Source of the DNA: Cupriavidus consociatus
GTDB taxonomy: Bacteria > Pseudomonadota > Gammaproteobacteria > Burkholderiales > Burkholderiaceae
Length of the DNA: 64,000 bases
Direction of reading: 5' to 3'
Assembly (NCBI RefSeq): GCF_017814975.1
Contig: NZ_JAGIQA010000001.1
Coordinates: 62,001 to 126,000, forward strand
The notes under the pieces were generated by a model. It searched no databases. It saw only the letters and a list, made by a program, of their open reading frames with translations, and was not told the DNA's origin. The translations under genes and the position numbers were made by a program. Positions 1 through 64,000 of this stretch are shown here, piece after piece (positions within the stretch are counted from its first letter, which is position 1; the number at the start of each line of letters is the position of its first letter).

Positions 1-1
1 A

Positions 2-229
2 TTCCGGCTCGATTCCAGCATGGGGCTGGCGTCGCTGGTCGGCATCGTGTTCGGCGTGGTGGTCTACCTGATCAATTTCTATGTGTTCGGCCGCTATTTC
101 AACTGGTTCGACGAGGCGCGCGGGTGGGAAAGCCTGTTCGCCCACGCACTGTTCGGGCTGGTCGCGGCGGATGTGTACGTCAATCTCGAGCGGCGCCGCG
201 GCGACACCGCCGGCCCGCAGCAGGCCTGA
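2..229 (+). CDS. C-terminal part of a small membrane protein (5' end outside window)
   Basis: The frame is open from the first complete codon at base 2, so the ATG at 20 is probably internal and the gene starts upstream of the window. The visible 75 residues hold a hydrophobic helix (GIVFGVVVYLINFYVF), a short loop with FNWFDEARGW, a second hydrophobic stretch (LFAHALFGLVAADVYVNL) and a charged tail ending at TGA 227-229. This looks like two membrane helices with a cytoplasmic tail. I do not recognise the family. Coding by frame and hydrophobic pattern is convincing; the function is unknown. Confidence 0.6.
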   Translation, partial: FRLDSSMGLASLVGIVFGVVVYLINFYVFGRYFNWFDEARGWESLFAHALFGLVAADVYVNLERRRGDTAGPQQA

Positions 230-393
230 GAAGGCCTGTCTGGTGCCGATGCGCCGGCCGTCTCCAACCGGCCGGCGCCTTCAGCTAGCCCATCTGGTTG
301 ATATGACGTTTGGCGCCCCCGCACTACGCTAGAGGCAAACGACCATAGCGGCCGCCGCCAACGTGCCTTGTGGACGGCCACACCGGAGTGCCC

Positions 394-1152
394 ATGCGGG
401 TCGCAATCGTCAGTACCGAGACAACCGGGCTCACGCCAGTGGACGAGCCTGTCAGCATCGGCCTGCTGCTTGTCGAAGTAGCGCCGAGGGCGGGCAGTCT
501 CGTGCGCGAAATCACTGACTACTACGGTTCGCAGGAGCCCACCGTGCCGATCAGCGAGGCTGCTACCGGCATGCATGGCCTGACCGCAGAGATGTTGCGC
601 GGGCAGCGTTTCGATGTCGGCGCAATTCGTGCCATCGTCGAGGATGCCGACGTGCTGGTCGCCCATGGGGCCGAGTTCAATGTCCGCATGCTGGAAAAAG
701 TGGTCCCCGAGATACAGCGCAAGCACTGGCGCTGCTCGGTGCGCCAGGTGCGCTGGTCCCAATATTTCCATGCACCCAACCACAAGCTCGATACGCTGTG
801 CGAACACCTGCGCATTTTCCGGCCCCGGCCGCAGATCGCGCTGGACGATTGCCTGGCGCTGTCCAAGCTCCTGTTCCAGCAGATGGGGGCGGTAGGCCAG
901 GCCACGCCGATGGGCTTCCTGCTGGCCCAGCCGGACTATGTGCCGCGGACTGCCGTGCAGGGCGCGGCGGCGTTCCCGGCTAATGTGGCGCCGCCAGCGC
1001 CCGTAACGCCACCACGAGACGGTGGTCCTGGCTGGCTGCCGCAGGTCGACCAGCAACACGACGGTGCCAGCCGCGGCCTCGTGCTGGCCGCCGTGCTGCT
1101 GGTGCTGACCGCGGCCGCGCTGCTCTGGCCCGACATGATGCCGCGGTGGTGA
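394..1152 (+). CDS. Membrane-anchored DEDDh exonuclease-like protein with degenerate active site
   Basis: This 252-residue protein has an N-terminal RNase-T/DnaQ-type fold (about residues 1-165), a Pro-rich linker and a C-terminal hydrophobic helix (about 228-245), suggesting a tail-anchored cytoplasmic domain. The Exo I motif reads VSTETTG, so the first catalytic Asp is Ser7 while Glu9 is kept. The Exo II motif reads HGAEFNVRML, with Asn96 where Asp is usual. The Exo III motif reads RPQIALDD, with Gln147 where the general-base His sits, although Asp152 is present. Three of the five DEDDh residues therefore appear lost. I chose ATG 394 because GGAG lies five bases upstream; the GTG at 370 lacks a site. 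A binding or scaffold role is possible. Nuclease activity is doubtful. Confidence 0.75.
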   Translation: MRVAIVSTETTGLTPVDEPVSIGLLLVEVAPRAGSLVREITDYYGSQEPTVPISEAATGMHGLTAEMLRGQRFDVGAIRAIVEDADVLVAHGAEFNVRMLEKVVPEIQRKHWRCSVRQVRWSQYFHAPNHKLDTLCEHLRIFRPRPQIALDDCLALSKLLFQQMGAVGQATPMGFLLAQPDYVPRTAVQGAAAFPANVAPPAPVTPPRDGGPGWLPQVDQQHDGASRGLVLAAVLLVLTAAALLWPDMMPRW

Positions 1153-1188
1153 GCTGGCCCGACGCAGTCAGGCAGCATGGGCGGGCAG

Positions 1189-1225
1189 AAAAGAAAAACG
1201 GCCCGGACATCGCTGTCCAGGCCGT
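1189..1225 (-). terminator. Intrinsic terminator of tRNA-Pro
   Basis: Read on the minus strand, an ACGGCC-x-GGACA stem (12 positions, one mismatch) closes a GCGA-type loop and is followed by TTTTTCTTTT. It lies 24 bases beyond the tRNA 3' end, as expected for a monocistronic tRNA. It also sits 3' of the exonuclease-like gene on the other strand. Confidence 0.8.
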
Positions 1226-1249
1226 GTTCCTTGAAGCCAAACTTAAAAC

Positions 1250-1326
1250 TGGTCGGGGCGACATGATTCGAACATGCGACCCTCTGATCCCAAATCAGAT
1301 GCGCTACCAGGCTGCGCTACGCCCCG
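1250..1326 (-). tRNA. tRNA-Pro (anticodon TGG)
   Basis: The 77-nt cloverleaf on the minus strand has acceptor arms CGGGGC/GCCCCG, a D-arm with AGCGCAGCCTGGTAGC, an anticodon stem-loop CTGATTTGGGATCAG giving anticodon TGG, and a T-arm with GTTCGAATC. The CCA is encoded. A sigma-70-like promoter lies upstream and a strong terminator downstream, so it is a single-gene transcription unit. Confidence 0.95.
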
Positions 1327-1335
1327 AAGCCGGCG

Positions 1336-1365
1336 ATTGTAGCGCGTACTGGCGGGGCCGGTCAA
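1336..1365 (-). promoter_or_regulatory. Sigma-70 promoter of tRNA-Pro
   Basis: On the minus strand a -35 box TTGACC (1365-1360) and a -10 box TACAAT (1341-1336) are 18 bases apart. The predicted start is a few bases before the tRNA 5' end at 1326. Confidence 0.75.
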
Positions 1366-1442
1366 TCTGGCGAGCGCGGCACATGGCGGCGCGCGTGCGG
1401 TCCACGGGCACGCTCCCCCTTTTGGCGGGGGGGCACTTTGGC

Positions 1443-1470
1443 TTGACTTGGGTTTGCGCGCTGCGATAAT
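1443..1470 (+). promoter_or_regulatory. Candidate sigma-70 promoter for the diguanylate cyclase gene
   Basis: TTGACT at 1443-1448 and GATAAT at 1465-1470 are separated by 16 bases. This is the best plus-strand promoter in the gap before the GGDEF gene. It is assigned by pattern only. Confidence 0.5.
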
Positions 1471-1735
1471 CCGCACACCGCTTTAGTCCGACCGGCGTGA
1501 TGTTGGGAATGCTGGTTTGCAGATTCCTTCCGGACTGGCCTGATCACCATAACAAGAACGGCGCTCCCTGTCCTGGCGAGCGCCTCGGCGCGTTGGTTTT
1601 GCCGGTGGCAATGCCACGGCGGCCCGACACAGGGTATGCGGCAATCGATGACAACGGTCCGGCACAGGACCGGCATAAGAAGGGTAAAGGCGGCGCCTGG
1701 CGGGGCACCGTTTGTCGCCTTGGACGGGAATGAAG

Positions 1736-2983
1736 ATGTTTCAGTCGCATATTGTGGTGCTCATCGCAGGGCTTTTTGCCTTGCAGATGGCGGTGGTTTG
1801 CGTCGTATTGCGTCGATCCGCGGGCATGGGCCGCAGTGGCCTGACGTCGTGGGCGCTGGGCAATGTCGCCGCGGCAATCGCCTCGGTGCTGGCTGCGGTG
1901 CAGGACGCGCGCCCCGCGTGGCTGGTGCCGGACGCAACCGATCTCGCGTTGCTGGCTGCGCTCGCCTTGATGGCGATCGGTGCCCGTCATTTTGCCGGCC
2001 GCTCCGGCAAGAGCGGCTTGCTGCTGGGGACCTGCCTGGCTGGCGCGGTCGGCGTGGCATGGCAGGTCGTGGCACCCGGCATTCCCGAGGCGCCGCTGGC
2101 AGGGCTGCAGATGGCGCCGCTGCTGACGGCATGCCATATCGGCTTGCTGCTCGATGTGGCCCGCAGCATCAGCCCATCGGCGCGCACCTCCCGCGGCATC
2201 GGGCGCCTGGCCGCCGCTTCGCTGGTGCTGATCGCCGTTGCCGTGGCCGCGACCAACGCCTGGACCATGGCCTTGCCGGTTGCCGCGCTGGTGCAGGACG
2301 GGGCCTGGCCGCGGCCATTGCCCTGGGACGGCGAACTGGCCATGCTCAACGTCTTCACGCTGGTCGGTCTCTCTGTCAGCTTTGCGTTGATGGCGCACGA
2401 CCGGCTCCGGCGCATGCTGGAGCGGCGCGCGCGGCATGACGACCTGACCGACGTGCTGTTGCGCAGCGCCTTCTGGGAAGCGCTCGAACAAGCCTGCCTG
2501 CAGGCCGAGCGCCAGCGCAAGACGTTGACCGTGGCCTTTGTGGACCTGGACCACTTCAAGGCGATCAACGATGTCTATGGCCACCTGGCGGGCGACAGCG
2601 TGCTGCGGCACTTCGCCGGGCTGCTGCGGCGTACCAGCGGCCCGCACGACGTACTCGGACGACTGGGCGGCGAAGAATTTGCCATCGTCATGCCCGATAC
2701 CGGGATGGAAAATGGCCGGCTGGCCTGCATGCGGCTGGCGACCGCCGTGCGCGCGAGCCCTTGTCCTTCCGAGCCCGATGCAATTGCCTACACGGTAAGC
2801 ATCGGTCTGGCCACGCGCAACCCCGGGGAGGGCGCCGACGCGCTGATGCGCCGCGCCGACCGCGCCCTGTATGACGCCAAGCTCAAAGGCCGCAACGGTG
2901 TATCGATGAACCCGGTTGCCGGCAATCATGCGCCGGCGGCCGGCCGCTACGTCACCCGCGAGAACGAGCGCCTGGCATCCTGA
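1736..2983 (+). CDS. Membrane diguanylate cyclase (GGDEF domain)
   Basis: The protein makes cyclic di-GMP from two GTP. Its 415 residues comprise an N-terminal block of about six hydrophobic segments (residues 1-225), a short charged linker (HDRLRRMLERRARHDDLTD) and a C-terminal GGDEF domain. The domain shows DLDHFKAIND for metal and GTP binding and an intact active loop GGEEF at 311-315, so it should be active. The inhibitory I-site RxxD expected just before the loop is absent (GPHD), implying no classical product inhibition. There is no EAL domain. ATG 1736 is chosen because GGGA lies six bases upstream; ATG 1730 and TTG 1712 are less well placed. The membrane part is an unclassified sensor. 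Confidence 0.88.
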   Translation: MFQSHIVVLIAGLFALQMAVVCVVLRRSAGMGRSGLTSWALGNVAAAIASVLAAVQDARPAWLVPDATDLALLAALALMAIGARHFAGRSGKSGLLLGTCLAGAVGVAWQVVAPGIPEAPLAGLQMAPLLTACHIGLLLDVARSISPSARTSRGIGRLAAASLVLIAVAVAATNAWTMALPVAALVQDGAWPRPLPWDGELAMLNVFTLVGLSVSFALMAHDRLRRMLERRARHDDLTDVLLRSAFWEALEQACLQAERQRKTLTVAFVDLDHFKAINDVYGHLAGDSVLRHFAGLLRRTSGPHDVLGRLGGEEFAIVMPDTGMENGRLACMRLATAVRASPCPSEPDAIAYTVSIGLATRNPGEGADALMRRADRALYDAKLKGRNGVSMNPVAGNHAPAAGRYVTRENERLAS

Positions 2984-3034
2984 ACGCCGCCGATCCGCAC
3001 TGCGGGCCGGCGCTGCGGTAGAATGCACGCCTTT

Positions 3035-3111
3035 GCGTCCTTAGCTCAGTTGGATAGAGCACTCGCCTTCTAAGCGAGCGGTCAGAGGTTCGAGTCCTCT
3101 AGGACGCGCCA
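3035..3111 (+). tRNA. tRNA-Arg (anticodon TCT)
   Basis: The 77-nt cloverleaf has acceptor GCGTCCT/AGGACGC, an anticodon arm CTCGCCTTCTAAGCGAG giving anticodon TCT, a T-arm GAGGTTCGAGTCCTC and an encoded CCA at 3109-3111. A TAGAAT -10-like box lies at 3019-3024. The 3' half overlaps the end of a small minus-strand ORF, an arrangement often seen where an element has integrated into a tRNA gene. Confidence 0.96.
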
Positions 3112-3402
3112 GTCAAGGGTTTGCGAATAGTTTGCAGCTAACTCATAGGCAGAGATCCTGGCATGCAGTGCTTTTCGATACTGTCTCTCAACCGCCAGGG
3201 TACGGCACATCAGAATCAAAAACCACGTAGGCTGCTCCATCGGGAATTGCCTGGCTTTTACAGCTCGCATGTGCCTGATTTGTGCGCGAATCTCCTCGCG
3301 TAGTCTACGGATACGGTCATCCACCGGGGTGATCTCCCGTTCTATCATGGCATCCCGCCGCTCTCTTGCCCGGTCCTCTGCGGTGTAGAACATTCCGTCC
3401 AT
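3082..3402 (-). CDS. Orphan small protein abutting tRNA-Arg
   Basis: This 106-residue hypothetical protein is highly charged and probably helical, with an Arg/Glu-rich N-terminal half (TAEDRARERRDAMIERE, DDRIRRLREEIRAQIRH) and a more mixed C-terminal half. ATG 3402 is preferred over the longer ORF start because AGGAG lies seven bases upstream. The stop falls inside the tRNA-Arg gene, so its last ten codons are antisense to the tRNA 3' half. It has no operon partner, and the surrounding 700 bp look less GC-rich than the neighbours. I do not recognise the family. It may be a leftover of an integrated element; the ribosome site argues that it is or was a real gene. Confidence 0.5.
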   Translation of the reverse strand: MDGMFYTAEDRARERRDAMIEREITPVDDRIRRLREEIRAQIRHMRAVKARQFPMEQPTWFLILMCRTLAVERQYRKALHARISAYELAANYSQTLDWRVLEDSNL

Positions 3403-3815
3403 CGCGCTGCTCCTGTAGGTGACTGCATGGTGAACTGCATCATCCATTCCCGAAGTAGCCGAGAGTCGCAAGCACCGCAACGCCCGCAGCACATCTTCAT
3501 CAGACCACCTTGCAGCCGAGGCTGCATACCGTCGCCGCTATCCGTTGCGCGCGGGAACGTTCATGCCGAACTTGCCACCGACGCGCGAGAGAGCAGTAGG
3601 AAACGGAACCGTTGTGCGGTTTCTACATGGCCGCCAGAGGCAGCATATTGGGTCATTGATGATCGTAAGAAGGCATTCCAACGCCACACCGGGATCCTGA
3701 CGCCACCATTTCGCTTGGCTGTTTGAGGAACTGTCGCGGGCCTGCTTGCTGGTCGCTTTTGAAAACGGGATGAAAAGCGGATATCCTCACCGCTGTTCCG
3801 ATACCCTTATCCATC
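3403..3815. other. Gene-poor segment between orphan ORF and cus operon
   Basis: This 413-bp stretch has short ORFs on both strands (for example 3427-3726 plus), but none has a ribosome site or recognisable protein features. It contains the inverted repeat at 3755-3780 just before cusD. I see no transposase, integrase or repeat of the tRNA-Arg 3' end here. Confidence 0.4.
3755..3780. repeat. Inverted repeat upstream of the cus operon
   Basis: CGCTTTT (3755-3761) and AAAAGCG (3774-3780) form a perfect 7-bp inverted repeat with a 12-bp spacer, 36 bp before the cusD start. It could be an operator for a copper-responsive regulator. It does not match the classical CusR/CopR copper box closely, so the assignment is tentative. 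Confidence 0.35.
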
Positions 3816-4244
3816 GTGCGATACCTGGTCCGCCGGCATTCATGGTTTGCCGGCCTGCTTCTGGCAGTGTTCCTGTCAGTCCAGCTGGCAACGGCCGCCT
3901 ATGCCTGCATGGCAGGCACGCGGGCGCTCGAGGACACATCGCAGCAGCTAACGATGGCGGGAATGGAAGGGATGGGGCGCTGTCCCGACATGGCCAGCAC
4001 GCCCGACCAGGACGCCAGGCAATTCAATGGCGAGAAGGCGCTTTGCATGGGCCACTGCCAGGCCGATACCAAGCACGCCGATCACCCTGCACCGCAGGTT
4101 CCTGCGTTCATCCCGGTTCTTGTCAATATCGTCGTCGAGCCACCCGTGGAGCTGCCGGCGCCGCTTCTCGCCATGCGCGCCAATGCGCAGCCGCGCGCTC
4201 CACCACCGCCGCACGCCATACTTCACTGCTGTTTCCGCACCTAG
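3816..4244 (+). CDS. cusD: Small exported CusD/SilD-like protein of the copper/silver operon
   Basis: This 142-residue protein has an N-terminal signal-like helix (FAGLLLAVFLSVQLATAAYA), a Met/Cys/His-containing middle (GMEGMGRCPDM, CMGHCQAD) and a Pro-rich tail ending in HCCFRT. Its place at the head of cusCBAF matches the small leading gene described for Cupriavidus cus/sil clusters. A role in periplasmic metal binding is inferred from composition. The start is a GTG without a clear ribosome site, so the N-terminus is uncertain. It is separated from cusC by 72 bp that contain a perfect 22-bp palindrome. Confidence 0.6.
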   Translation: MRYLVRRHSWFAGLLLAVFLSVQLATAAYACMAGTRALEDTSQQLTMAGMEGMGRCPDMASTPDQDARQFNGEKALCMGHCQADTKHADHPAPQVPAFIPVLVNIVVEPPVELPAPLLAMRANAQPRAPPPPHAILHCCFRT

Positions 4245-4270
4245 CCTCCGCAGCCACGCCACTTTCTTGT

Positions 4271-4292
4271 CGCTCCCGCGATCGCGGGAGCG
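4271..4292. repeat. Perfect 22-bp palindrome between cusD and cusC
   Basis: CGCTCCCGC-GATC-GCGGGAGCG is self-complementary over its full 22 bp. In RNA it makes a 9-bp GC-rich stem with a GATC loop, ending 24 bases before the cusC ATG. There is no T-run, so it is not a standard terminator. It could slow RNA decay, set a processing end, or bind a dimeric regulator. Confidence 0.7.
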
Positions 4293-4316
4293 GTGGTCGT
4301 CGCTTACGGAGGCTTT

Positions 4317-5618
4317 ATGTCGTTGCCGCCTTGCCTGAGGTGGACGCTGCAATGCGCGTCCACCCTTGGCATGTTGATGTCGCTTGCCGCGCCATTGCAT
4401 GCCGCCCCTGCCTTGTCCATTGAAGAAGCCGCTACACTCGCCACGGCGCGCGCCCGCGATGCCGAGAACACGCACGGTGCCGTCGAATCTGCCGTGCAGA
4501 TGGCCGTCGCGGCCGGCAAGTTGCCCGATCCGGTACTGAAATTCGGCCTGAACAACGTCCCGACAGATGGTCCGGACAAGTTTTCGCTGAGCCGCGACTC
4601 GATGACCATGCGCTCCATCAGCGTCATGCAGGAGTTCACCCGCGCCGATAAGCGCCGCGCGCGCATCGCCCGCTTCGAGGCCGAGGCCGCATCGGCCGAT
4701 GCCCAGCGCGTGCTTGGCGTGACCAATGTCCAGCGCAACGCCGTTGCGGCCTGGATCGACCGCTGGTACGCCGAGCAGGCTGCCACCTTGCTCGGCCATC
4801 ACAGTCATCCCCTGGCCCTGACGCTCGAAGCGGCGAACGCAGCCTATCGCGGTGGGCGAGGCACGCGCGCGGACGTGCTTTCGGCCCAGCTCGAAATCCA
4901 GAAGCTGCGTGACCGCGAGAGCGAGAACCAGGCCGCGCTCGACGCCGCCAACGTCAATCTCTCGCGCTGGATCGGCGCCGATGCCGCGCGGGCATTGGGG
5001 GCACCCCCGGCGTTGTCGGTGCCGGACCGCGTTCAGCAACTTGTCGGCACCCGTTACGACGGCGTGCCGGAAATCGCCGCCGCCCGGCGCGAGGTCACGC
5101 TCGCGGAGAGCGAGGTGCGCATGGCCGATGAAGCGCGCAGGCAGGATGTCACGGTCGAGCTGATGTACAGCCAGCGCGGGTCGGCCTATTCGAACATGGC
5201 TTCGGTCAACGTGAGCTTTCCGCTGCCGTGGGACCGCGCCAACCGGCAGGACCGCGAAGTGGCCGCGCGGCTGGCGCAGGCCGACGCGGCGCGCGCCAAG
5301 GCGGAAGTCGTCCAGCGCAATACCGATGCGCTGGTAGGTGCGCGCGTGGCGGAACTGCGGCGCAACCTGGAACGCCTCAAGCGCTATGACGAGGCCACCT
5401 TGCCATTGGCCAATGCCCAGGCCGAAGCCGCGCTGACGGCCTATCGCGCCAATACCGGGTCGTTGCTTGCCGTCGCGGAAGCCAACCATCGGGCCATCGA
5501 CACCGCGCTGCAGCGAGTGGCCCTCGAGCAGCGTACGGCCAAAATCTGGGCCGACCTGACCTACCTGGTGCCGTTGCCGACCGCGCAAACGGTATCGACC
5601 AACAAGGACTCCAGATGA
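4317..5618 (+). CDS. cusC: Outer-membrane factor of heavy-metal efflux (CusC-like, TolC family)
   Basis: The 433-residue protein is the outer-membrane channel of a tripartite Cu(I)/Ag(I) exporter. It has a signal peptide ending near LAAPLHA and two OEP repeats rich in amphipathic coiled-coil helices (RDRESENQAALDAANVNLSR; RVAELRRNLERLKRY), as expected for the TolC alpha-barrel. I see no lipobox cysteine. ATG 4317 is chosen because GGAGG lies five bases upstream; the earlier GTG at 4293 has none. Its stop overlaps the cusB start by 4 bp, so translation is probably coupled. Confidence 0.85.
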   Translation: MSLPPCLRWTLQCASTLGMLMSLAAPLHAAPALSIEEAATLATARARDAENTHGAVESAVQMAVAAGKLPDPVLKFGLNNVPTDGPDKFSLSRDSMTMRSISVMQEFTRADKRRARIARFEAEAASADAQRVLGVTNVQRNAVAAWIDRWYAEQAATLLGHHSHPLALTLEAANAAYRGGRGTRADVLSAQLEIQKLRDRESENQAALDAANVNLSRWIGADAARALGAPPALSVPDRVQQLVGTRYDGVPEIAAARREVTLAESEVRMADEARRQDVTVELMYSQRGSAYSNMASVNVSFPLPWDRANRQDREVAARLAQADAARAKAEVVQRNTDALVGARVAELRRNLERLKRYDEATLPLANAQAEAALTAYRANTGSLLAVAEANHRAIDTALQRVALEQRTAKIWADLTYLVPLPTAQTVSTNKDSR

Positions 5619-7135
5619 ACTCCCGACTCAAGATCGCAGCGGCGTGCCTGGTCATGGTCGGCGCGGCGGGCTATGCCGGCTACCGCCTGGGCGCCTCGCA
5701 GCCGATGACGGCATCGCCGCAAGCCGAAACGGCGGCCAAGGCCGGCAATATCGATCCGCAAACCGGTAGAAGGGTCCTGTACTGGCATGACCCGATGGTG
5801 CCGGGCCAGCGCTTCGACAAGCCCGGCAAATCTCCGTTCATGGACATGCAACTGGTGCCCGTCTATGCCGACGGCGACGGCGGTAGCCATAGCGGCGTCA
5901 CGATCGACAGCCGCGTGGCCCAGAACCTGGGTATCCGCACTGCAGAAGTAAAGGCCGGGCGCATCGGCGCCGTGCTGGAAGCACCCGGGAGCGTATCGAT
6001 CGATGAGCGCAGCATCCGGGTGATCCAGGCACGCACGACAGGCTTCGTGCAGCATGTCGGCGTACGCGCGACGCTGGATCCGGTGCGGCGCGGCCAGACC
6101 CTCGTCAGCCTGTATTCGCCGGACTGGGTGGCGGCGCAGGAGGAGTATCTGGCGGTATCGCGCCTGCCATCAGCCGTGCAGGGTGAACTTGCCGGTGCGG
6201 CAAGAGCGCGCATGCTGCAGGCGGGCATGACACCGGCACAGGCCGATGCCGTGGCCCGTTCGGGCAAGGTGCAGCCGGCGCAGGGCATACCCAGTCCGCT
6301 CGATGGCGTCGTGACCGAGATCGCCGTGCGCGAGGGCATGACGGTGTCGCCCGGCATGACGCTTTTCCGTCTGGCCGATCTCAGCCAGGTGTGGGTGATC
6401 GCGGAGGTGCCCGAAGCACAGTCGCGGCATGTCGTGCCCGGCGTGGCCGTCGCGGTGTCGACACCTGCCGCGCCGGAGCCGGTGGCCGGAAAGGTCGATG
6501 CCATCCTGCCCGACGTCAATGCCGCCACGCGCACCATCAAAGTCCGCATCGTCCTGCCCAACAAGGAGCGCCGGCTGGTGCCGGGCATGTTCGCCAGTGT
6601 CCGTTTCGACAGCGCGGATCGCCAGGACGTGCTGCAGATTCCGTCCGAAGCCGTGATCCATGCAGGCCAGCGCAGTATGGTCATGGTCGACGCGGGACCA
6701 CAGGGCTATGTACCCACGGAGGTCCGCACCGGTCGCGAATCCGGCGGCATGGTCGAGGTCATTGCGGGGCTGCGTGCCGGACAGCGGGTCGTGGCCTCGG
6801 GCCAGTTCCTGATCGACTCGGATGCCAGCCTGCGCGGCACGCTGGGGCGTATGACACCAGCCAGCGATGCATCGGCGCCTGTCGCCGCCGCAACGGAGCA
6901 CGAGGGCACGGGCCGCATCGAGTCGGTGAACGCGGACGGACTGACCATCTCCCATGGGCCGGTTTCCTCGGCGCAATGGGGCGCGATGACGATGGACTTC
7001 GCAACGCAGGATGCGTCGTTGCTCAAGGGGCTGAAGCCGGGCGACCATATCCGCTTCCATTTCCGCCTGGACCAGGATGGCGTGGCGACGCTATCAGGCG
7101 TGGAGCCGGCAGCCACAGACGGAGGCAAGCGATGA
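5615..7135 (+). CDS. cusB: Periplasmic adaptor with metal-binding head and CusF-like tail (CusB/SilB)
   Basis: This 506-residue membrane-fusion protein links the inner-membrane pump to the outer-membrane channel. After an N-terminal membrane anchor (residues 1-25) comes a heavy-metal-binding domain (about 48-80; YWHDPMVPG and [10 protein letters not shown]). The usual barrel-sandwich, hairpin and beta-barrel domains follow (about 90-410). A C-terminal CusF-like domain (about 431-500) carries His447, Trp455, Met458 and Met460, the complete CusF ligand set. Such a C-terminal extension is known for SilB-type adaptors. It overlaps cusC and cusA by 4 bp each. Confidence 0.9.
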
Positions 7136-10100
7136 TCGCGCATATCATCCTGGCGTCGATACGCAACCGCTTCCTTGTGCTGCTGGCTACGGTCATGCTG
7201 ACGGCCTGGGGGCTGTGGGCGGTGGGAAACACGCCGCTCGATGCATTACCGGATCTGTCCGACCCCCAGGTCATCATCCGCACGCCATTTCCGGGGCAGG
7301 CGCCGCAGCTGGTGGAGAACCAGGTCACGTATCCGCTGACCACCGCGATGCTGTCGGTCCCCGGTGCGAAGACGGTGCGCGGTTACTCGTTCTTCGGCGA
7401 TTCCTTTGTCTACGTGCTGTTCGAGGACGGGACCGACCCGTACTGGGCGCGCTCGCGCGTGCTGGAATACCTGAACCAGGTGCAATCGCGCCTGCCGGCG
7501 GCGGCCAGGCCCGCGCTGGGCCCCGATGCCACCGGCGTGGGCTGGATCTACGAGTACGCCCTGGTGGATCGCACCGGCCGGCACGACCTCGGCCAGTTGC
7601 GCGCGTTGCAGGACTGGTTCCTTCGCTTCGAACTGAAGTCCCTGCCCAATGTGGCGGAAGTCGCATCGCTGGGCGGCATGGTGCGGCAGTACCAGATCGT
7701 GCTGATGCCGGATCGAATGCGCGCCTACAACCTGTCGCAAGCGAAGGTGCTTGCGGCGCTTCGCGGCGCCAACCAGGAGGCGGGCGGATCGGTGCTGGAA
7801 CTCGGCGAAGCGGAATACATGGTCAGGGCATCCGGCTATCTGAAGACGCTCGACGACTTCCGGCAGATTCCGATCGAAACCAGCGGCGCGGGCATCCCGG
7901 TACGGTTGGGCGATTTCGCCACGATCCAGCTCGGCCCCGAGACGCGGCGCGGCCTGTCCGATTTCAATGGCGAGGGAGAGGTGGCGGGCGGCGTCATCGT
8001 CATGCGCTCGGGCAAGAACGCGCTGGAAACCATCGATGCCGTCAAGACGAAGCTGGAGACGCTCAGGAAGAGCCTGCCTGCCGGCGTCGAGATCGTGACC
8101 ACCTACGATCGCTCCGCACTGATTCACCGCGCCGTGGACAACCTCAGCCACAAGCTTGTCGAGGAATTCATCGTCGTGGCGCTGGTTTGCCTGGTCTTCC
8201 TGTTCCATCTGCGTTCGGCGCTGGTGGCCGTCGTGTCGCTGCCGCTTGGCGTGCTCGCGGCGTTTCTGGTCATGCGCTACCAGGGCGTCAATGCCAACAT
8301 CATGTCGCTTGGCGGCATCGCCATTGCGATCGGTGCGATGGTGGACGCGGCGGTGGTCATGATCGAGAATGCGCACAAGCACCTGGAGCACTGGCAGGCC
8401 CGGCACCCCGGCGAGTCATTGGCCGGGGCGGAGCGCTGGCGCGTGATCGGACACTCCGCGGCCGAAGTGGGCCCCGCATTGTTCTTCTCCCTGCTGATCA
8501 TCACGCTCTCCTTCGTGCCGGTGTTCACGCTTGAAGCGCAGGAGGGCCGCCTGTTCTCGCCGCTGGCCTTTACCAAGACGTACTCGATGGCCGCTGCGGC
8601 CGGGCTGTCGATCACGCTGGTCCCCGTGCTGATGGGCTTCATGATTCGCGGACGCATTCCGGCGGAAGCGGCGAACCCGCTCAATCGCTGGCTGATCCGC
8701 CTCTATCAACCCATGCTGGCGAAGGTGCTTGCGTATCCGCGCGCGACCATTCTGGTAGCAGCCATCCTGCTTGCGGCTACGGCATGGCCGATCCTGCGGA
8801 CCGGGGGGGAGTTCATGCCGCCGCTCGATGAGGGAGACCTGCTCTATATGCCGTCCGCCTTGCCTGGCCTGTCGGTGGGCAAGGCGGCGCAATTGCTGCA
8901 GCAGACCGACCGGCTGATCAAGTCGGTGCCCGAAGTGGCCACCGTCCATGGCAAGGCGGGGCGTGCGGACTCGGCCACCGACCCGGCTCCGCTCGAGATG
9001 TTCGAGACCACGATCCAGTTCAAGCCGCGCGAGCAGTGGCGTGCCGGCATGACGCCCGACAAGCTGGTCGAGGAACTCGATCGCGTCGTGAAGATGCCGG
9101 GCCTGTCCAACATCTGGGTGCCCCCGATCCGCAATCGCATCGACATGCTGGCCACCGGCATCAAGAGCCCGGTGGGGATCAAGGTGGCCGGCGCGGACCT
9201 GAAGGAGATCGACCGGATCGCCACGGCAATCGAGCAGGCCGTGAAGACCGTGCCCGGTGTCACGTCGGCGCTGGCAGAACGCCTGACCGGCGGGCGCTAT
9301 ATCGATGTCGACATCGATCGCGTGGTCGCCGGCCGCTACGGGCTCAATGTTGACGAGGTGCAGAGCATCGTCTCCTCGGCCATCGGCGGCGACAACGTTG
9401 GCGAGGTTGTCGATGGTCTGGCTCGCTTCCCGATCAACGTGCGGTACCCGCGCGACTATCGCGATTCGGTCGAAACACTGCGCAACCTGCCCATCGTCAC
9501 CGACCGCGGCCAGCAGATCGCGCTGTCCGATGTGGCGCGGATCCAGGTCGCGCAAGGACCGCCCATGCTGCGCAGTGAAAACGCGCGGCTGTCGGGATGG
9601 ATCTACGTCGACATCCGCGGGCGCGACCTGCGCTCCGCCGTGCGCGAGATGCAGGCGGCCGTGGCAAAGGCAGTGCCGATGCCCGCCGGCTATTCGCTGA
9701 GCTGGTCCGGGCAGTTCGAATACCTGGAGCGCGCCAGTGCGAAGCTGAAGGTGGTGGTGCCGTTCACGCTGCTGATCATCTTTGTGCTGCTTTACCTGAT
9801 CTTTGGCCGCTTCGATGAGGCGCTCCTGATCATGGGGACGCTGCCGCTTGCGCTGATCGGTGGCTTCTGGCTTCTTTACCTGCTGGGGTACAACCTCTCC
9901 GTGGCAGGCGTGGTCGGTTTTATCGCGCTGGCGGGCGTGTCCGCGGAGTTTGGCGTCATCATGCTGCTCTACCTCAAGCACGCCTGGCAATACCGCGAGG
10001 CACACGGCGAAACGGATAGCGCCGCGCTGCTGGCGGCCATCCAGGAAGGCGCCGTGCAACGCGTACGCCCCAAGGCGATGACCGTGGCCGTGATCCTGGC

Positions 10101-10302
10101 CGGGCTGATCCCGATCATGTGGTCACACGGCACAGGCTCCGAAGTCATGCAACGCATCGCGGCGCCAATGGTTGGTGGCATGGTCACGGCGCCGCTGCTA
10201 TCCCTGTTCGTCGTACCGGCCGTGTATCTGCTGATGCGTCGCCGGCAGACAACGACATTTACCGATGTATCCCAATCCACCATTTTCAAGGAGAAAGCAT
10301 GA
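7132..10302 (+). CDS. cusA: Cu(I)/Ag(I) RND efflux pump (CusA/SilA)
   Basis: This 1056-residue inner-membrane proton antiporter pumps periplasmic or cytoplasmic metal into the CusC channel. The pattern is the RND one: TM1 at the N-terminus, a large periplasmic loop, a block of helices (about 340-550), a second loop and a last block of helices (about 880-1045). The heavy-metal RND signature [19 protein letters not shown] is present, the form seen in Cu/Ag pumps rather than CzcA. Methionines at [13 protein letters not shown] and [17 protein letters not shown] correspond to the CusA metal-site region. The start is ATG 7132, overlapping cusB; the frame happens to be open much further upstream, but that is a shadow. 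Confidence 0.93.
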
Positions 10303-10646
10303 AGAAGTTCCTTAACACCACTCTGGGCGCGGCAGCGCTAGTCGTGGCAATGGGCATGACGCTCCCGGCCAGGGCCGCGAACATGGACGGCATGGACATG
10401 AAACCTGCCAGCGGCACAACGAAGGCACCTCAGCCGGTACCGGCCGAGGTTCGCAAGATCGATGCGGCAAACGGAAAGATCACGCTGAAACACGGACCGA
10501 TTGCCAACCTGGGCATGTCTGCCATGACCATGGCTTTCCCGGTCAGGGATGCGGCCATGCTCAAGGGACTGAAGGAAGGAGACCAGGTATCGGTGACGTT
10601 TGACACCATCGACGGCAAGCCCTCTGTGGTGGACTTGCGCAAGTAA
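10299..10646 (+). CDS. cusF: Periplasmic Cu/Ag metallochaperone (CusF-like), Trp replaced by Met
   Basis: The 115-residue protein has a signal peptide (cleavage near PARAA, residue 26), a Met-rich stretch (NMDGMDMK) and one OB-fold CusF domain. Compared with E. coli CusF, the ligands His65, Met76 and Met78 are conserved, but the cation-pi Trp is replaced by Met73 (LGMSAMTM). The paralogous tail of CusB keeps the Trp. It overlaps cusA by 4 bp and closes the operon. Probable role: hands Cu(I)/Ag(I) to CusB. The altered site may change metal preference or affinity. Confidence 0.88.
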
Positions 10647-10826
10647 CGATGACCGCGACAAGGTGGCCGCGATGCACGTCGCGTTGCGGCTCGGCACCTG
10701 CAGGGGCTGGATTCAAATACGCCGTATAACAACTTGCTGCACGCCGAGCGCGCACGCTGGCCTATAGTCTGTCAGCCAGCCACCTCATCGGCCCATCGGG
10801 GGCCGGGCCCTCACAGGAGATAACGC

Positions 10827-11294
10827 GTGTCGACCACCGAAACCTATCTGATCGATTCCATCCGCCTCGCCATGGAAAACGTGCGGGAGCGCAACACCTG
10901 GCCCTTCGGCGCCGTGGTGGTCAAGGATGGCAAGGTGGTGGCGCGCGCGGTCAACGAGGTGGAGGCCACCTGCGATCCCAGCGCGCACGCCGAAATGCAG
11001 GCAGTGCGCGCCGCGAGCCGGGCACTGGGCAAGCCCGACCTGAGCGGCTGCACGGTCTACGCCAGCGGCTACCCGTGCCCGATGTGCCTGACCGCGATGT
11101 ACCTGGCCGGCGTCGAATCGGTCTACTACGCGTATTCCAACGAAGACGGCGCGCCCTACGACCTGTCCGCGGAACGCGGCTATGTCGAACTGGCGCGGCC
11201 TGTCGAACAGCGCGATATGAAGCTGGTCTACCTGCCGGCGCGCGATGAAGGCCCGGACCTCTATGAGGCGTGGCGCGAACGGAAGGACCGCTAG
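10827..11294 (+). CDS. Nucleoside/guanine deaminase of the cytidine deaminase superfamily
   Basis: This 155-residue zinc enzyme is of the GuaD/TadA-like type. The zinc and catalytic motifs are complete: His54-Ala-Glu56 (HAEMQAV) and Cys84/Cys87 (PCPMC). The length and the downstream AYSNEDGAPYDL stretch fit bacterial guanine deaminases better than tRNA adenosine deaminases, so purine salvage is likely; the substrate is an inference. GTG 10827 is used as start because AGGAGA lies six bases upstream. It converges with the LysR gene. Confidence 0.85.
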   Translation: MSTTETYLIDSIRLAMENVRERNTWPFGAVVVKDGKVVARAVNEVEATCDPSAHAEMQAVRAASRALGKPDLSGCTVYASGYPCPMCLTAMYLAGVESVYYAYSNEDGAPYDLSAERGYVELARPVEQRDMKLVYLPARDEGPDLYEAWRERKDR

Positions 11295-11348
11295 GGCATA
11301 GGACCTTCTACCGGATGCCACGCCATGCCTTGTCCGCCCGGCAGCCCG

Positions 11349-12221
11349 TCAGCGCGCGACTTCCTGTCGCAGGTGCTCCAGCACCCGCGCGGCGCGTGGC
11401 GACAGTGGCCACTCGGCACGATGGACCAGCCATAGCGTATCGACCGCCGGCGGGCCGCAGTCGACTACCTTGACTGCCTCCGCATGCGCGAAGGCCTTGC
11501 GCGCGTACTGGTGGATCACCGTGAAGCCCAGTCCGCGTGCCACCGGTTCCAGGATCAGGCCGACCTGGTTGCTGAAGCCGCGGCAGGGCAGGCTGCGCAC
11601 GCCAGGGTTGCCCGGAAAGCGCCTGCCGAACAAGCGGCTTGCCATCGCCTTGCCATCGGGATGGTCGATAAAGCCGATGCGTTCCAGGTCCTGCCACGTG
11701 TGCACGTCTTCGTGCGCGGGCACGACCAGTTCCAGGCGCTCTTCGATAAACGGGCTTGCCGCAAGCCGTGCATCGTCCGGCTTCAGCGTGACCAGTCCAA
11801 GCTCATAGTGGTTCTGCAGCACGGCTTCCACGACCTCATGGTCCGGTGCGAAGCGATGGCGCACGATCAGCCCGCGATTGGCCTGCTGGAAGGCCAGCAG
11901 GATCGGGTACAAGTACAGACCGATGCTGCCCGGCGTGATCAGCGAGACCTCGCCGTTGGTACTGTCGGCATAGGACAGCCGCGCGTTCAGCCGCTCGCCG
12001 GCCTTGTCCATCTCGCGACAGTAGTCGAGCAGGGCACGGCCGGCGGGGGTCAGTTCGATGGCGCGCGGCCGGCGGATCAGAAGCGGGCCGAACTGGCCTT
12101 CCAGGTGGCGCACATGCTGGCTGACGGCGGCCTGGGTCAGGTCGAGGCGGTCGGCGGTGCGGGTAAAGCTGCCTAGCTCAGACAGGGTGACGAAAGAGCG
12201 AAGCCACTGCGGGTTCACCAT
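11349..12221 (-). CDS. LysR-family regulator divergent from an old yellow enzyme gene
   Basis: This 290-residue regulator has the standard N-terminal winged helix-turn-helix (residues 4-62; FTRTADRLDLTQAAVSQHVR) and a C-terminal substrate-binding domain (about 92-285). It starts 99 bp from, and opposite to, the flavin oxidoreductase gene, so it probably controls that gene and itself. An inverted repeat of LysR-site type lies ten bases from its own start codon. The inducer is unknown. Confidence 0.88.
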   Translation of the reverse strand: MVNPQWLRSFVTLSELGSFTRTADRLDLTQAAVSQHVRHLEGQFGPLLIRRPRAIELTPAGRALLDYCREMDKAGERLNARLSYADSTNGEVSLITPGSIGLYLYPILLAFQQANRGLIVRHRFAPDHEVVEAVLQNHYELGLVTLKPDDARLAASPFIEERLELVVPAHEDVHTWQDLERIGFIDHPDGKAMASRLFGRRFPGNPGVRSLPCRGFSNQVGLILEPVARGLGFTVIHQYARKAFAHAEAVKVVDCGPPAVDTLWLVHRAEWPLSPRAARVLEHLRQEVAR

Positions 12222-12230
12222 AATGAATAT

Positions 12231-12245
12231 TTATTGATTCAATAA
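12231..12245. promoter_or_regulatory. Candidate LysR operator
   Basis: TTATTGA-T-TCAATAA is a perfect 7-bp inverted repeat with a one-base centre, in an AT-rich island between two divergent genes. It fits the T-N11-A LysR-site pattern. It lies next to the regulator start and could mediate autorepression and activation of the reductase gene. Confidence 0.55.
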
Positions 12246-12320
12246 TCGGTACGTTGTTTTCATTATAGCGGGGCGCGCCTACCATCTGGATTCATGCAAT
12301 GACGCAGGAACCCAACCAGC

Positions 12321-13421
12321 ATGTCTGCCCTGTTTTCTCCGTTTGAACTGAAAGATGTCACGCTGCGCAACCGCGTCGCGATTCCGCCGATGTGCCAGTA
12401 CAGCGCCGTCGACGGCATGGTCAATGACTGGCACCAGGCGCATTACACCGGCCTGGCCCGTGGCGGCGCCGGCCTCGTGATCGTCGAGGCGACCGCCGTG
12501 TCGCCCGAAGGCCGCATCACCCCGGGCTGCACCGGACTGTGGAACGACGCGCAGCAAGCTGGCATGGCGCGCATCGCCGCGGCGATCAAGGCCGGCGGCG
12601 CGGTGCCCGGCATCCAGATCGCCCACGCCGGGCGCAAGGCCAGCGCCAACCGGCCGTGGGAAGGCGATGACCATATCGCCGCGGACGATCCGCGCGGCTG
12701 GCAGACGCTGTCGCCGTCGGCGGTGCCGTTCGGCGCGCACCTGCCCAAGGTGCCCAGCGCCATGACGCTGGACGACATCGCGCGCGTCCAGCGCGATTTC
12801 GTCGCCGCCGCCCGCCGTGCGCGCGATGCCGGCTTCGAATGGCTCGAACTGCATTTCGCGCATGGCTACCTGGCGCAGAGCTTCTTCTCGCGCCACGCCA
12901 ACCAGCGCGACGATGCTTACGGTGGCGACCTGGCCGGCCGCAGCCGTTTCCTGCTGGAGACGCTGGCCGCGGTGCGCGAAGTGTGGCCTGCCAACCTGCC
13001 GCTGACCGCGCGCTTCGGCGTGGTCGAGTTCGACGGTCACGACCAGGAAACGCTGGCCGATTCGATCGAACTGGCGCGCGCGATGCGCGAGGGCGGCCTC
13101 GACCTGCTCAACGTCAGCGTCGGCTTTTCCACGCCCGACGCAAAGATTCCATGGGGGCCGGCCTTCCTCGCGCCGATCGCCGGGCGCGTGCGCAGCGAGG
13201 CGAAGCTACCGGTCGCTTCGTCATGGGGCATCGACAACCCCATGCTGGCTGACCGTGCCGTCGCCGCGGGAGAGATGGACCTCGTCATGGTCGGCCGCGC
13301 GCTGCTGGCCAACCCGCACTGGCCTTACCACGCCGCCCAGCGCCTGCAGGTGCAGAAGCCGTCGTGGGTGCTGCCGGCACCTTACGCGCATTGGCTGGAG
13401 CGCTACCAGCTCCAGGCCTGA
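12321..13421 (+). CDS. NADH:flavin oxidoreductase, old yellow enzyme family (YqjM-like)
   Basis: This 366-residue FMN-dependent TIM-barrel ene-reductase acts on activated C=C bonds or xenobiotics. It matches the YqjM/thermophilic-like subclass: Cys25 in IPPMCQYSA near the flavin, the IQIAHAGRKAS motif, and the LHFAHGYL/FFSRHANQRDDAYGG segment. Phosphate-binding segments near the C-terminus (ASSWGID, VMVGRALLANPHW) are present. It is probably induced through the divergent LysR regulator. The physiological substrate cannot be told from sequence. Confidence 0.9.
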   Translation: MSALFSPFELKDVTLRNRVAIPPMCQYSAVDGMVNDWHQAHYTGLARGGAGLVIVEATAVSPEGRITPGCTGLWNDAQQAGMARIAAAIKAGGAVPGIQIAHAGRKASANRPWEGDDHIAADDPRGWQTLSPSAVPFGAHLPKVPSAMTLDDIARVQRDFVAAARRARDAGFEWLELHFAHGYLAQSFFSRHANQRDDAYGGDLAGRSRFLLETLAAVREVWPANLPLTARFGVVEFDGHDQETLADSIELARAMREGGLDLLNVSVGFSTPDAKIPWGPAFLAPIAGRVRSEAKLPVASSWGIDNPMLADRAVAAGEMDLVMVGRALLANPHWPYHAAQRLQVQKPSWVLPAPYAHWLERYQLQA

Positions 13422-13591
13422 GTTCAGGCCTGGGCGCGGGCGAAGCGCGGCGGCGTGCCGGCACGTTTCCGCGTTTTGCCGCACAATAACGCCTTGCGCG
13501 CCGCACAGGAGCACGCTGGATCACCAGAGGCGGGGTCATCGACCCGCCCGGCAGCGGGCGGCATTCCGTAGAACCCTCTGCAATCCTGTAC

Positions 13592-14881
13592 ATGGCCGCC
13601 CCACATGCACACGCCGCCGCGGACGCCGTCCGCGGCATTTCGCCTTCCGGCGCCTCGCGCGATGCGAGCACGCCGAATCCTTCTGCCAACCCCGTATCCG
13701 CCAGGCCGCCGGCAAGTTCCGGCCGGCTCGCGCTGCTCGCGCTGGGCGTCGGCAGCTTCGCCATCGGCACCGGCGAATTCGTCATCATGGGCCTGCTGCC
13801 CGATGCCGCGCGCGACCTCGCCATCTCCATCCCCGAAGCCGGCCACCTGATCAGCGCCTATGCGCTGGGCGTGGTCATCGGTGCGCCGCTGCTGGCGGTG
13901 CTGGGCGCACGCTGGCCGCGGCGCAACCTGCTGGTGGCGCTGATGGCGGTGTTCGCGGCGGGCAATCTCGCCAGCGCGATGGCGCCGTCCTACCTGTCGA
14001 TGCTGGTAGCACGGCTGCTGACCGGCTTTCCGCACGGCACCTACTTCGGCGTGGCCGCGCTGGTCGCCGCGGGGCTGGTCCCGCGCGAGCGGCGCGCGCA
14101 GGCGGTAGGGCTGGTGATGCTGGGGCTGACCAGCGCGACGCTGGTCGGCGTGCCGGTCGCCGCCACGGTCGGCACCTGGCTCGGCTGGCGATCGGCCTTC
14201 GTGATCGTGGGCGCGCTCGGCGCGCTGACGGCGCTGCTGGTGTGGCGTTGCGTGCCGTTCGCGCCGGCCGACCGGCATGCCAGTCCACTGCGCGAGCTGT
14301 CGGCGCTCAGGCGCAAGCAGGTGTGGCTGACGCTGGGCATCGGCGCGATCGGGTTTGGCGGCATGTTCTCGGTGTTCAGCTACATCAAGCCGACCATGCT
14401 CGAACTGGCGCACATGCCGGCCGCCGGCATCCCGGTGGTGCTGGCGCTGTTCGGCGTCGGCATGGTAGTGGGCAATCTCGCCGGCGCGCGGCTGGCCGAC
14501 AAGGCGCTGATGCCGACCATCGGCGGCGTGCTGGCATGGACCGCGCTGGTGCTGGGCGCCTTCACCTTCACCGCGCCGCATGCGTGGCTCGCCGCGGCCA
14601 ATGTGCTGCTGGTCGGCACCGTGGTGGCACTGGGGCCGGCGCTGCAGATCCGGCTGATGGACGTGGCCGGCGATGCGCAGGCACTGGCGGCCGCGCTCAA
14701 CCACTCGGCGTTCAACCTGGCCAATGCGCTCGGCGCATGGCTTGGCGGCGTGACCATCGCCGCCGGCTATGGCTGGACCTCGACCGGCTGGGTCGGGCTG
14801 CTGCTGGCGCTGGGCGGCCTGGCGATCTATGCCTGGTCGGTGCTCGACATGGACCGCCGCGGGGTTACCGCAACGGCCTGA
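13592..14881 (+). CDS. MFS exporter of the drug:H+ antiporter-1 (AraJ/YdhP-like) type
   Basis: The 429-residue protein has twelve predicted membrane helices after a 40-residue Ala/Pro/Ser-rich N-terminus. The first helix carries GVGSFAIGTGEFVIMGLLPD, typical of the AraJ/YdhP group, and the loop 2-3 region reads LGARWPRRNLL. It probably exports a small molecule such as a drug or sugar derivative. ATG 13592 has no good ribosome site and the N-terminus is atypically long, so the true start might differ. It lies 170 bp downstream of the ene-reductase. Confidence 0.82.
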   Translation: MAAPHAHAAADAVRGISPSGASRDASTPNPSANPVSARPPASSGRLALLALGVGSFAIGTGEFVIMGLLPDAARDLAISIPEAGHLISAYALGVVIGAPLLAVLGARWPRRNLLVALMAVFAAGNLASAMAPSYLSMLVARLLTGFPHGTYFGVAALVAAGLVPRERRAQAVGLVMLGLTSATLVGVPVAATVGTWLGWRSAFVIVGALGALTALLVWRCVPFAPADRHASPLRELSALRRKQVWLTLGIGAIGFGGMFSVFSYIKPTMLELAHMPAAGIPVVLALFGVGMVVGNLAGARLADKALMPTIGGVLAWTALVLGAFTFTAPHAWLAAANVLLVGTVVALGPALQIRLMDVAGDAQALAAALNHSAFNLANALGAWLGGVTIAAGYGWTSTGWVGLLLALGGLAIYAWSVLDMDRRGVTATA

Positions 14882-14950
14882 CGTGTCTTGGCCATGGGCA
14901 CAGTCAACGGCTGGACATGCCCCCGGCGCGCGAGGTTGGAAAACCCGCCA

Positions 14951-14980
14951 AGAAAAAAGGGCGCCATCGCTGGCGCCCCT
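14951..14980 (-). terminator. Intrinsic terminator of fabI
   Basis: On the minus strand GGGCGCCA-GCGA-TGGCGCCC is followed directly by TTTTTT. It lies 35 bp past the fabI stop. The 8-bp GC-rich stem makes this a strong Rho-independent terminator. Confidence 0.88.
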
Positions 14981-15014
14981 GTCGATGCCGGCGCCGCGGC
15001 CGGCAGTCCTGCCG

Positions 15015-15800
15015 TCAGGCGTCCGCGACGCTCGCGCCGACGATATTGAAGCCGCCGTCGACGTAGGTGATCTCACCCGTCACGCCGCTGGCCAGGTCGG
15101 ACAGCAGGAAGGCGGCCACGTTGCCGACTTCGTCGATGGTCACGTTGCGGCGCAGCGGGGCGGCCTGCTCGAAGTGCCCCAGCAGCTTGCCGAAATCCTT
15201 GATGCCCGAGGCGGCCAGCGTCTTGATCGGGCCGGCCGAGATGCCGTTGGCGCGGATGCCGCGCGGGCCGACCGACGAAGCCAGGTAGCGCACGCTGGCT
15301 TCCAGCGCGGCCTTGGCCAGGCCCATGGTGTTGTAGTTGGGAACCACGCGCTCGGCGCCCAGGTAGGTCAGCGTCAGCAGCGAGGCCTTGTCCGACAGCA
15401 GCGGCAGCGCGGCCTTGGCCAGCGCCGGGAAGCTGTAGGCGGAAATGTCATGGGCGATGCGGAAGCCTTCGCGCGACAGGCCTTCGAGGAAATCGCCGGC
15501 GATGGCTTCGCGCGGCGCGAAGCCGATGGAGTGCACCAGCCCGTCGAACTTCTCCCAGCGCTGGCCCAGCGCGGCGAAGGTCGCGGCGATCTGCTCATCG
15601 CTGCCGACGTCGCACTCGAACACCATGTCCGTACCGAATTCCTTGGCAAACTCGCTGATCCGGTCCTTGAACCGTTCGCCGACATAGGTGAAGGCGAGTT
15701 CGGCGCCTTCGCGCTTGCACGCGGACGCAATGCCATAGGCGATCGAGCGGTTCGAAAGCAAGCCCGTGATAAGGATCCGCTTACCTGCCAGAAATCCCAT
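15015..15800 (-). CDS. fabI: Enoyl-ACP reductase (NADH), FabI
   Basis: This 261-residue enzyme does the last reduction step of the fatty-acid elongation cycle. It has the N-terminal nucleotide-binding motif [15 protein letters not shown] typical of FabI and the catalytic Tyr-x6-Lys in [18 protein letters not shown], close to the E. coli enzyme, so sensitivity to FabI-type inhibitors would be expected from family knowledge. The start is ATG 15800 with GGAG five bases upstream; the longer open frame is not supported. Monocistronic, divergent from yejA, with its own terminator. Confidence 0.95.
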
Positions 15801-16011
15801 AAGTTCTCCAAGGTGGTGTATCAGGCACGCTTCCTGCGTCCGCCGTGCGGCCGTGCGCGTGCCCTGGATGTTCTGCGGCCGTTTTATTGCGCCGCGCAGA
15901 GGGAATGTCCGGATGGCTGGCGCCACCCCGGACGCATGTAAAATTGTCTCATACTTGGCCCGGCCGCAGAACGCCGGGACCCCAGAGGTCATAGTGGAGG
16001 AATCCAACGGG

Positions 16012-17910
16012 ATGCCTATTCAAGCACGTTGGCCGCTTCAGGCGGCATGGCAGTGCTTCCGGCGGGATGCGGTACTGCGGTTCGGGAGGGCGGCCAGGCT
16101 GGCGGCGGGGATCTCCCTGGTCTCCCTGGTCTCTGCTCCGGCCATGGCGGCGCATGGATTCGCGCTGCACGGCGACCTGAAGTACGCCGAGAATTTTCCG
16201 CACTTCGACTATGTCAACCCCAACGCACCGGCTGGCGGCACGCTCACGCTCGCCAATCCGGACCGGCGCACCAGCTTCGACAAGTTCAACCCGTTTACGC
16301 TGAAGGGTACTTCTGCGCCGGGGCTCAATGCGCTGATGTTCGAATCGCTGCTGGTCAGCAGCGCCGACGAGACCGCCAGCGCCTACGGCCTGCTGGCCGA
16401 GGACGTCACGGTCGCGCCGGACGAGCTGTCGGTCACCTTCCGCATCCGCCCGCAGGCGCGCTTCGCCAACGGCGACCCGGTGCTGGCATCGGATGTCAAA
16501 CATTCTTATGACATGCTGATGAGCAAGGCGTCGAGCCCCGGCTACCGCAGCATGTGCACCGACGTGAAGGCGGTGGTGGTGACCGGCGAGCGCACGCTGC
16601 GCTACGACTTCAAGCAGCGCAACCGCGAACTGCCGCTGATCGTCGGCGCGCTGCCCGTGTTCTCGAAGAAGTGGACCGCCAAGGTGCCGTTCGAGAAGCT
16701 GACCTTCGAGGCGCCCATCACCAGCGGACCCTACCTGATCGAGCGCTACGACGCCGGCCGCGGCATCATCTTCAAGCGTGATCCCAAGTACTGGGGCAAG
16801 GATCTGGCGGTGCGCCGCGGCACCTTCAATTTCGCGCGCGTGGTCTACCGCCTGTACAAGGACGAGACCGCCAAGCTGGAGGCCTACAAGGCCGGCGAGT
16901 TCGATGCCATCGTCGAGTACCGCGCCAAGAACTGGGCCAAGAGCTACCAGGGCACGCGCTTCCGCAATGGCGAACTGATCAAGACCGAATTCCCGCACCG
17001 CAACGGCGCCGGCATGCAGGGGTTCGTGATGAACATGCGCAAGCCGGTGTTCCAGGACGTGCGGGTGCGCCAGGCGCTGATCCTGGCGCTGGACTTCGAA
17101 TGGCTGAACCGGCAGCTGTTCTACGGCGCTTACAAGCGGCTGGACAGCTGGTTCTCCAACAGCGAGCTGGCCGCCAGCGCCACGTTCGACGGCCGGCCCG
17201 GCCCCGGCGAGATGGCGCTGCTGGAACCGCTGCGCGCCGAGCTGCCGCCCGAGGTTTTCGGCCCCGACGTGGTGCAGCCCAGCACCGCATCGCCCCGGTC
17301 GCTGCGCGACAACCTGCGCCTGGCGCGGCGCCTGCTGGCACAGGCCGGCTGGACCTATACCGACGGCGCGCTGCGCAACGCCAAGGGCGAACCGCTGGTA
17401 TTCGAGTTCCTCGACGATGGCGGCGCCATGAGCCGGGTCATCACCACCTATGTGCGCAACCTGGAGAAGCTCGGCATCCAGGTGCACCAGCGCACCACCG
17501 ACTTTGCGCTGTACCAGAAGCGGCTGGAAGACTTCGATTTCGACATGGTGTCGATCCGCTTCCCCGATTCGCAGAGTCCCGGCAATGAGCTGCGCGACCG
17601 CTTTGCCAGCGAGGCCGCCACCACGCCGGGCTCGGACAACCTGTTCGGCCTGAAGTCGCCGGTCGTCGACAAGCTGGTCGACAACCTGCTGCATGCCCAC
17701 ACCCGCCAGGAGCTGATCACGGCCGGGCGCGCGCTCGACCGGGTGCTGATGCACGGCTACTACATCGTGCCCAACTGGTACAGTGCGTCGCACCGGGTCT
17801 CGTACCGCAAGGAGCTGGCGTATCCGGAGCGGCTTCCCTATTTCTATACGGCCGAAGGCTGGATCCTGAGCCAGTGGTGGCGCAAGGACGTCCAGCCGCA
17901 AGCGCGCTGA
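16012..17910 (+). CDS. yejA: Periplasmic oligopeptide-binding protein (YejA-like)
   Basis: This 632-residue solute-binding protein of ABC family SBP_bac_5 has a signal peptide with hydrophobic core [15 protein letters not shown]. The mature part starts near [21 protein letters not shown], typical of YejA, and includes the [21 protein letters not shown] segment. It should capture peptides (in E. coli also microcin C) for the permeases encoded next. ATG 16012 has GGAGG about 12 bases away, a long spacing; in-frame GTG 15994 overlaps that site. A TAAAAT box at 15939-15944 may be its -10 element. Confidence 0.9.
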
Positions 17911-17951
17911 CGCGTTCAGTGCAGATTAGCTAAAGAAACAAGGACCGGCCG

Positions 17952-19001
17952 ATGCTTGCCTACCTGCTCAAGCGCATCCTGCTGATGATCCCGACGCTGA
18001 TCGGCGTCATCACGCTGACCTTTGTCGTCATCCAGTTCGTCCCGGGCGGCCCGGTCGAGCAGATGATGATGGAACTGAAAGGGCGGGGCGGTGCCGGCGA
18101 AGCCAGCGGTGGCGGCGCCGAATACCGCGGCCGCCGCGGCGTCGACCCGGAGAAGATCAAGGAGATCCAGGCCCTGTACGGCTTCGACAAGCCGCCGCTG
18201 GAGCGCTACTTCCTGATGCTCAAGCGCTTTGCCCAGTTCGACCTGGGCCAGAGCTATTTCCAGCACCGCAGCGTGTGGGAGCTGGTCAAGTCCAAGCTGC
18301 CGGTGTCGGTCAGCCTGGGTTTGTGGACGTTTTTCCTGACCTACCTGATATCGGTGCCGCTTGGCATCTCCAAGGCGATCCGGGCGGGCAGCCGTTTCGA
18401 CGTGGTCACCAGCATCGTCGTGCTGGTCGGCTATGCGATTCCGGGCTTCGTGCTGGGCGTGCTGCTGCTGGTGCTGTTCGGCGGCGGCACCTTCGTGCAG
18501 TGGTTCCCGCTGCGCGGGCTGACCTCGGACAACTGGGAACAGCTATCGCTGATGGGCAAGGTGATGGACTACCTGTGGCACCTGGTGCTGCCGATCACCG
18601 CCTCGGTGGTGGGCAGCTTCGCCGTGGTGACCATGCTGACCAAGAACGCCTTCCTGGAGGAAATCCGCAAGCAGTATGTGCTGACCGCCCGGGCCAAGGG
18701 CCTGGGCGAGCGCCGCGTGCTATGGAAGCACGTGTTCCGCAACGCGCTGATCCCGCTGGTGACCGGCTTTCCGGCGGCCTTTATCGGCGCCTTCTTCACC
18801 GGCTCGCTGCTGATCGAGACGCTGTTCTCACTCGACGGGCTGGGCTTGCTGTCGTATGAGGCCGTGCTGCGGCGCGACTACCCGGTGGTGCTCGGCACGC
18901 TCTACCTGTTCACGCTGATCGGGCTGGTCACGCGCCTGATCTCCGACGTCTGCTACGTGCTGGTCGATCCCCGCATCCATTTCGAGGGCCTGCACCGATG
19001 A
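17952..19001 (+). CDS. yejB: Oligopeptide ABC permease (YejB-like)
   Basis: This 349-residue inner-membrane permease has TM1 at the N-terminus (ILLMIPTLIGVITLTFVVIQ), a periplasmic domain with the YRGRRGVDPEKIKEIQALYG stretch, then about five helices. The cytoplasmic coupling (EAA-like) loop is YVLTARAKGLGERRVLWKH. AAGGA lies upstream of the ATG. It follows yejA by 41 bp and overlaps yejE by 4 bp. Confidence 0.92.
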   Translation: MLAYLLKRILLMIPTLIGVITLTFVVIQFVPGGPVEQMMMELKGRGGAGEASGGGAEYRGRRGVDPEKIKEIQALYGFDKPPLERYFLMLKRFAQFDLGQSYFQHRSVWELVKSKLPVSVSLGLWTFFLTYLISVPLGISKAIRAGSRFDVVTSIVVLVGYAIPGFVLGVLLLVLFGGGTFVQWFPLRGLTSDNWEQLSLMGKVMDYLWHLVLPITASVVGSFAVVTMLTKNAFLEEIRKQYVLTARAKGLGERRVLWKHVFRNALIPLVTGFPAAFIGAFFTGSLLIETLFSLDGLGLLSYEAVLRRDYPVVLGTLYLFTLIGLVTRLISDVCYVLVDPRIHFEGLHR

Positions 19002-20134
19002 AACCGTTCTCGCACGCGGTGCCCAACGGCCTGCCGCATTCGCCCTCGCCGCGCCAGCGCGCCTGGCAGCGTTTCCGGCGCAATCGCCGCGGCTACTGGA
19101 GCCTGGTGATCTTCGTCGCCATCTTCGTGCTGAGCCTGGGCGCCGAGGTATTGTCCAGCAATCGCCCGCTGATGGTGCGCTACAAGGGTGACTACTACTT
19201 CCCGATCGTCAAGACCTATCCGGAGACGACCTTCGGCGGCGACTTCCCTACGCCGGCCGATTATCTCGATCCGTTTATCCGCGACCGCATCACCTCTGAG
19301 GACAACTTTGCGGTCTTCCCGCTGAACCGGTATTCGTATGACTCGTTGAACTACTTCGCCAAGGAGCCCAACCCGGCGCCGCCCTCGGCCGAGAACTGGC
19401 TCGGCACCGACGACCGCGGCCGCGACATCCTGGCGCGGCTGCTGTACGGCTTCCGCGTGTCGGTGCTGTTCAGCCTGGCGCTGACCGTGATCGGCGTGGT
19501 GATCGGCACGCTGACCGGGGCGCTGATGGGCTTCTTTGGCGGCCGCTTCGACCTGTTTTCGCAGCGTGCCATCGAGATCTGGAGCTCGATGCCTGAGCTG
19601 TACCTGCTGATTATCTTCGCATCGATCTTCGAGCCCAGCCTGGCGCTGCTGATCATCCTGCTCTCGCTGTTCGGCTGGATGGGGCTGTCCGACTACGTGC
19701 GTGCCGAGTTCTACCGCAACCGCTCGCTGGACTACGTCAAGGCGGCGCGGGCGTTGGGCTTGTCCAATGTGCAGATCATGTGGCGCCATATCCTGCCCAA
19801 CAGCTTGACCCCGGTGATCACGTTCCTGCCGTTCCGCATGAGCGCAGCCATCCTGGCACTGACCAGCCTGGACTTCCTCGGCCTGGGCGTGCCGCCGACC
19901 ACGCCCAGCCTGGGCGAACTGCTGGCGCAGGGCAAGGGCAACCTCGATGCCTGGTGGATTTCGCTGTCGACCTTCACCGTGCTGGTGGTGACGCTGATGC
20001 TGCTGACCTTCATGGGCGACGCGCTGCGCGATGCCTTCGACACCCGCCTGGGCCTGGCCGCGCTGCGTGGCCGGGTTGAACCCAAGGTCCCGGCCGGCGC
20101 GCCGACGGGGACCGCACCGGGGGTGACGCCATGA
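18998..20134 (+). CDS. yejE: Oligopeptide ABC permease (YejE-like)
   Basis: The 378-residue partner permease has an N-terminal helix (SLVIFVAIFVLSLGAEVL), a long periplasmic insert with GDYYFPIVKTYPETTFGGDF that is characteristic of YejE, and five further helices. The EAA-like loop reads YVKAARALGLSNVQIMWRH. It forms the heterodimeric channel with YejB. It overlaps both neighbours by 4 bp, indicating translational coupling. Confidence 0.92.
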   Translation: MKPFSHAVPNGLPHSPSPRQRAWQRFRRNRRGYWSLVIFVAIFVLSLGAEVLSSNRPLMVRYKGDYYFPIVKTYPETTFGGDFPTPADYLDPFIRDRITSEDNFAVFPLNRYSYDSLNYFAKEPNPAPPSAENWLGTDDRGRDILARLLYGFRVSVLFSLALTVIGVVIGTLTGALMGFFGGRFDLFSQRAIEIWSSMPELYLLIIFASIFEPSLALLIILLSLFGWMGLSDYVRAEFYRNRSLDYVKAARALGLSNVQIMWRHILPNSLTPVITFLPFRMSAAILALTSLDFLGLGVPPTTPSLGELLAQGKGNLDAWWISLSTFTVLVVTLMLLTFMGDALRDAFDTRLGLAALRGRVEPKVPAGAPTGTAPGVTP

Positions 20135-21807
20135 GCGCGTTTTCGTCAGTCGCGCCAGTCCTCCAGGCCGGAGCCGCGGCCGCGCTGGCAGCAGCGCCGG
20201 CGCCTGGCTCTACGCTGATGTGCGTGGACAAGCTGTCTGTCACCTTCGGCCATGGCGAACATGCCACCCGCGCGGTGCGCGAGGTCAGTTTCGACCTGCG
20301 CGCCGGCGAGCGCTACGCGCTGGTCGGCGAATCCGGCTCGGGCAAGACCGTGACCGCGCTGGCCATGCTGCGTCTGGTGGAAGATGCCTACTACGACGGT
20401 GCAATTCGCTTCGAAGGCAAGAACCTGCTCGACGTTTCCGACCGCGAGATGCGGGCAATCCGCGGTGCCGAGATCGCGATGATCTTCCAGGAACCGATGA
20501 CGGCGCTGAACCCGCTATACACCATCGGCAACCAGATCGTCGAAACACTGGCGCTGCACGAAGGCCTGGACCGCCGCGCCGCGCGCGAGCGTGCCATCGC
20601 GTTGCTGGAGCGCACCGGCATCACCGACGCCGCCCACCGTTTCGATAGCTTCCCGCACCAGCTGTCCGGCGGCCAGCGCCAGCGTGCCATGATCGCCATG
20701 GCGCTGGCGTGCCGGCCCAAGCTGCTGCTGGCCGACGAGCCCACCACGGCGCTGGATGTGACCATCCGCGCCCAGATCATGGACCTGCTGCGCGACCTGC
20801 AGGCCGAATTCGGCATGGCGGTGATGCTGATTACCCACGACCTGAACCTGGTGCGTTCCTTTGCCCAGCGCGTGGGCGTGATGGAGAAGGGCGTGCTGGT
20901 CGAGACCGGCGAAACCGCCCAGGTGTTTGCCGCCCCCCAGCACCCGTACACGCGCAAGCTGATCGACAGCCGTCCGAAGCGCGAGGTACTGCCGCTGGTG
21001 CCGCTGGCGCCGGTGCTGCTGGAGGCGCGCAACCTCAGCGTCAACTACGCGCGCAAGCGCCGCGGCCTCGCTGGCTGGTTCGGCAAGGACCAGTTCGCGG
21101 CGGTCAAGGATGTCGATTTCCAGCTGCGCGAAGGCGAGACCATCGGCATCGTTGGCGAATCCGGGTCGGGCAAGACCACGCTGGCCCATACGGTGCTGGC
21201 GCTGCAGCGCAAGGGCGCTGGCACCATCCATTTCCTGGGCCGCAGCTTCGACGACGCCACGCGCAAGGACCGCTGCCAACTGCGCTCGCGCATGCAGGTG
21301 GTGTTCCAGGACCCGTTCGGCTCGCTGTCGCCGCGCATGACGATCGAGCAGATCGTCGGCGAGGGACTGGCGCTGCACCAGCCAGGCTTGTCGCGCGAGG
21401 CCACGCGCGAGCGCGTGATCGACGCCCTGCGCGAAGTCGGGCTCGACCGCACCGCGCTGGGGCGCTATCCGCACGAGTTCTCCGGTGGACAGCGCCAGCG
21501 CATCGCGATCGCGCGCGTGCTGATACTCAAGCCCCAGGTGCTGGTACTGGACGAGCCAACCTCGGCGCTGGACGTCTCGATCCAGCAGCAGGTGCTGGCG
21601 CTGCTGTCGCAGTTGCAGCACAAGTACAACCTCAGCTACCTGTTTATCAGCCACGACCTCGCGGTGATCCGGGCCATGGCGCACCGGGTGATCGTGATGA
21701 AGGCGGGGGAGGTGGTCGAGACGGGGGAAACCGAGGCGGTGCTCGGTGCACCGCAGCATCCCTATACCTGCAAGCTGATGGCCGCTGCGCAGGTTGGTGC
21801 CGCCTGA
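20131..21807 (+). CDS. yejF: Oligopeptide ABC ATPase with two nucleotide-binding domains (YejF-like)
   Basis: This 558-residue protein fuses two ATPase domains. Domain 1 has Walker A GESGSGKT (66-73), signature LSGGQRQR and Walker B LLLADEPTTALD. Domain 2 has Walker A GESGSGKT (about 342-349), signature FSGGQRQR and Walker B VLVLDEPTSALD. Both halves look catalytically complete. It powers the YejBE channel. A terminator follows 31 bp after the stop, closing the yejABEF operon. Confidence 0.94.
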   Translation: MSAFSSVAPVLQAGAAAALAAAPAPGSTLMCVDKLSVTFGHGEHATRAVREVSFDLRAGERYALVGESGSGKTVTALAMLRLVEDAYYDGAIRFEGKNLLDVSDREMRAIRGAEIAMIFQEPMTALNPLYTIGNQIVETLALHEGLDRRAARERAIALLERTGITDAAHRFDSFPHQLSGGQRQRAMIAMALACRPKLLLADEPTTALDVTIRAQIMDLLRDLQAEFGMAVMLITHDLNLVRSFAQRVGVMEKGVLVETGETAQVFAAPQHPYTRKLIDSRPKREVLPLVPLAPVLLEARNLSVNYARKRRGLAGWFGKDQFAAVKDVDFQLREGETIGIVGESGSGKTTLAHTVLALQRKGAGTIHFLGRSFDDATRKDRCQLRSRMQVVFQDPFGSLSPRMTIEQIVGEGLALHQPGLSREATRERVIDALREVGLDRTALGRYPHEFSGGQRQRIAIARVLILKPQVLVLDEPTSALDVSIQQQVLALLSQLQHKYNLSYLFISHDLAVIRAMAHRVIVMKAGEVVETGETEAVLGAPQHPYTCKLMAAAQVGAA

Positions 21808-21838
21808 CCGCTGTGCCCTGCAGCATCGCTTTTCACGC

Positions 21839-21858
21839 CGCCGCCCTGGCGGCGTTTT
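21839..21858 (+). terminator. Terminator of the yej operon
   Basis: The stem CGCCGC-CCTG-GCGGCG is followed by TTTT. Only 6 bp long but all GC, and placed 31 bp after yejF. Confidence 0.65.
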
Positions 21859-22205
21859 GATATGCGCAATCCGATAAACAGGATGCGAAATTCGGCCTAT
21901 ATCGTTGATTCGCAAGTCAAATCCGGCGAATTTGTAACGAACTTTGACATGTGAATGACAACCCTTTACCATCCCGCGAGTACTACTTTTGGGGGTGGTG
22001 TCTCCTGCGCATTGAATCGTGCACTGCACGTTGATGGTGCATCGTCCGGGCAAACCGGGGCGCAATAGCGTCCTTCCAGCCGGGCGCGGATGTTGCGTAG
22101 CGTCCCCCTGTAGTGCCGGCGTGGTGCACACGCCGTACACAGATACCCCAGCAGCCCCGGACTTTGTGCCGGGGCTTGCTTTGGAAACGATCAACGGGAG
22201 AACCA
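21859..22205 (+). other. Promoter and long structured leader of the NlpC/P60 gene
   Basis: TTGACA (21944-21949) and TACCAT (21967-21972), 17 bases apart, form a good sigma-70 promoter. The predicted transcript begins near 21980, leaving a leader of about 225 nt before the ATG. It contains several inverted repeats, including GTGCACTGCAC near 22019 and GGTGCACACGCC near 22125, and ends with a terminator-like hairpin at 22153-22182. No known riboswitch was recognised and no small ORF is convincing. Confidence 0.5.
22153..22182 (+). promoter_or_regulatory. Terminator-like hairpin in the leader of the NlpC/P60 gene
   Basis: AGCCCCGG (22153-22160) pairs with CCGGGGCT (22169-22176) across an 8-base loop and is followed by TGCTTT, 24 bases before the start codon. 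This is a possible attenuator or ribosome-access control element. The weak T-tract leaves it uncertain. Confidence 0.4.
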
Positions 22206-22886
22206 ATGCAGCGATCGGTACTACATTCCCTGGCGCGCGCCGCCGTCGGAATTGCCATTGCCTGCGGTGCGACTGTGTCGAATGGAGTGCTGGCGGACAC
22301 GGTGTTCAAGGACGCCGACGCCCGTATCGATGCCACGGCCTCGGCCGCCGACTCGCATGCGGAAGGCAAGCGTGGCTTGCTGTCGTCGATGGTGAATTCC
22401 ACCAGCAACGTTGCCAGCAAGGCTGGCGACCTCGTCATGAACGCGCTGGGCCTGATCGGCGTGCGTTACCGCTTCGGCGGCAACAGCCCCGAATCCGGCC
22501 TGGACTGCAGCGGCTTTGTCCGCTACGTGTTCCAGGACACCTTCGGCTTCATGCTGCCGCGCCGCTCTGTCGAAATCAGCCGTGTCGGCACCAATGTGGC
22601 GAGCAGCGACCTGCGTCCGGGCGACCTGGTGTTTTTCAACACCATGCGCCAGACCTTCTCGCACGTCGGCATCTATATTGGCGACAACAAGTTCGTGCAC
22701 GCCCCCTCGACAGGCAGCAAGATCCGTGTCGACGACATGCGCGCCGCGTACTGGGTGACGCGCTACAACGGTGCACGCCGTATCGAGGACGATGGCAACC
22801 GCCGCAGCGAAAGCCTCGGCGATATGGTCGAGACGCTCAAGCGCTACGATCCCAAGGCCGTACGCGCCACCATGTACGGCGGCTGA
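22206..22886 (+). CDS. Exported NlpC/P60 cell-wall endopeptidase
   Basis: This 226-residue peptidoglycan hydrolase probably cuts within stem peptides. A signal peptide (cleavage near NGVLA, residue 30) precedes a linker and a C-terminal NlpC/P60 domain. The catalytic residues are all visible: Cys101 (LDCSGFVRY), His153 (FSHVGIYIG) and the third polar residue His165 (KFVHAP). ATG 22206 is preferred because GGGAG lies seven bases upstream and it gives a proper signal peptide. It is monocistronic, with a long leader and a bidirectional terminator downstream. Confidence 0.9.
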   Translation: MQRSVLHSLARAAVGIAIACGATVSNGVLADTVFKDADARIDATASAADSHAEGKRGLLSSMVNSTSNVASKAGDLVMNALGLIGVRYRFGGNSPESGLDCSGFVRYVFQDTFGFMLPRRSVEISRVGTNVASSDLRPGDLVFFNTMRQTFSHVGIYIGDNKFVHAPSTGSKIRVDDMRAAYWVTRYNGARRIEDDGNRRSESLGDMVETLKRYDPKAVRATMYGG

Positions 22887-22910
22887 GCTTCATCGCAACG
22901 CCACCAACAA

Positions 22911-22935
22911 AAAGGACTGCCGCGGCAGTCCTTTT
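22911..22935. terminator. Bidirectional terminator between the NlpC/P60 and patatin genes
   Basis: AAGGACTGCC-GC-GGCAGTCCTT is a perfect palindrome flanked by A-run and T-run, so it can end transcription from both convergent genes. Confidence 0.85.
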
Positions 22936-22957
22936 CGTTTGCCCGCGTCCGGCGCCG

Positions 22958-23887
22958 CTAATGCGTCGCCACCGTGCTGGCCGGCTGCAGCCGCGCCTGC
23001 TCCAGCTTCTGCCGCAGCGTGGCCATTGCCGCGGCGGTCGCCTGTTCGCCCGCCAGCACCGCGCGGTTGCGGGCGTTAAAGTCGCTGCCGCTCATGTCGG
23101 GCAGCTCGGGGCGGATCACCACGTCGGCGCGCGACAGCGCCATCTTGTTGATCGACTGGCCCATGATCGCGGTGGTCTGCAGCAGCACGCCGCTCTGGCC
23201 GGCGTTCTTCTGCGCCGACGGGTCGGCGGAGATATTAACCGCGATGACGAAGTCGGCGCCCATGGCGCGCGCCGAGTCGACCGGCACCGGCTCGACCAGC
23301 CCGCCGTCGACGTAGTCGTGCCCCTGGATCGATACCGGCTGGAACACGCCCGGCACGCTGCTCGACGCACGCACCGCCTGCCCGGTATTGCCGCGGCGGA
23401 ACAGGATCTTCTCGCCGGTCTTCAGGTCGGTGGCGACGATGCCCAGCGGCAGCTTCATCGCTTCGATCGGCCGGTTCTGCACCTGGCGGTTGACGTAGTT
23501 CTGCAGTGCCTCGCCCTTGAGCCAGCCGCCGAAGCGGGTGCCGAAAGGCAGGGCCCAGTCGGCGATCGAGGCCTCGTCCATGGTCAGCGCCAGCTTGTTC
23601 AGCCGGAAGCCGTCCAGGCCGCTCGCGTACAGCGCGGCCACGACCGCGCCGGCGCTGGTGCCGGTCACCAGGTCGGCGTGGATCCCCTGCGCCTCGAGCG
23701 CCTTGATCACCCCGATATGGGCAAAGCCGCGCGCGGCGCCGCCGCCAAGTGCCAGGCCGATCTTGATCGGGCGGGGAGTGGGCGGGACGGCGGGCGTGGT
23801 TGCCACCGGCGGCGCTGTGCGCGGGCCGAAGGCGCAGCCCGCCAGCAGGGTGGCCGCGGAGAGGCCGAGGAATTGACGTCGTTGCAT
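22958..23887 (-). CDS. Patatin-like phospholipase lipoprotein (RssA/NTE family)
   Basis: This 309-residue esterase has a signal peptide with lipobox LLAGC (Cys18), so it should be lipid-anchored; an RR pair at residues 3-4 is also present. The patatin domain (about 41-250) shows the oxyanion-hole LGGGAARGFAHIG, nucleophile Ser78 in GTSAG and Asp194 in YVDGG, so the Ser-Asp dyad is intact. Likely role: hydrolysis of membrane phospholipids or lysophospholipids. It converges with the NlpC/P60 gene and diverges from gltX. Confidence 0.9.
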   Translation of the reverse strand: MQRRQFLGLSAATLLAGCAFGPRTAPPVATTPAVPPTPRPIKIGLALGGGAARGFAHIGVIKALEAQGIHADLVTGTSAGAVVAALYASGLDGFRLNKLALTMDEASIADWALPFGTRFGGWLKGEALQNYVNRQVQNRPIEAMKLPLGIVATDLKTGEKILFRRGNTGQAVRASSSVPGVFQPVSIQGHDYVDGGLVEPVPVDSARAMGADFVIAVNISADPSAQKNAGQSGVLLQTTAIMGQSINKMALSRADVVIRPELPDMSGSDFNARNRAVLAGEQATAAAMATLRQKLEQARLQPASTVATH

Positions 23888-24067
23888 GAAGCGGGATCAG
23901 TAAATCAGGGGTGGCCGGTAAGGTGACATGTGATGTCGACGATGCTTGATGTTGTATGACGCGGCTTGCGTCGGCATGCCTGTCGACCGGCACGATCTCA
24001 GACCGGCGCAAGCATAAATGATTCCGCGCACGACCGGCGCCATGCGGAAGGCGGCGGAGCGTGCTTG

Positions 24068-24073
24068 TATAAT
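24068..24073 (+). promoter_or_regulatory. -10 element upstream of gltX
   Basis: A perfect TATAAT at 24068-24073 predicts a start near 24080; no strong -35 box is visible 17 bases upstream. The transcript would begin about 12 bases before the leader hairpin at 24092. Confidence 0.55.
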
Positions 24074-24091
24074 GCAAAGCCTGCACATACC

Positions 24092-24132
24092 AGCCCGCGC
24101 GCGCCGCTGCGCGCGGGCTTTCTTGTTTCTGC
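24092..24132 (+). promoter_or_regulatory. Terminator-like hairpin in the gltX leader
   Basis: AGCCCGCGCGC (24092-24102) and GCGCGCGGGCT (24109-24119) form an 11-bp stem with a 6-base loop, followed by TTTCTTGTTTCT. It sits between the -10 box and the gltX start at 24141, so it may attenuate gltX transcription or end transcripts from upstream. Confidence 0.55.
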
Positions 24133-24140
24133 CCCTGACC

Positions 24141-25547
24141 ATGACCCAACGCGTCCGCACCCGCTTTGCGCCGAGCCCGACTGGCTTCATCCACCTCGGC
24201 AATATCCGCTCCGCGCTCTATCCCTGGGCCTTCGCCCGCCGCATGAAGGGCGACTTCATCCTGCGCATCGAAGACACCGACGTCGAGCGTTCGTCGCAGG
24301 AAGCGGTCGACGTGATCCTGGAGAGCATGGCCTGGCTGGACATGGACATCGACGAAGGCCCGTTCTACCAGATGCAGCGCATGGACCGCTATCGGGAGGT
24401 CGTGGCGCAGATGGTCGATGCCGGCCTGGCCTACCGCTGCTACATGAGCACCGCGGAACTCGACGCACTGCGCGAGGCCCAGCGCGAGCGCGGCGAGAAG
24501 CCTCGCTACAACGGCTTCTGGCGCCCGGAAGAGGGCAAAGTCCTGCCCGAGCCGCCGGCCGGCGTGGACCCGGTGATCCGCTTCAGGAACCCGATCGGCG
24601 GCAGCGTGGTGTGGGACGACGCGGTCAAGGGCCGCATCGAGATTTCCAACGACGAACTCGATGACCTGGTGATCGCGCGCCCGGACGGCACGCCCACGTA
24701 CAACTTCTGCGTGGTGGTGGACGACCTCGACATGAAGATCACGCACGTGATCCGCGGCGACGACCACGTCAACAACACCCCGCGCCAGATCAACATCATC
24801 CGCGCGCTCGGCGGCACCGCGCCGGTCTACGCGCACCTGCCGACCGTGCTGAACGAGCAGGGCGAGAAGATGAGCAAGCGCCACGGTGCCATGGCCGTAA
24901 CCGGCTACCGCGACGAAGGCTACCTGCCGGAAGCCGTGCTGAACTACCTGGCCCGACTGGGCTGGGCCCACGGCGATGCCGAGATTTTCTCGCGCGAGCA
25001 GTTCATCGAGTGGTTCGACCTGGAGCACCTGGGCAAGTCGCCGGCGCAGTACAACCCGGAAAAGCTGGCCTGGCTGAATAACCACTACATCAAGGTCGGC
25101 GATAACCAGCGCCTGGCCGAATTGACGCGGTCGTTTATCGAAGCGCTGGGTGGCAAGGTGGAAGGTGCCGATCTGGTCGGCGTGGTGGCTCTGGTGAAAG
25201 ATCGCGCCAACACGCTGAAGGAAGTCGCACAGGCCGCGCTGCTGTTCTATCGCGGCGAGCCGCAGGCGGATGCCGCGCTCAAGGCCGAGCACCTGACGCC
25301 GGAGATCCAGCCCGCGCTGGCCGCGCTGTCCGGCCAGCTGGCCGCGCTGCCTGAGTGGACGCGCGCGGCCATCAGCGCGACCTTCAAGGCGGTGCTGGCC
25401 GAATTCGGCCTGAAGATGCCCAAGCTGGCCATGCCGGTGCGCCTGCTGGTAGCGGGCCAACTGCAAACGCCGAGCATTGACGCGGTGCTCGAACTGTTCG
25501 GCCGCGACACGGTGTTGCGCCGCCTGGGCGCCGGTATCGCCGCGTAA
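24141..25547 (+). CDS. gltX: Glutamyl-tRNA synthetase
   Basis: This 468-residue class I enzyme charges tRNA-Glu. It has the HIGH-type motif in [11 protein letters not shown] (residues 10-20) and the KMSKS-type motif KMSKRHG (about 243-249). Length and C-terminal anticodon-binding region are normal for bacterial GltX. ATG 24141 gives the canonical N-terminus [14 protein letters not shown]; longer starts would translate through the leader hairpin. A tRNA operon containing tRNA-Glu follows 280 bp downstream. Confidence 0.95.
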
Positions 25548-25725
25548 AAAAAATGTCGCAAAAGTCCGTGCCGGGGGCTTGCGCTCCGGGCCAGAGTTGC
25601 GCATAATCTCGTTCTCCCTGCAGCGCGGTCCCTGACCAAGCGGGCTGACGGATCTGAAAGGATCCACGCGATCTCCGCACTTTTAGAAAGCAAAGAGAAA
25701 AAGCGAAAAAAGTTAAAATGGGAGC

Positions 25726-25753
25726 TTGCAAAGATTAGTAGTTGATATATAAT
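25726..25753 (+). promoter_or_regulatory. Promoter of the first Ala-Glu-Asp tRNA operon
   Basis: TTGCAA (25726-25731) and TATAAT (25748-25753), 16 bases apart, in an AT-rich island. The same ATATATAATCT core recurs before the second operon copy. A weaker TTGCGC/CATAAT pair (25580-25608) could be an additional start. Confidence 0.7.
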
Positions 25754-25823
25754 CTTGGCTTCGCTTGAAACGGCAGTTAAATCAAGCGAAAATAACGCAA
25801 GTCGCAGTAAATGGCAGTACCAT

Positions 25824-25899
<76 letters not shown>

Positions 25900-25965
25900 A
25901 GATTCAGGCGGCATCCAGTCAGTATCGGATGGCGCCAGACGGAACGTGTTGAAAAACAAGTTTCT

Positions 25966-26041
25966 GTCCCCTTCGTCTAGAGGCCTAGGACATCACCCTT
26001 TCACGGTGAGTACAGGGGTTCGAATCCCCTAGGGGACGCCA
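25966..26041 (+). tRNA. tRNA-Glu (anticodon TTC), copy 1
   Basis: The 76-nt cloverleaf has acceptor GTCCCCT/AGGGGAC, an anticodon arm CACCCTTTCACGGTG giving TTC, a T-arm with GGGGTTCGAATCCCC and encoded CCA. It lies in the 241-bp block that is repeated exactly at 26537-26777. Confidence 0.96.
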
Positions 26042-26109
26042 AAACAGCCGGGCGTAATCAGACGTCCAGCAGCTGTCTAAAGCAATATGCTTGAGACGGC
26101 GCCGACTAA

Positions 26110-26186
26110 GGAGTGGTAGTTCAGTCGGTTAGAATACCGGCCTGTCACGCCGGGGGTCGCGGGTTCGAGTCCCGTCCACTCCGCCA
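26110..26186 (+). tRNA. tRNA-Asp (anticodon GTC), copy 1
   Basis: The 77-nt cloverleaf has acceptor GGAGTGG/CCACTCC, an anticodon arm CCGGCCTGTCACGCCGG giving GTC, a T-arm GCGGGTTCGAGTCCCGT and encoded CCA. Last gene of the first operon, followed by a terminator. Confidence 0.96.
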
Positions 26187-26191
26187 AAACT

Positions 26192-26229
26192 AAACCCGCA
26201 TGGTTAATCGCCATGCGGGTTTTTCTTTT
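26192..26229 (+). terminator. Terminator of the first tRNA operon
   Basis: AAACCCGCATGG and CCATGCGGGTTT form a 12-bp stem with a 7-base loop, followed by TTCTTTT. A strong intrinsic terminator, showing the two tRNA copies are separate transcription units. Confidence 0.92.
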
Positions 26230-26276
26230 AGGGTGAGGGATTATATTGATAATCACTGCGGCAACAGTGAAAAATG

Positions 26277-26306
26277 TTGCAATCGTTGCGGAAATCGATA
26301 TATAAT
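26277..26306 (+). promoter_or_regulatory. Promoter of the second Ala-Glu-Asp tRNA operon
   Basis: TTGCAA (26277-26282) and TATAAT (26301-26306), 18 bases apart. The -10 context GATATATAATCT matches that of copy 1 while the rest of the upstream region differs. Confidence 0.68.
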
Positions 26307-26372
26307 CTCAACTTCGCTGCAAACACAGCAGTTTGTGAAGGCCGCGAACGCAGTATCAGGCAGTACCCGTAT

Positions 26373-26448
<76 letters not shown>

Positions 26449-26554
26449 AGGATGCGGGAAGCATAAAAAAAGATGCTTCCCAGACGCGAGAAAGTCTGTT
26501 AGAATGATGGACTTTCCAGCGCGCGACAGAAAACGCGTTGAAAAACAAGTTTCT

Positions 26555-26630
26555 GTCCCCTTCGTCTAGAGGCCTAGGACATCACCCTTTCACGGTGAGT
26601 ACAGGGGTTCGAATCCCCTAGGGGACGCCA
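26555..26630 (+). tRNA. tRNA-Glu (anticodon TTC), copy 2
   Basis: Identical to the tRNA-Glu at 25966-26041, anticodon TTC, CCA encoded. Lies within the exact 241-bp repeat. Confidence 0.96.
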
Positions 26631-26698
26631 AAACAGCCGGGCGTAATCAGACGTCCAGCAGCTGTCTAAAGCAATATGCTTGAGACGGCGCCGACTAA

Positions 26699-26775
26699 GG
26701 AGTGGTAGTTCAGTCGGTTAGAATACCGGCCTGTCACGCCGGGGGTCGCGGGTTCGAGTCCCGTCCACTCCGCCA
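26699..26775 (+). tRNA. tRNA-Asp (anticodon GTC), copy 2
   Basis: Identical to the tRNA-Asp at 26110-26186, anticodon GTC, CCA encoded. Last gene of the second operon, directly followed by a terminator. Confidence 0.96.
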
Positions 26776-26780
26776 AATTA

Positions 26781-26810
26781 AACGCCCGCGCAAGCGGGCG
26801 TTTTTCTTTT
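26781..26810 (+). terminator. Terminator of the second tRNA operon
   Basis: AACGCCCGC-GCAA-GCGGGCGTT followed by TTTCTTTT. It sits 114 bp from the norM stop and could also slow convergent transcription from the minus strand. Confidence 0.92.
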
Positions 26811-26889
26811 GAGCTCCAGATTTCCCACGCCTCGACCTGCAGGTGCGCCTGCGGCAAGCACAGGCGCGTCATCGAAGCCTGCGCCCGGC

Positions 26890-28242
26890 TCAGTGCTTGA
26901 GGTCGGCGCTCACCTTCGCGAAATATCGCACCAGCAAACCACCGGCAATAGCGAGGCTTATGCTGTTGGCCAGCCAGAACCCGCTCGCCCCGTGCGTGAA
27001 CGACGGCAGGCCTTCGATCAGTCCGAACCCCAGCAAATAGCCGCCACCCAGCCCGATGCCCCACAGCGACCCTGCATAGATCAGCGTCGGAATCACCGCG
27101 ATCTTGTAAGCCCGCAGGATAAACGCCGTCATTACCTGCACGGCATCGAATGCCTGGTAGAAGGCTACGAACAGCACCAGCGGCAGCGCGGCCGCCACCA
27201 CGGTGCGATCGCTCGCATAGGCGTGCAGGATGGGCTCGCGCAGCAGCCACAGCAGCGCGCCGGTCAGCATGGCCAGTGCCACGGCCGCGCGGATGCCGCG
27301 CCAGGCAATGCGGCTTGCTCCGGCGAGATCGCGTGCGCCGATATGCTGCGCGACCAGCGTCGAGGTGGCGATGCCCAGCGACAGCGGCAGCATGTAGGCC
27401 ACGGCGCCCAGGTTGGCGATGATCTGGTGCCCCGCCAGCGTGACCGTGCCCAGCCGAGTGATAAAGATCGACATCAGCGTGAACGACGTGATCTCGATCA
27501 GGTAGGTCAGCCCCATCGGCACGCCCAGGCGCAGCAGCGCGCGTAATGGCGCCGCGGCGGGCCAGCTCCATGTGGCAAAGATACGCAGCGGCTGGTAGGC
27601 AGTGCCATAGCGCAGGATCAGCAGCCCGGCGATGCACCATGCCCAGCTGATCAGCGTCGAGGCCAGCCCGCAGCCGGGCCCGCCCATGGCGGGCACACCC
27701 ACGCCGCCGTGGATAAACCAGGCATTGAGCGGAATCTTCAGCGCCAGGCCGCCGACCTGCAGCACGGTGACCATGATCGGCCGCGACATCGCATTGTTGA
27801 GCGCCGAATAGATGCGGAAGGCGAGCGCCGCGGGCAGCCCGAACGCGCCGAAATGCAGGTAGGCGGTAGCCTTGTCGACCAGCTCGGGCGGCGCCTTGGC
27901 AAAGGCCAGCAGCGGCGCCGGGAAAGCCAGCAGCAGCACGCCGGGGATCGCGAGCGCCGCACCCAGCCACGCCGCCTGCCGAACTTCCGCACCGATCGCC
28001 TCGACGCGGCCGGCGCCATAGAGCTGGCCCGCGACGGGCGCCAGCGCCTGCAGCACGCCCATCAGGCTGATATAGATGGTGACGTAGATCGAACCTCCCA
28101 GGCCGACGGCGGCGAGGTCGGTGGCGGAGGCACGGCCGGCCATCACGGTGTCGATGACACCGAAGGCGATCACCGCCAGCTGGCCGGCCAGTACCGGCGC
28201 GGCCAGGCTGAAGATGCGACGAAGGTCTTGGAACAGAGTCAT
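26890..28242 (-). CDS. norM: MATE-family multidrug efflux protein (NorM-like)
   Basis: This 450-residue cation/drug antiporter has twelve predicted membrane helices in two homologous halves. N-terminal features such as SLAAPVLAGQLAVIAFGVIDTVMAGRA and YLHFGAFGLPAALAFRIYSA fit the NorM branch. The second half repeats the pattern (LGVPMGLTYLIEITSFTLMSI, GHQIIANLGAVAYMLPLSL). It exports cationic drugs, normally coupled to Na+ or H+. It may be co-transcribed with the membrane protein gene 117 bp upstream. Confidence 0.9.
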   Translation of the reverse strand: MTLFQDLRRIFSLAAPVLAGQLAVIAFGVIDTVMAGRASATDLAAVGLGGSIYVTIYISLMGVLQALAPVAGQLYGAGRVEAIGAEVRQAAWLGAALAIPGVLLLAFPAPLLAFAKAPPELVDKATAYLHFGAFGLPAALAFRIYSALNNAMSRPIMVTVLQVGGLALKIPLNAWFIHGGVGVPAMGGPGCGLASTLISWAWCIAGLLILRYGTAYQPLRIFATWSWPAAAPLRALLRLGVPMGLTYLIEITSFTLMSIFITRLGTVTLAGHQIIANLGAVAYMLPLSLGIATSTLVAQHIGARDLAGASRIAWRGIRAAVALAMLTGALLWLLREPILHAYASDRTVVAAALPLVLFVAFYQAFDAVQVMTAFILRAYKIAVIPTLIYAGSLWGIGLGGGYLLGFGLIEGLPSFTHGASGFWLANSISLAIAGGLLVRYFAKVSADLKH

Positions 28243-28359
28243 TCGGGCCTCAGGAGGCGATGTCAGGGGCGTTGACCGGGCACGATGCCCCGCAGCCGCC
28301 TGAGGCCGGAATGGATCGATGGCGCTGCAGTGCGCGGCGAAGGGCTCGTGCCGGTGAGA

Positions 28360-30147
28360 TCAGGGCTGCCGCGGCAGGCGGCGGCGCGGCAGGTCGGGGC
28401 GCGGGTGCACGGCGCGCGCGGTATCGACCAGCCGGTACATGCGGAAGCGCTCGTCGCGGTCCGCGGGGCGGCGGCCTTCCCACACCAGCCGCCATTCGAA
28501 ATGCGAGATATTGCCGGGCTCGCCATAGTCCACCGCATCGTGGCGCAGCAGCACGTCGCAGCCGTCGCCAGGCCCGCCAAAGCGGATATGACCGAAGTAG
28601 GCGAACGACGCCAGCTGTGCATCGCCCATCCGGATCGGCTGCACGCAACGGTATGCGGGCGGCAGCGCCATCGCCGCGGCCTGGGCCACGTCACGGTAGG
28701 TCTTGCCATAGTTGATCGACGGCAGCCACAGCGTCATCGCCATCACCCACATCAGCGTGGTGCCGGCGGCCGAGATCACCACCGGCCGCCAGATCTGCTT
28801 GGGCGCGCGCGACAGGCGCCAGCGCACGATCAGCACCCAGGCAATGGTCGCCGCCAGCGCGATCAGCACCGCGGTGATCGTGAACTCATGCTGGTAGCCC
28901 GGCAGCTGGCGGAACACGTTGCGCGCGACGCGCGGCGGCCAGCCGGTGGTCTTGGCGATCCACATGAACCAGACCGTGCCGCCGAAGATGGTGAAGAACA
29001 GCAGCGCGAACCAGTCGATCGCGTTGATCACGCCGCGCGCCAGCGTGGGCAGCGCGAAGGCTGCCAGCACCGCCATCGGCGGCAGCAGCAAAATGAACTG
29101 CACGTCGCCGCCGCTGCGTTGCAGGAACAGCAGCACCACAACCGGCAACAGCACCGCCAGCGGCATTGCCACATGGGCGGCGCGGCGCATGCCGGCCCAT
29201 GCAACCCATGCCCATGCCGCGATCGGCCAGACCGGCCACGTGTACAGGAACAGGTTGCGCATGTTGAAGCCGAACGTCTGCATGTTCGGCGAACCATAGT
29301 TGCGTCGGTCGTAGCGCGCCCATTCGCGGATAAAGGTGACCGCCTCGGTTCGGTCCGCCGCGCCGAAATATGCCGCGGCCAGCCACGCCGCGACGATCAG
29401 CAACGCCAGCGGGATGCCGATGGCGGCGAGCCGCTGCCACGGCAGCGGCTTGCACACCAGCGCGCAGACGACGGTCCCGAACAGCAGCGCCAGCGGCAGG
29501 ATAGGGCCGCTGGCCAGCGCCAGCCCGCCGAAGGCGGCACCATAGACCAGGCTGCCCATCAGCGGCTTGTCGAGGCTGCGCACCAGCGCGTACAGCGCCA
29601 GCGCGATAAAGGCCACCTGGCCGACCTGCGGGGTGGTTTCGTGCCCGCGCATGGCCAGGCCGACGCACGCCAGGAAGATCAGCAGCGCGCCGTCGGCCAG
29701 CGTGCGGCCATAGTCGCGCGCATTGGGCTGGCCGCCGAACGCATAGGCGAACGGCTGGACCTCGTCGCGCCGGCCCAGCAGGTAGGTGCTGTACCAGATG
29801 CAGGCGCAGGTCGAGAAGAAGAACAGGGCGGTGGCAAGGCGCGCGGCGTCGGTGGGACCCAGCCAGCTGCCGAAGCCGCGGATCATCAGCGCGCCGATCC
29901 AGAACACCAGCGGACCGTCCTCCGTGAACGGCCGGCCGACGATGTTGGGCATCAGCCAGTCATGCAGGCCGCCGGTGGCCAGTTGCCACATCACGCCGAA
30001 GCCGGCAGCGTCCTCGTTCTTCCACGGATCGCGGCCGAACAGGCCGACCAGGCCATAGATGATGCAGATCGCCAGCAGCAGGGCGCGCGGCAGGGCGCCG
30101 GTCGCGGCAGCGGTCAACTGGACGGGTGAGGTATTGGCTTGACGCAT
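28360..30147 (-). CDS. Polytopic membrane protein, probable GT-C glycosyltransferase (ArnT/PMT-like)
   Basis: The 595-residue protein has about eleven to thirteen hydrophobic helices. The first periplasmic loop carries GRDPWKNEDAAGFG; acidic residues there (NED) occupy the place of the GT-C catalytic Asp/Glu of ArnT-type lipid-linked sugar transferases. A soluble C-terminal domain (about 480-595) has MGDAQLASFAYFGHIRF. It may transfer a sugar from a polyprenyl carrier to an envelope acceptor; donor and acceptor cannot be inferred. Length and topology fit ArnT-like proteins. No polymyxin-resistance genes are adjacent. Confidence 0.7.
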   Translation of the reverse strand: MRQANTSPVQLTAAATGALPRALLLAICIIYGLVGLFGRDPWKNEDAAGFGVMWQLATGGLHDWLMPNIVGRPFTEDGPLVFWIGALMIRGFGSWLGPTDAARLATALFFFSTCACIWYSTYLLGRRDEVQPFAYAFGGQPNARDYGRTLADGALLIFLACVGLAMRGHETTPQVGQVAFIALALYALVRSLDKPLMGSLVYGAAFGGLALASGPILPLALLFGTVVCALVCKPLPWQRLAAIGIPLALLIVAAWLAAAYFGAADRTEAVTFIREWARYDRRNYGSPNMQTFGFNMRNLFLYTWPVWPIAAWAWVAWAGMRRAAHVAMPLAVLLPVVVLLFLQRSGGDVQFILLLPPMAVLAAFALPTLARGVINAIDWFALLFFTIFGGTVWFMWIAKTTGWPPRVARNVFRQLPGYQHEFTITAVLIALAATIAWVLIVRWRLSRAPKQIWRPVVISAAGTTLMWVMAMTLWLPSINYGKTYRDVAQAAAMALPPAYRCVQPIRMGDAQLASFAYFGHIRFGGPGDGCDVLLRHDAVDYGEPGNISHFEWRLVWEGRRPADRDERFRMYRLVDTARAVHPRPDLPRRRLPRQP

Positions 30148-30329
30148 CGATGCTCAGGTCGGGCCGTGGCGCAATGGTGCGAAGGCCACAGTATCGCGCA
30201 TGCGGCGGCCGTGAGGGCCGTGACATGCCGTAGAAGCCTCACGCAGGTGAGGGATTCCGGTGGATACAACAGTGCCGGCGCCGGCTGGCCGGGTGCACGC
30301 AAACGGCAGGCATCAAACGGCAGGCACAA

Positions 30330-30359
30330 AAGAAAAGAGGCAGCCGATGCTGCCTCTTT
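30330..30359 (-). terminator. Terminator of rpmE2
   Basis: On the minus strand AAAGAGGCAGC-ATCG-GCTGCCTCTTT forms an 11-bp stem continued by TTCTTTT, 64 bp after the rpmE2 stop. Confidence 0.88.
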
Positions 30360-30423
30360 GCTGGTTCGCGCCGGCCCGGAGCATCTGTCCGCGGCCGCGC
30401 GAAGCGGGGTTCGCCGAAAGCGA

Positions 30424-30684
30424 TTACTTCGCAGCCTTGCCCAGCTTGTTGCCGAACTTCTGGCGGAACTTCTCGACGCGGCCGGCCGTGTCCATGATCT
30501 TCTGGGTGCCGGTGTAGAACGGGTGCGATTCCGACGAGACTTCGATCTTGGCCAGCGGGTATTCCTTGCCGTCCTTCACGATCGTGTCCTTGGTCTGGAT
30601 GGTCGAGCGGGTGATGAAGCTGAAGTCGCTGGACATGTCCTGGAACACGACTTCGCGGTAATTCGGGTGAATGCCTTCTTTCAT
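30424..30684 (-). CDS. rpmE2: 50S ribosomal protein L31 type B (zinc-independent form)
   Basis: The 86-residue protein starts [16 protein letters not shown], typical of the L31 type B family, and contains [21 protein letters not shown]. The CxxC zinc-ribbon cysteines of the type A protein are absent; in fact the protein has no Cys. In many bacteria the Cys-free form replaces the zinc form during zinc limitation, but here it may be the only copy. ATG 30684 is chosen by family length. It has its own terminator. Confidence 0.93.
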
Positions 30685-30889
30685 GATGAGTCCTTTCTGG
30701 TTGGGTAGCCAGTCCGTTGCGATCCGCGCTTTACTGCTGAATTCACCGCTGAAAACACGACGCGTCGACGAACGAACCACTTGCCGGTAACGGGCAAACC
30801 GGAATTATGGCAGAAAAACAATGACTTGGGGAAGAGGAAGTGGCATATCGCGCGCTGCCTTGGCTGGAGGGCTGGATATGCCTTTGTGC

Positions 30890-31741
30890 TCACATTGCGG
30901 CGGGGTTCTGGCGATAAAAGGAGGCTAGCGACTGGTAGACAACCGGCCAATGCCGTGACAGTCCACCGGGCTCGACAAAAAATGCTTCCGACGTCACCGC
31001 AAAGAATTCGCCGGGTGTCTCGCAACCGTACGGATCGATGATGCGCAGCGCCGGCGGCAGCCGTTCGGGATGCTCCCAGTCCGATTCCTTGCGTGCCTCC
31101 CATGCCTCGGCAAAGCGGTCGTACTCGGTGAGGAAGGTTTCCGCCCACGCTTCAGCATCGATATCCGGATGCAGCACGCGCGAGAAGGGCGGCACGCCGT
31201 CCGGCTCGCCGTCGAGCATGTCCAGCTTGTGGGCAAATTCATGGATGACGACGTTGTAGGCGTCCGCCGGCAGTTCGTGTTCGCTGTCGATGCCGGCGCC
31301 TGGCGTATACACGTCCTGCCAGGACAGGATCACCGGGCCGTGTTCCCAGGCTTCGCCGCTGGCTTCCTCTACCACGCCGTGCACCAGGCCGATCTCATCC
31401 TGCACGGTGCGGCGGATGATGAATTCACCGGGATACAGCACGATGCCGTGCCAGCCGCGGTACCACGCCAGCCCCAGCTTCAGGATCGGCACGCACGCTT
31501 GCACGGCGACGCTGACGACCATGTCGTCGGCCAGCGGCAGCTCATGCGCGGTGGAGTATTCCTTCTCCGCAATGAACAACGTGGCCAGCTCGCGCAGCGC
31601 GGCCAGGTCTTCGCTGCCATAGCGCTGCACGAACGGCAGCGTGGCGATAGTGCTCTCCCACAGGTCGTCGGGGATCGCGTAGTGCTCCAGCTTGCGTGCC
31701 CTGGAGCGGGTGCGCAGGAATGCAGTCAGTTTGCCCAGCAT
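30890..31741 (-). CDS. mtfA: MtfA-like zinc peptidase / Mlc (DgsA) anti-repressor family
   Basis: This 283-residue gluzincin-type protein has the metal motif HEFAHKLD (His167, Glu168, His171) and a distal Glu in FAVTSEAFF as third ligand. E. coli MtfA binds the glucose regulator Mlc and has aminopeptidase activity; no Mlc is visible here, so its partner is unknown. ATG 31741 is preferred because the longer start at 31780 lies inside the rho terminator stem. It lies between rpmE2 and rho on the same strand. Confidence 0.88.
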   Translation of the reverse strand: MLGKLTAFLRTRSRARKLEHYAIPDDLWESTIATLPFVQRYGSEDLAALRELATLFIAEKEYSTAHELPLADDMVVSVAVQACVPILKLGLAWYRGWHGIVLYPGEFIIRRTVQDEIGLVHGVVEEASGEAWEHGPVILSWQDVYTPGAGIDSEHELPADAYNVVIHEFAHKLDMLDGEPDGVPPFSRVLHPDIDAEAWAETFLTEYDRFAEAWEARKESDWEHPERLPPALRIIDPYGCETPGEFFAVTSEAFFVEPGGLSRHWPVVYQSLASFYRQNPAAM

Positions 31742-31760
31742 AGGAAACCCATCGGACAAC

Positions 31761-31788
31761 AAAAAGGCGTGCCGTGGCACGCCTTTTT
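31761..31788 (-). terminator. Intrinsic terminator after rho
   Basis: AAAAAGGCGTGCC-GT-GGCACGCCTTTTT is a perfect palindrome, 44 bp past the rho stop and 20 bp before the mtfA start. Symmetric A and T runs would let it work in either direction. Confidence 0.9.
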
Positions 31789-31832
31789 GTTCGCCTTGCG
31801 GCGCGTCCCTGAATGGTACGCCGCAGCGAGGC

Positions 31833-33095
<1,263 letters not shown>

Positions 33096-33237
33096 AGACG
33101 AGGGGTACAGATTTGCCCGGACGGGCGAGACTGAAAGAGAAGGGGGAAAAATGAGCGAACGCTCGGGGAGTTGTTGGTGGCATCTTAGCACAATCCGACC
33201 GGTGCGCCAGGGTGTGGCGCACGCACGTCGGATCGTG

Positions 33238-33267
33238 ACAAAACCGGAGCGGCTGGTCTCGCTCCGG
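33238..33267 (-). terminator. Terminator between trxA and rho
   Basis: On the minus strand CCGGAGCG and CGCTCCGG form an 8-bp stem with an 8-base loop followed by TTTTG, starting nine bases beyond the trxA stop. It would separate trxA from rho or reduce read-through. Confidence 0.75.
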
Positions 33268-33275
33268 CGCGCAGC

Positions 33276-33602
33276 TTACAGGTTGCCGTCGAGGAAGGCA
33301 GTCAGTTGCGACTTGGACAGCGCGCCGACCTTCTGGGCCGCGACTGCGCCGTTCTTGAACAGGATCAGCGTCGGGATGCCGCGGATGCCGAACTTGGCCG
33401 GGACCTGCTGGTTTTCATCGACGTTGATCTTGGCGACCTGCAGCTTGTCGCCATAGTCCTTGGCGACTTCGTCCAGGATCGGGGCGATCATCTTGCAGGG
33501 GCCGCACCATTCCGCCCAGAAGTCGAGCAGGACGGGCTTGTCGGACTGGAGGACGTCGGCGTCGAAGGAGGCGTCGCTCACATACTTGATTTGTTCGCTC
33601 AT
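33276..33602 (-). CDS. trxA: Thioredoxin
   Basis: This 108-residue cytoplasmic disulfide reductase has active site WCGPCK at residues 32-37 and the cis-Pro in [10 protein letters not shown]. Length and motifs are those of TrxA. AGAGG lies nine bases upstream of the ATG. The trxA-rho order on one strand is common in proteobacteria. Confidence 0.96.
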
Positions 33603-34055
33603 GGCGGAAAACCTCTGGTTTCGCTCTGTTTATGTTGAAGGCTGGGAAACTGGATAGGACAGAACCGTAACCTTACACGAGATTGCGCGGACCCGCCGAA
33701 GACGCCCTTGCCGCCTGCCGGCTGGCTCTGGCGGCCGCAGCCGCGCAACCATTGCTGCCGATATGTTACCAGTTTGCCGATTTTCAAGACCGGCACCGGT
33801 GTGCGGCTGAAAACGTCGCCGGCAACGGTAATGATTCTGCTGCAATCGGGTGATTAGTAGAAATGCTTATTTTCAATGGCGCCAAGAGATTCAGCCAATC
33901 GGCGCGGGTGCCATGGCGTGCACATGCAGCCTCGGCACAGTGCCGGATCCGCGTCGCGTGCGCGTAGAATAGAAAGCGGTCCGCGGGCCGCGCACCGGCC
34001 GGCCGATCCTCACGAACCCTGCTCTCCCGAGAAGGCCATCGACAAGGTCATCGAT
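33603..34055. other. Intergenic region between trxA and a small conserved gene
   Basis: This 453-bp region must contain the divergent promoters for trxA (minus) and the 90-residue protein (plus). The first half is GC-rich and the stretch around 33825-33885 is AT-rich. I found no convincing -35/-10 pair, RNA gene or small ORF with a ribosome site. Confidence 0.4.
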
Positions 34056-34328
34056 ATGAACACCGATCCCCGCAAGCCTACCCAGCCCGAATCCGGCCAG
34101 GCGCCGGATGTGGACCACCTGAGCGATGCGCTGGACCATATCAGCAGCGCAGTCGAGACCAACAGCATTGCCAGCGGCGCCGCCAAGGGCCTGGTCTACA
34201 GCATCATCGAAACGCTGGGCACGCTGGTGGGCGACCCCGACCTTCCCGAGCATGCGCGCTCCGGCTACGAGGGCCTGCTCGAGACCGCGCGCGAGATCCG
34301 CGCCCGGCTGGAGGGCGGCACGCACTGA
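34056..34328 (+). CDS. Small conserved-looking hypothetical protein
   Basis: This 90-residue, soluble, acidic protein begins with a Pro/Gln-rich segment (TDPRKPTQPESGQAPDVDH) and continues as two to three amphipathic helices (LSDALDHISSAVETNSIASG, GLLETAREIRARLEGG). ATG 34056 has AAGG eight bases upstream and gives a clean domain; the longer upstream frame is Arg/Pro-rich and shadow-like. I do not recognise the family. No transmembrane segment or metal motif is seen. Confidence 0.65.
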   Translation: MNTDPRKPTQPESGQAPDVDHLSDALDHISSAVETNSIASGAAKGLVYSIIETLGTLVGDPDLPEHARSGYEGLLETAREIRARLEGGTH

Positions 34329-34492
34329 GCGGCCCGCCCGAGCGCAAACAGCTCCGCGTACCGGAGCCCTTTCATGGATCGCCGCCCGCCGTGCTGGCCG
34401 GCGGCGTCCGGTATTCTCTTTGCCTTGTCCCCTGACGTCTTCCCCGATCGACGCAGTTATCGCAGCCATGCCGCGCTGCGGCCCACGAGCCC

Positions 34493-37420
34493 ATGACGTC
34501 GCTGAGTTTTCGCCCTGGCCCTGATTTCCTCGAGCAGGCGGCCACTGCTGCCTGGTTTTTCCTGGACCGCTGTGGCGCGCCCGAAGCCGGCGCGCACGTG
34601 GTGGTGCCGACCGCCGCGCAGATTCCCGGCGTGCGCGAGGCGCTCGACGCCGCCGCGCGTGCGGCCGGGCGGCCGCGCCTGTTGCCGCGGGTGCTGACGC
34701 TGGGCCACTGGCTGCTCGACCTGCCGCCCGATGGCACGCCGGTGCGCAGCCATGCGGCGCGGCTGCTGGCGGTGCAGCAGGCCGTGCGCGGGCAAGAGTG
34801 GCTGCGCCGCGCCTTCGGCGCGCAGAACGAGACCGCGGCGTGGGGCCTGTCGCAGACGCTGCTGGCGATTTGCGATGAATTGAATGCGCGCTGGCTCGAG
34901 GACGCCGCCATCCGCGATGACGACGACATCGACGGCGACGACCGCGCCGCGCTGCTGCAGGGCGCGCTGGAACGCACCTACTCGCACCTGTCGGAACGTT
35001 TCCTCGGCGAAGAGGCCCGCATCGTGCTGGCGTTCTGGCAGGCGCTGTCCGGGCCCGACGACCCGCTGCCGGCGCGGCGCCGCGCGTTGCGCGAACTGTC
35101 GCAGCAACTGCGTGGCCCGGTGGTGTGGATCGCGCCGACACCCCCTGCGCCGCTCGAAGCCGCGTTCCTGCGCGATGCCGCCGAACTGGTGCCGGTGCTG
35201 CAGGTCGGGTACGACTGGGCGGGGCAGGGCGGAATGGATTCCGACTCCGATGCGGACACCGATGCGGACACCGATGCGGACGCCGATGCCGACTGGTACC
35301 GGATGCTGCTGTCGCTGTGGCCCGAGGCACGCATCGCCGGGGAGGGAGACGCCATTGCGCCGACACCCGCCATGCCGGTACTGCCTGAACAACGTCCGGC
35401 CATCCGCGTGATCGGCAGCGCGCGCTTCGAGGACGAAGCCGCGGCCGCAGCGGCGCAGCTGGTGCAATGGCTCAACGAAGGCCGCCGTCAGGTCGCGCTG
35501 GTGGCCCACGACCGTGTGGTGGCGCGGCGCGCGCGCGCGCTGCTGGCGCGTGCCGGCGCACCGGTGCGCGACGAGACCGGCTGGAAGCTGTCGACCACGC
35601 GCGCGGCCGCCGCGCTGATGCGCTGGTTCGACCTGCTGGTGCGCGACGGCGATACCTCGGCGCTGCTCGACCTGCTGAAAAGCCCGTTCTGCCTGCCCGA
35701 TTTCGCCGGGCGCGGCCCGGCCATCGCGCTGCTGGAGCGCCAGGTGCGGCGCGAGGGCATTACCGGCGGCTGGCCGCGCCTGCGGCAGTTGTTCGGTACC
35801 GCACCGACAAGCGAGCCGGAGCCTGGCAGCGACGAGGGCCAGGCAGCCGAAGCGCCGCGCCGCGCCGCACGGGCGCTGCTTGCGGTGCTGGCCGACGAGG
35901 CGGCACGCTGGCCGCGCGGCCTTGCGCAGCATCCGCTGGCAATGTGGCTGGCGCGGCTCGACGGCATGCTTGACGGTCTTGGCATGCGCGCCGCACTGGC
36001 GGCCGACGAGGCCGGCAGCCAGTTGCTCGATGCGCTGGCGCGTCTGCAAGATCTGCCGCAGGACGAAACCGGCGGCCACGCCACGCTATCGCAGGGCGAG
36101 TTCCGCGCCATGCTGGCGGCGCTGCTCGAATCCGTGGCCTACAAGGTGCCGTCCGCCAGCGGCCCGGCGCGCATCACCATCCTGCCGCTGAACGGCGCGC
36201 GCATGCGCCGTTTCGAGGGTGTGGTAATCGTGGGTTGCGACGATGCGCAATTGCCTTCAAGCGCGGCCGAGCTGATGTTCTTCTCCAACCAGATGCGCCG
36301 CGAGCTGGACCTCGAAGACCGCGAGGCGCGCTTCGCCCAGCAGGCGCGCGACCTGGCGGAGGTGCTGCTGAACAACGCCGACGTGGTGATGACCTGGCAG
36401 CGCTTCGGTGGCCGCGGCGAACCGCACCACGTATCGGGCTGGATCGAGCGGCTGGCGGCATGCTGTGCGCGCAGCGGCGTCATCATCGACGGCAACGCCG
36501 TGCCGCAGGCCTTCGAGACCTTCGCCGAACCGCAAGGCATGCCCGCGCCGTCCGCGTTGCCGGAGCTGGTGCCACAGCGCTGGAGCGCGCAGGCGTACAA
36601 CATGCTGCGCCGCTGCCCGTACCAGTTCTTCGCCGGCCGCATGCTCGGCCTGGCCGGACTGGAGATAGTCAGCGACGAACTGGAAAAGCGCGAGATCGGC
36701 GAGCACCTGCACCGCGTCCTGCTGCGCTACCACAAGGACCTGCACGCACGCCGCGAGCGCGGCGAAACGCTGTCGCAAGACCAGCGCCTGGCGCGGCTGC
36801 GCGAGATTTCGGACGATGTGTTCGGCGCGCTGATGGCCGAGGACGGCAATGCCATCGCCTATTACCGACGCTGGTGCGAGGTGCTGCCCTCGTATGTCGC
36901 GTGGCAGTCGGCGCGCGAGGCCGAGGGCTGGTTCTGGCGCGGCGGCGAGCTCGATGCCGGCATCGACCTGCCCATGCCAGATGGCCAGCCGCTGCGGCTG
37001 ACCGGGCGCATCGACCGACTCGACCAGGGGCCGGACGGCGCGCATGCGGTGCTCGACTACAAGACGCAGAGTGCCACGCGGCTCAAGCGCAAGCTGGCCG
37101 AGGTCGAGGAAGATTGCCAGCTGCCGTTCTACGGGCTGTTGCGGGCCGATGCGGTGGACGGCAGCTGGGTATCGCTGGAAGGCGCGAAGGAGAGCGCGCG
37201 CGACACCTCGGCGTCGGCGCAACGCGAGATCGGCCTGCCCGACTTTCAGGCCGCGGTCACCCGGCTCGAGCGGCAGATGCGCCATGACGTGATGCGGCTG
37301 CGCGAGGGAGCCAGGCTGCCAGCATTTGGCGATGCCTCGGCCTGTGTGTATTGCACCGCCCGCGGCCTGTGCCGCAAGGGCTTCTGGGAATCCACCGCCG
37401 TGCCGGTGCTGACAACATGA
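34493..37420 (+). CDS. addB: AddB-like nuclease subunit of a recombination helicase-nuclease
   Basis: This 975-residue protein combines an inactivated helicase-like N-terminal part with a C-terminal PD-(D/E)xK nuclease (about 700-960). Nuclease residues lie in GRIDRLDQ (about 838-845) and LDYKTQ (about 855-860). Four cysteines in AddB spacing, one in RRCPYQFF (about 708) and three in CVYCTARGLC (about 950-959), should hold a 4Fe-4S cluster. With AddA it resects double-strand ends for RecA loading. An Asp-rich repeat (SDADTDADTDADADAD, residues 251-267) is unusual. No Walker A is evident. It overlaps addA by 4 bp. Confidence 0.85.
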   Translation: MTSLSFRPGPDFLEQAATAAWFFLDRCGAPEAGAHVVVPTAAQIPGVREALDAAARAAGRPRLLPRVLTLGHWLLDLPPDGTPVRSHAARLLAVQQAVRGQEWLRRAFGAQNETAAWGLSQTLLAICDELNARWLEDAAIRDDDDIDGDDRAALLQGALERTYSHLSERFLGEEARIVLAFWQALSGPDDPLPARRRALRELSQQLRGPVVWIAPTPPAPLEAAFLRDAAELVPVLQVGYDWAGQGGMDSDSDADTDADTDADADADWYRMLLSLWPEARIAGEGDAIAPTPAMPVLPEQRPAIRVIGSARFEDEAAAAAAQLVQWLNEGRRQVALVAHDRVVARRARALLARAGAPVRDETGWKLSTTRAAAALMRWFDLLVRDGDTSALLDLLKSPFCLPDFAGRGPAIALLERQVRREGITGGWPRLRQLFGTAPTSEPEPGSDEGQAAEAPRRAARALLAVLADEAARWPRGLAQHPLAMWLARLDGMLDGLGMRAALAADEAGSQLLDALARLQDLPQDETGGHATLSQGEFRAMLAALLESVAYKVPSASGPARITILPLNGARMRRFEGVVIVGCDDAQLPSSAAELMFFSNQMRRELDLEDREARFAQQARDLAEVLLNNADVVMTWQRFGGRGEPHHVSGWIERLAACCARSGVIIDGNAVPQAFETFAEPQGMPAPSALPELVPQRWSAQAYNMLRRCPYQFFAGRMLGLAGLEIVSDELEKREIGEHLHRVLLRYHKDLHARRERGETLSQDQRLARLREISDDVFGALMAEDGNAIAYYRRWCEVLPSYVAWQSAREAEGWFWRGGELDAGIDLPMPDGQPLRLTGRIDRLDQGPDGAHAVLDYKTQSATRLKRKLAEVEEDCQLPFYGLLRADAVDGSWVSLEGAKESARDTSASAQREIGLPDFQAAVTRLERQMRHDVMRLREGARLPAFGDASACVYCTARGLCRKGFWESTAVPVLTT
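35243..35293 (+). repeat. 12-bp tandem repeat inside addB
   Basis: Units GATGCGGACACC (35249-35260, 35261-35272), GATGCGGACGCC (35273-35284) and a partial GATGCCGAC follow GACTCC. The repeat encodes Asp-Ala-Asp-Thr units and keeps frame, so copy number may vary between strains without breaking the gene. Confidence 0.85.
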
Positions 37421-40400
37421 TGGTCCACGATCCGCTCAATACCCAGGTCCAGCCCTACCAGCGCGATGGCCAGCCCGTCTCGGAGACCGAGTTCACCCGC
37501 GCGGCCTGCGATCCCGCGCGCTCCGTCGTGGTCGAGGCCTGCGCCGGCAGCGGCAAGACCTGGCTGCTGGTGGCGCGCCTGGTGCGCCTGCTGCTGGCCG
37601 GGGCCGCGCCGCATGAGATCCTCGCGATCACCTTCACGCGCAAGGCCGCCGAAGAAATGCGCGACCGCCTGCTGGAAGTGCTGGCACAGCTGTCGCGCGA
37701 CCCCGACGACGACGTCATCGCCGCCCTGGTGCAACGCGGCCTGAGCCCTGAGGCTGCCCGTGACGCGCTGCCGCGCGCGCGGCGCCTGCATGCGCAGGTG
37801 CTGGCCGCGCCCGGGCGCATGGCGATCGACACCTTCCACGGCTGGTTCGGCACGCTGCTGCGCGGCGCGCCGCTGGCGTCGGGCATCGTGCCAGGCGCGT
37901 CGCTGCGCGAAGATGCCTTGCGCATGAAGCGTGAAGCATGGGCGCCGGTCTGGCGCGCGCTGGCCACGCCGCAGTACGAAGACCTGCGCGCCGCATGGGA
38001 AACCCTGGTCGATACCATGGGCGACTTCCAGGCGCGCGCGCTGCTCGACGCCATGTTCCATGCCCGCAGCGAATGGTGGGCAATGCAGGAAGGCGGCGAC
38101 CCGCGGCAGGCATTGTGCGACTGCCTTGGCGAAGATGCCCAGGGCGATGTCCTGCTGCAGGCGCTGGCCGACGAAGGCTGGCGCGATGCTTGCGAGACGC
38201 TGGCGCTGCGCCTGGGCGCCGGCGGCAAGACCGAGCAGACCCATGCCACGCGCATCACCGACGCGCTGATGGCCGTCACCGCCTGGCGCGAAGCCGGCGC
38301 GGCGCCGGGCAAGGCCGCCGAACGCGTGTTCGCGCAACTGCGCACGGCGTTCTTCACCACCACCGGCGAGCCGCGCTCGCTGCGCCGGACCAACGCCCTC
38401 GTCAAGGCCGCGGGAGGCGAGGGCATGGTCGATACGCTGCTCGACCAGCACGCGTCCATCTGCGCGATGCTCGACGAGATCAGCGCCCGCTGCTGCGAGG
38501 CCGCGGTGCTCGCCATCAACCAGGCGCTGTTCTGCATCGGCGACGCGTTGCTGACGCGCTACCAGCAGCACAAGCAGGAACAGCGAGCGATGGACTTCGC
38601 CGACCTGGAATGGCAGGCCGCGCAGCTGATGTCCGACGAAGAGACCGCGACTTACCTGCAGGTGCGGCTCGATGCGCGCTACCGCCATTTGCTGCTCGAC
38701 GAGTTCCAGGACACCAACCCGCTGCAGTGGCGCATCCTGCAGGGTTGGCTGGCTGGATACGCGGGCCTGGGCGAGCGCCCGACCGTGTTCCTGGTGGGCG
38801 ATCCCAAGCAGTCGATCTACCGCTTCCGCCGCGCCGATGCGCGCTTGTTCGGCGCTGCCGGCGAGATGCTGCGCGATGCGTTCGGGGCGACGGTGCTGCG
38901 TACCAACCGCACGCGGCGCAATCGCGCCGAGGTGCTGGACTGGGTCAATGCCGTGTTCGACGCGGCGCGCGCCGAGGGGCGCTACCCGCTGTACGAGACG
39001 CAGACCTCGGCGCTTGCCGAAGGCGGTGGTCCGGTGTGGCTGCTGCCGCTGGTAGAGGCCGAGGACAAGACTGAAGACAAGGCTGAAGACAAGGCCAAAG
39101 CAGAGGCGAAGGATAGGTCCGATGACAAGGCGGGCGACAGCGAAGCGAACGAGCCGGAAGCGCAGGACGGGGAAGACGCCACGCACCGCGACACGCTGCT
39201 GCAGCCGCGCCGGCAGGCCGGCGATTCGCTGCGCCTGGAGGAAGGCCGGCGCGTGGCCGCGTGGCTTCGCCATGTGCGCGACACCGTGCCGGTCCACGAG
39301 AACGGCGGCACGCGCCCCGCGCGCTGGAGCGACATGCACCTGCTGGTGCGCCGCAAGACCCATCTCGCGGACTACGAGCGCGCATTGCGCGAGGCGGGAA
39401 TCCCGTGCCTGAGCCCGCGCCGCGGCGGCCTGCTCGCCACGCTGGAAGCGCTGGACCTGTCGGCCTTGCTGGCCTTCCTGATGACACCGGAGTCCGACCT
39501 CGATCTCGCCCATGTGCTCAAGAGCCCGCTGGTCGGCGCGACCGACGAGGATCTGCTGGCCCTGGCGCAGCTGGAAGGCGATGGCGGCTGGTGGGCGCGC
39601 ATCGAAGCCAACGGCCTGCCCGGGCACGTCTCGGACGCGTTGCGCGAAGGCGTGCCGCGGCTGCGCCAGTGGCTGCGCATCGCGCCGCACCAGCCGGTGC
39701 ACGACCTGATCGACCAGATCTTCCACGGCGGCGAAGTCCGGCGCCGTTATGCCGAAGCCGCGCCGCCGGATATCCGCGAGCAGGTGCTGGCCAATCTCGA
39801 CGCCTTCCTGAAACTGTCGCTGGATCTGGACGGCGGCCGTTACCCGAGCCTGCCCAAGTTCATCGACGAGCTGCAGGAAATCCGCCGTGGCGACGAGGGC
39901 GAGAGCCCCGACGAAGGCGGCATGGGCGACAACGCTGAAGACGCCGAGCCGGCGGAGGACGATGCCGCCTTTGCCGGGCTCGATGCGGTTCACATCCTGA
40001 CCGTGCACGCGGCCAAGGGCCTGGAGGCACCGTTCGTGGTGCTGCTCGATGCCAACCACAGCGAATCCGCCGCGGACAAGGGTGGGATCCTGGTCGACTG
40101 GCCGCCGTCGTCGCCGGTGCCGCGGCATTTCTCGGCGTATGGCAAGCGCAGCGAACGCGGCCTGGCGCGTGCGCCGATGTTCGAGGCGGAACTGGCGCTG
40201 GGCGAGCGGGAGAACTGGAACCTGCTGTACGTCGCCATGACGCGGGCGCAGCAAGGCCTGCTGGTCAGCGGCGTGAAGGGCCGCACCAGCCGCGCCGGCG
40301 CCGGCGAGAACAACGCGGAGATCGCCGGCAGCTGGTATGTGCGGCTGCAGGGTGCTGGCGTGGGCGAGATGTTGCCCGCGTATCCCGGGCAACCAGCGCA

Positions 40401-41088
40401 AGCGGGCGACAGCGCGGCGACCATGCCGGCACGCCTGAGCGAGCCGGTGCGCTTCACCGACTTCCGCCTGCGCTACCGCGACGCCGGGGCGGTGCCATCG
40501 TTCGAGGACGATGCGCAGGCTGGCGAGGAGCCGCCGGAAGATGATGGCATCGTCTTCAATGCCGCGGCAGCCCGCCACGGCGAACTGGTGCACGCCCTGC
40601 TGGAGCGGCTGACGCGCTATCCGGAAGCCTTTGCCGGCATTCCGGACATCGACACGGTGCTGCGCTGGTTCCCGCTCACCGGCGCGCATACGCCCGAGGC
40701 GCGCCAGGCGTGGCGCGAGCAGGTCGATGAAGCGCTCGCGGCGGTGCGCGTGATGCTGGGCGCGCCGGGGCTGGCGCCGCTGCTGTCGCCGGAGGGGGCC
40801 GGCAGCGCGCGCAACGAAGTCGAGCTGTATGACGCGCGCGGCCGGCTGCTGCGCATCGACCGGCTGGTGGAATTCGACGACCGCATCGTCATCGTCGACT
40901 ACAAGCTGCGGTTGCTGCCGCAGGAGCACGCGGCCTATCGCGCGCAGCTGGGGCGCTACGTGGCGGCAGTTGCGCCGCTGTTCCCGGGCAAGCGCATCGA
41001 GGCCGGCGTGGCCACCGCGGACGGCGAGTGGATTGCCGCCGAGCGGCTCGCGCCGCCAATGCTGACGCAGCAGGGTTCGCTGTTCTGA
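37417..41088 (+). CDS. addA: AddA-like UvrD-family helicase-nuclease
   Basis: The 1223-residue protein is the motor and second nuclease of the pair. Superfamily 1 helicase motifs are complete: motif I EACAGSGKTW (about 41-50), Ia ITFTRKAAEEM, II LLLDEFQDTNP (about 425), III GDPKQSIYRFRRAD (about 460), V TVHAAKGLE (about 862) and VI LLYVAMTRAQ (about 935). The C-terminal RecB-type nuclease shows RIDRLVEF and IVDYKLR (about 1145-1163). A Lys/Glu/Asp-rich insert at about 548-588 interrupts the region after motif IV. ATG 37417 overlaps the addB stop. No recC or recD is adjacent, supporting AddAB over RecBCD. Confidence 0.9.
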   Translation: MMVHDPLNTQVQPYQRDGQPVSETEFTRAACDPARSVVVEACAGSGKTWLLVARLVRLLLAGAAPHEILAITFTRKAAEEMRDRLLEVLAQLSRDPDDDVIAALVQRGLSPEAARDALPRARRLHAQVLAAPGRMAIDTFHGWFGTLLRGAPLASGIVPGASLREDALRMKREAWAPVWRALATPQYEDLRAAWETLVDTMGDFQARALLDAMFHARSEWWAMQEGGDPRQALCDCLGEDAQGDVLLQALADEGWRDACETLALRLGAGGKTEQTHATRITDALMAVTAWREAGAAPGKAAERVFAQLRTAFFTTTGEPRSLRRTNALVKAAGGEGMVDTLLDQHASICAMLDEISARCCEAAVLAINQALFCIGDALLTRYQQHKQEQRAMDFADLEWQAAQLMSDEETATYLQVRLDARYRHLLLDEFQDTNPLQWRILQGWLAGYAGLGERPTVFLVGDPKQSIYRFRRADARLFGAAGEMLRDAFGATVLRTNRTRRNRAEVLDWVNAVFDAARAEGRYPLYETQTSALAEGGGPVWLLPLVEAEDKTEDKAEDKAKAEAKDRSDDKAGDSEANEPEAQDGEDATHRDTLLQPRRQAGDSLRLEEGRRVAAWLRHVRDTVPVHENGGTRPARWSDMHLLVRRKTHLADYERALREAGIPCLSPRRGGLLATLEALDLSALLAFLMTPESDLDLAHVLKSPLVGATDEDLLALAQLEGDGGWWARIEANGLPGHVSDALREGVPRLRQWLRIAPHQPVHDLIDQIFHGGEVRRRYAEAAPPDIREQVLANLDAFLKLSLDLDGGRYPSLPKFIDELQEIRRGDEGESPDEGGMGDNAEDAEPAEDDAAFAGLDAVHILTVHAAKGLEAPFVVLLDANHSESAADKGGILVDWPPSSPVPRHFSAYGKRSERGLARAPMFEAELALGERENWNLLYVAMTRAQQGLLVSGVKGRTSRAGAGENNAEIAGSWYVRLQGAGVGEMLPAYPGQPAQAGDSAATMPARLSEPVRFTDFRLRYRDAGAVPSFEDDAQAGEEPPEDDGIVFNAAAARHGELVHALLERLTRYPEAFAGIPDIDTVLRWFPLTGAHTPEARQAWREQVDEALAAVRVMLGAPGLAPLLSPEGAGSARNEVELYDARGRLLRIDRLVEFDDRIVIVDYKLRLLPQEHAAYRAQLGRYVAAVAPLFPGKRIEAGVATADGEWIAAERLAPPMLTQQGSLF
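39058..39180 (+). repeat. Low-complexity acidic/lysine insert in addA
   Basis: Imperfect GAAGACAAGGCT-type 12-base units encode TEDKAEDKAKAEAKD and then an acidic stretch to EDATH. The region has a base composition unlike the flanking helicase and probably loops out of the fold. Confidence 0.7.
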
Positions 41089-41305
41089 GCGGAGCGCCGG
41101 ACAGCTTCGGGAAATCGGCGCAGAATGGGCCGAGGGTGCGCCGTCTCCGGCGCACGCCAGCCGGCATGCTGTACTAAAGTGACAGGGACGGCGCTGCAAG
41201 CGGCGCGGGCATGCCGATGCGAAAAGCTGTTCGCGGGAGCGTGGTGAAGCGTTGGAAGGGGAAAGCCGGAGGGGCGCGGAAGGGCGCGACGAAGGGCGTA
41301 GAGGT

Positions 41306-41403
41306 GGACGAGCCTGACCCTCGGCACTGGTGGAAAACGGCTGTGGCTGCTTCGTTCCCGACCTGACCAGGTTGACCGCGCCACCATGCGAGGAGGCCCG
41401 TCC
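41306..41403 (-). ncRNA. ffs: Signal recognition particle RNA (4.5S, bacterial small type)
   Basis: The 98-nt hairpin RNA on the minus strand is recognised by the conserved apical domain, with CCTGGTCAGGTCGGGAACGA followed by AGCAGCCACAG; these contain the GGTCAGG and asymmetric AGCAGCC elements that bind Ffh. The ends pair: GGACGGGCCT at the 5' end (41403 down) with AGGCTCGTCC at the 3' end (to 41306). It directs membrane-protein translation to the membrane with Ffh and FtsY. It lies antisense-oriented between addA and nrdJ. No clear T-rich terminator follows; end positions are from base pairing only. Confidence 0.92.
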
Positions 41404-41410
41404 AGGCGGC

Positions 41411-41440
41411 ATTGTAACCCAGTCCGCGGCATTGCGTCGA
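41411..41440 (-). promoter_or_regulatory. Promoter of ffs
   Basis: On the minus strand the -10 box TACAAT (41416-41411) lies seven bases before the predicted RNA 5' end at 41403. TCGACG at 41440-41435 is a plausible -35 box at 18-base spacing. Confidence 0.65.
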
Positions 41441-41621
41441 ATTGCCTTGTCTGCCACGGGTCATTGCATGCGGCAAGGCGCCGGCTTGATCTGGCGCAGG
41501 CAGTGCGGGCCGCGCTGGCCCGACCATGACAGGCCGCCGCACTATCAGCGGCGCGGCGCGCCGGCGACGCGCGTCCCGGATCCACCGATTCACCCAACCT
41601 CGGAGCGTGGTGAGCCCAGAC

Positions 41622-44108
41622 ATGAACGCAAACGACCAGATCATTCACGGTGCCATGGCGCCGCAGGAAATCTCCACCGAAGTCCTGATCGAAAAATACG
41701 CCAAGGGCGAGGAAGCCAGCATTGCCGACGTCAGGCAGCGTGTGGCGCTGGCGCTGGCGCAGGCAGAGCCGGAGGACGAGCGCGAGGCCTGGAGCGCGCG
41801 CTTCCTGTGGGCGCAGGAAAATGGCTTCGTGCCGGCCGGGCGCATCAATTCCGCCGCCGGCACCGGCATCCAGGCCACGCTGATCAACTGCTTCGTGCAG
41901 CCGGTGGGCGACTCGGTGTCGGAAGCGCGCGACGGGCGGCCCAGCATTTACAGCGCGGTGGCGCAGGCGGCCGAGACCATGCGCCGGGGCGGCGGCGTCG
42001 GCTACGACTTCTCGGCAATCCGTCCGGCGGGCGCGCTGGTGCGCGCGACGCATTCGCGCGCGTCGGGGCCGGTGTCCTTCATGAAGGTATTCGATGCCTC
42101 GTGCGCGACGGTGGAATCTGCCGGCGCGCGCCGCGGCGCGCAGATGGGCGTGCTGCGCTGCGACCATCCGGACATTGAGAGCTTTATCCACGCCAAGGAC
42201 AAGGGCGATCTCACCAATTTCAATATCTCGATCGGCGTCACCGACGAGTTCATGCGGGCGGTGCAGGCCGATGGCGAGGTCGAACTGATCCATGAAGCCG
42301 AGCCCGGCGCCGACGTGATCGCCGCCGGCGCCTACCGCCGCGACGACGACCAATGGGTGTACCGCCGCCTTCCGGCGCGGCAGCTGTGGGACCAGGTGAT
42401 GCAGGCCACCTACGACCACGCCGAGCCCGGCATCCTGTTCCTGTCGCGCATCAATGCCGACAACAATCTCTATTACTGCGAGCGCATCGAGGCCACCAAT
42501 CCCTGCGCCGAGCAGCCGCTGCCGCCGTATGGCTGCTGCTGCCTGGGTTCGATCAACCTGACGCGCTTCGTGCGGCAGCCGTTCTCGCCGCAGGCTGAAT
42601 TCGACTTCGATGCCTTTGCCGAGGTGGTGCGCGTGGCCACGCGCATGCTCGACAACGTGCTCGACGTGACCTTCTGGCCGTTGCCCGAGCAGCAGGCCGA
42701 GGCCCACGCCAAGCGCCGCGTCGGCCTGGGTTTCCTGGGGCTGGGCAGCGCGCTGGTGATGCTGGGCCTGCGCTATGACACCGAGCCGGCGCGGCAACTG
42801 GCGGCGCGAATTGCCGAACGCATGCGCGACCAGGCCTACCTGGCCTCGACCGAACTGGCGGCGCAAAAGGGTGCCTTTCCGCTGCTGGATGTCGGCGCCT
42901 ACCTGCAGAGCGGCTTTGCCAGCCGGTTGCCGCAGGCCGTGCGCGATGCCATTGCGCGCAATGGCCTGCGCAATTCGCACCTGCTGTCGATCGCGCCGAC
43001 CGGAACGATCACGCTGGCCTTTGCCGACAATGCCTCCAACGGCATCGAGCCGGCCTTCTCCTGGACCTACAACCGCCGCAAGCGGATGCCGGACAACAGC
43101 TACCGCTCGTTCGAGGTGGCGGACCACGCCTGGCGCCTCTACCGTCACATGGGCGCTGACATGACACAGCTGCCGGACAGCTTTGTCACGGCGCTGCAGA
43201 TGTCGGCGCTGGATCATATGCGCATGCTGGAAGCGGTGCAGCCGTATATCGACACCAGCATCAGCAAGACCGTCAACGTGCCGGAGGACTATCCTTACGA
43301 GGCCTTCCGCCACCTGTACCTGGAGGCCTGGCAGGCGGGGCTGAAGGGGCTGGCGACCTATCGTCCCAATTCGGTGCTTGGCGCGGTGCTGTCGGTCGAT
43401 GCCCCGGCGGCAGTGCTTGCGGCGGTGGCCGACGACAACCCGCTGGTGCGCCCATTCAACAGCCGGCCGGTCGGCGACCTGGAAGGCGTGACGTCCAAGG
43501 TCGAATACCTGACCTACGAAGGCCACAAGACGGTCTACCTGACCGTCAACTTCATGCGCGTGGCAGGCATCGCCGACGGCAAGCCTGTGGCGATCGAGCG
43601 GCCGGTGGAGTTCTTCATGCCGGCGGGGCAGCGCAGCGAGGGCCAGCAGTGGATCACCTCCACCATGCGGCTGCTGTCGATGGTGGCGCGCTCGGGTGGT
43701 TCGGTCGCCAAGGCGCTGGCCGACATGCGTAACGTGGTGTGGGACAAGGGCACCGTGCGCTATGGCTCGCTGGTGAGGCAGGATGGCACCGAGGTGCCGC
43801 GTTTCCATGACTCGGAAGTCGCGGCGCTCGGCTACGCGCTGCAGCGCATTCTGATCAAGCGCGGCTTCCTCGATGCGGAAGGCGGGCAGGTGCCGGTGGC
43901 GGCGCTGGCAGCCCGGCTGGCGCAGCGCGACAGCGGCGGGGCTGCGACGGCCGCGGATGCCGGATCCGCCGTCCAGGCCGGCGCTGGCGTGGCCGGCCCC
44001 GGCGTGGGCACCGGCAAGCCTTGCCCGGAGTGTGGCGCGCACGCCCTGCACAAGGTCGACGGCTGTGCGAAATGCGCGAATTGCGGCTACGTGGGCGAGT
44101 GCGGTTGA
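41622..44108 (+). CDS. nrdJ: Adenosylcobalamin-dependent (class II) ribonucleotide reductase
   Basis: This 828-residue enzyme makes deoxyribonucleotides without needing oxygen, using a coenzyme-B12-derived radical. The active-site stretch NPCAEQPL (about 292-299) and the glycine-rich [10 protein letters not shown] and GGGVGYDFS motifs are those of NrdJ. A C-terminal tail of about 30 residues has six cysteines in CPECG...[13 protein letters not shown], a likely zinc ribbon or thiol shuttle. ATG 41622 is chosen with GGTGAG eight bases upstream; GTG 41610 is an alternative. No NrdR or cobalamin gene is adjacent. Confidence 0.92.
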
Positions 44109-44194
44109 AGCCGTCCCGCGCCTGAAACCCGCCAGCGGCGCGGCGCCGCTGGCAGGCCTGCGCTCCAGGCCGCAAACTCCGGCCCAGCCGCGGG

Positions 44195-44221
44195 TTGCGG
44201 GCGGTCGCCATTTGCTACAAT
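44195..44221 (+). promoter_or_regulatory. Promoter immediately upstream of dnaX
   Basis: TACAAT at 44216-44221 lies only seven bases before the dnaX ATG; a TTGCGG -35-like box lies at 44195-44200 (15-base spacer). Transcription from it would start at or next to the ATG, giving a leaderless or near-leaderless mRNA. Confidence 0.45.
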
Positions 44222-44228
44222 CGCCGCC

Positions 44229-46637
44229 ATGAGTTATCAAGTTCTAGCGCGCAAATGGCGCCCCAGGGATTTCACCACGCTGGTCGGCCAGGAGCACGTG
44301 GTCCGCGCGCTCACGCACGCGCTGGAACAGCAGCGGCTGCACCATGCCTACCTGTTCACCGGCACGCGCGGGGTCGGCAAGACCACGCTCTCGCGGATCC
44401 TGGCCAAGGCCCTGAATTGCACCGGCGCTGACGGCAACGGCGGGATCACCGCCCAGCCATGCGGGGTGTGCAAGGCCTGCACCGAGATCGACAGCGGCCG
44501 CTTCGTCGACTACATCGAGATGGACGCCGCCTCCAACCGCGGCGTCGACGAGATGGCGCAGCTGCTCGACAAGGCGGTCTACGCGCCGGGCACCGGGCGC
44601 TTCAAGGTCTACATGATCGACGAAGTGCACATGCTCACCAACCACGCCTTCAACGCCATGCTGAAGACGCTGGAAGAGCCGCCCGGGCACGTCAAGTTCA
44701 TCCTCGCCACCACCGATCCGCAGAAGATCCCGGTCACGGTGCTGTCGCGCTGCCTGCAGTTCAACCTCAAGCAGATGCCGCCGGGGCATATCGTCTCGCA
44801 TCTGGACCATATCCTGGCGCAGGAAGGCATTGCCCACGACGGCAATGCGCTGCGGCTGCTGGCGCAGGCCGCGCACGGCTCGATGCGCGACGCGCTGTCG
44901 CTGACCGACCAGGCTATCGCCTACAGCGCGGGACAGGTCTCCGAGGAAGCGGTGCGCGGCATGCTGGGCGCGATCGACCAGGGCTACCTGGTGCAGTTGC
45001 TCGATGCGCTCGCCGCCGAGGATGGCGCTGCCATGCTGGGTATCGCCGATGCCATGGCCGACCGCAGCCTGTCGTTTGCCGGCGCGCTGCAGGACCTGGC
45101 TTCGCTGCTGCACAAGGTGGCGCTGGCGCAGGCCGTGCCGGCTTCGGTGCAGGACGAATGGCCGGAGGCGGACGATGTGCGCCGCCTCGCGGGCGTGTTC
45201 GACGCGCAGGAAGTGCAGCTGTTTTACCAGATTGCCAACCTCGGCCGCAATGAGCTGGCGCTGGCGCCGGACGAGTACGCCGGCTTCACCATGACGCTGC
45301 TGCGGATGCTGGCGTTCCGGCCGTCGGCGTCGCCGGAGCCGACGCCCCCGACCGTGGCGCAAGGGCAGGGCGGCGGTGCCGCGCCGTCGCGGCCGCGCAG
45401 TGCAGCGCTGGCCGCCGATCCGGCCACGTCCCGGCATGCCGCCGTGGCGGCTGCGCCGGCAGCACCGGCTGCGCCCGCCGCGGTTGCGGTGCCGATGCCG
45501 GAGACGGCAATGCCGGCCACCCCGGCACCGGTATCCGAACCAGTGGCCGAGCCCGCTGCACCGACGGCACCGACTGCCGCCGCCCCTGCGCGGCCGGCGC
45601 CGAACGCTGCCATGTCGCCGGCGCGTGCCGCGCTGGCGGCCGCACGTGCCGCCTCTGCGCGCGGCGGCGCGCGCAATGCTCCGCCGCCTGCCGCGCCCGC
45701 CGCTGCAGCGGCCCCCGCGCAGCGCCCGCCGGCACAGCCCTTGCGCGCGCCCGCTGCGGCTGCCGCGAGCCGTCCCGCCGCGGCGCCGTCCCGGCCGGTC
45801 CCGCAGCCGCCCGCGCAAGCCCAGGCACCGGCGCAGCGGGCCGTGCCGCAGCCCCAGGCAGCGCCCGCCAGGCCGGCCCCGGCCGCGCGCCAGCCTGAAC
45901 CGGAATCGGTGCCGCCGTGGGAGATCTCCGGCGGCAGCGATGTGCCGCCATGGGAAGACCTGCCGCCGGACTTGCCGGTCATCGGCCCCTATGACAGCGA
46001 CCCGGGTTTCCGTGCAGATGAGCGTGACAACGGTTTCAGCGACAACGGTTTCGGCGAGCCGCCGGCGCGTGCCAAATCTGGCAACCGCGCTGGCAACCAC
46101 GCAAACAACGGCACGCGCGACGCTGCGCCCAGGCCCGCCGGCGCGCCGGTGCGCGAAGCGGAGCCCGCGCGCGAGGCCGCCGCGCCAGCCGCTCCTGCCG
46201 AGGGCGCCAGGTACGTCGCCCCGCGCCCGCCCGCAGCGGGTGAAGACGGTTCGCCGCCGGTCTTCACCGGCGACTGGCCGGCGCTGGCTGCCGGCCTGCC
46301 GCTCAAGGGCCTGGCGCAACAGCTGGCCTACCAGAGCGAACTGACGCAGGTGGTCGGCAAGACCTTCAACCTGCGCATCCCGGTGGCCGCCCTCGGCGAG
46401 AACGGCGTCGCCGAACGCCTGCAGCAAGTGCTGTGCGACCACTTCGGCCAGCCCGTGCGCGTGCTGTGCGAAGTCGGCGCGGTCGCGGTCACCGCCGCGG
46501 CGGCCGATGCCCAGGCTCGTGCCGAGCGCCAGCGCGAAGCCGAGGCCGCGATCGAGGCCGACCCCTTTGTGCAAGGGCTGCTGCGCGACTTTGGCGGCCA
46601 GATCGTGCCGGGCTCGATCCAGCCGCGCGCGGCTTGA
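44229..46637 (+). CDS. dnaX: DNA polymerase III tau (gamma/tau) subunit
   Basis: The 802-residue clamp-loader ATPase has the N-terminal AAA+ module with Walker [10 protein letters not shown] (about 45-53), a zinc site around CGVCKAC, the DEVHML segment and the SRC motif in LSRCLQF. Domain III ends near residue 370. A very long Ala/Pro-rich linker (about 375-675) with two PPWE motifs follows, then a C-terminal domain (about 680-802) that should bind DnaB and the polymerase alpha subunit. I see no A-rich slippery heptamer, so a gamma form by frameshifting as in E. coli is unlikely. ybaB and recR follow, the common order. Confidence 0.94.
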
Positions 46638-46709
46638 CGCCACGACCCGCCACGGCCAGCCACGAATTTCCACCACCGAATTTCTTACCGAATCCAGGAG
46701 CGTTCCATC

Positions 46710-47042
46710 ATGATGAAAGGTCAACTCGCCGGGCTGATGAAGCAAGCCCAGCAGATGCAGGAAAACATGAAGAAGATGCAGGAGCAGCTGGCCCAGATCG
46801 AGGTCGAGGGCCAGTCCGGCGCCGGTCTCGTCAAGGTGGTCATGACCTGCAAGAACGACGTCAAGCGCGTCACCATCGACCCCAGCCTGCTGGCCGAGGG
46901 CGAGGACAAGGACCTGCTGGAAGACCTGGTTGCCGCCGCCTTCAACGACGCCGTGCGCAAGGCCGAAGCCACCACGCAGGAAAAGATGGGCTCGATGACC
47001 TCGGGCCTGCCGCTGCCCCCGGGCTTCAAGCTGCCGTTCTGA
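46710..47042 (+). CDS. ybaB: YbaB/EbfC nucleoid-associated protein
   Basis: This 110-residue DNA-binding protein of the YbaB/EbfC family has a Gln/Met-rich N-terminal helix ([19 protein letters not shown]) and the [19 protein letters not shown] core. It is thought to bind DNA as a dimer with tweezer-like helices. It sits 72 bp after dnaX and 8 bp before recR, consistent with a repair/replication operon. ATG 46710 is followed by a second in-frame ATG. Confidence 0.93.
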
Positions 47043-47050
47043 AGGCAAGC

Positions 47051-47677
47051 GTGAAAGCGGGTGTGAAGGGTTCCGCGCCGACTTCGCTGCAGGCACTGGT
47101 CGAGGCGCTGCGGGTGCTGCCGGGCGTCGGGCCGAAGTCGGCCCAGCGCATGGCGTACCACCTGCTGCAGCACGACCGCGAGGGCGCGCGCAAGCTGGGC
47201 GACGCGCTGCGCGGCGCGGCCGACCATATCCGCCACTGCCAGCGCTGCAACACCTTCACCGAGCAGGAAATCTGCGAGACCTGCCTGGATGACCGCCGCG
47301 ACGCCGCGCTGCTGTGCGTGGTGGAAACGCCGGCCGACCAGGTCATGATCGAGCAGACGCTGACTTACCGCGGCAAGTACTTCGTGCTCATGGGCCGGCT
47401 GTCTCCGCTGGACGGTATCGGTCCGCGCGAAATCCACCTGGACCGGCTGCTGGCACGCGCCACCGAGCCGGAGCTGGGCGGGCCGGTCGGCGAAGTCATC
47501 GTCGCCACCAACTTCACCAGCGAGGGCGAGGCCACCGCCCACTACATCGGCGAAATGCTGAAGGCGCGCGGCCTCAAGGTGTCGCGCCTGGCGCGCGGCG
47601 TGCCGGTCGGCGGCGAGCTGGAATATGTTGATGCCGGCACCATCGCGCGCGCGGTGATGGACCGCCGCAACCTCTGA
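47051..47677 (+). CDS. recR: Recombination protein RecR
   Basis: The 208-residue RecFOR-pathway protein loads RecA at gaps. It has a helix-hairpin-helix ([19 protein letters not shown]), a C4 zinc finger ([16 protein letters not shown]), a Toprim domain ([12 protein letters not shown]) and the C-terminal [15 protein letters not shown]. The start is a GTG: 47051 has AAGG five bases upstream, overlapping the ybaB stop; GTG 47063 would give 204 residues and cannot be excluded. Translational coupling with ybaB is likely. Confidence 0.93.
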
Positions 47678-47744
47678 TCCCGGCCGCGCGGGGCGGCACG
47701 CCCGCGCCCCGCTTCCCGGATTCTTCCGCGTCCCTGCCTGCCCC

Positions 47745-48650
47745 ATGAACCTGGCCCGCTTCGATCTCGTCACGCTTGGCTTGTTCGTCGCCGTGGCACG
47801 GCAGGGCAGCATCTCGGCCGGCGCGCGCCAGTCGCACCTGGCCGTGGCGGCCGCCAGCAAGCGCATCTCGGACCTTGAGACCGCCGTGGGCGCGCCGCTG
47901 TTTTTCCGCCATGCCGCCGGGGTGCAGCTGACCGAAGCCGGGCAGGCCTGCTTCCACCATGCGCTGACCATCCTGCAGGACGTGGAGCGCATGGCCGGCG
48001 TGATGTCCGACTATGCCTCCGGCGTGCGCGGGCAGGTGCGCGTCTGCGCCAACACGTCGGCGATCACGCAGTTCCTGCCGGACGACCTGGCGTCGTTCAT
48101 GCAGCGCCATCCCACCATCCGCATCGAGCTGGAAGAACAGAACAGCCGCGACATCGTCGCCGCGCTGGTGGAGAACCGCGCCGATGTCGGCATCTTTGCC
48201 GACCGCACGCCGGCGGCGGGGCTGATGACGGTCGAGTACCGGCAGGACGAGCTGGTCATCATCACGCCGCCCAACCATCCGCTGGCGGCGCGCGGCCCGG
48301 TGCGCTACGCCGATACGCTCGAATTCGATTTCGTCAGCCTGCCGCAGGAAACCTCGCTGGCGGCGCGGTTGCTCGAGGAAAGCAGCCGGCTCGACCGGCC
48401 CTTCCGGCTGCGCATCCAGGTGCGCAGCTTCGACGCCATGTGCCGCATGGTGATGGCCGGTCTCGGCGTGGGTGTGCTGCCGCGCATCGCCGCCGAGCCG
48501 CACGTCAAGTCGATGGGTTTGTCGCTGGTGTCGCTGCAGGATGCGTGGGCGCGCCGCTCGCTGCTGATCGGCCTGCGCGATCCGGCGGGCCTGACGGTGT
48601 CGGCGCGGCTGCTGATCACCCATTTGTGCGGGGATAGGGCGCCGTTCTGA
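47745..48650 (+). CDS. LysR-family regulator upstream of the CoA-transferase operon
   Basis: This 301-residue regulator has an N-terminal helix-turn-helix (about 5-62; SISAGARQSHLAVAAASKRI) and an effector domain (about 90-295). It reads in the same direction as the CoA-transferase gene 183 bp downstream rather than divergently, but it is the only regulator next to that operon and probably controls it. Effector unknown; an organic acid or its CoA ester is a reasonable guess. Confidence 0.87.
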   Translation: MNLARFDLVTLGLFVAVARQGSISAGARQSHLAVAAASKRISDLETAVGAPLFFRHAAGVQLTEAGQACFHHALTILQDVERMAGVMSDYASGVRGQVRVCANTSAITQFLPDDLASFMQRHPTIRIELEEQNSRDIVAALVENRADVGIFADRTPAAGLMTVEYRQDELVIITPPNHPLAARGPVRYADTLEFDFVSLPQETSLAARLLEESSRLDRPFRLRIQVRSFDAMCRMVMAGLGVGVLPRIAAEPHVKSMGLSLVSLQDAWARRSLLIGLRDPAGLTVSARLLITHLCGDRAPF

Positions 48651-48833
48651 CGCCTCGGGCGCCAGGCCCCCCGGAGCCTTTCGCGTTCCGAGAAAACCCG
48701 CTTCTCCGATTGCCGATTCCGGCTCGCCCCTGGCTGGGGCACACTCCGTGCCAATGACAGACGCGGCGGTATCGATCCCATGGATCGAAATTTCGCAGCG
48801 CAACAAATCCCCCGCATTGCACGGAGACACGCC

Positions 48834-50030
48834 ATGGCGCAACAGATCCTCGAGGGCATCCGCGTCCTCGAACTTGGACAACTTATCGCCGGACCCTTTG
48901 CCGCGAAGACCCTGGCCGATTTCGGCGCCCACATCATCAAGGTAGAGCCGCCCGGGCAGGGCGATCCGCTGCGCAAATGGCGCATGCTGCATGAGGGCAC
49001 GTCGGTGTGGTGGGAGGCTCAATCGCGCAACAAGGAATCGATCTGCATCGACCTGCGCCAGCCGGAAGGGCAGGCGCTGGTGCGCAAGCTGGCCGCCGAG
49101 GCCGATGTGCTGATCGAGAACTTCCGCCCCGGCACCATGGAAAAGTGGGGCCTGGGCTGGGACGTGCTGCATGCCGACAACCCGCGCCTGATCATGCTGC
49201 GTGTGTCGGGCTACGGCCAGACCGGCCCCAAGAAGGACGAGCCGGGCTTTGCCGCGGTGGCCGAGGCCATGGCGGGACTGCGTCACCTGACCGGCGAGCC
49301 GGGCCGCGCGCCGGTGCGCGCCGGATTGTCCCTGGGCGACACCATCGCCGGGCTGCACGGCGCCATGGGCGTGCTGCTGGCGCTGTACCAGCGCGATGCG
49401 CGCGGCGGCGAAGGCCAGGTGATCGACGTGGCCCTGTATGAGTCGCTGTTCAACCTGAGCGAAAGCCTGCTGCCGGAATACTCCGCCTTCGGCGCGGTGC
49501 GCCAGCCCGCCGGCGGGGCGCTGCCCGGCATCGCCCCGTCCAATGCCTACCCCTGCAGCAGCGGCGAATACGTGCTGGTGGCGGCTAACGGCGATGCCAT
49601 CTTCAGGCGCATGATGCTGGCCATTGGCCGGCCCGACCTGGCGGATGACCCGGCGCTGGCCCAGAACGACGGCCGCGTGAAACGCGTCGACGAGATCGAT
49701 GCCGCCATCGCCGACTGGACCCGCACGCAGACGGTGGAATCGGTGCTGGCCGTGCTGCGCGAGGCGCAAGTGCCGTCGGGCCGCATCTATACCGTCAAGG
49801 ACATTGCCGAAGACCCGCACTACCGCGCCCGCGGCGTGATCGAGTCGGTGACCTCGGCCGGCGGCCTGACCGTGGAAGTGCCGGGCGTGGTGCCCAGGCT
49901 GTCGGCCAGTCCGGGCGGCATCCATGACCGTGCGCCCACGCTGGGCGAGCATACCGATGCAGTGCTGAAGCAGGCGGGCTTCGACGATGCCGCCATTGCC
50001 GACCTGCGCGTGCGCAAGGTGATCGCATGA
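48834..50030 (+). CDS. Family III CoA-transferase (CaiB/BaiF)
   Basis: This 398-residue enzyme moves CoA between acyl-CoA and a free acid. Family motifs include VLELGQLIAGPFAAKTLADFGA at the N-terminus (first part shown), IENFRPGTMEKWG, GYGQTGP and the catalytic Asp in SLGDTIAG. ATG 48834 with GGAGA upstream is chosen over ATG 48780, which adds a non-family extension. The stop overlaps the lyase start by 4 bp, so both act in one pathway: activation of a dicarboxylic or hydroxy acid to CoA ester, then cleavage. Confidence 0.88.
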   Translation: MAQQILEGIRVLELGQLIAGPFAAKTLADFGAHIIKVEPPGQGDPLRKWRMLHEGTSVWWEAQSRNKESICIDLRQPEGQALVRKLAAEADVLIENFRPGTMEKWGLGWDVLHADNPRLIMLRVSGYGQTGPKKDEPGFAAVAEAMAGLRHLTGEPGRAPVRAGLSLGDTIAGLHGAMGVLLALYQRDARGGEGQVIDVALYESLFNLSESLLPEYSAFGAVRQPAGGALPGIAPSNAYPCSSGEYVLVAANGDAIFRRMMLAIGRPDLADDPALAQNDGRVKRVDEIDAAIADWTRTQTVESVLAVLREAQVPSGRIYTVKDIAEDPHYRARGVIESVTSAGGLTVEVPGVVPRLSASPGGIHDRAPTLGEHTDAVLKQAGFDDAAIADLRVRKVIA

Positions 50031-50995
50031 GCGCCGCCGCCCGGCTGCGCGGCCCGGTCCGCGTCGAAATCAATGAAGTCGCGCCGCGCGACGGCCTGCA
50101 GATCGAGCCGGTGGTGGTGCCTACCGACGGCAAGGTTGCCTTCGTCGACGCGCTGTCGGCGTGCGGCTTCGCCCGCATCGAAGCCACTTCGTTCACGTCG
50201 GCACGCGCCATCCCCGCGCTGGCAGATGCCGAAGCGGTGATGCACCAGATCCAGCGCTTCCCCGGCGTGCGCTACACCGTGCTGGTGCCCAACCTGCGTG
50301 GCCTGGAACGCGCGCTGTCGTGCCGGCCGGACGAGGTCAACCTGGTGATGTCGGCCAGCGAGACGCACAACCGCGCCAATCTGCGCATGACGCGCGAGCA
50401 ATCGCAGGCGCAGTTGCTGGCGATGATCGACGCCGCCAACACGGCCGGCGTGCCGGTCAACATCTCGCTGTCGACGGTGTTCGGCTGCCCCTTCGAGGGC
50501 GAGGTCGAGGCCGACGCAGTGATGGCGCTGGCCACGAGCTTCGCCGAAGCCGGCGCGGCGGGCATCACGCTGTGCGACACCACCGGCATGGCCTATCCCA
50601 CGCAAGTGGCCGCGCTGTGCGAGCGGTTCCAGGCGACGCTGCCAGGCACCGGCCTGACCATCCACCTGCACAACACGCGCGGCATGGGCCTGGCCAATGC
50701 GCTGGCGGCATGGGAGACCGGCGTGACCCGCTTCGACGCGGCTGCCGGCGGCCTCGGCGGCTGCCCGTACGCTCCCGGTGCCAGCGGCAACGTCAGCACC
50801 GAGGACCTGGTCCACATGTTCGACTGCATGGGTGTGCAGACCGGAGTCAGCCTCGGTGCGCTGCTCGACGCGGTGGCAGGCCTGCCCGCCCTGGTCGGCC
50901 GCGACATCCACAGCCAGTTGCTCAGCGCCGGCCCGCGCCTGCGCACGCACCAGCCGCCGGCATGGATGGCGGAGCATTTCGCGGCGCACGCCTAG
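50027..50995 (+). CDS. HMG-CoA lyase family protein (hydroxyacyl-CoA lyase)
   Basis: This 322-residue TIM-barrel lyase cleaves a 3-hydroxyacyl-CoA with a tertiary alcohol to acetyl-CoA and a keto acid. Metal and catalytic features are present: VAPRDGLQ, the HLHNTRG metal-binding His pair and the active-site Cys loop GGLGGCPYAPGASGN. Because it is coupled to a CoA-transferase, the substrate may be 3-hydroxy-3-methylglutaryl-CoA or a related compound such as citramalyl-CoA. Confidence 0.87.
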   Translation: MSAAARLRGPVRVEINEVAPRDGLQIEPVVVPTDGKVAFVDALSACGFARIEATSFTSARAIPALADAEAVMHQIQRFPGVRYTVLVPNLRGLERALSCRPDEVNLVMSASETHNRANLRMTREQSQAQLLAMIDAANTAGVPVNISLSTVFGCPFEGEVEADAVMALATSFAEAGAAGITLCDTTGMAYPTQVAALCERFQATLPGTGLTIHLHNTRGMGLANALAAWETGVTRFDAAAGGLGGCPYAPGASGNVSTEDLVHMFDCMGVQTGVSLGALLDAVAGLPALVGRDIHSQLLSAGPRLRTHQPPAWMAEHFAAHA

Positions 50996-51045
50996 TGCCG
51001 CACCCGGACAACAACAAGACATTGGCAATACAAATGGAGACCCTC

Positions 51046-52077
51046 ATGAAGCAAGCCATTCAACGCAACGCCGCCAGGCCCGCCACCACCACTTTTGCTA
51101 GCCGGCGCAAGGCCGTCGCCGCCACGCTGGCGGCTCTCGGTGCCGCATGGCTGGCACCTTCCGCGCTGGCGCAGGACGCCTATCCCAGCCGCCCGGTCAC
51201 GCTGGTGGTATCCGCCGCGGCAGGCGGCACCACCGACATCGCGGCACGGATGATTTCGGAGCCGCTGTCCAAGGCGCTCGGCCAGCCGGTTGTGGTCGAC
51301 AACAAGCCCGGCGGCAACGGTGGCATCGCCGCGCAACTGGTGGCGCGCGCCAAGCCGGACGGCTACACGCTGATGCTGCAGTACTCGGGCTTCCACGTGA
51401 TCACGCCGCTGCTGATGAAGAACCTGTCGTGGGACCCGGTCAAGGACTTCGCGCCGGTGGCCAATATCCTGTCGGCCCCGCAGGTGCTGGTGGTGCGCCA
51501 GAGCCTGCCGGTCAAGTCGCTGAAGGAACTGGTCGCGTATGCCAAGGCCAACCCGGACAAGCTCAACTACGCGTCGTCGGGCAACGGTTCGCTGCAGCAC
51601 GTCTCGACCGAGCTGCTGAACCAGATGGCCGGTACAAAGATCGCGCACGTTCCGTACAAGGGCACCGGGCCGGCCATCACCGACCTGCTGGGCGGCACGG
51701 TTGACCTGACCATGACCACGCCGCCGCCGCTGATGGGCCATATTGCCGCGGGCAAGCTGCGGCCGCTGGTGGTGACCAGCAAGACGCGCCTGCCCAGCCT
51801 GAAGGACGTGCCGTCGGCGCCCGAGGCTGGCTACCCCGACCTCGACGTGTCATCGTGGTTCGCGATGTATGCGCCGGCGGGCACGCCCAAGGCCGTGGTC
51901 GACAAGCTCACCGGCGAGATCGAGAAGGTCATGCGTACCGAAGCCTTCCGCAAGAAGGCGGAGGAACTGGGCGCGGAGGCGAAGTACATGAACCCGCAGC
52001 AGCTGGCGCAGTACCAGAAGGCGGAACTGGCGCGCTGGGGCAAGGTGATCAAGTCCGCCGATATCCACGCCGAATAA
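51046..52077 (+). CDS. Bug-family periplasmic receptor (TctC-like)
   Basis: This 343-residue extracytoplasmic binding protein of the tripartite tricarboxylate receptor family has a signal peptide with an RR pair (ASRRKAVAATLAALGAAWLA) cleaved near ALAQD. Family motifs include YPSRPVTLVVSAAAGGTTDI and GTGPAITDLLGGTVDL. Bug proteins bind carboxylated compounds. No TctAB membrane genes are adjacent, which is common since Bug genes greatly outnumber transporters in these bacteria. It is 50 bp downstream of the lyase, so probably in its operon. Confidence 0.88.
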   Translation: MKQAIQRNAARPATTTFASRRKAVAATLAALGAAWLAPSALAQDAYPSRPVTLVVSAAAGGTTDIAARMISEPLSKALGQPVVVDNKPGGNGGIAAQLVARAKPDGYTLMLQYSGFHVITPLLMKNLSWDPVKDFAPVANILSAPQVLVVRQSLPVKSLKELVAYAKANPDKLNYASSGNGSLQHVSTELLNQMAGTKIAHVPYKGTGPAITDLLGGTVDLTMTTPPPLMGHIAAGKLRPLVVTSKTRLPSLKDVPSAPEAGYPDLDVSSWFAMYAPAGTPKAVVDKLTGEIEKVMRTEAFRKKAEELGAEAKYMNPQQLAQYQKAELARWGKVIKSADIHAE

Positions 52078-52120
52078 GCGACGTCTCGGGTCGCTGACAA
52101 GTCCAAGCTGCCAATGTCGT

Positions 52121-52150
52121 CTCCCCTCTCCCATTTATGGGAGAGGGGAG
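52121..52150. repeat. 13-bp perfect inverted repeat (intergenic hairpin)
   Basis: CTCCCCTCTCCCA-TTTA-TGGGAGAGGGGAG lies 43 bp after the Bug gene. No T-run follows on either strand, so it is not a typical intrinsic terminator. The sequence style resembles REP-like intergenic hairpins that recur in Burkholderiales genomes; only one copy is seen in this window. Confidence 0.7.
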
Positions 52151-52306
52151 CACACCGGCAGCCAGCCTAGGTATAGATACCGATGCGGACCCTCCATCCA
52201 CCCGGTAGCATCGCAACTTGCCGCACGGCGGCACGCCGTGTTTTCGCGCATCGCCGTCCGGATCCAAACGGACAGTAAACGGACTGGAAACGGGTAGGAG
52301 ACAAGC

Positions 52307-53350
52307 ATGTATAACAAGAAATTCTGGAAGCAGTTCCTGATCGCGCTGGCGCTGTTCCTGGCCGGCTGGTTCACCTTCGGCCATGCGCAGGCGCAGGGCA
52401 AGCCAGAGAAGGCCAAGGTCACCATCGCGGTCGGCGGCAAGAACCTGTTCTACTACCTGCCGCTGACCATCGCCGAGCGCCAGGGCTACTTCAAGGACGA
52501 AGGCCTGGACGTCGAGATCGTCGACTTCGCCGGCGGCGCCAAGGCGCTTCAGGCCGTGGTGGGCGGCAGCGCCGACGTGGTCTCGGGCGCCTACGAGCAC
52601 ACCATCAACCTGCAGGCCAAGGGCCAGCGCTACCAGGAATTCGTGCTGCAAGGCCGGGCGCCGCAGATCGTGCTGGTGGTGTCGAACAAGACCATGCCCA
52701 ACTTCAAGTCGATTGCCGACCTGAAGGGCAAGAAGATCGGCGTGACCGCGCCCGGGTCGTCGACCAACATGATGGCCAACTTCGTGCTGGCCAAGCACGG
52801 CCTGAAGCCGTCCGACGTGTCGTTCATCGGCGTGGGCGCCAGCGCCGGCGCCGTGGCTGCGATGCGTTCGGGCCAGATCGATGCGATGGCCAACCTCGAC
52901 CCGGTGATCTCGATGCTGACGCAGAAGAACGAGGTGCGCGTCGTTTCGGATACGCGCACGCTCAAGGACACGCAGGCGGTGTTCGGCGGCAACATGCCGT
53001 CGGGCTGCCTGTATGCGTCGCAGGCCTTTATCCAGCAGAACCCCAATACCACGCAGGCGCTGACCAATGCCATGGTGCGCGCGCTGAAGTGGCTGCAGAA
53101 GGCGGGCCCGTCGGACATCGTCAAGACCGTGCCGGAAAGCTACCTGCTGGGCGATCGCGCGCTGTACCTGGCCGCGTGGGACAAGGTCAAGGAAGCGATC
53201 TCGCCGGACGGCACCATGCCGGCCGATGGTCCGCGCACCGCGCTGAACACGCTGCAGCAGTTCGACGCCGAACTCAAGGGCAAGCCGGTCAAGCTGGAAG
53301 AGACCTATACCAACGCCTTCGTGCAGAAGGCCAACGCCAAGTACAAGTAA
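52307..53350 (+). CDS. NMT1/SsuA-type ABC substrate-binding protein
   Basis: This 347-residue periplasmic receptor of the nitrate/sulfonate/thiamine-precursor class has a signal peptide (FLIALALFLAGWFTFGHAQA) and the NMT1 fold motifs YYLPLTIAERQGYFKDEGLDV and GVTAPGSSTNMM. It works with the ATPase and permease encoded downstream. The ligand is unknown; context suggests an organic acid or sulfonate. AGGAG lies six bases before the ATG. A terminator-like hairpin separates it from the ATPase gene. Confidence 0.88.
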   Translation: MYNKKFWKQFLIALALFLAGWFTFGHAQAQGKPEKAKVTIAVGGKNLFYYLPLTIAERQGYFKDEGLDVEIVDFAGGAKALQAVVGGSADVVSGAYEHTINLQAKGQRYQEFVLQGRAPQIVLVVSNKTMPNFKSIADLKGKKIGVTAPGSSTNMMANFVLAKHGLKPSDVSFIGVGASAGAVAAMRSGQIDAMANLDPVISMLTQKNEVRVVSDTRTLKDTQAVFGGNMPSGCLYASQAFIQQNPNTTQALTNAMVRALKWLQKAGPSDIVKTVPESYLLGDRALYLAAWDKVKEAISPDGTMPADGPRTALNTLQQFDAELKGKPVKLEETYTNAFVQKANAKYK

Positions 53351-53371
53351 GACCGCATCGCCGACGACATC

Positions 53372-53401
53372 GGCCCGCTGCCCGCAGCGGGCCTTTGCTT
53401 T
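53372..53401 (+). terminator. Intercistronic terminator/attenuator after the binding-protein gene
   Basis: GGCCCGCTG-CCCG-CAGCGGGCC forms a 9-bp stem followed by TTTGCTTTG. Placed between receptor and ATPase genes, it would let the receptor be made in excess. Confidence 0.7.
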
Positions 53402-53466
53402 GCGGCAGCGGCAGACATTTCCTTATCACTCGCCGGCGGCACGGACGGCGAACGACACGGTGCATC

Positions 53467-54279
53467 ATGAGTATTCCCGCACTTTCCCTCGACAAGGTCA
53501 CCTGCACCTTTGTCTCGCGCGATGACCGCAGCCAGCGCTATACCGCGGTCAAGGACGTCACGCTGTCGATCCAGCCGGGCGAGTTCGTCTCGGTGGTCGG
53601 CCCCACTGGCTGCGGCAAGTCGACGCTGCTGAACGTCGGCGCCGGCCTGCTGGAGCCTTCCAGCGGCGAGATACGGGTGTTCGGCGAGCCGCTGCGCGGC
53701 ATCAACCGGCGCGCTGGCTACATGTTCCAGACCGAGGCGCTGATGCCGTGGCGCAGCGCGCTCGACAACGTCGTCGCCGGGCTCGAGTTCCGCGGCGTGG
53801 CGCGCGCCGAGGCCGTGCGGCAGGGCGAGGACTGGCTGCGCCGTGTGGGCCTGGGCGGCTTCGGCGACCGTTATCCGCATCAGCTTTCCGGGGGCATGCG
53901 CAAGCGCGTGGCGCTGGCGCAGACGCTGGTGCTGGACCCGGACATCATCCTGATGGACGAACCGTTCTCGGCGCTCGATATCCAGACGCGGCAGCTGATG
54001 GAGAACGAGGTGCTGGACCTGTGGGCCGCCAGGCGCAAGGCCGTGCTGTTCATCACGCACGACCTCGACGAGGCCATCGCCATGAGCGACCGCGTGGTGG
54101 TGTTGTCGGCAGGCCCGGCCACGCATCCCATCGGCGAGTTCGCCATCGACCTGCCGCGGCCGCGCGACGTGGCCGAGATCCGCAACCATCCGCGCTTCGT
54201 CCAACTGCACGCCGCGATCTGGGACGTGCTGCGCGAGGAAGTGCTCAAGGGCTATGCGCAGCAGCGCAAGGTGGCCTGA
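53467..54279 (+). CDS. ABC transporter ATPase (SsuB/TauB-like)
   Basis: The 270-residue ATPase has Walker A GPTGCGKST (about 45-53), Q-loop FQTEALMPW, signature LSGGMRKRVALAQ, Walker B IILMDEPFSALD and switch FITHDLDEA. The LMPWRSALDNV segment is typical of nitrate/sulfonate-type importers. ATG 53467 is used; the frame stays open upstream but without sequence similarity. It has no strong ribosome site and follows the hairpin by 65 bp. Confidence 0.9.
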   Translation: MSIPALSLDKVTCTFVSRDDRSQRYTAVKDVTLSIQPGEFVSVVGPTGCGKSTLLNVGAGLLEPSSGEIRVFGEPLRGINRRAGYMFQTEALMPWRSALDNVVAGLEFRGVARAEAVRQGEDWLRRVGLGGFGDRYPHQLSGGMRKRVALAQTLVLDPDIILMDEPFSALDIQTRQLMENEVLDLWAARRKAVLFITHDLDEAIAMSDRVVVLSAGPATHPIGEFAIDLPRPRDVAEIRNHPRFVQLHAAIWDVLREEVLKGYAQQRKVA

Positions 54280-54320
54280 GCCCGCCCATTGCAACGTCAT
54301 CACAACGACAACCAATCCCG

Positions 54321-55112
54321 ATGGCATTCCGTAACGACTCCAAAGGTATGCTGCGCGTCTGGCAGCTGCTGGTGCTGGTGGTGATCCTGGGCGTCTGGCA
54401 CATCGCCACGCGCTCGCAGCAGGTTGCCTTCTTCTTCGGCGAACCGCTGATGGTCGCGCAGCGGATCTGGAACTGGTTCTTCATCGAGCGCGATATCTAC
54501 CTGCACCTGGGCGTGACGCTGCTCGAGACTGTGCTGGCCTTCGGCATCGGCACGCTGGCGGGCCTCGGCGTGGGCTTGTGGCTGGCGCTGAGCCCGATGA
54601 CGTCGGCAATCCTGGATCCCTACGTCAAGGCGATGAACTCGATGCCGCGCGTGATTCTGGCGCCGATCTTCGCGGTGTGGTTCGGCCTGGGGATCTGGTC
54701 GAAGGTGGCGCTGGCGGTGACGCTGGTGTTCTTTATCGTCTTCTTCAATGTCTACCAGGGCGTCAAGGAAGTGAGCCCGGTGGTGCTCGCCAACGCGCGC
54801 ATGCTGGGCGCCAACCAGCATCAGCTGCTGCGCCATGTGTACCTGCCGAGCGCGACCAGCTGGGTGTTTTCGTCGCTGCACACCTCGGTGGGACTGGCCT
54901 TTGTCGGTGCGGTGGTGGGCGAGTACCTGGGCTCGGCGCGCGGCGTGGGCTACCTGATCCTGCAGGCCGAGGGCACCTTCGACATCAACACGGTGTTCGC
55001 CGGCATCGTGGTGCTGACGGCGTTTGCGCTGATGCTGGACTGGATGGTCGGCATCGGCGAGAAGCGGCTGATGAAGTGGCAGCCGAGGAGCGGGGAGACG
55101 GAGAAGCTGTAA
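54321..55112 (+). CDS. ABC transporter permease (SsuC/TauC-like)
   Basis: The 263-residue permease has six predicted helices and a coupling loop LANARMLGANQHQLLRHVYLP, the partner of the ATPase encoded 41 bp upstream. N-terminal helix VWQLLVLVVILGVWHIAT. The C-terminus (IGEKRLMKWQPRSGETEKL) is complete and normal. Its last 128 bp overlap, tail to tail, the histidine kinase gene on the opposite strand. Confidence 0.9.
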   Translation: MAFRNDSKGMLRVWQLLVLVVILGVWHIATRSQQVAFFFGEPLMVAQRIWNWFFIERDIYLHLGVTLLETVLAFGIGTLAGLGVGLWLALSPMTSAILDPYVKAMNSMPRVILAPIFAVWFGLGIWSKVALAVTLVFFIVFFNVYQGVKEVSPVVLANARMLGANQHQLLRHVYLPSATSWVFSSLHTSVGLAFVGAVVGEYLGSARGVGYLILQAEGTFDINTVFAGIVVLTAFALMLDWMVGIGEKRLMKWQPRSGETEKL

Positions 55113-56553
55113 GCGGGCCGGCCTCGCCCTCGTCCTCGTTTTGGTCCTCGTTTTGGTCCTCCGCCACGCCGAAGCAGACCGAGGCGGTCAGCCCGCCACC
55201 TGGCGTCTCTGACAGCGCCACGCTGGCGCCGTGCAGCCGGGCGATTTCGCGCACGATCGGCAGGCCCAGTCCGGTGCCTTCCGCGGACTGTCCGCTCTCG
55301 CCGCGATAAAAGCGGCGGAACACCGCATCCCGCTCGGCAGTCGCAATGCCTGGACCGTTGTCCACCACCTGCAGCACCGGCGCGCCGGCCGTCAGTGCAA
55401 CGCGCACCGTGACCACCGCGCCACGGCCCGCATAGCGGATCGCATTGTCGATCAGGTTGCCGGTCAGCTCCTGCAGCAGCTCGGCCTGTCCGTCGAGCTG
55501 CACCGGTCCGTTCTGCTCGAATCCCAGGTCGACCTCGCCGCCGCGCGCCACCGGTGCCCACTCCAGCGCTACGGCCTGGGCCAATGTATCGAGCCGCACC
55601 GGCCGCAGCGCCGGCGCGTAGCCCGCGTCCGGCTCCAGCCGCGATAGGGACAACAGCTGCTGCACGCCCTTGGACGCATGCCGCACGGTGCCGTGCAGCA
55701 GCCGCATGTGCTCGCGCACGCGTTCGCCATCGCGTTCGCGCAATGCCAGTTCAGATTGCGCCTGGATGATCGCCAGCGGTGTCTTGAGCTGGTGCGCGGC
55801 ATCGGCAAAGAAGCGCTTGCGCGCCTGTACCATGCGGTATAGCCGCGCCATGTACTGGTTGAGCGCCTGCACCAGCGGCTTCATCTCGGCAGGCAGGTCC
55901 TTCTGCTCGATCGGATCGAGCTGCGTGCCGCGGCGGGCGACCGCGTCGGAGAGCTGGTGCAGCGGCCGCAGCCCGCGCCGCACGCCGAACCAGACGATGG
56001 CCAGCGCCAGCGTCACCAGCATCAGCTCCTGCAGCAGCGAGCCGATCAGGATGTCGCGCGCCAGCAGCTGGCGCGGCTCGATGGTTTCGCCGACCAGCAC
56101 CCACACCAGCCGCGTGCGTGCCGTGCTGATGTCGTGGACCGGCAGGGGCTGCGCCGCCATGCGCAGCGGCTGTTCGCGGAACACGGTGTCGTAGAACACG
56201 GTGCGGTAGAGCTGCAGCGGTGCCCTGGCGGGCATCGGCAGGTCCTCGTAGCCGGTCACGGTGGCGCCGTCTTCGTCGCGGACGCGGTAGTAGATGTGCG
56301 GGCCGGCCTGGTCGTCGAACAGTTCCAGCGCGAGGTTGGGCAGGTCCACGTCGAGCCGCCCCTCGCGCAGACGGATGCCTTCGCGCATGGCGCGCAGCGA
56401 GGCTTCCAGCGTGCGGTCGAAGGCGGTATGCGCGGCCGACATGGCGCGCTGGTACGTCAGCCACGCATCGAAGGCGAGCAGGCCCATCAGCGGCACCAGC
56501 AGCCACAGCGACAGCTGCAGCCGCAGGCTGGGCGGCTGGCGCAGGATCTTCAT
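54985..56553 (-). CDS. TctE-like sensor histidine kinase with antisense-encoded tail
   Basis: This 522-residue inner-membrane kinase has TM1 (LSLWLLVPLMGLLAFDAW), a periplasmic 2CSK-type sensor (about 35-165), TM2 (about 170-192), HAMP-like linker, HisKA with His254 in DAAHQLKTPLA, and a HATPase domain with NLIDNAIRYA, DNGPGI and GTGLGLPIV. The kinase fold ends near residue 463. The last 55-60 residues (EDQNEDQNEDEGE, then Ser/Ala/Arg-rich) are extra, and residues from about 481 are read antisense through the permease gene. This suggests loss of the original stop. It phosphorylates the regulator encoded 20 bp upstream. Confidence 0.87.
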   Translation of the reverse strand: MKILRQPPSLRLQLSLWLLVPLMGLLAFDAWLTYQRAMSAAHTAFDRTLEASLRAMREGIRLREGRLDVDLPNLALELFDDQAGPHIYYRVRDEDGATVTGYEDLPMPARAPLQLYRTVFYDTVFREQPLRMAAQPLPVHDISTARTRLVWVLVGETIEPRQLLARDILIGSLLQELMLVTLALAIVWFGVRRGLRPLHQLSDAVARRGTQLDPIEQKDLPAEMKPLVQALNQYMARLYRMVQARKRFFADAAHQLKTPLAIIQAQSELALRERDGERVREHMRLLHGTVRHASKGVQQLLSLSRLEPDAGYAPALRPVRLDTLAQAVALEWAPVARGGEVDLGFEQNGPVQLDGQAELLQELTGNLIDNAIRYAGRGAVVTVRVALTAGAPVLQVVDNGPGIATAERDAVFRRFYRGESGQSAEGTGLGLPIVREIARLHGASVALSETPGGGLTASVCFGVAEDQNEDQNEDEGEAGPLTASPSPRSSAATSSAASRRCRPSSPASAQTPSAPRCRRTPC

Positions 56554-56573
56554 CGTGGCGGATCCCGGGCCGA

Positions 56574-57251
56574 TCAGGCCGACGTCGGCCGCGACTCGAG
56601 CAGGTAGCCAAGTCCGCGCAGCGTGATGATGGCCACGCCGCTGCCGTCGAGCTTCTTGCGCAGCCGGTGCACGTAGATCTCGATCGCGTCCGGGTTCACC
56701 GATTCGTCGATGCCATAGATCTTCTCCGACAGCGCCGCCTTGTTGACCGCGCGACCGTCGCGCAGCATCAGCACTTCCAGCACGGCGCGCTCGCGCCCGG
56801 TCAGGGCCAGCAGTTCGCCGTGCAGCGTGAAGGCGCGGCTGATGCTGTCGTAGTGGAGCGGGCCGAACGCCAGCTGCGTGCTGTCATGCCCGTGGCTGCG
56901 GCGGATCAGCGCACGGGCGCGCGCCTCCAGTTCGGACAGGTCGAACGGCTTGGCCAGGTAGTCGTCGGCGCCAAGGTCGAGGCCGCGCACGCGGTCCTCC
57001 ACCGAGCCATGCGCGGTCAGGATCAGCACCGGCAGCGGGTTGCGGCGCTGGCGCAGGCGGCGCAGCACCTCCAGCCCGTCGAGTCCGGGCAGGCCGAGGT
57101 CCAGGATCAGCAGGGCGTAGTCCTGGGTGCACAGCAGGCTGTCCGCGCTGCGGCCGTCGTGCATGCAGTCGACCGTGAAGCCGGCCTGGCCCAGAGCCTG
57201 GTTCAGCGAGTTGGCCAGCATCACATTGTCTTCGGCAAGCAGGATACGCAT
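56574..57251 (-). CDS. TctD/OmpR-like response regulator
   Basis: The 225-residue regulator has a receiver domain with phospho-acceptor Asp51 (LILDLGLPGLDG), acidic pocket AEDN and the conserved Lys in YLAKPFDL, then a winged-helix DNA-binding domain (about 125-222; IEIYVHRLRKKLDGSG). In its family it regulates uptake of tricarboxylates and an associated porin. Here the porin gene is divergent, 247 bp away, and is a likely target. ATG 57251 matches the family N-terminus MRILLAEDN. Confidence 0.9.
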   Translation of the reverse strand: MRILLAEDNVMLANSLNQALGQAGFTVDCMHDGRSADSLLCTQDYALLILDLGLPGLDGLEVLRRLRQRRNPLPVLILTAHGSVEDRVRGLDLGADDYLAKPFDLSELEARARALIRRSHGHDSTQLAFGPLHYDSISRAFTLHGELLALTGRERAVLEVLMLRDGRAVNKAALSEKIYGIDESVNPDAIEIYVHRLRKKLDGSGVAIITLRGLGYLLESRPTSA

Positions 57252-57498
57252 GGAACGGGTGGAACTGGAATAGGGCGAAGAGATTGGCAAGACGGCACGG
57301 CTATCCGGCCGGATGGCCAAGGCCAGACTGATACATCGATCCGCTGCGCCTTAGAAGCTAGGGAAACCCCCAACCCCGGCCGAGGCCGGCACGCGCGAAT
57401 CGCCCCGACTCCGAAAGCGAACTGAAAGTGCGCGTCGCCTACCATCCGCCCCGTTCCAGCATCAAGACCACAACAAGCACTCAAACGAAGGAGACAGC

Positions 57499-58557
57499 AT
57501 GAAGCGTACGGCCATGGCAATCGCGACGATGGGACTGGCTGCAGCCGGGTCGGCATCCGCCCAGTCGAGCGTGACCCTGTACGGGCTGGTGGACGCCGGC
57601 ATCGAATACGTCAGCCATGCCGGCCCGGACGGGTCGGCGGTGAAGCTGACCTCGGGCGGCAAGAACACGTCGCGCTGGGGTATCCGCGGCAGCGAAGACC
57701 TGGGCGGCGGGCTCAAGGCCATCTTCAACCTGGAAAGCGGCATCGCCATCGATACCGGCCGGCTGGATAGCGACAACACGCTGTTCGACCGCCGCGCCAC
57801 CGTGGGGCTGTCGAGCCGGTATGGCCAGGTGGTGCTGGGCCGCACCTTCACCACCACCTACGACTTCATGCTGCCGTTCGACCCGATGGGCTATGCGCCG
57901 GCCTATTCGTGGGCCACGTCGTCGACCGCCACCGGCGGCCGCAAGGACGGCCTGTTCTCGCGCGCGTCCAATGCGATCCGCTATGACGGCAGCTTCGGCG
58001 GCCTGAAGCTGGGCGCGACCGTCGCGCTGGGCGAAGTGGCGGGCGATTTCAAGAGTTCGTCAAAGTACGCGCTCGGCGTCGGCTACAACGCCGGCAAGTT
58101 CGCCGCGGCGGCGACATGGGACCGCCAGAACGGTGCCGGCACCAGCACCACGCCGGCCGACAGCACCGACTACATCCAGGGCATCCACGCCGGCGCCAGC
58201 TATGCCTTCGGCGACCTCAAGCTGTTCGCCGGCTACCGCAACTACAAGCGTACCTTTACCACCGGCGCGCCGGACGACCGCAGCGACATGTACTGGGGCG
58301 GCGCGAGCTACGACTTCACGCCGGCGTTCACGCTGTACGGCGCGGTCTACAAGCAGAACATCAAGGGCGGCAACAATGCCGACCCGATCCTGTTCTCGCT
58401 GCGCGGCCAGTACGCACTGTCCAAGCGCACGCTGGCCTACCTGTCGGTCGGCTATGCGGAGGCCCGCAATGGGCAGAACGTCAGCGTGTCGCGCGACCTG
58501 GTCGGCTATGCCAGCAACCAGACCGGCGTGATGGCTGGCCTGCAGCACCGCTTCTGA
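57499..58557 (+). CDS. Outer-membrane porin (Burkholderiales trimeric type)
   Basis: The 352-residue porin has signal peptide MKRTAMAIATMGLAAAGSAS cleaved before QSSVTLYGLVDAGIEY, the standard start of Porin_4 proteins. The SRWGIRGSEDLGGGLKAIF and RRATVGLS...GQVVLGR motifs and alternating beta-strand pattern follow. The C-terminal Phe (GLQHRF) is the outer-membrane insertion signal. It lies divergent from the two-component pair, so substrate-specific induction is likely. GAAGGAG-type site upstream of the ATG. A clear terminator follows. Confidence 0.93.
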   Translation: MKRTAMAIATMGLAAAGSASAQSSVTLYGLVDAGIEYVSHAGPDGSAVKLTSGGKNTSRWGIRGSEDLGGGLKAIFNLESGIAIDTGRLDSDNTLFDRRATVGLSSRYGQVVLGRTFTTTYDFMLPFDPMGYAPAYSWATSSTATGGRKDGLFSRASNAIRYDGSFGGLKLGATVALGEVAGDFKSSSKYALGVGYNAGKFAAAATWDRQNGAGTSTTPADSTDYIQGIHAGASYAFGDLKLFAGYRNYKRTFTTGAPDDRSDMYWGGASYDFTPAFTLYGAVYKQNIKGGNNADPILFSLRGQYALSKRTLAYLSVGYAEARNGQNVSVSRDLVGYASNQTGVMAGLQHRF

Positions 58558-58659
58558 CGGGAGAGACTTGCCGGCTGACGATTGGGAACTGCCTGCCGCC
58601 CTGGCGTAGGGGTGTACGCCGACAAGGACGGCAGGCAGCTTGAGGCGCGTTGCCTCAGC

Positions 58660-58699
58660 GGGCGCAGGGCGTTGCCGCACGTCCTGCGCCCTTCTTTTA
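58660..58699 (+). terminator. Terminator of the porin gene
   Basis: GGGCGCAGG and CCTGCGCCC form a 9-bp stem with a 14-base loop followed by TTCTTTTA, about 100 bp after the porin stop. Confidence 0.85.
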
Positions 58700-58757
58700 T
58701 TGGCGGCCGGCAGGGCGCCCGCCGCCTGATGCGTGCTTCACGGCACGCATGACACGA

Positions 58758-59732
58758 TCATGGCACGATCACGATCTTGCCGGTCACCTTGCGCGCTTCC
58801 ATGTCCTTCAGTGCCTGCGGTGCCTGTTCCAGCGGATAACGCGCCGAGATATGCGGGCGGATCTTGCCTTCTTTCATCCAGCCCAGCATCTGCGCCATGT
58901 TGGCCTGGTTGGCCTTGGGCTCGCGGCGCACGAAGTCGCCCCAGAACACGCCCACCAGCGATGCGCCCTTGAGCAGCGCCAGGTTCAGCGGCAGCCTCGG
59001 GATCTCGCCATTGGCAAATCCCACCACCAGGTAGCGGCCGCGCCAGCCGATCGAGCGGAACGCCGGCTCGGCATAGATGCCGCCTACCGGGTCGTAGACG
59101 ACATCCGGGCCCTTGCCGTCGGTCAGCGCCTTGACGCGCTCGCGCAGGTCTTCGGTGCTGTAGTTGATCAGCGCATCGGCACCATGCTCCTTGCACACCG
59201 CCAGCTTTTCGTCGGTCGATGCGGCGGCGATCACGCGTGCGCCGATGGCCTTGCCGATCTCGATCGCCGCGATGCCCACGCCCCCGGCCGCGCCCAGCAC
59301 GAGCATGGTCTGGCCCGCCTTCAGCTCGCCGCGGTCGATCACCGCATGGTGGGAAGTGCCGTAGGTCAGCGTGAAGGCCGCGGCGGTCTCGAAGTCGATC
59401 CCCGGCGGCATCGGCACCACCGAGGCGGCGGGCGCCTTGGCCTGCGTGGCAAACGCGCCGTTGCCGAGGTAGGCGATGACCTTGTCGCCCGGCTTGACGT
59501 GGGTGACGCCTTCGCCCACCGCATTGACCACGCCGGCCAGTTCGGAGCCGGGGCTGAACGGCAGGGCAGGCTTGGCCTGGTATTTGTTCTGGATGATGAG
59601 CACATCCGGGAAGTTGACGGCGGCCGCCTTCACGTCGATGACCACTTCGCCGGCGCCCGGCACCAGGTCAGGCAGGGTTTCCACGGTCAGCGAATCAGGG
59701 GGGCCCCAGGCTTTGCACAGTACGGCTTTCAT
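58758..59732 (-). CDS. NADPH:quinone oxidoreductase (zinc-free MDR family)
   Basis: This 324-residue enzyme of the medium-chain reductase superfamily carries the GroES-like N-terminal fold (VNFPDVLIIQNKYQ, PFSPGSELAGVV) and a Rossmann domain with LVLGAAGGVGIAAIEIGKA. The zinc-ligand cysteines of alcohol dehydrogenases are absent, fitting quinone oxidoreductase or crotonyl/acryloyl reductase-like members. ATG 59732 gives the canonical MKAVLC start. Exact substrate is not deducible; a general one- or two-electron quinone/enone reduction is likely. Confidence 0.88.
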   Translation of the reverse strand: MKAVLCKAWGPPDSLTVETLPDLVPGAGEVVIDVKAAAVNFPDVLIIQNKYQAKPALPFSPGSELAGVVNAVGEGVTHVKPGDKVIAYLGNGAFATQAKAPAASVVPMPPGIDFETAAAFTLTYGTSHHAVIDRGELKAGQTMLVLGAAGGVGIAAIEIGKAIGARVIAAASTDEKLAVCKEHGADALINYSTEDLRERVKALTDGKGPDVVYDPVGGIYAEPAFRSIGWRGRYLVVGFANGEIPRLPLNLALLKGASLVGVFWGDFVRREPKANQANMAQMLGWMKEGKIRPHISARYPLEQAPQALKDMEARKVTGKIVIVP

Positions 59733-59940
59733 CTTGTCTCCGTTCGATATGTGTGGCATTCCGCGCCAGTCAAGCTTATGCGGGCGGGCAGGGCAAGTGT
59801 AGCCTACAAATAGCACGGTCGTTCTGTTCCATGCCGAAGCTGCGGGAATGGCTATTTGCGCCCTGCATACCGGGCCGCGGCATGCACGTGAACGCGATTC
59901 CGGCGCGGCGCACGGGGCGCTTGTGCGGCGCGCGCTCAGG

Positions 59941-59946
59941 TACAAT
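59941..59946 (+). promoter_or_regulatory. -10 element directly before surE
   Basis: TACAAT at 59941-59946 ends six bases before the surE ATG at 59953, with no ribosome site in between. A start seven bases downstream of the box would coincide with the ATG (leaderless mRNA). The -35 region (around 59918-59926, CGCTTGTGC) is weak. Confidence 0.45.
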
Positions 59947-59952
59947 CGCGCC

Positions 59953-60705
59953 ATGCATATCCTCCTTGCCAACGATGACGGTTATCTCGCGCCGGGACTG
60001 GCCGTTCTGCATGCGGCGCTCGCCCCGCTGGGCCGGATCACGGTCATTGCGCCCGAGCAGAACCACAGCGGCGCTTCCAACTCCCTGACGCTGCAGCGCC
60101 CGCTGTCGATCTACGAAGCGCGCGAAGGCGTGCAGAAGGGATTCCGCTTCGTCAACGGCACGCCGACCGACTGCGTGCACATCGCCCTGACCGGGCTGCT
60201 GGAAGAGAAGCCCGACCTGGTGGTGTCCGGCATCAACCAGGGACAGAACATGGGCGAGGACGTGCTGTATTCCGGCACCGTCGCCGCCGCCATCGAAGGC
60301 TATCTGCTCGGCATCCCGTCGGTGGCCTTCTCGCAGGTCGACAAGGGCTGGGAGCATCTCGATGCGGCCGCGCGCGTCGCGCGCACCGTGATCGAGCGCA
60401 TCATCAGCCAGCCGCCCGCCGAACCATTCCTGCTCAACGTCAATATCCCGACCCTGCCGTTCGAACACATCAAGGGCTATCGTGCCACGCGCCTGGGCAA
60501 GCGCCATCCTTCGCAGCCAGTGATCACGCAGGTGAATCCGCGCGGCGACACCAACTACTGGATCGGCCCGGCCGGCGATGCGCGCGATGCCAGCGAAGGC
60601 ACGGACTTCCATGCCACTGCCGCCGGTTATGTCTCGCTGACGCCGTTGCAGCTCGACCTGACCCATCGCGGGCAGCTCGACGCGCTCGACCAGTGGCTGA
60701 AATAG
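59953..60705 (+). CDS. surE: 5'/3'-nucleotidase SurE
   Basis: The 250-residue metal-dependent nucleotidase/polyphosphatase of stationary-phase survival has metal ligands in [12 protein letters not shown] (Asp8, Asp9), the HSGASNSLT loop and [20 protein letters not shown]. Length is normal. It leads the conserved surE-pcm-nlpD-rpoS group with 28 bp to pcm. Confidence 0.95.
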
Positions 60706-60733
60706 GCAGCCGCTTCGCAGTGTCGCGCCCCCG

Positions 60734-61666
60734 ATGAGTTCCACGCCCCGACGCAACAAGTTCCCCCTGCCGCTGGACGCGGTCGTCGAACGCAAGCCCG
60801 CACCGGCCCGCACCGCCGGCATGCCTGCCGTCGACGCGCGGCGCACGGGTACGGCCGCGTCGCCGACCGTACCGCCCGTGCCGGCCAAGCCAAGGCTGCC
60901 GCGTACCGCCGCGCCGGCGCCTGCCCCCACGCCCGCGCCCGCGAGCGCCGTGGAGCAGCGCGCCTCGGCGGCCACGGCCGGCGGCGGCGGCATGGCGTCC
61001 GCGCGTGCGCGCGCCGCGCTGGCGGCCCGGCTGCGCACCGGCGGCATCCGCGACGAACGCGTGCTGTCGGCCATCGCCACGGTGCCGCGCCACCTGTTCG
61101 TCGAGCCGGGGCTGGCATCGCAGGCGTATGAAGACGCCGCGCTGCCGATCGGCCACCAGCAGACCATTTCCAAGCCATCGGTGGTGGCGCGCATGATCGA
61201 GTTGCTGCGCGACGGCCTGGCCGCCGACACGCCGCTGGAGCGCGTGCTGGAGATCGGCACCGGCTGCGGCTACCAGGCCGCGGTGCTGAGCCAGGTGGCG
61301 CGCGAAGTTTTCTCGATCGAGCGTATCCGGCCGCTGCACGAACAGGCCAAGGCGAACCTGCGCCCGCTGCGCGTGCCCAACCTGCGTCTGCACTATGGCG
61401 ACGGCATGCTCGGGCTGCCGCAGGCGGCCCCGTTCTCGGCCATCATCCTGGCCGCCGCCGGCATGGAAGTGCCACAGGCGCTGCTGGAACAGCTGGAGGT
61501 AGGCGGGCGGCTGATCGCCCCGGTGGCCGTGGTGCCGCCGGCGGGCGGGCCCGGCCAGACGGTGACGCAACAGCTGCTGCTGATCGAGCGGCGCAACCGC
61601 CATCGCTTTCACCGAACCGCGCTTGAAGCCGTTTTCTTTGTGCCCTTAAAATCGGGCACCATCTGA
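60734..61666 (+). CDS. pcm: Protein-L-isoaspartate O-methyltransferase with long N-terminal extension
   Basis: This enzyme repairs isoaspartyl residues using S-adenosylmethionine. The catalytic domain (about 88-310) has [42 protein letters not shown] motif [16 protein letters not shown] and YGDGMLGLP. About 85 residues of Pro/Ala-rich, Arg-containing low-complexity sequence precede it (310 residues in total against roughly 210-220 for the core enzyme). An internal start at Met86 ([10 protein letters not shown]) would give the core enzyme alone, so the extension may not be translated in full. Confidence 0.9.
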
Positions 61667-61674
61667 GTCGAACT

Positions 61675-62532
61675 ATGCACAACATCGTGAAATCGCAATA
61701 TTTCGCACGCGCCGGTCAACTTTTTACGGCTTCTGCGCTGACGGCCCTGCTGGCCGCCTGCGCTAATTCGCCGATGCCGGCCCCAGTCGTTGACCGCACG
61801 TCTACCTCGGGCGCCGCCGCCGCGTCGATGGAACCGGCACCCCCGGGATACTATCGGGTCAAGCGAGGCGATACGCTTTATCGAATCGCCCTGGAAAACG
61901 GCCAGTCGTATCGTGATGTCGCGACCTGGAACAACCTGTCCAATGTGAACCAGATCGAAGTCGGCCAGTTGTTGCGCATCGTGCCTCCGGGCGCCGATGT
62001 CAACGCGGCGCCCGGGGTTTCCACTACGCCGATCGCCCCGGCCACGGTGCAGTCCCAGCCGATCGACCAGGCGCGCCCGGTGGGCACGCCTGCGCCGCCG
62101 GCTGCCGCCGCAACGCCGGCAGCGCCTGCGGCAGCGGCCGCCACCCCGGCCGCGCCGGTCGCCGACGGCGCGATCAAGCTGGCCTGGCCGGCAACCGGCC
62201 AGATGGTCGGTAAATTCGATGACAAGGGCAATAAAGGCATCGATATTGCGGGCAAGAAGGGCGATGCGGTGCTGGCTGCCGACGATGGCCGAGTGATTCA
62301 CGTTGGCCCCTTGCGCGGCTACGGGAATCTTGTCATCATCAAACACAACGAGACATTTCTTACTGCGTACGGGCACAACGAAAAGGTGCTCGTGGCAGAG
62401 CAATCCGCGGTCCGCAAGGGCCAGAAGATTGCGGAGATGGGCAACAGTGATACCGACCGGGTGAAGCTTCACTTCGAAGTTCGCAAGAACGGAAAACCGG
62501 TTGATCCGATGCGGTACCTGCCGCCACAGTGA
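61675..62532 (+). CDS. nlpD: NlpD-like LysM/M23 lipoprotein with degenerate active site
   Basis: This 285-residue outer-membrane lipoprotein has lipobox LLAAC (Cys29), a LysM peptidoglycan-binding domain (about 59-103; YYRVKRGDTLYRIALENG), an Ala/Pro linker, and a C-terminal LytM domain (about 165-282). The first metal His of LytM enzymes is Asn (NKGIDIAG), so it is probably an activator of amidases (AmiC-type) rather than a hydrolase, as in E. coli NlpD. It follows pcm by 8 bp; the rpoS promoter often lies inside nlpD. Confidence 0.92.
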   Translation: MHNIVKSQYFARAGQLFTASALTALLAACANSPMPAPVVDRTSTSGAAAASMEPAPPGYYRVKRGDTLYRIALENGQSYRDVATWNNLSNVNQIEVGQLLRIVPPGADVNAAPGVSTTPIAPATVQSQPIDQARPVGTPAPPAAAATPAAPAAAAATPAAPVADGAIKLAWPATGQMVGKFDDKGNKGIDIAGKKGDAVLAADDGRVIHVGPLRGYGNLVIIKHNETFLTAYGHNEKVLVAEQSAVRKGQKIAEMGNSDTDRVKLHFEVRKNGKPVDPMRYLPPQ

Positions 62533-62538
62533 GGGTTC

Positions 62539-63720
62539 ATGCCACGCCAGAAAACTGTCTCCTCCGGAACAACTGTCAGCAGGGCTCGCCGTCCCAAGCA
62601 GCCGGAAGTGAAGGCTGGTGTGGCACATCCCGACGAGCACGCCGACGCGCAAGCGTTCGAGCCGGATCTCGCTGCCGACCTGATTCCCGCGACTGACGAG
62701 CCGATCGCCACTACCACTTCGGTGGGTCTGCGCGAGGCGGATCTGCTCGCCGACGACAACGACCGCCATCTGCGCGATGACGACGATGACGAGTCCGAGG
62801 ACGAGGAAGACAGCGAAGGCGAGAACGGCAGCGACGGCGCAGCGGCCGAGCACGATGATTTCCGCACGGTGCTGCATACCGAACTGGCCGCGGACACCGT
62901 CCAGCATTACCTGAACCGCATCAGCATCAAGCCGCTGCTGTCCGCGCCGGAGGAATTGCATTTCTCCACGCTGGCCAAGGACGGCGACTTTGCCGCGCGC
63001 CAGGTCATGATCGAGCGCAACCTGCGGCTGGTGGTCAGCATCGCCAAGGGTTACCTCAATCGCGGCGTGCCGCTGCTCGATCTGATCGAGGAAGGCAACC
63101 TGGGCCTGATGCACGCGATCGAGAAATTCGATCCGTCGCGCGGGTTCCGCTTCTCGACCTATGCAACGTGGTGGATCCGCCAGAGCATCGAGCGCGCCAT
63201 CATGAACCAGGCCCGCACCGTTCGCCTGCCGGTGCACGTGATCCGCGAACTGAACCAGGTGCTGCGCGCCAAGCGCCATCTGGAGAAGGGCGGCACCGAC
63301 GGGCGCGACGCCAGCCTGGAAGACATCGCCCACCTGCTGGGCAAGACGCCGGACGAAGTGCAGGACGTCCTGGCACTCAACGAACATACCACCTCGCTCG
63401 ATACGCCGTTCGACCTCGATCCCGGCTCGAGCCTCCTGGATTTCCTCTCCGACGAGCACAACGCCGCCCCCGACCAGGAAGTGGCGCACCGCGAGCTGGA
63501 AGGGCTGATGAAGCTCTGGCTGGCGCGCCTGTCGGAAAAGCATCGCTATGTGGTGGAGCGCCGCTTCGGCCTCAACCATATCGAGCCCGCCACGCTGGAA
63601 GAGCTCGCCGAGGAGATGGGCCTCACGCGCGAGCGCGTACGCCAGATCCAGCAGGAGGCGCTGGTCAAGCTCAAGCGGCATTTCGCTTCGCAAGGTGTCA
63701 GGAAGGACGCCGTTTTATGA
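62539..63720 (+). CDS. rpoS: Stationary-phase sigma factor RpoS
   Basis: This 393-residue sigma-70-family factor has a basic then strongly acidic N-terminal extension (about 1-115, with [16 protein letters not shown]), region 1.2/2 ([39 protein letters not shown]), region 3 and region 4 with helix-turn-helix [19 protein letters not shown]. Order after nlpD and motif content identify it as RpoS. Length exceeds E. coli RpoS by about 60 residues, mostly the acidic tail. It is six bp from nlpD, and the stop overlaps the next start by 4 bp. Confidence 0.96.
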
Positions 63721-64000
63721 CCCCTGTGCTGGTATTCGACATCGAGACCATTCCCGATGTCGCCGGCCTGCGCCGTTTGCATGACCACCCCGATGCGATG
63801 AGCGACGGCGAAGTCGCCGAACACGCCTTCGCCGCCCGCCGCGAAAAAACCGGCAGCGATTTCCTGCCGCACTACCTGCAGCGCGTCGCCGCGATTTCCT
63901 GCGTGCTGCGGCGCACGCACCGCGATGGCTCGGCGGTGTTCCACGTGGGCTCGCTCGGTACCACCGAGGACAACGAAGCCACGCTGATCCAGAAGTTCTA
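63717..64000 (+). CDS. PolB-type 3'-5' exonuclease-like protein (3' end outside window)
   Basis: The gene starts with an ATGA overlap with rpoS and runs off the window. The visible 94 residues begin [16 protein letters not shown], an Exo I motif with both Asp and Glu present, matching predicted exonucleases related to the proofreading domain of DNA polymerase B (COG3298-type). The segment [20 protein letters not shown] is also family-like. Unlike the exonuclease-like protein at 394-1152, the first catalytic motif is intact here. Confidence 0.8.

Follow-up and report, generated by a model that had tools for sequence, protein, structure and literature searches.

The sensor histidine kinase gene in the window, the stretch of 64,000 nucleotides from Cupriavidus consociatus analyzed here, reads on into the 3′ end of a neighboring ABC transporter permease gene, and this overlap looks like the result of an ordinary stop-codon loss, a tolerated accident. 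Our explanation, which we hold to be very probable as a whole, is that the kinase lost its stop, that reading ran on to a TGA set by the permease, and that the tail so gained is a tolerated by-product. The original stop would have been lost in the lineage of the window species and Cupriavidus sp. amp6, with deletion or replacement of a short stretch behind the kinase as the likeliest cause. Translation would then have continued, in the resulting phase, until a first stop came up in the antisense of the permease codons; in the phase of the window, this landing stop would be the TGA that faces Ile-Asn codons 128 bp into the overlap. Everything beyond residue 461, 61 residues in all, would be a by-product made up of a variable acidic linker and an antisense reading of the permease, tolerated because it is positioned after a complete kinase domain. 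The features on which this reading draws are collected in Table 1.

Table 1. Features of the kinase/permease junction, in window positions unless given as kinase residues.
Feature	Location	Strand	Remarks
ABC transporter permease (BPD_transp_1)	54321..55112	+	263 aa
TctE/QseC-like sensor histidine kinase gene	54985..56553	-	ORF, 522 aa; Pfam/NCBIfam matches
Kinase domain 2CSK_N	residues 23-168		above Pfam cut-off
Kinase domain HAMP	residues 191-238		23.8 bits vs cut-off of 25, just under
Kinase domain HisKA	residues 244-307		above Pfam cut-off
Kinase domain HATPase_c	residues 356-461		above Pfam cut-off; last Pfam domain
Response-regulator-like gene	56574..57251	-	directly upstream of kinase; named by eye (sequence, position)
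Convergent overlap kinase/permease	54985..55112	.	128 bp, tail to tail
Kinase stop TGA	54985..54987	-	opposite permease codons 222-223 (Ile-Asn)
Kinase codon TCG	55084..55086	-	TAG in amp6
Acidic linker GVAEDQNEDQNEDEGEAG	55117..55170	-	kinase residues 462-479, between ATPase domain and permease
Perfect 12-bp tandem repeat	55132..55161	.	2.5 copies, in kinase frame; Tandem Repeats Finder

The kinase carries 2CSK_N, HisKA, and HATPase_c in that order (Pfam), as expected of a 2CSK_N sensor histidine kinase, and the last of these domains ends close to residue 463, where an earlier note on this DNA had placed the end of the fold. TctE is a name that we assume for this protein. Its best NCBIfam match is QseC (NF007664 equivalog), at 209.8 bits versus a curated cut-off of 475; with a score so far under the cut-off, the kinase can be called QseC-like only and not a true QseC. 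The permease gives weak matches to the SaoP, TauC, and SsuC models, each below its cut-off. The body of the extended kinase is still constrained, with a dN/dS of ≈0.2 in four pairs drawn from four loci (0.222 for the window, L001, against amp6, L004; 0.239 for L001–L005; 0.194 for L004–L005; and 0.223 for L001–L006), every pair including C-terminal additions and none being free of them.

The two genes lie on opposite strands and share bases at their 3′ ends, so that the kinase does run 128 bp antisense through the end of the permease, as had been noted earlier. Read from the coordinates, the codon positions of kinase and permease pair 1:1, 2:3, and 3:2, which is the phase (123:132). This overlap is the longest among 75 convergent pairs in 740 kb of the genome, as called with a simple gene caller of our own that considered overlaps of up to 200 bp. 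Just five of these pairs overlap at all and two by at least 60 bp, the second-longest overlap (118 bp) including a weakly scored, doubtful ORF. Within the same 740 kb, the antisense frame in the phase of the window is open for at least 128 bp from the 3′ end in 39% of 460 genes, and the other two phases are open in 44% and 89%. The event is uncommon; its length, given the loss of a stop, is unremarkable. A search of a plasmid collection matched three records, covering 3%, 1%, and 1% of the query.

Among 60 genomes of the genus, 36 hold a close ortholog of the kinase; for each of the remaining 24, the top match listed is a distant paralog (E 2.8e-90 or weaker). The convergent permease is present in 22 of the 30 loci read and absent from the stretch examined in eight (L024–L029, L031, and L032). 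It is the direct neighbor of the kinase in 18; in L017, L020, L021, and L030, 892–1314 bp separate the two genes, and the L017 interval holds an ORF that we take to resemble old yellow enzymes. Six further orthologs comprise L059–L063, with no permease in the stretch examined (just 203 bases behind the kinase for L063), and L064, a 19th adjacent locus with a frame-broken kinase that is excluded from the counts. At 15 of the 18 adjacent loci, the kinase ends before its neighbor, leaving gaps of 7–187 bp (L009, with its broken kinase frame, is counted here). Overlaps occur at three: the window, amp6 (29 bp), and L019 (163 bp). The earlier proposal that an original stop was lost, creating a new C-terminus and a tail-to-tail overlap, is upheld by these relatives, among which the C-terminus is lineage-specific. 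The protein alignment covers 19 of 24 loci, omitting L038 (broken frame) and the distant L052, L054, L055, and L056; the second set of trees covers 13 of the 30 loci.

Two of these loci have damaged kinases of their own. In Cupriavidus necator A5-1 (L009/L038), the frame is shifted near residue 438 and the end of the ATPase domain is lost; homology goes on in another frame, ending FGAAEEETEQLAAA. The L064 ortholog (positions 1789-3091, from a genome that is 86% complete) has two frame changes, at residues ~109-114 and ~448-454, and its last frame stops just short of the permease.

How the stop was lost can be narrowed down at the junction itself. The two exact 12-bp units at 55135-55158 described earlier are a rotation of the unit in the array of Table 1. 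Perfect period-12 runs as long as this one are rare and not unique, with four in the 740 kb sampled and none in 5 × 740 kb of Markov-1 random sequence. A repeat expansion, one of two causes put forward in the earlier note, did not remove the stop, because the units are in frame and deleting one or both of them in silico leaves the overlap at 128 bp. As for the other cause, a point change, TCG versus TAG does separate the kinase ends of the window and amp6, but amp6 too has no stop ahead of the permease. The distance between codon 461 and the end of the permease is 61 nt in the window and 46 nt in amp6, against 74–195 nt in L005–L013. A short junction by itself does not explain the loss, however, as L014, L015, L016, and L018 are shorter still, at 40 nt, and have no overlap.

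The window and amp6 are sisters in the kinase-plus-permease tree (96/97), a relation that the kinase tree and the tree with upstream DNA do not resolve. The kinase of the window is at a distance of 0.074 from L005 versus 0.079 from amp6, and its upstream DNA at 0.054 versus 0.071; the permease is the sole region nearer to amp6, at 0.034 versus 0.051 from L005. Because trees and distances conflict in this way, both a shared event and recombination at the junction are possible, and the kinase/permease junction may have been moved by recombination. The L019 stop loss is a separate event, since it lies in a distant clade and in another phase, (123:213), and since four near relatives (L014, L015, L016, and L018) retain a TAG before the permease. 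At the position of their TAG, the alignment shows CAG in L019, which also differs there in length by 5 bp; in the tree, L019 lies closest to L018 (93/87).

That the long kinase frame is a sequencing or assembly error is highly improbable in our judgment. The window is known from one assembly only, and in the available portion of PMC2478687, 124 of 178 published convergent overlaps longer than 60 bp are filed as 3′-end extensions, that is, misannotations, the other 54 being possibly real. Like those extensions, the overlap of the window exceeds 60 bp and gives one of the genes a longer 3′ end than the orthologs have. Unlike them, it has a counterpart in a second, separate genome, amp6, which likewise has no stop before the neighboring gene, and this speaks against a simple error. 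The earlier note had asked about an error hiding an earlier stop near 55110-55180. Simulated changes to the 58-nt linker leave that idea weak: the frame still runs into the permease after all 58 single-base deletions and after 222 of 232 single-base insertions, although seven of 174 substitutions do give an earlier stop.

If the stop was lost as we propose, the permease decides where the kinase ends, and the end points of the kinase are indeed preset by permease codons on the opposite strand. Of the 22 permease loci, 21 (all except L008) carry a TGA at 128 bp in the antisense phase of the window. The next antisense phase meets a TAG at 163 bp in all 22 loci, with L015 having an earlier TGA at 151, and the L019 kinase terminates exactly at this TAG. 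Two independent stop losses have thus come to rest at the sites 128 and 163 bp in, both at one junction and with end points dictated by conserved codons of the neighbor. The closest relative of the window, amp6 (L004/L033, with the same tail in both), ends sooner owing to permease codon 255, a Pro codon in every case, which reads CCT in amp6, CCG in the window, and CCC in L005. A synonymous third-base difference in the permease therefore decides where the kinase protein ends. This additional TAG, 29 bp in within the phase of the window, is absent from the other 21 of 22 loci, so that the end in amp6, and not that in the window, looks derived; the 128-bp site looks like the default landing point.

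The composition of the tail follows from the same pairing. In this phase, a third-position change in the permease falls on the second position of a kinase codon. Permease third positions are 91.7% G+C, and 41 of the 43 overlap codons of the kinase carry C or G as their second base (counting the TGA; the first codon straddles the edge). The tail is rich in Ser, Pro, Ala, Thr, Arg, and Cys because the second positions of its codons face these GC-rich third positions. In the last 43 permease codons, the window differs from amp6 by three synonymous and one nonsynonymous changes and from L005 by four synonymous and none nonsynonymous. These small numbers fit a permease under constraint and a freely changing tail, which is presumably translated and neutral or nearly so. 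Residues 464-522 are modeled at pLDDT <50 and without secondary structure, in a poor model built from 20 sequences (mean pLDDT 62.4, with hardly any row of the alignment covering the tail); the model lends weak support to a tail that is probably unstructured. It would be a mistake to take this unusual Ser/Pro/Arg tail for a domain.

A selected new C-terminus, with the acidic linker and the Ser/Pro/Arg tail tuning how the kinase signals or how stable it is, seems to us very unlikely. The linkers of the window and amp6 are both acidic despite differing repeat units, and in L009 FGAAE is likewise followed by an acidic stretch, although not in the current frame of its broken kinase; both observations would suit selection. 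The antisense part, however, amounts to just the eight residues TASPSPRS in amp6, followed by a stop, and to nothing in other relatives of the same phase, and its composition is already accounted for by the permease third positions. The claim of the earlier note that the tail has no family counterpart was nearly right: amp6 shares the acidic linker and TASPSPRS with the window, and beyond these residues the tail has no counterpart in the other relatives examined. Tolerated run-on stays our preferred reading.

The junction illustrates clearly how genes come to overlap convergently and how proteins gain new C-termini. Stop-codon mutation is an accepted origin of convergent overlaps in the parts of PMC2174442 available to us, which also give (123:132) as the commonest phase of convergent overlaps >4 bp (49% of 1218), chiefly below ~50 bp, with other phases gaining in longer overlaps. 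The window pair resembles those overlaps in its tail-to-tail arrangement, its phase, and its origin by stop loss; unlike typical (123:132) overlaps, it is long, and the (123:213) overlap of L019 departs from the commonest phase. Possibly real long convergent overlaps are mostly conserved in very close species only, according to the same portion of PMC2478687. Stop-codon shifts, in which 3′ noncoding DNA becomes C-terminus, were described in 13 bacterial cases (Vakhrusheva 2011, as cited in the available part of PMC4494051). The window kinase likewise takes in DNA behind the gene, although some of that DNA is the antisense strand of a coding sequence. A bolder proposal makes the permease 3′ end a recurrent donor of C-termini, with preset stops at 128 and 163 bp, silent codon switches, and some tails altering kinase output. 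If true, silent changes in permease codons would switch the end of the neighboring protein and in some cases its activity, a prospect to which we give very little credence beyond the landing sites and stop losses themselves.

Equally far from our preferred reading is a regulatory overlap, in which the convergent transcripts would interfere in an excludon-like manner; we rate its chances as slight indeed. According to the available text of PMC7154746, convergent transcripts that overlap can exert mutual regulation, and one of the schemes has convergent genes that lack a terminator. Consistent with this, all three terminator-like sites in 54200-57600 lie within genes and none falls between 54985 and 55170. 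Strong palindromes separate the genes in L005, L006, L008, L009, and L010, that is, an exact CTCTCCC...GGGAGAG palindrome in five of the nine junctions of L005–L013, and are absent from the window and amp6 junctions. Transcript overlap hinges on termination and not on coding overlap, however, and the coding overlap occurs in just three of 18 adjacent loci.

Palindromes of this kind occur elsewhere in the genome. An intergenic CTCTCCC-N6-GGGAGAG lies at 52126-52145 of the window and is one of 152 copies genome-wide, with none of the reversed control pattern. In the 740 kb sampled, several copies are paired 92-124 bp apart, and the spacers are often GCNNGC or ATNNAT. The family looks like a REP-type repeat. 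A perfect 6-bp tandem repeat, GCGATG in 13.5 copies, lies at G000 contig C193:135862-135942.
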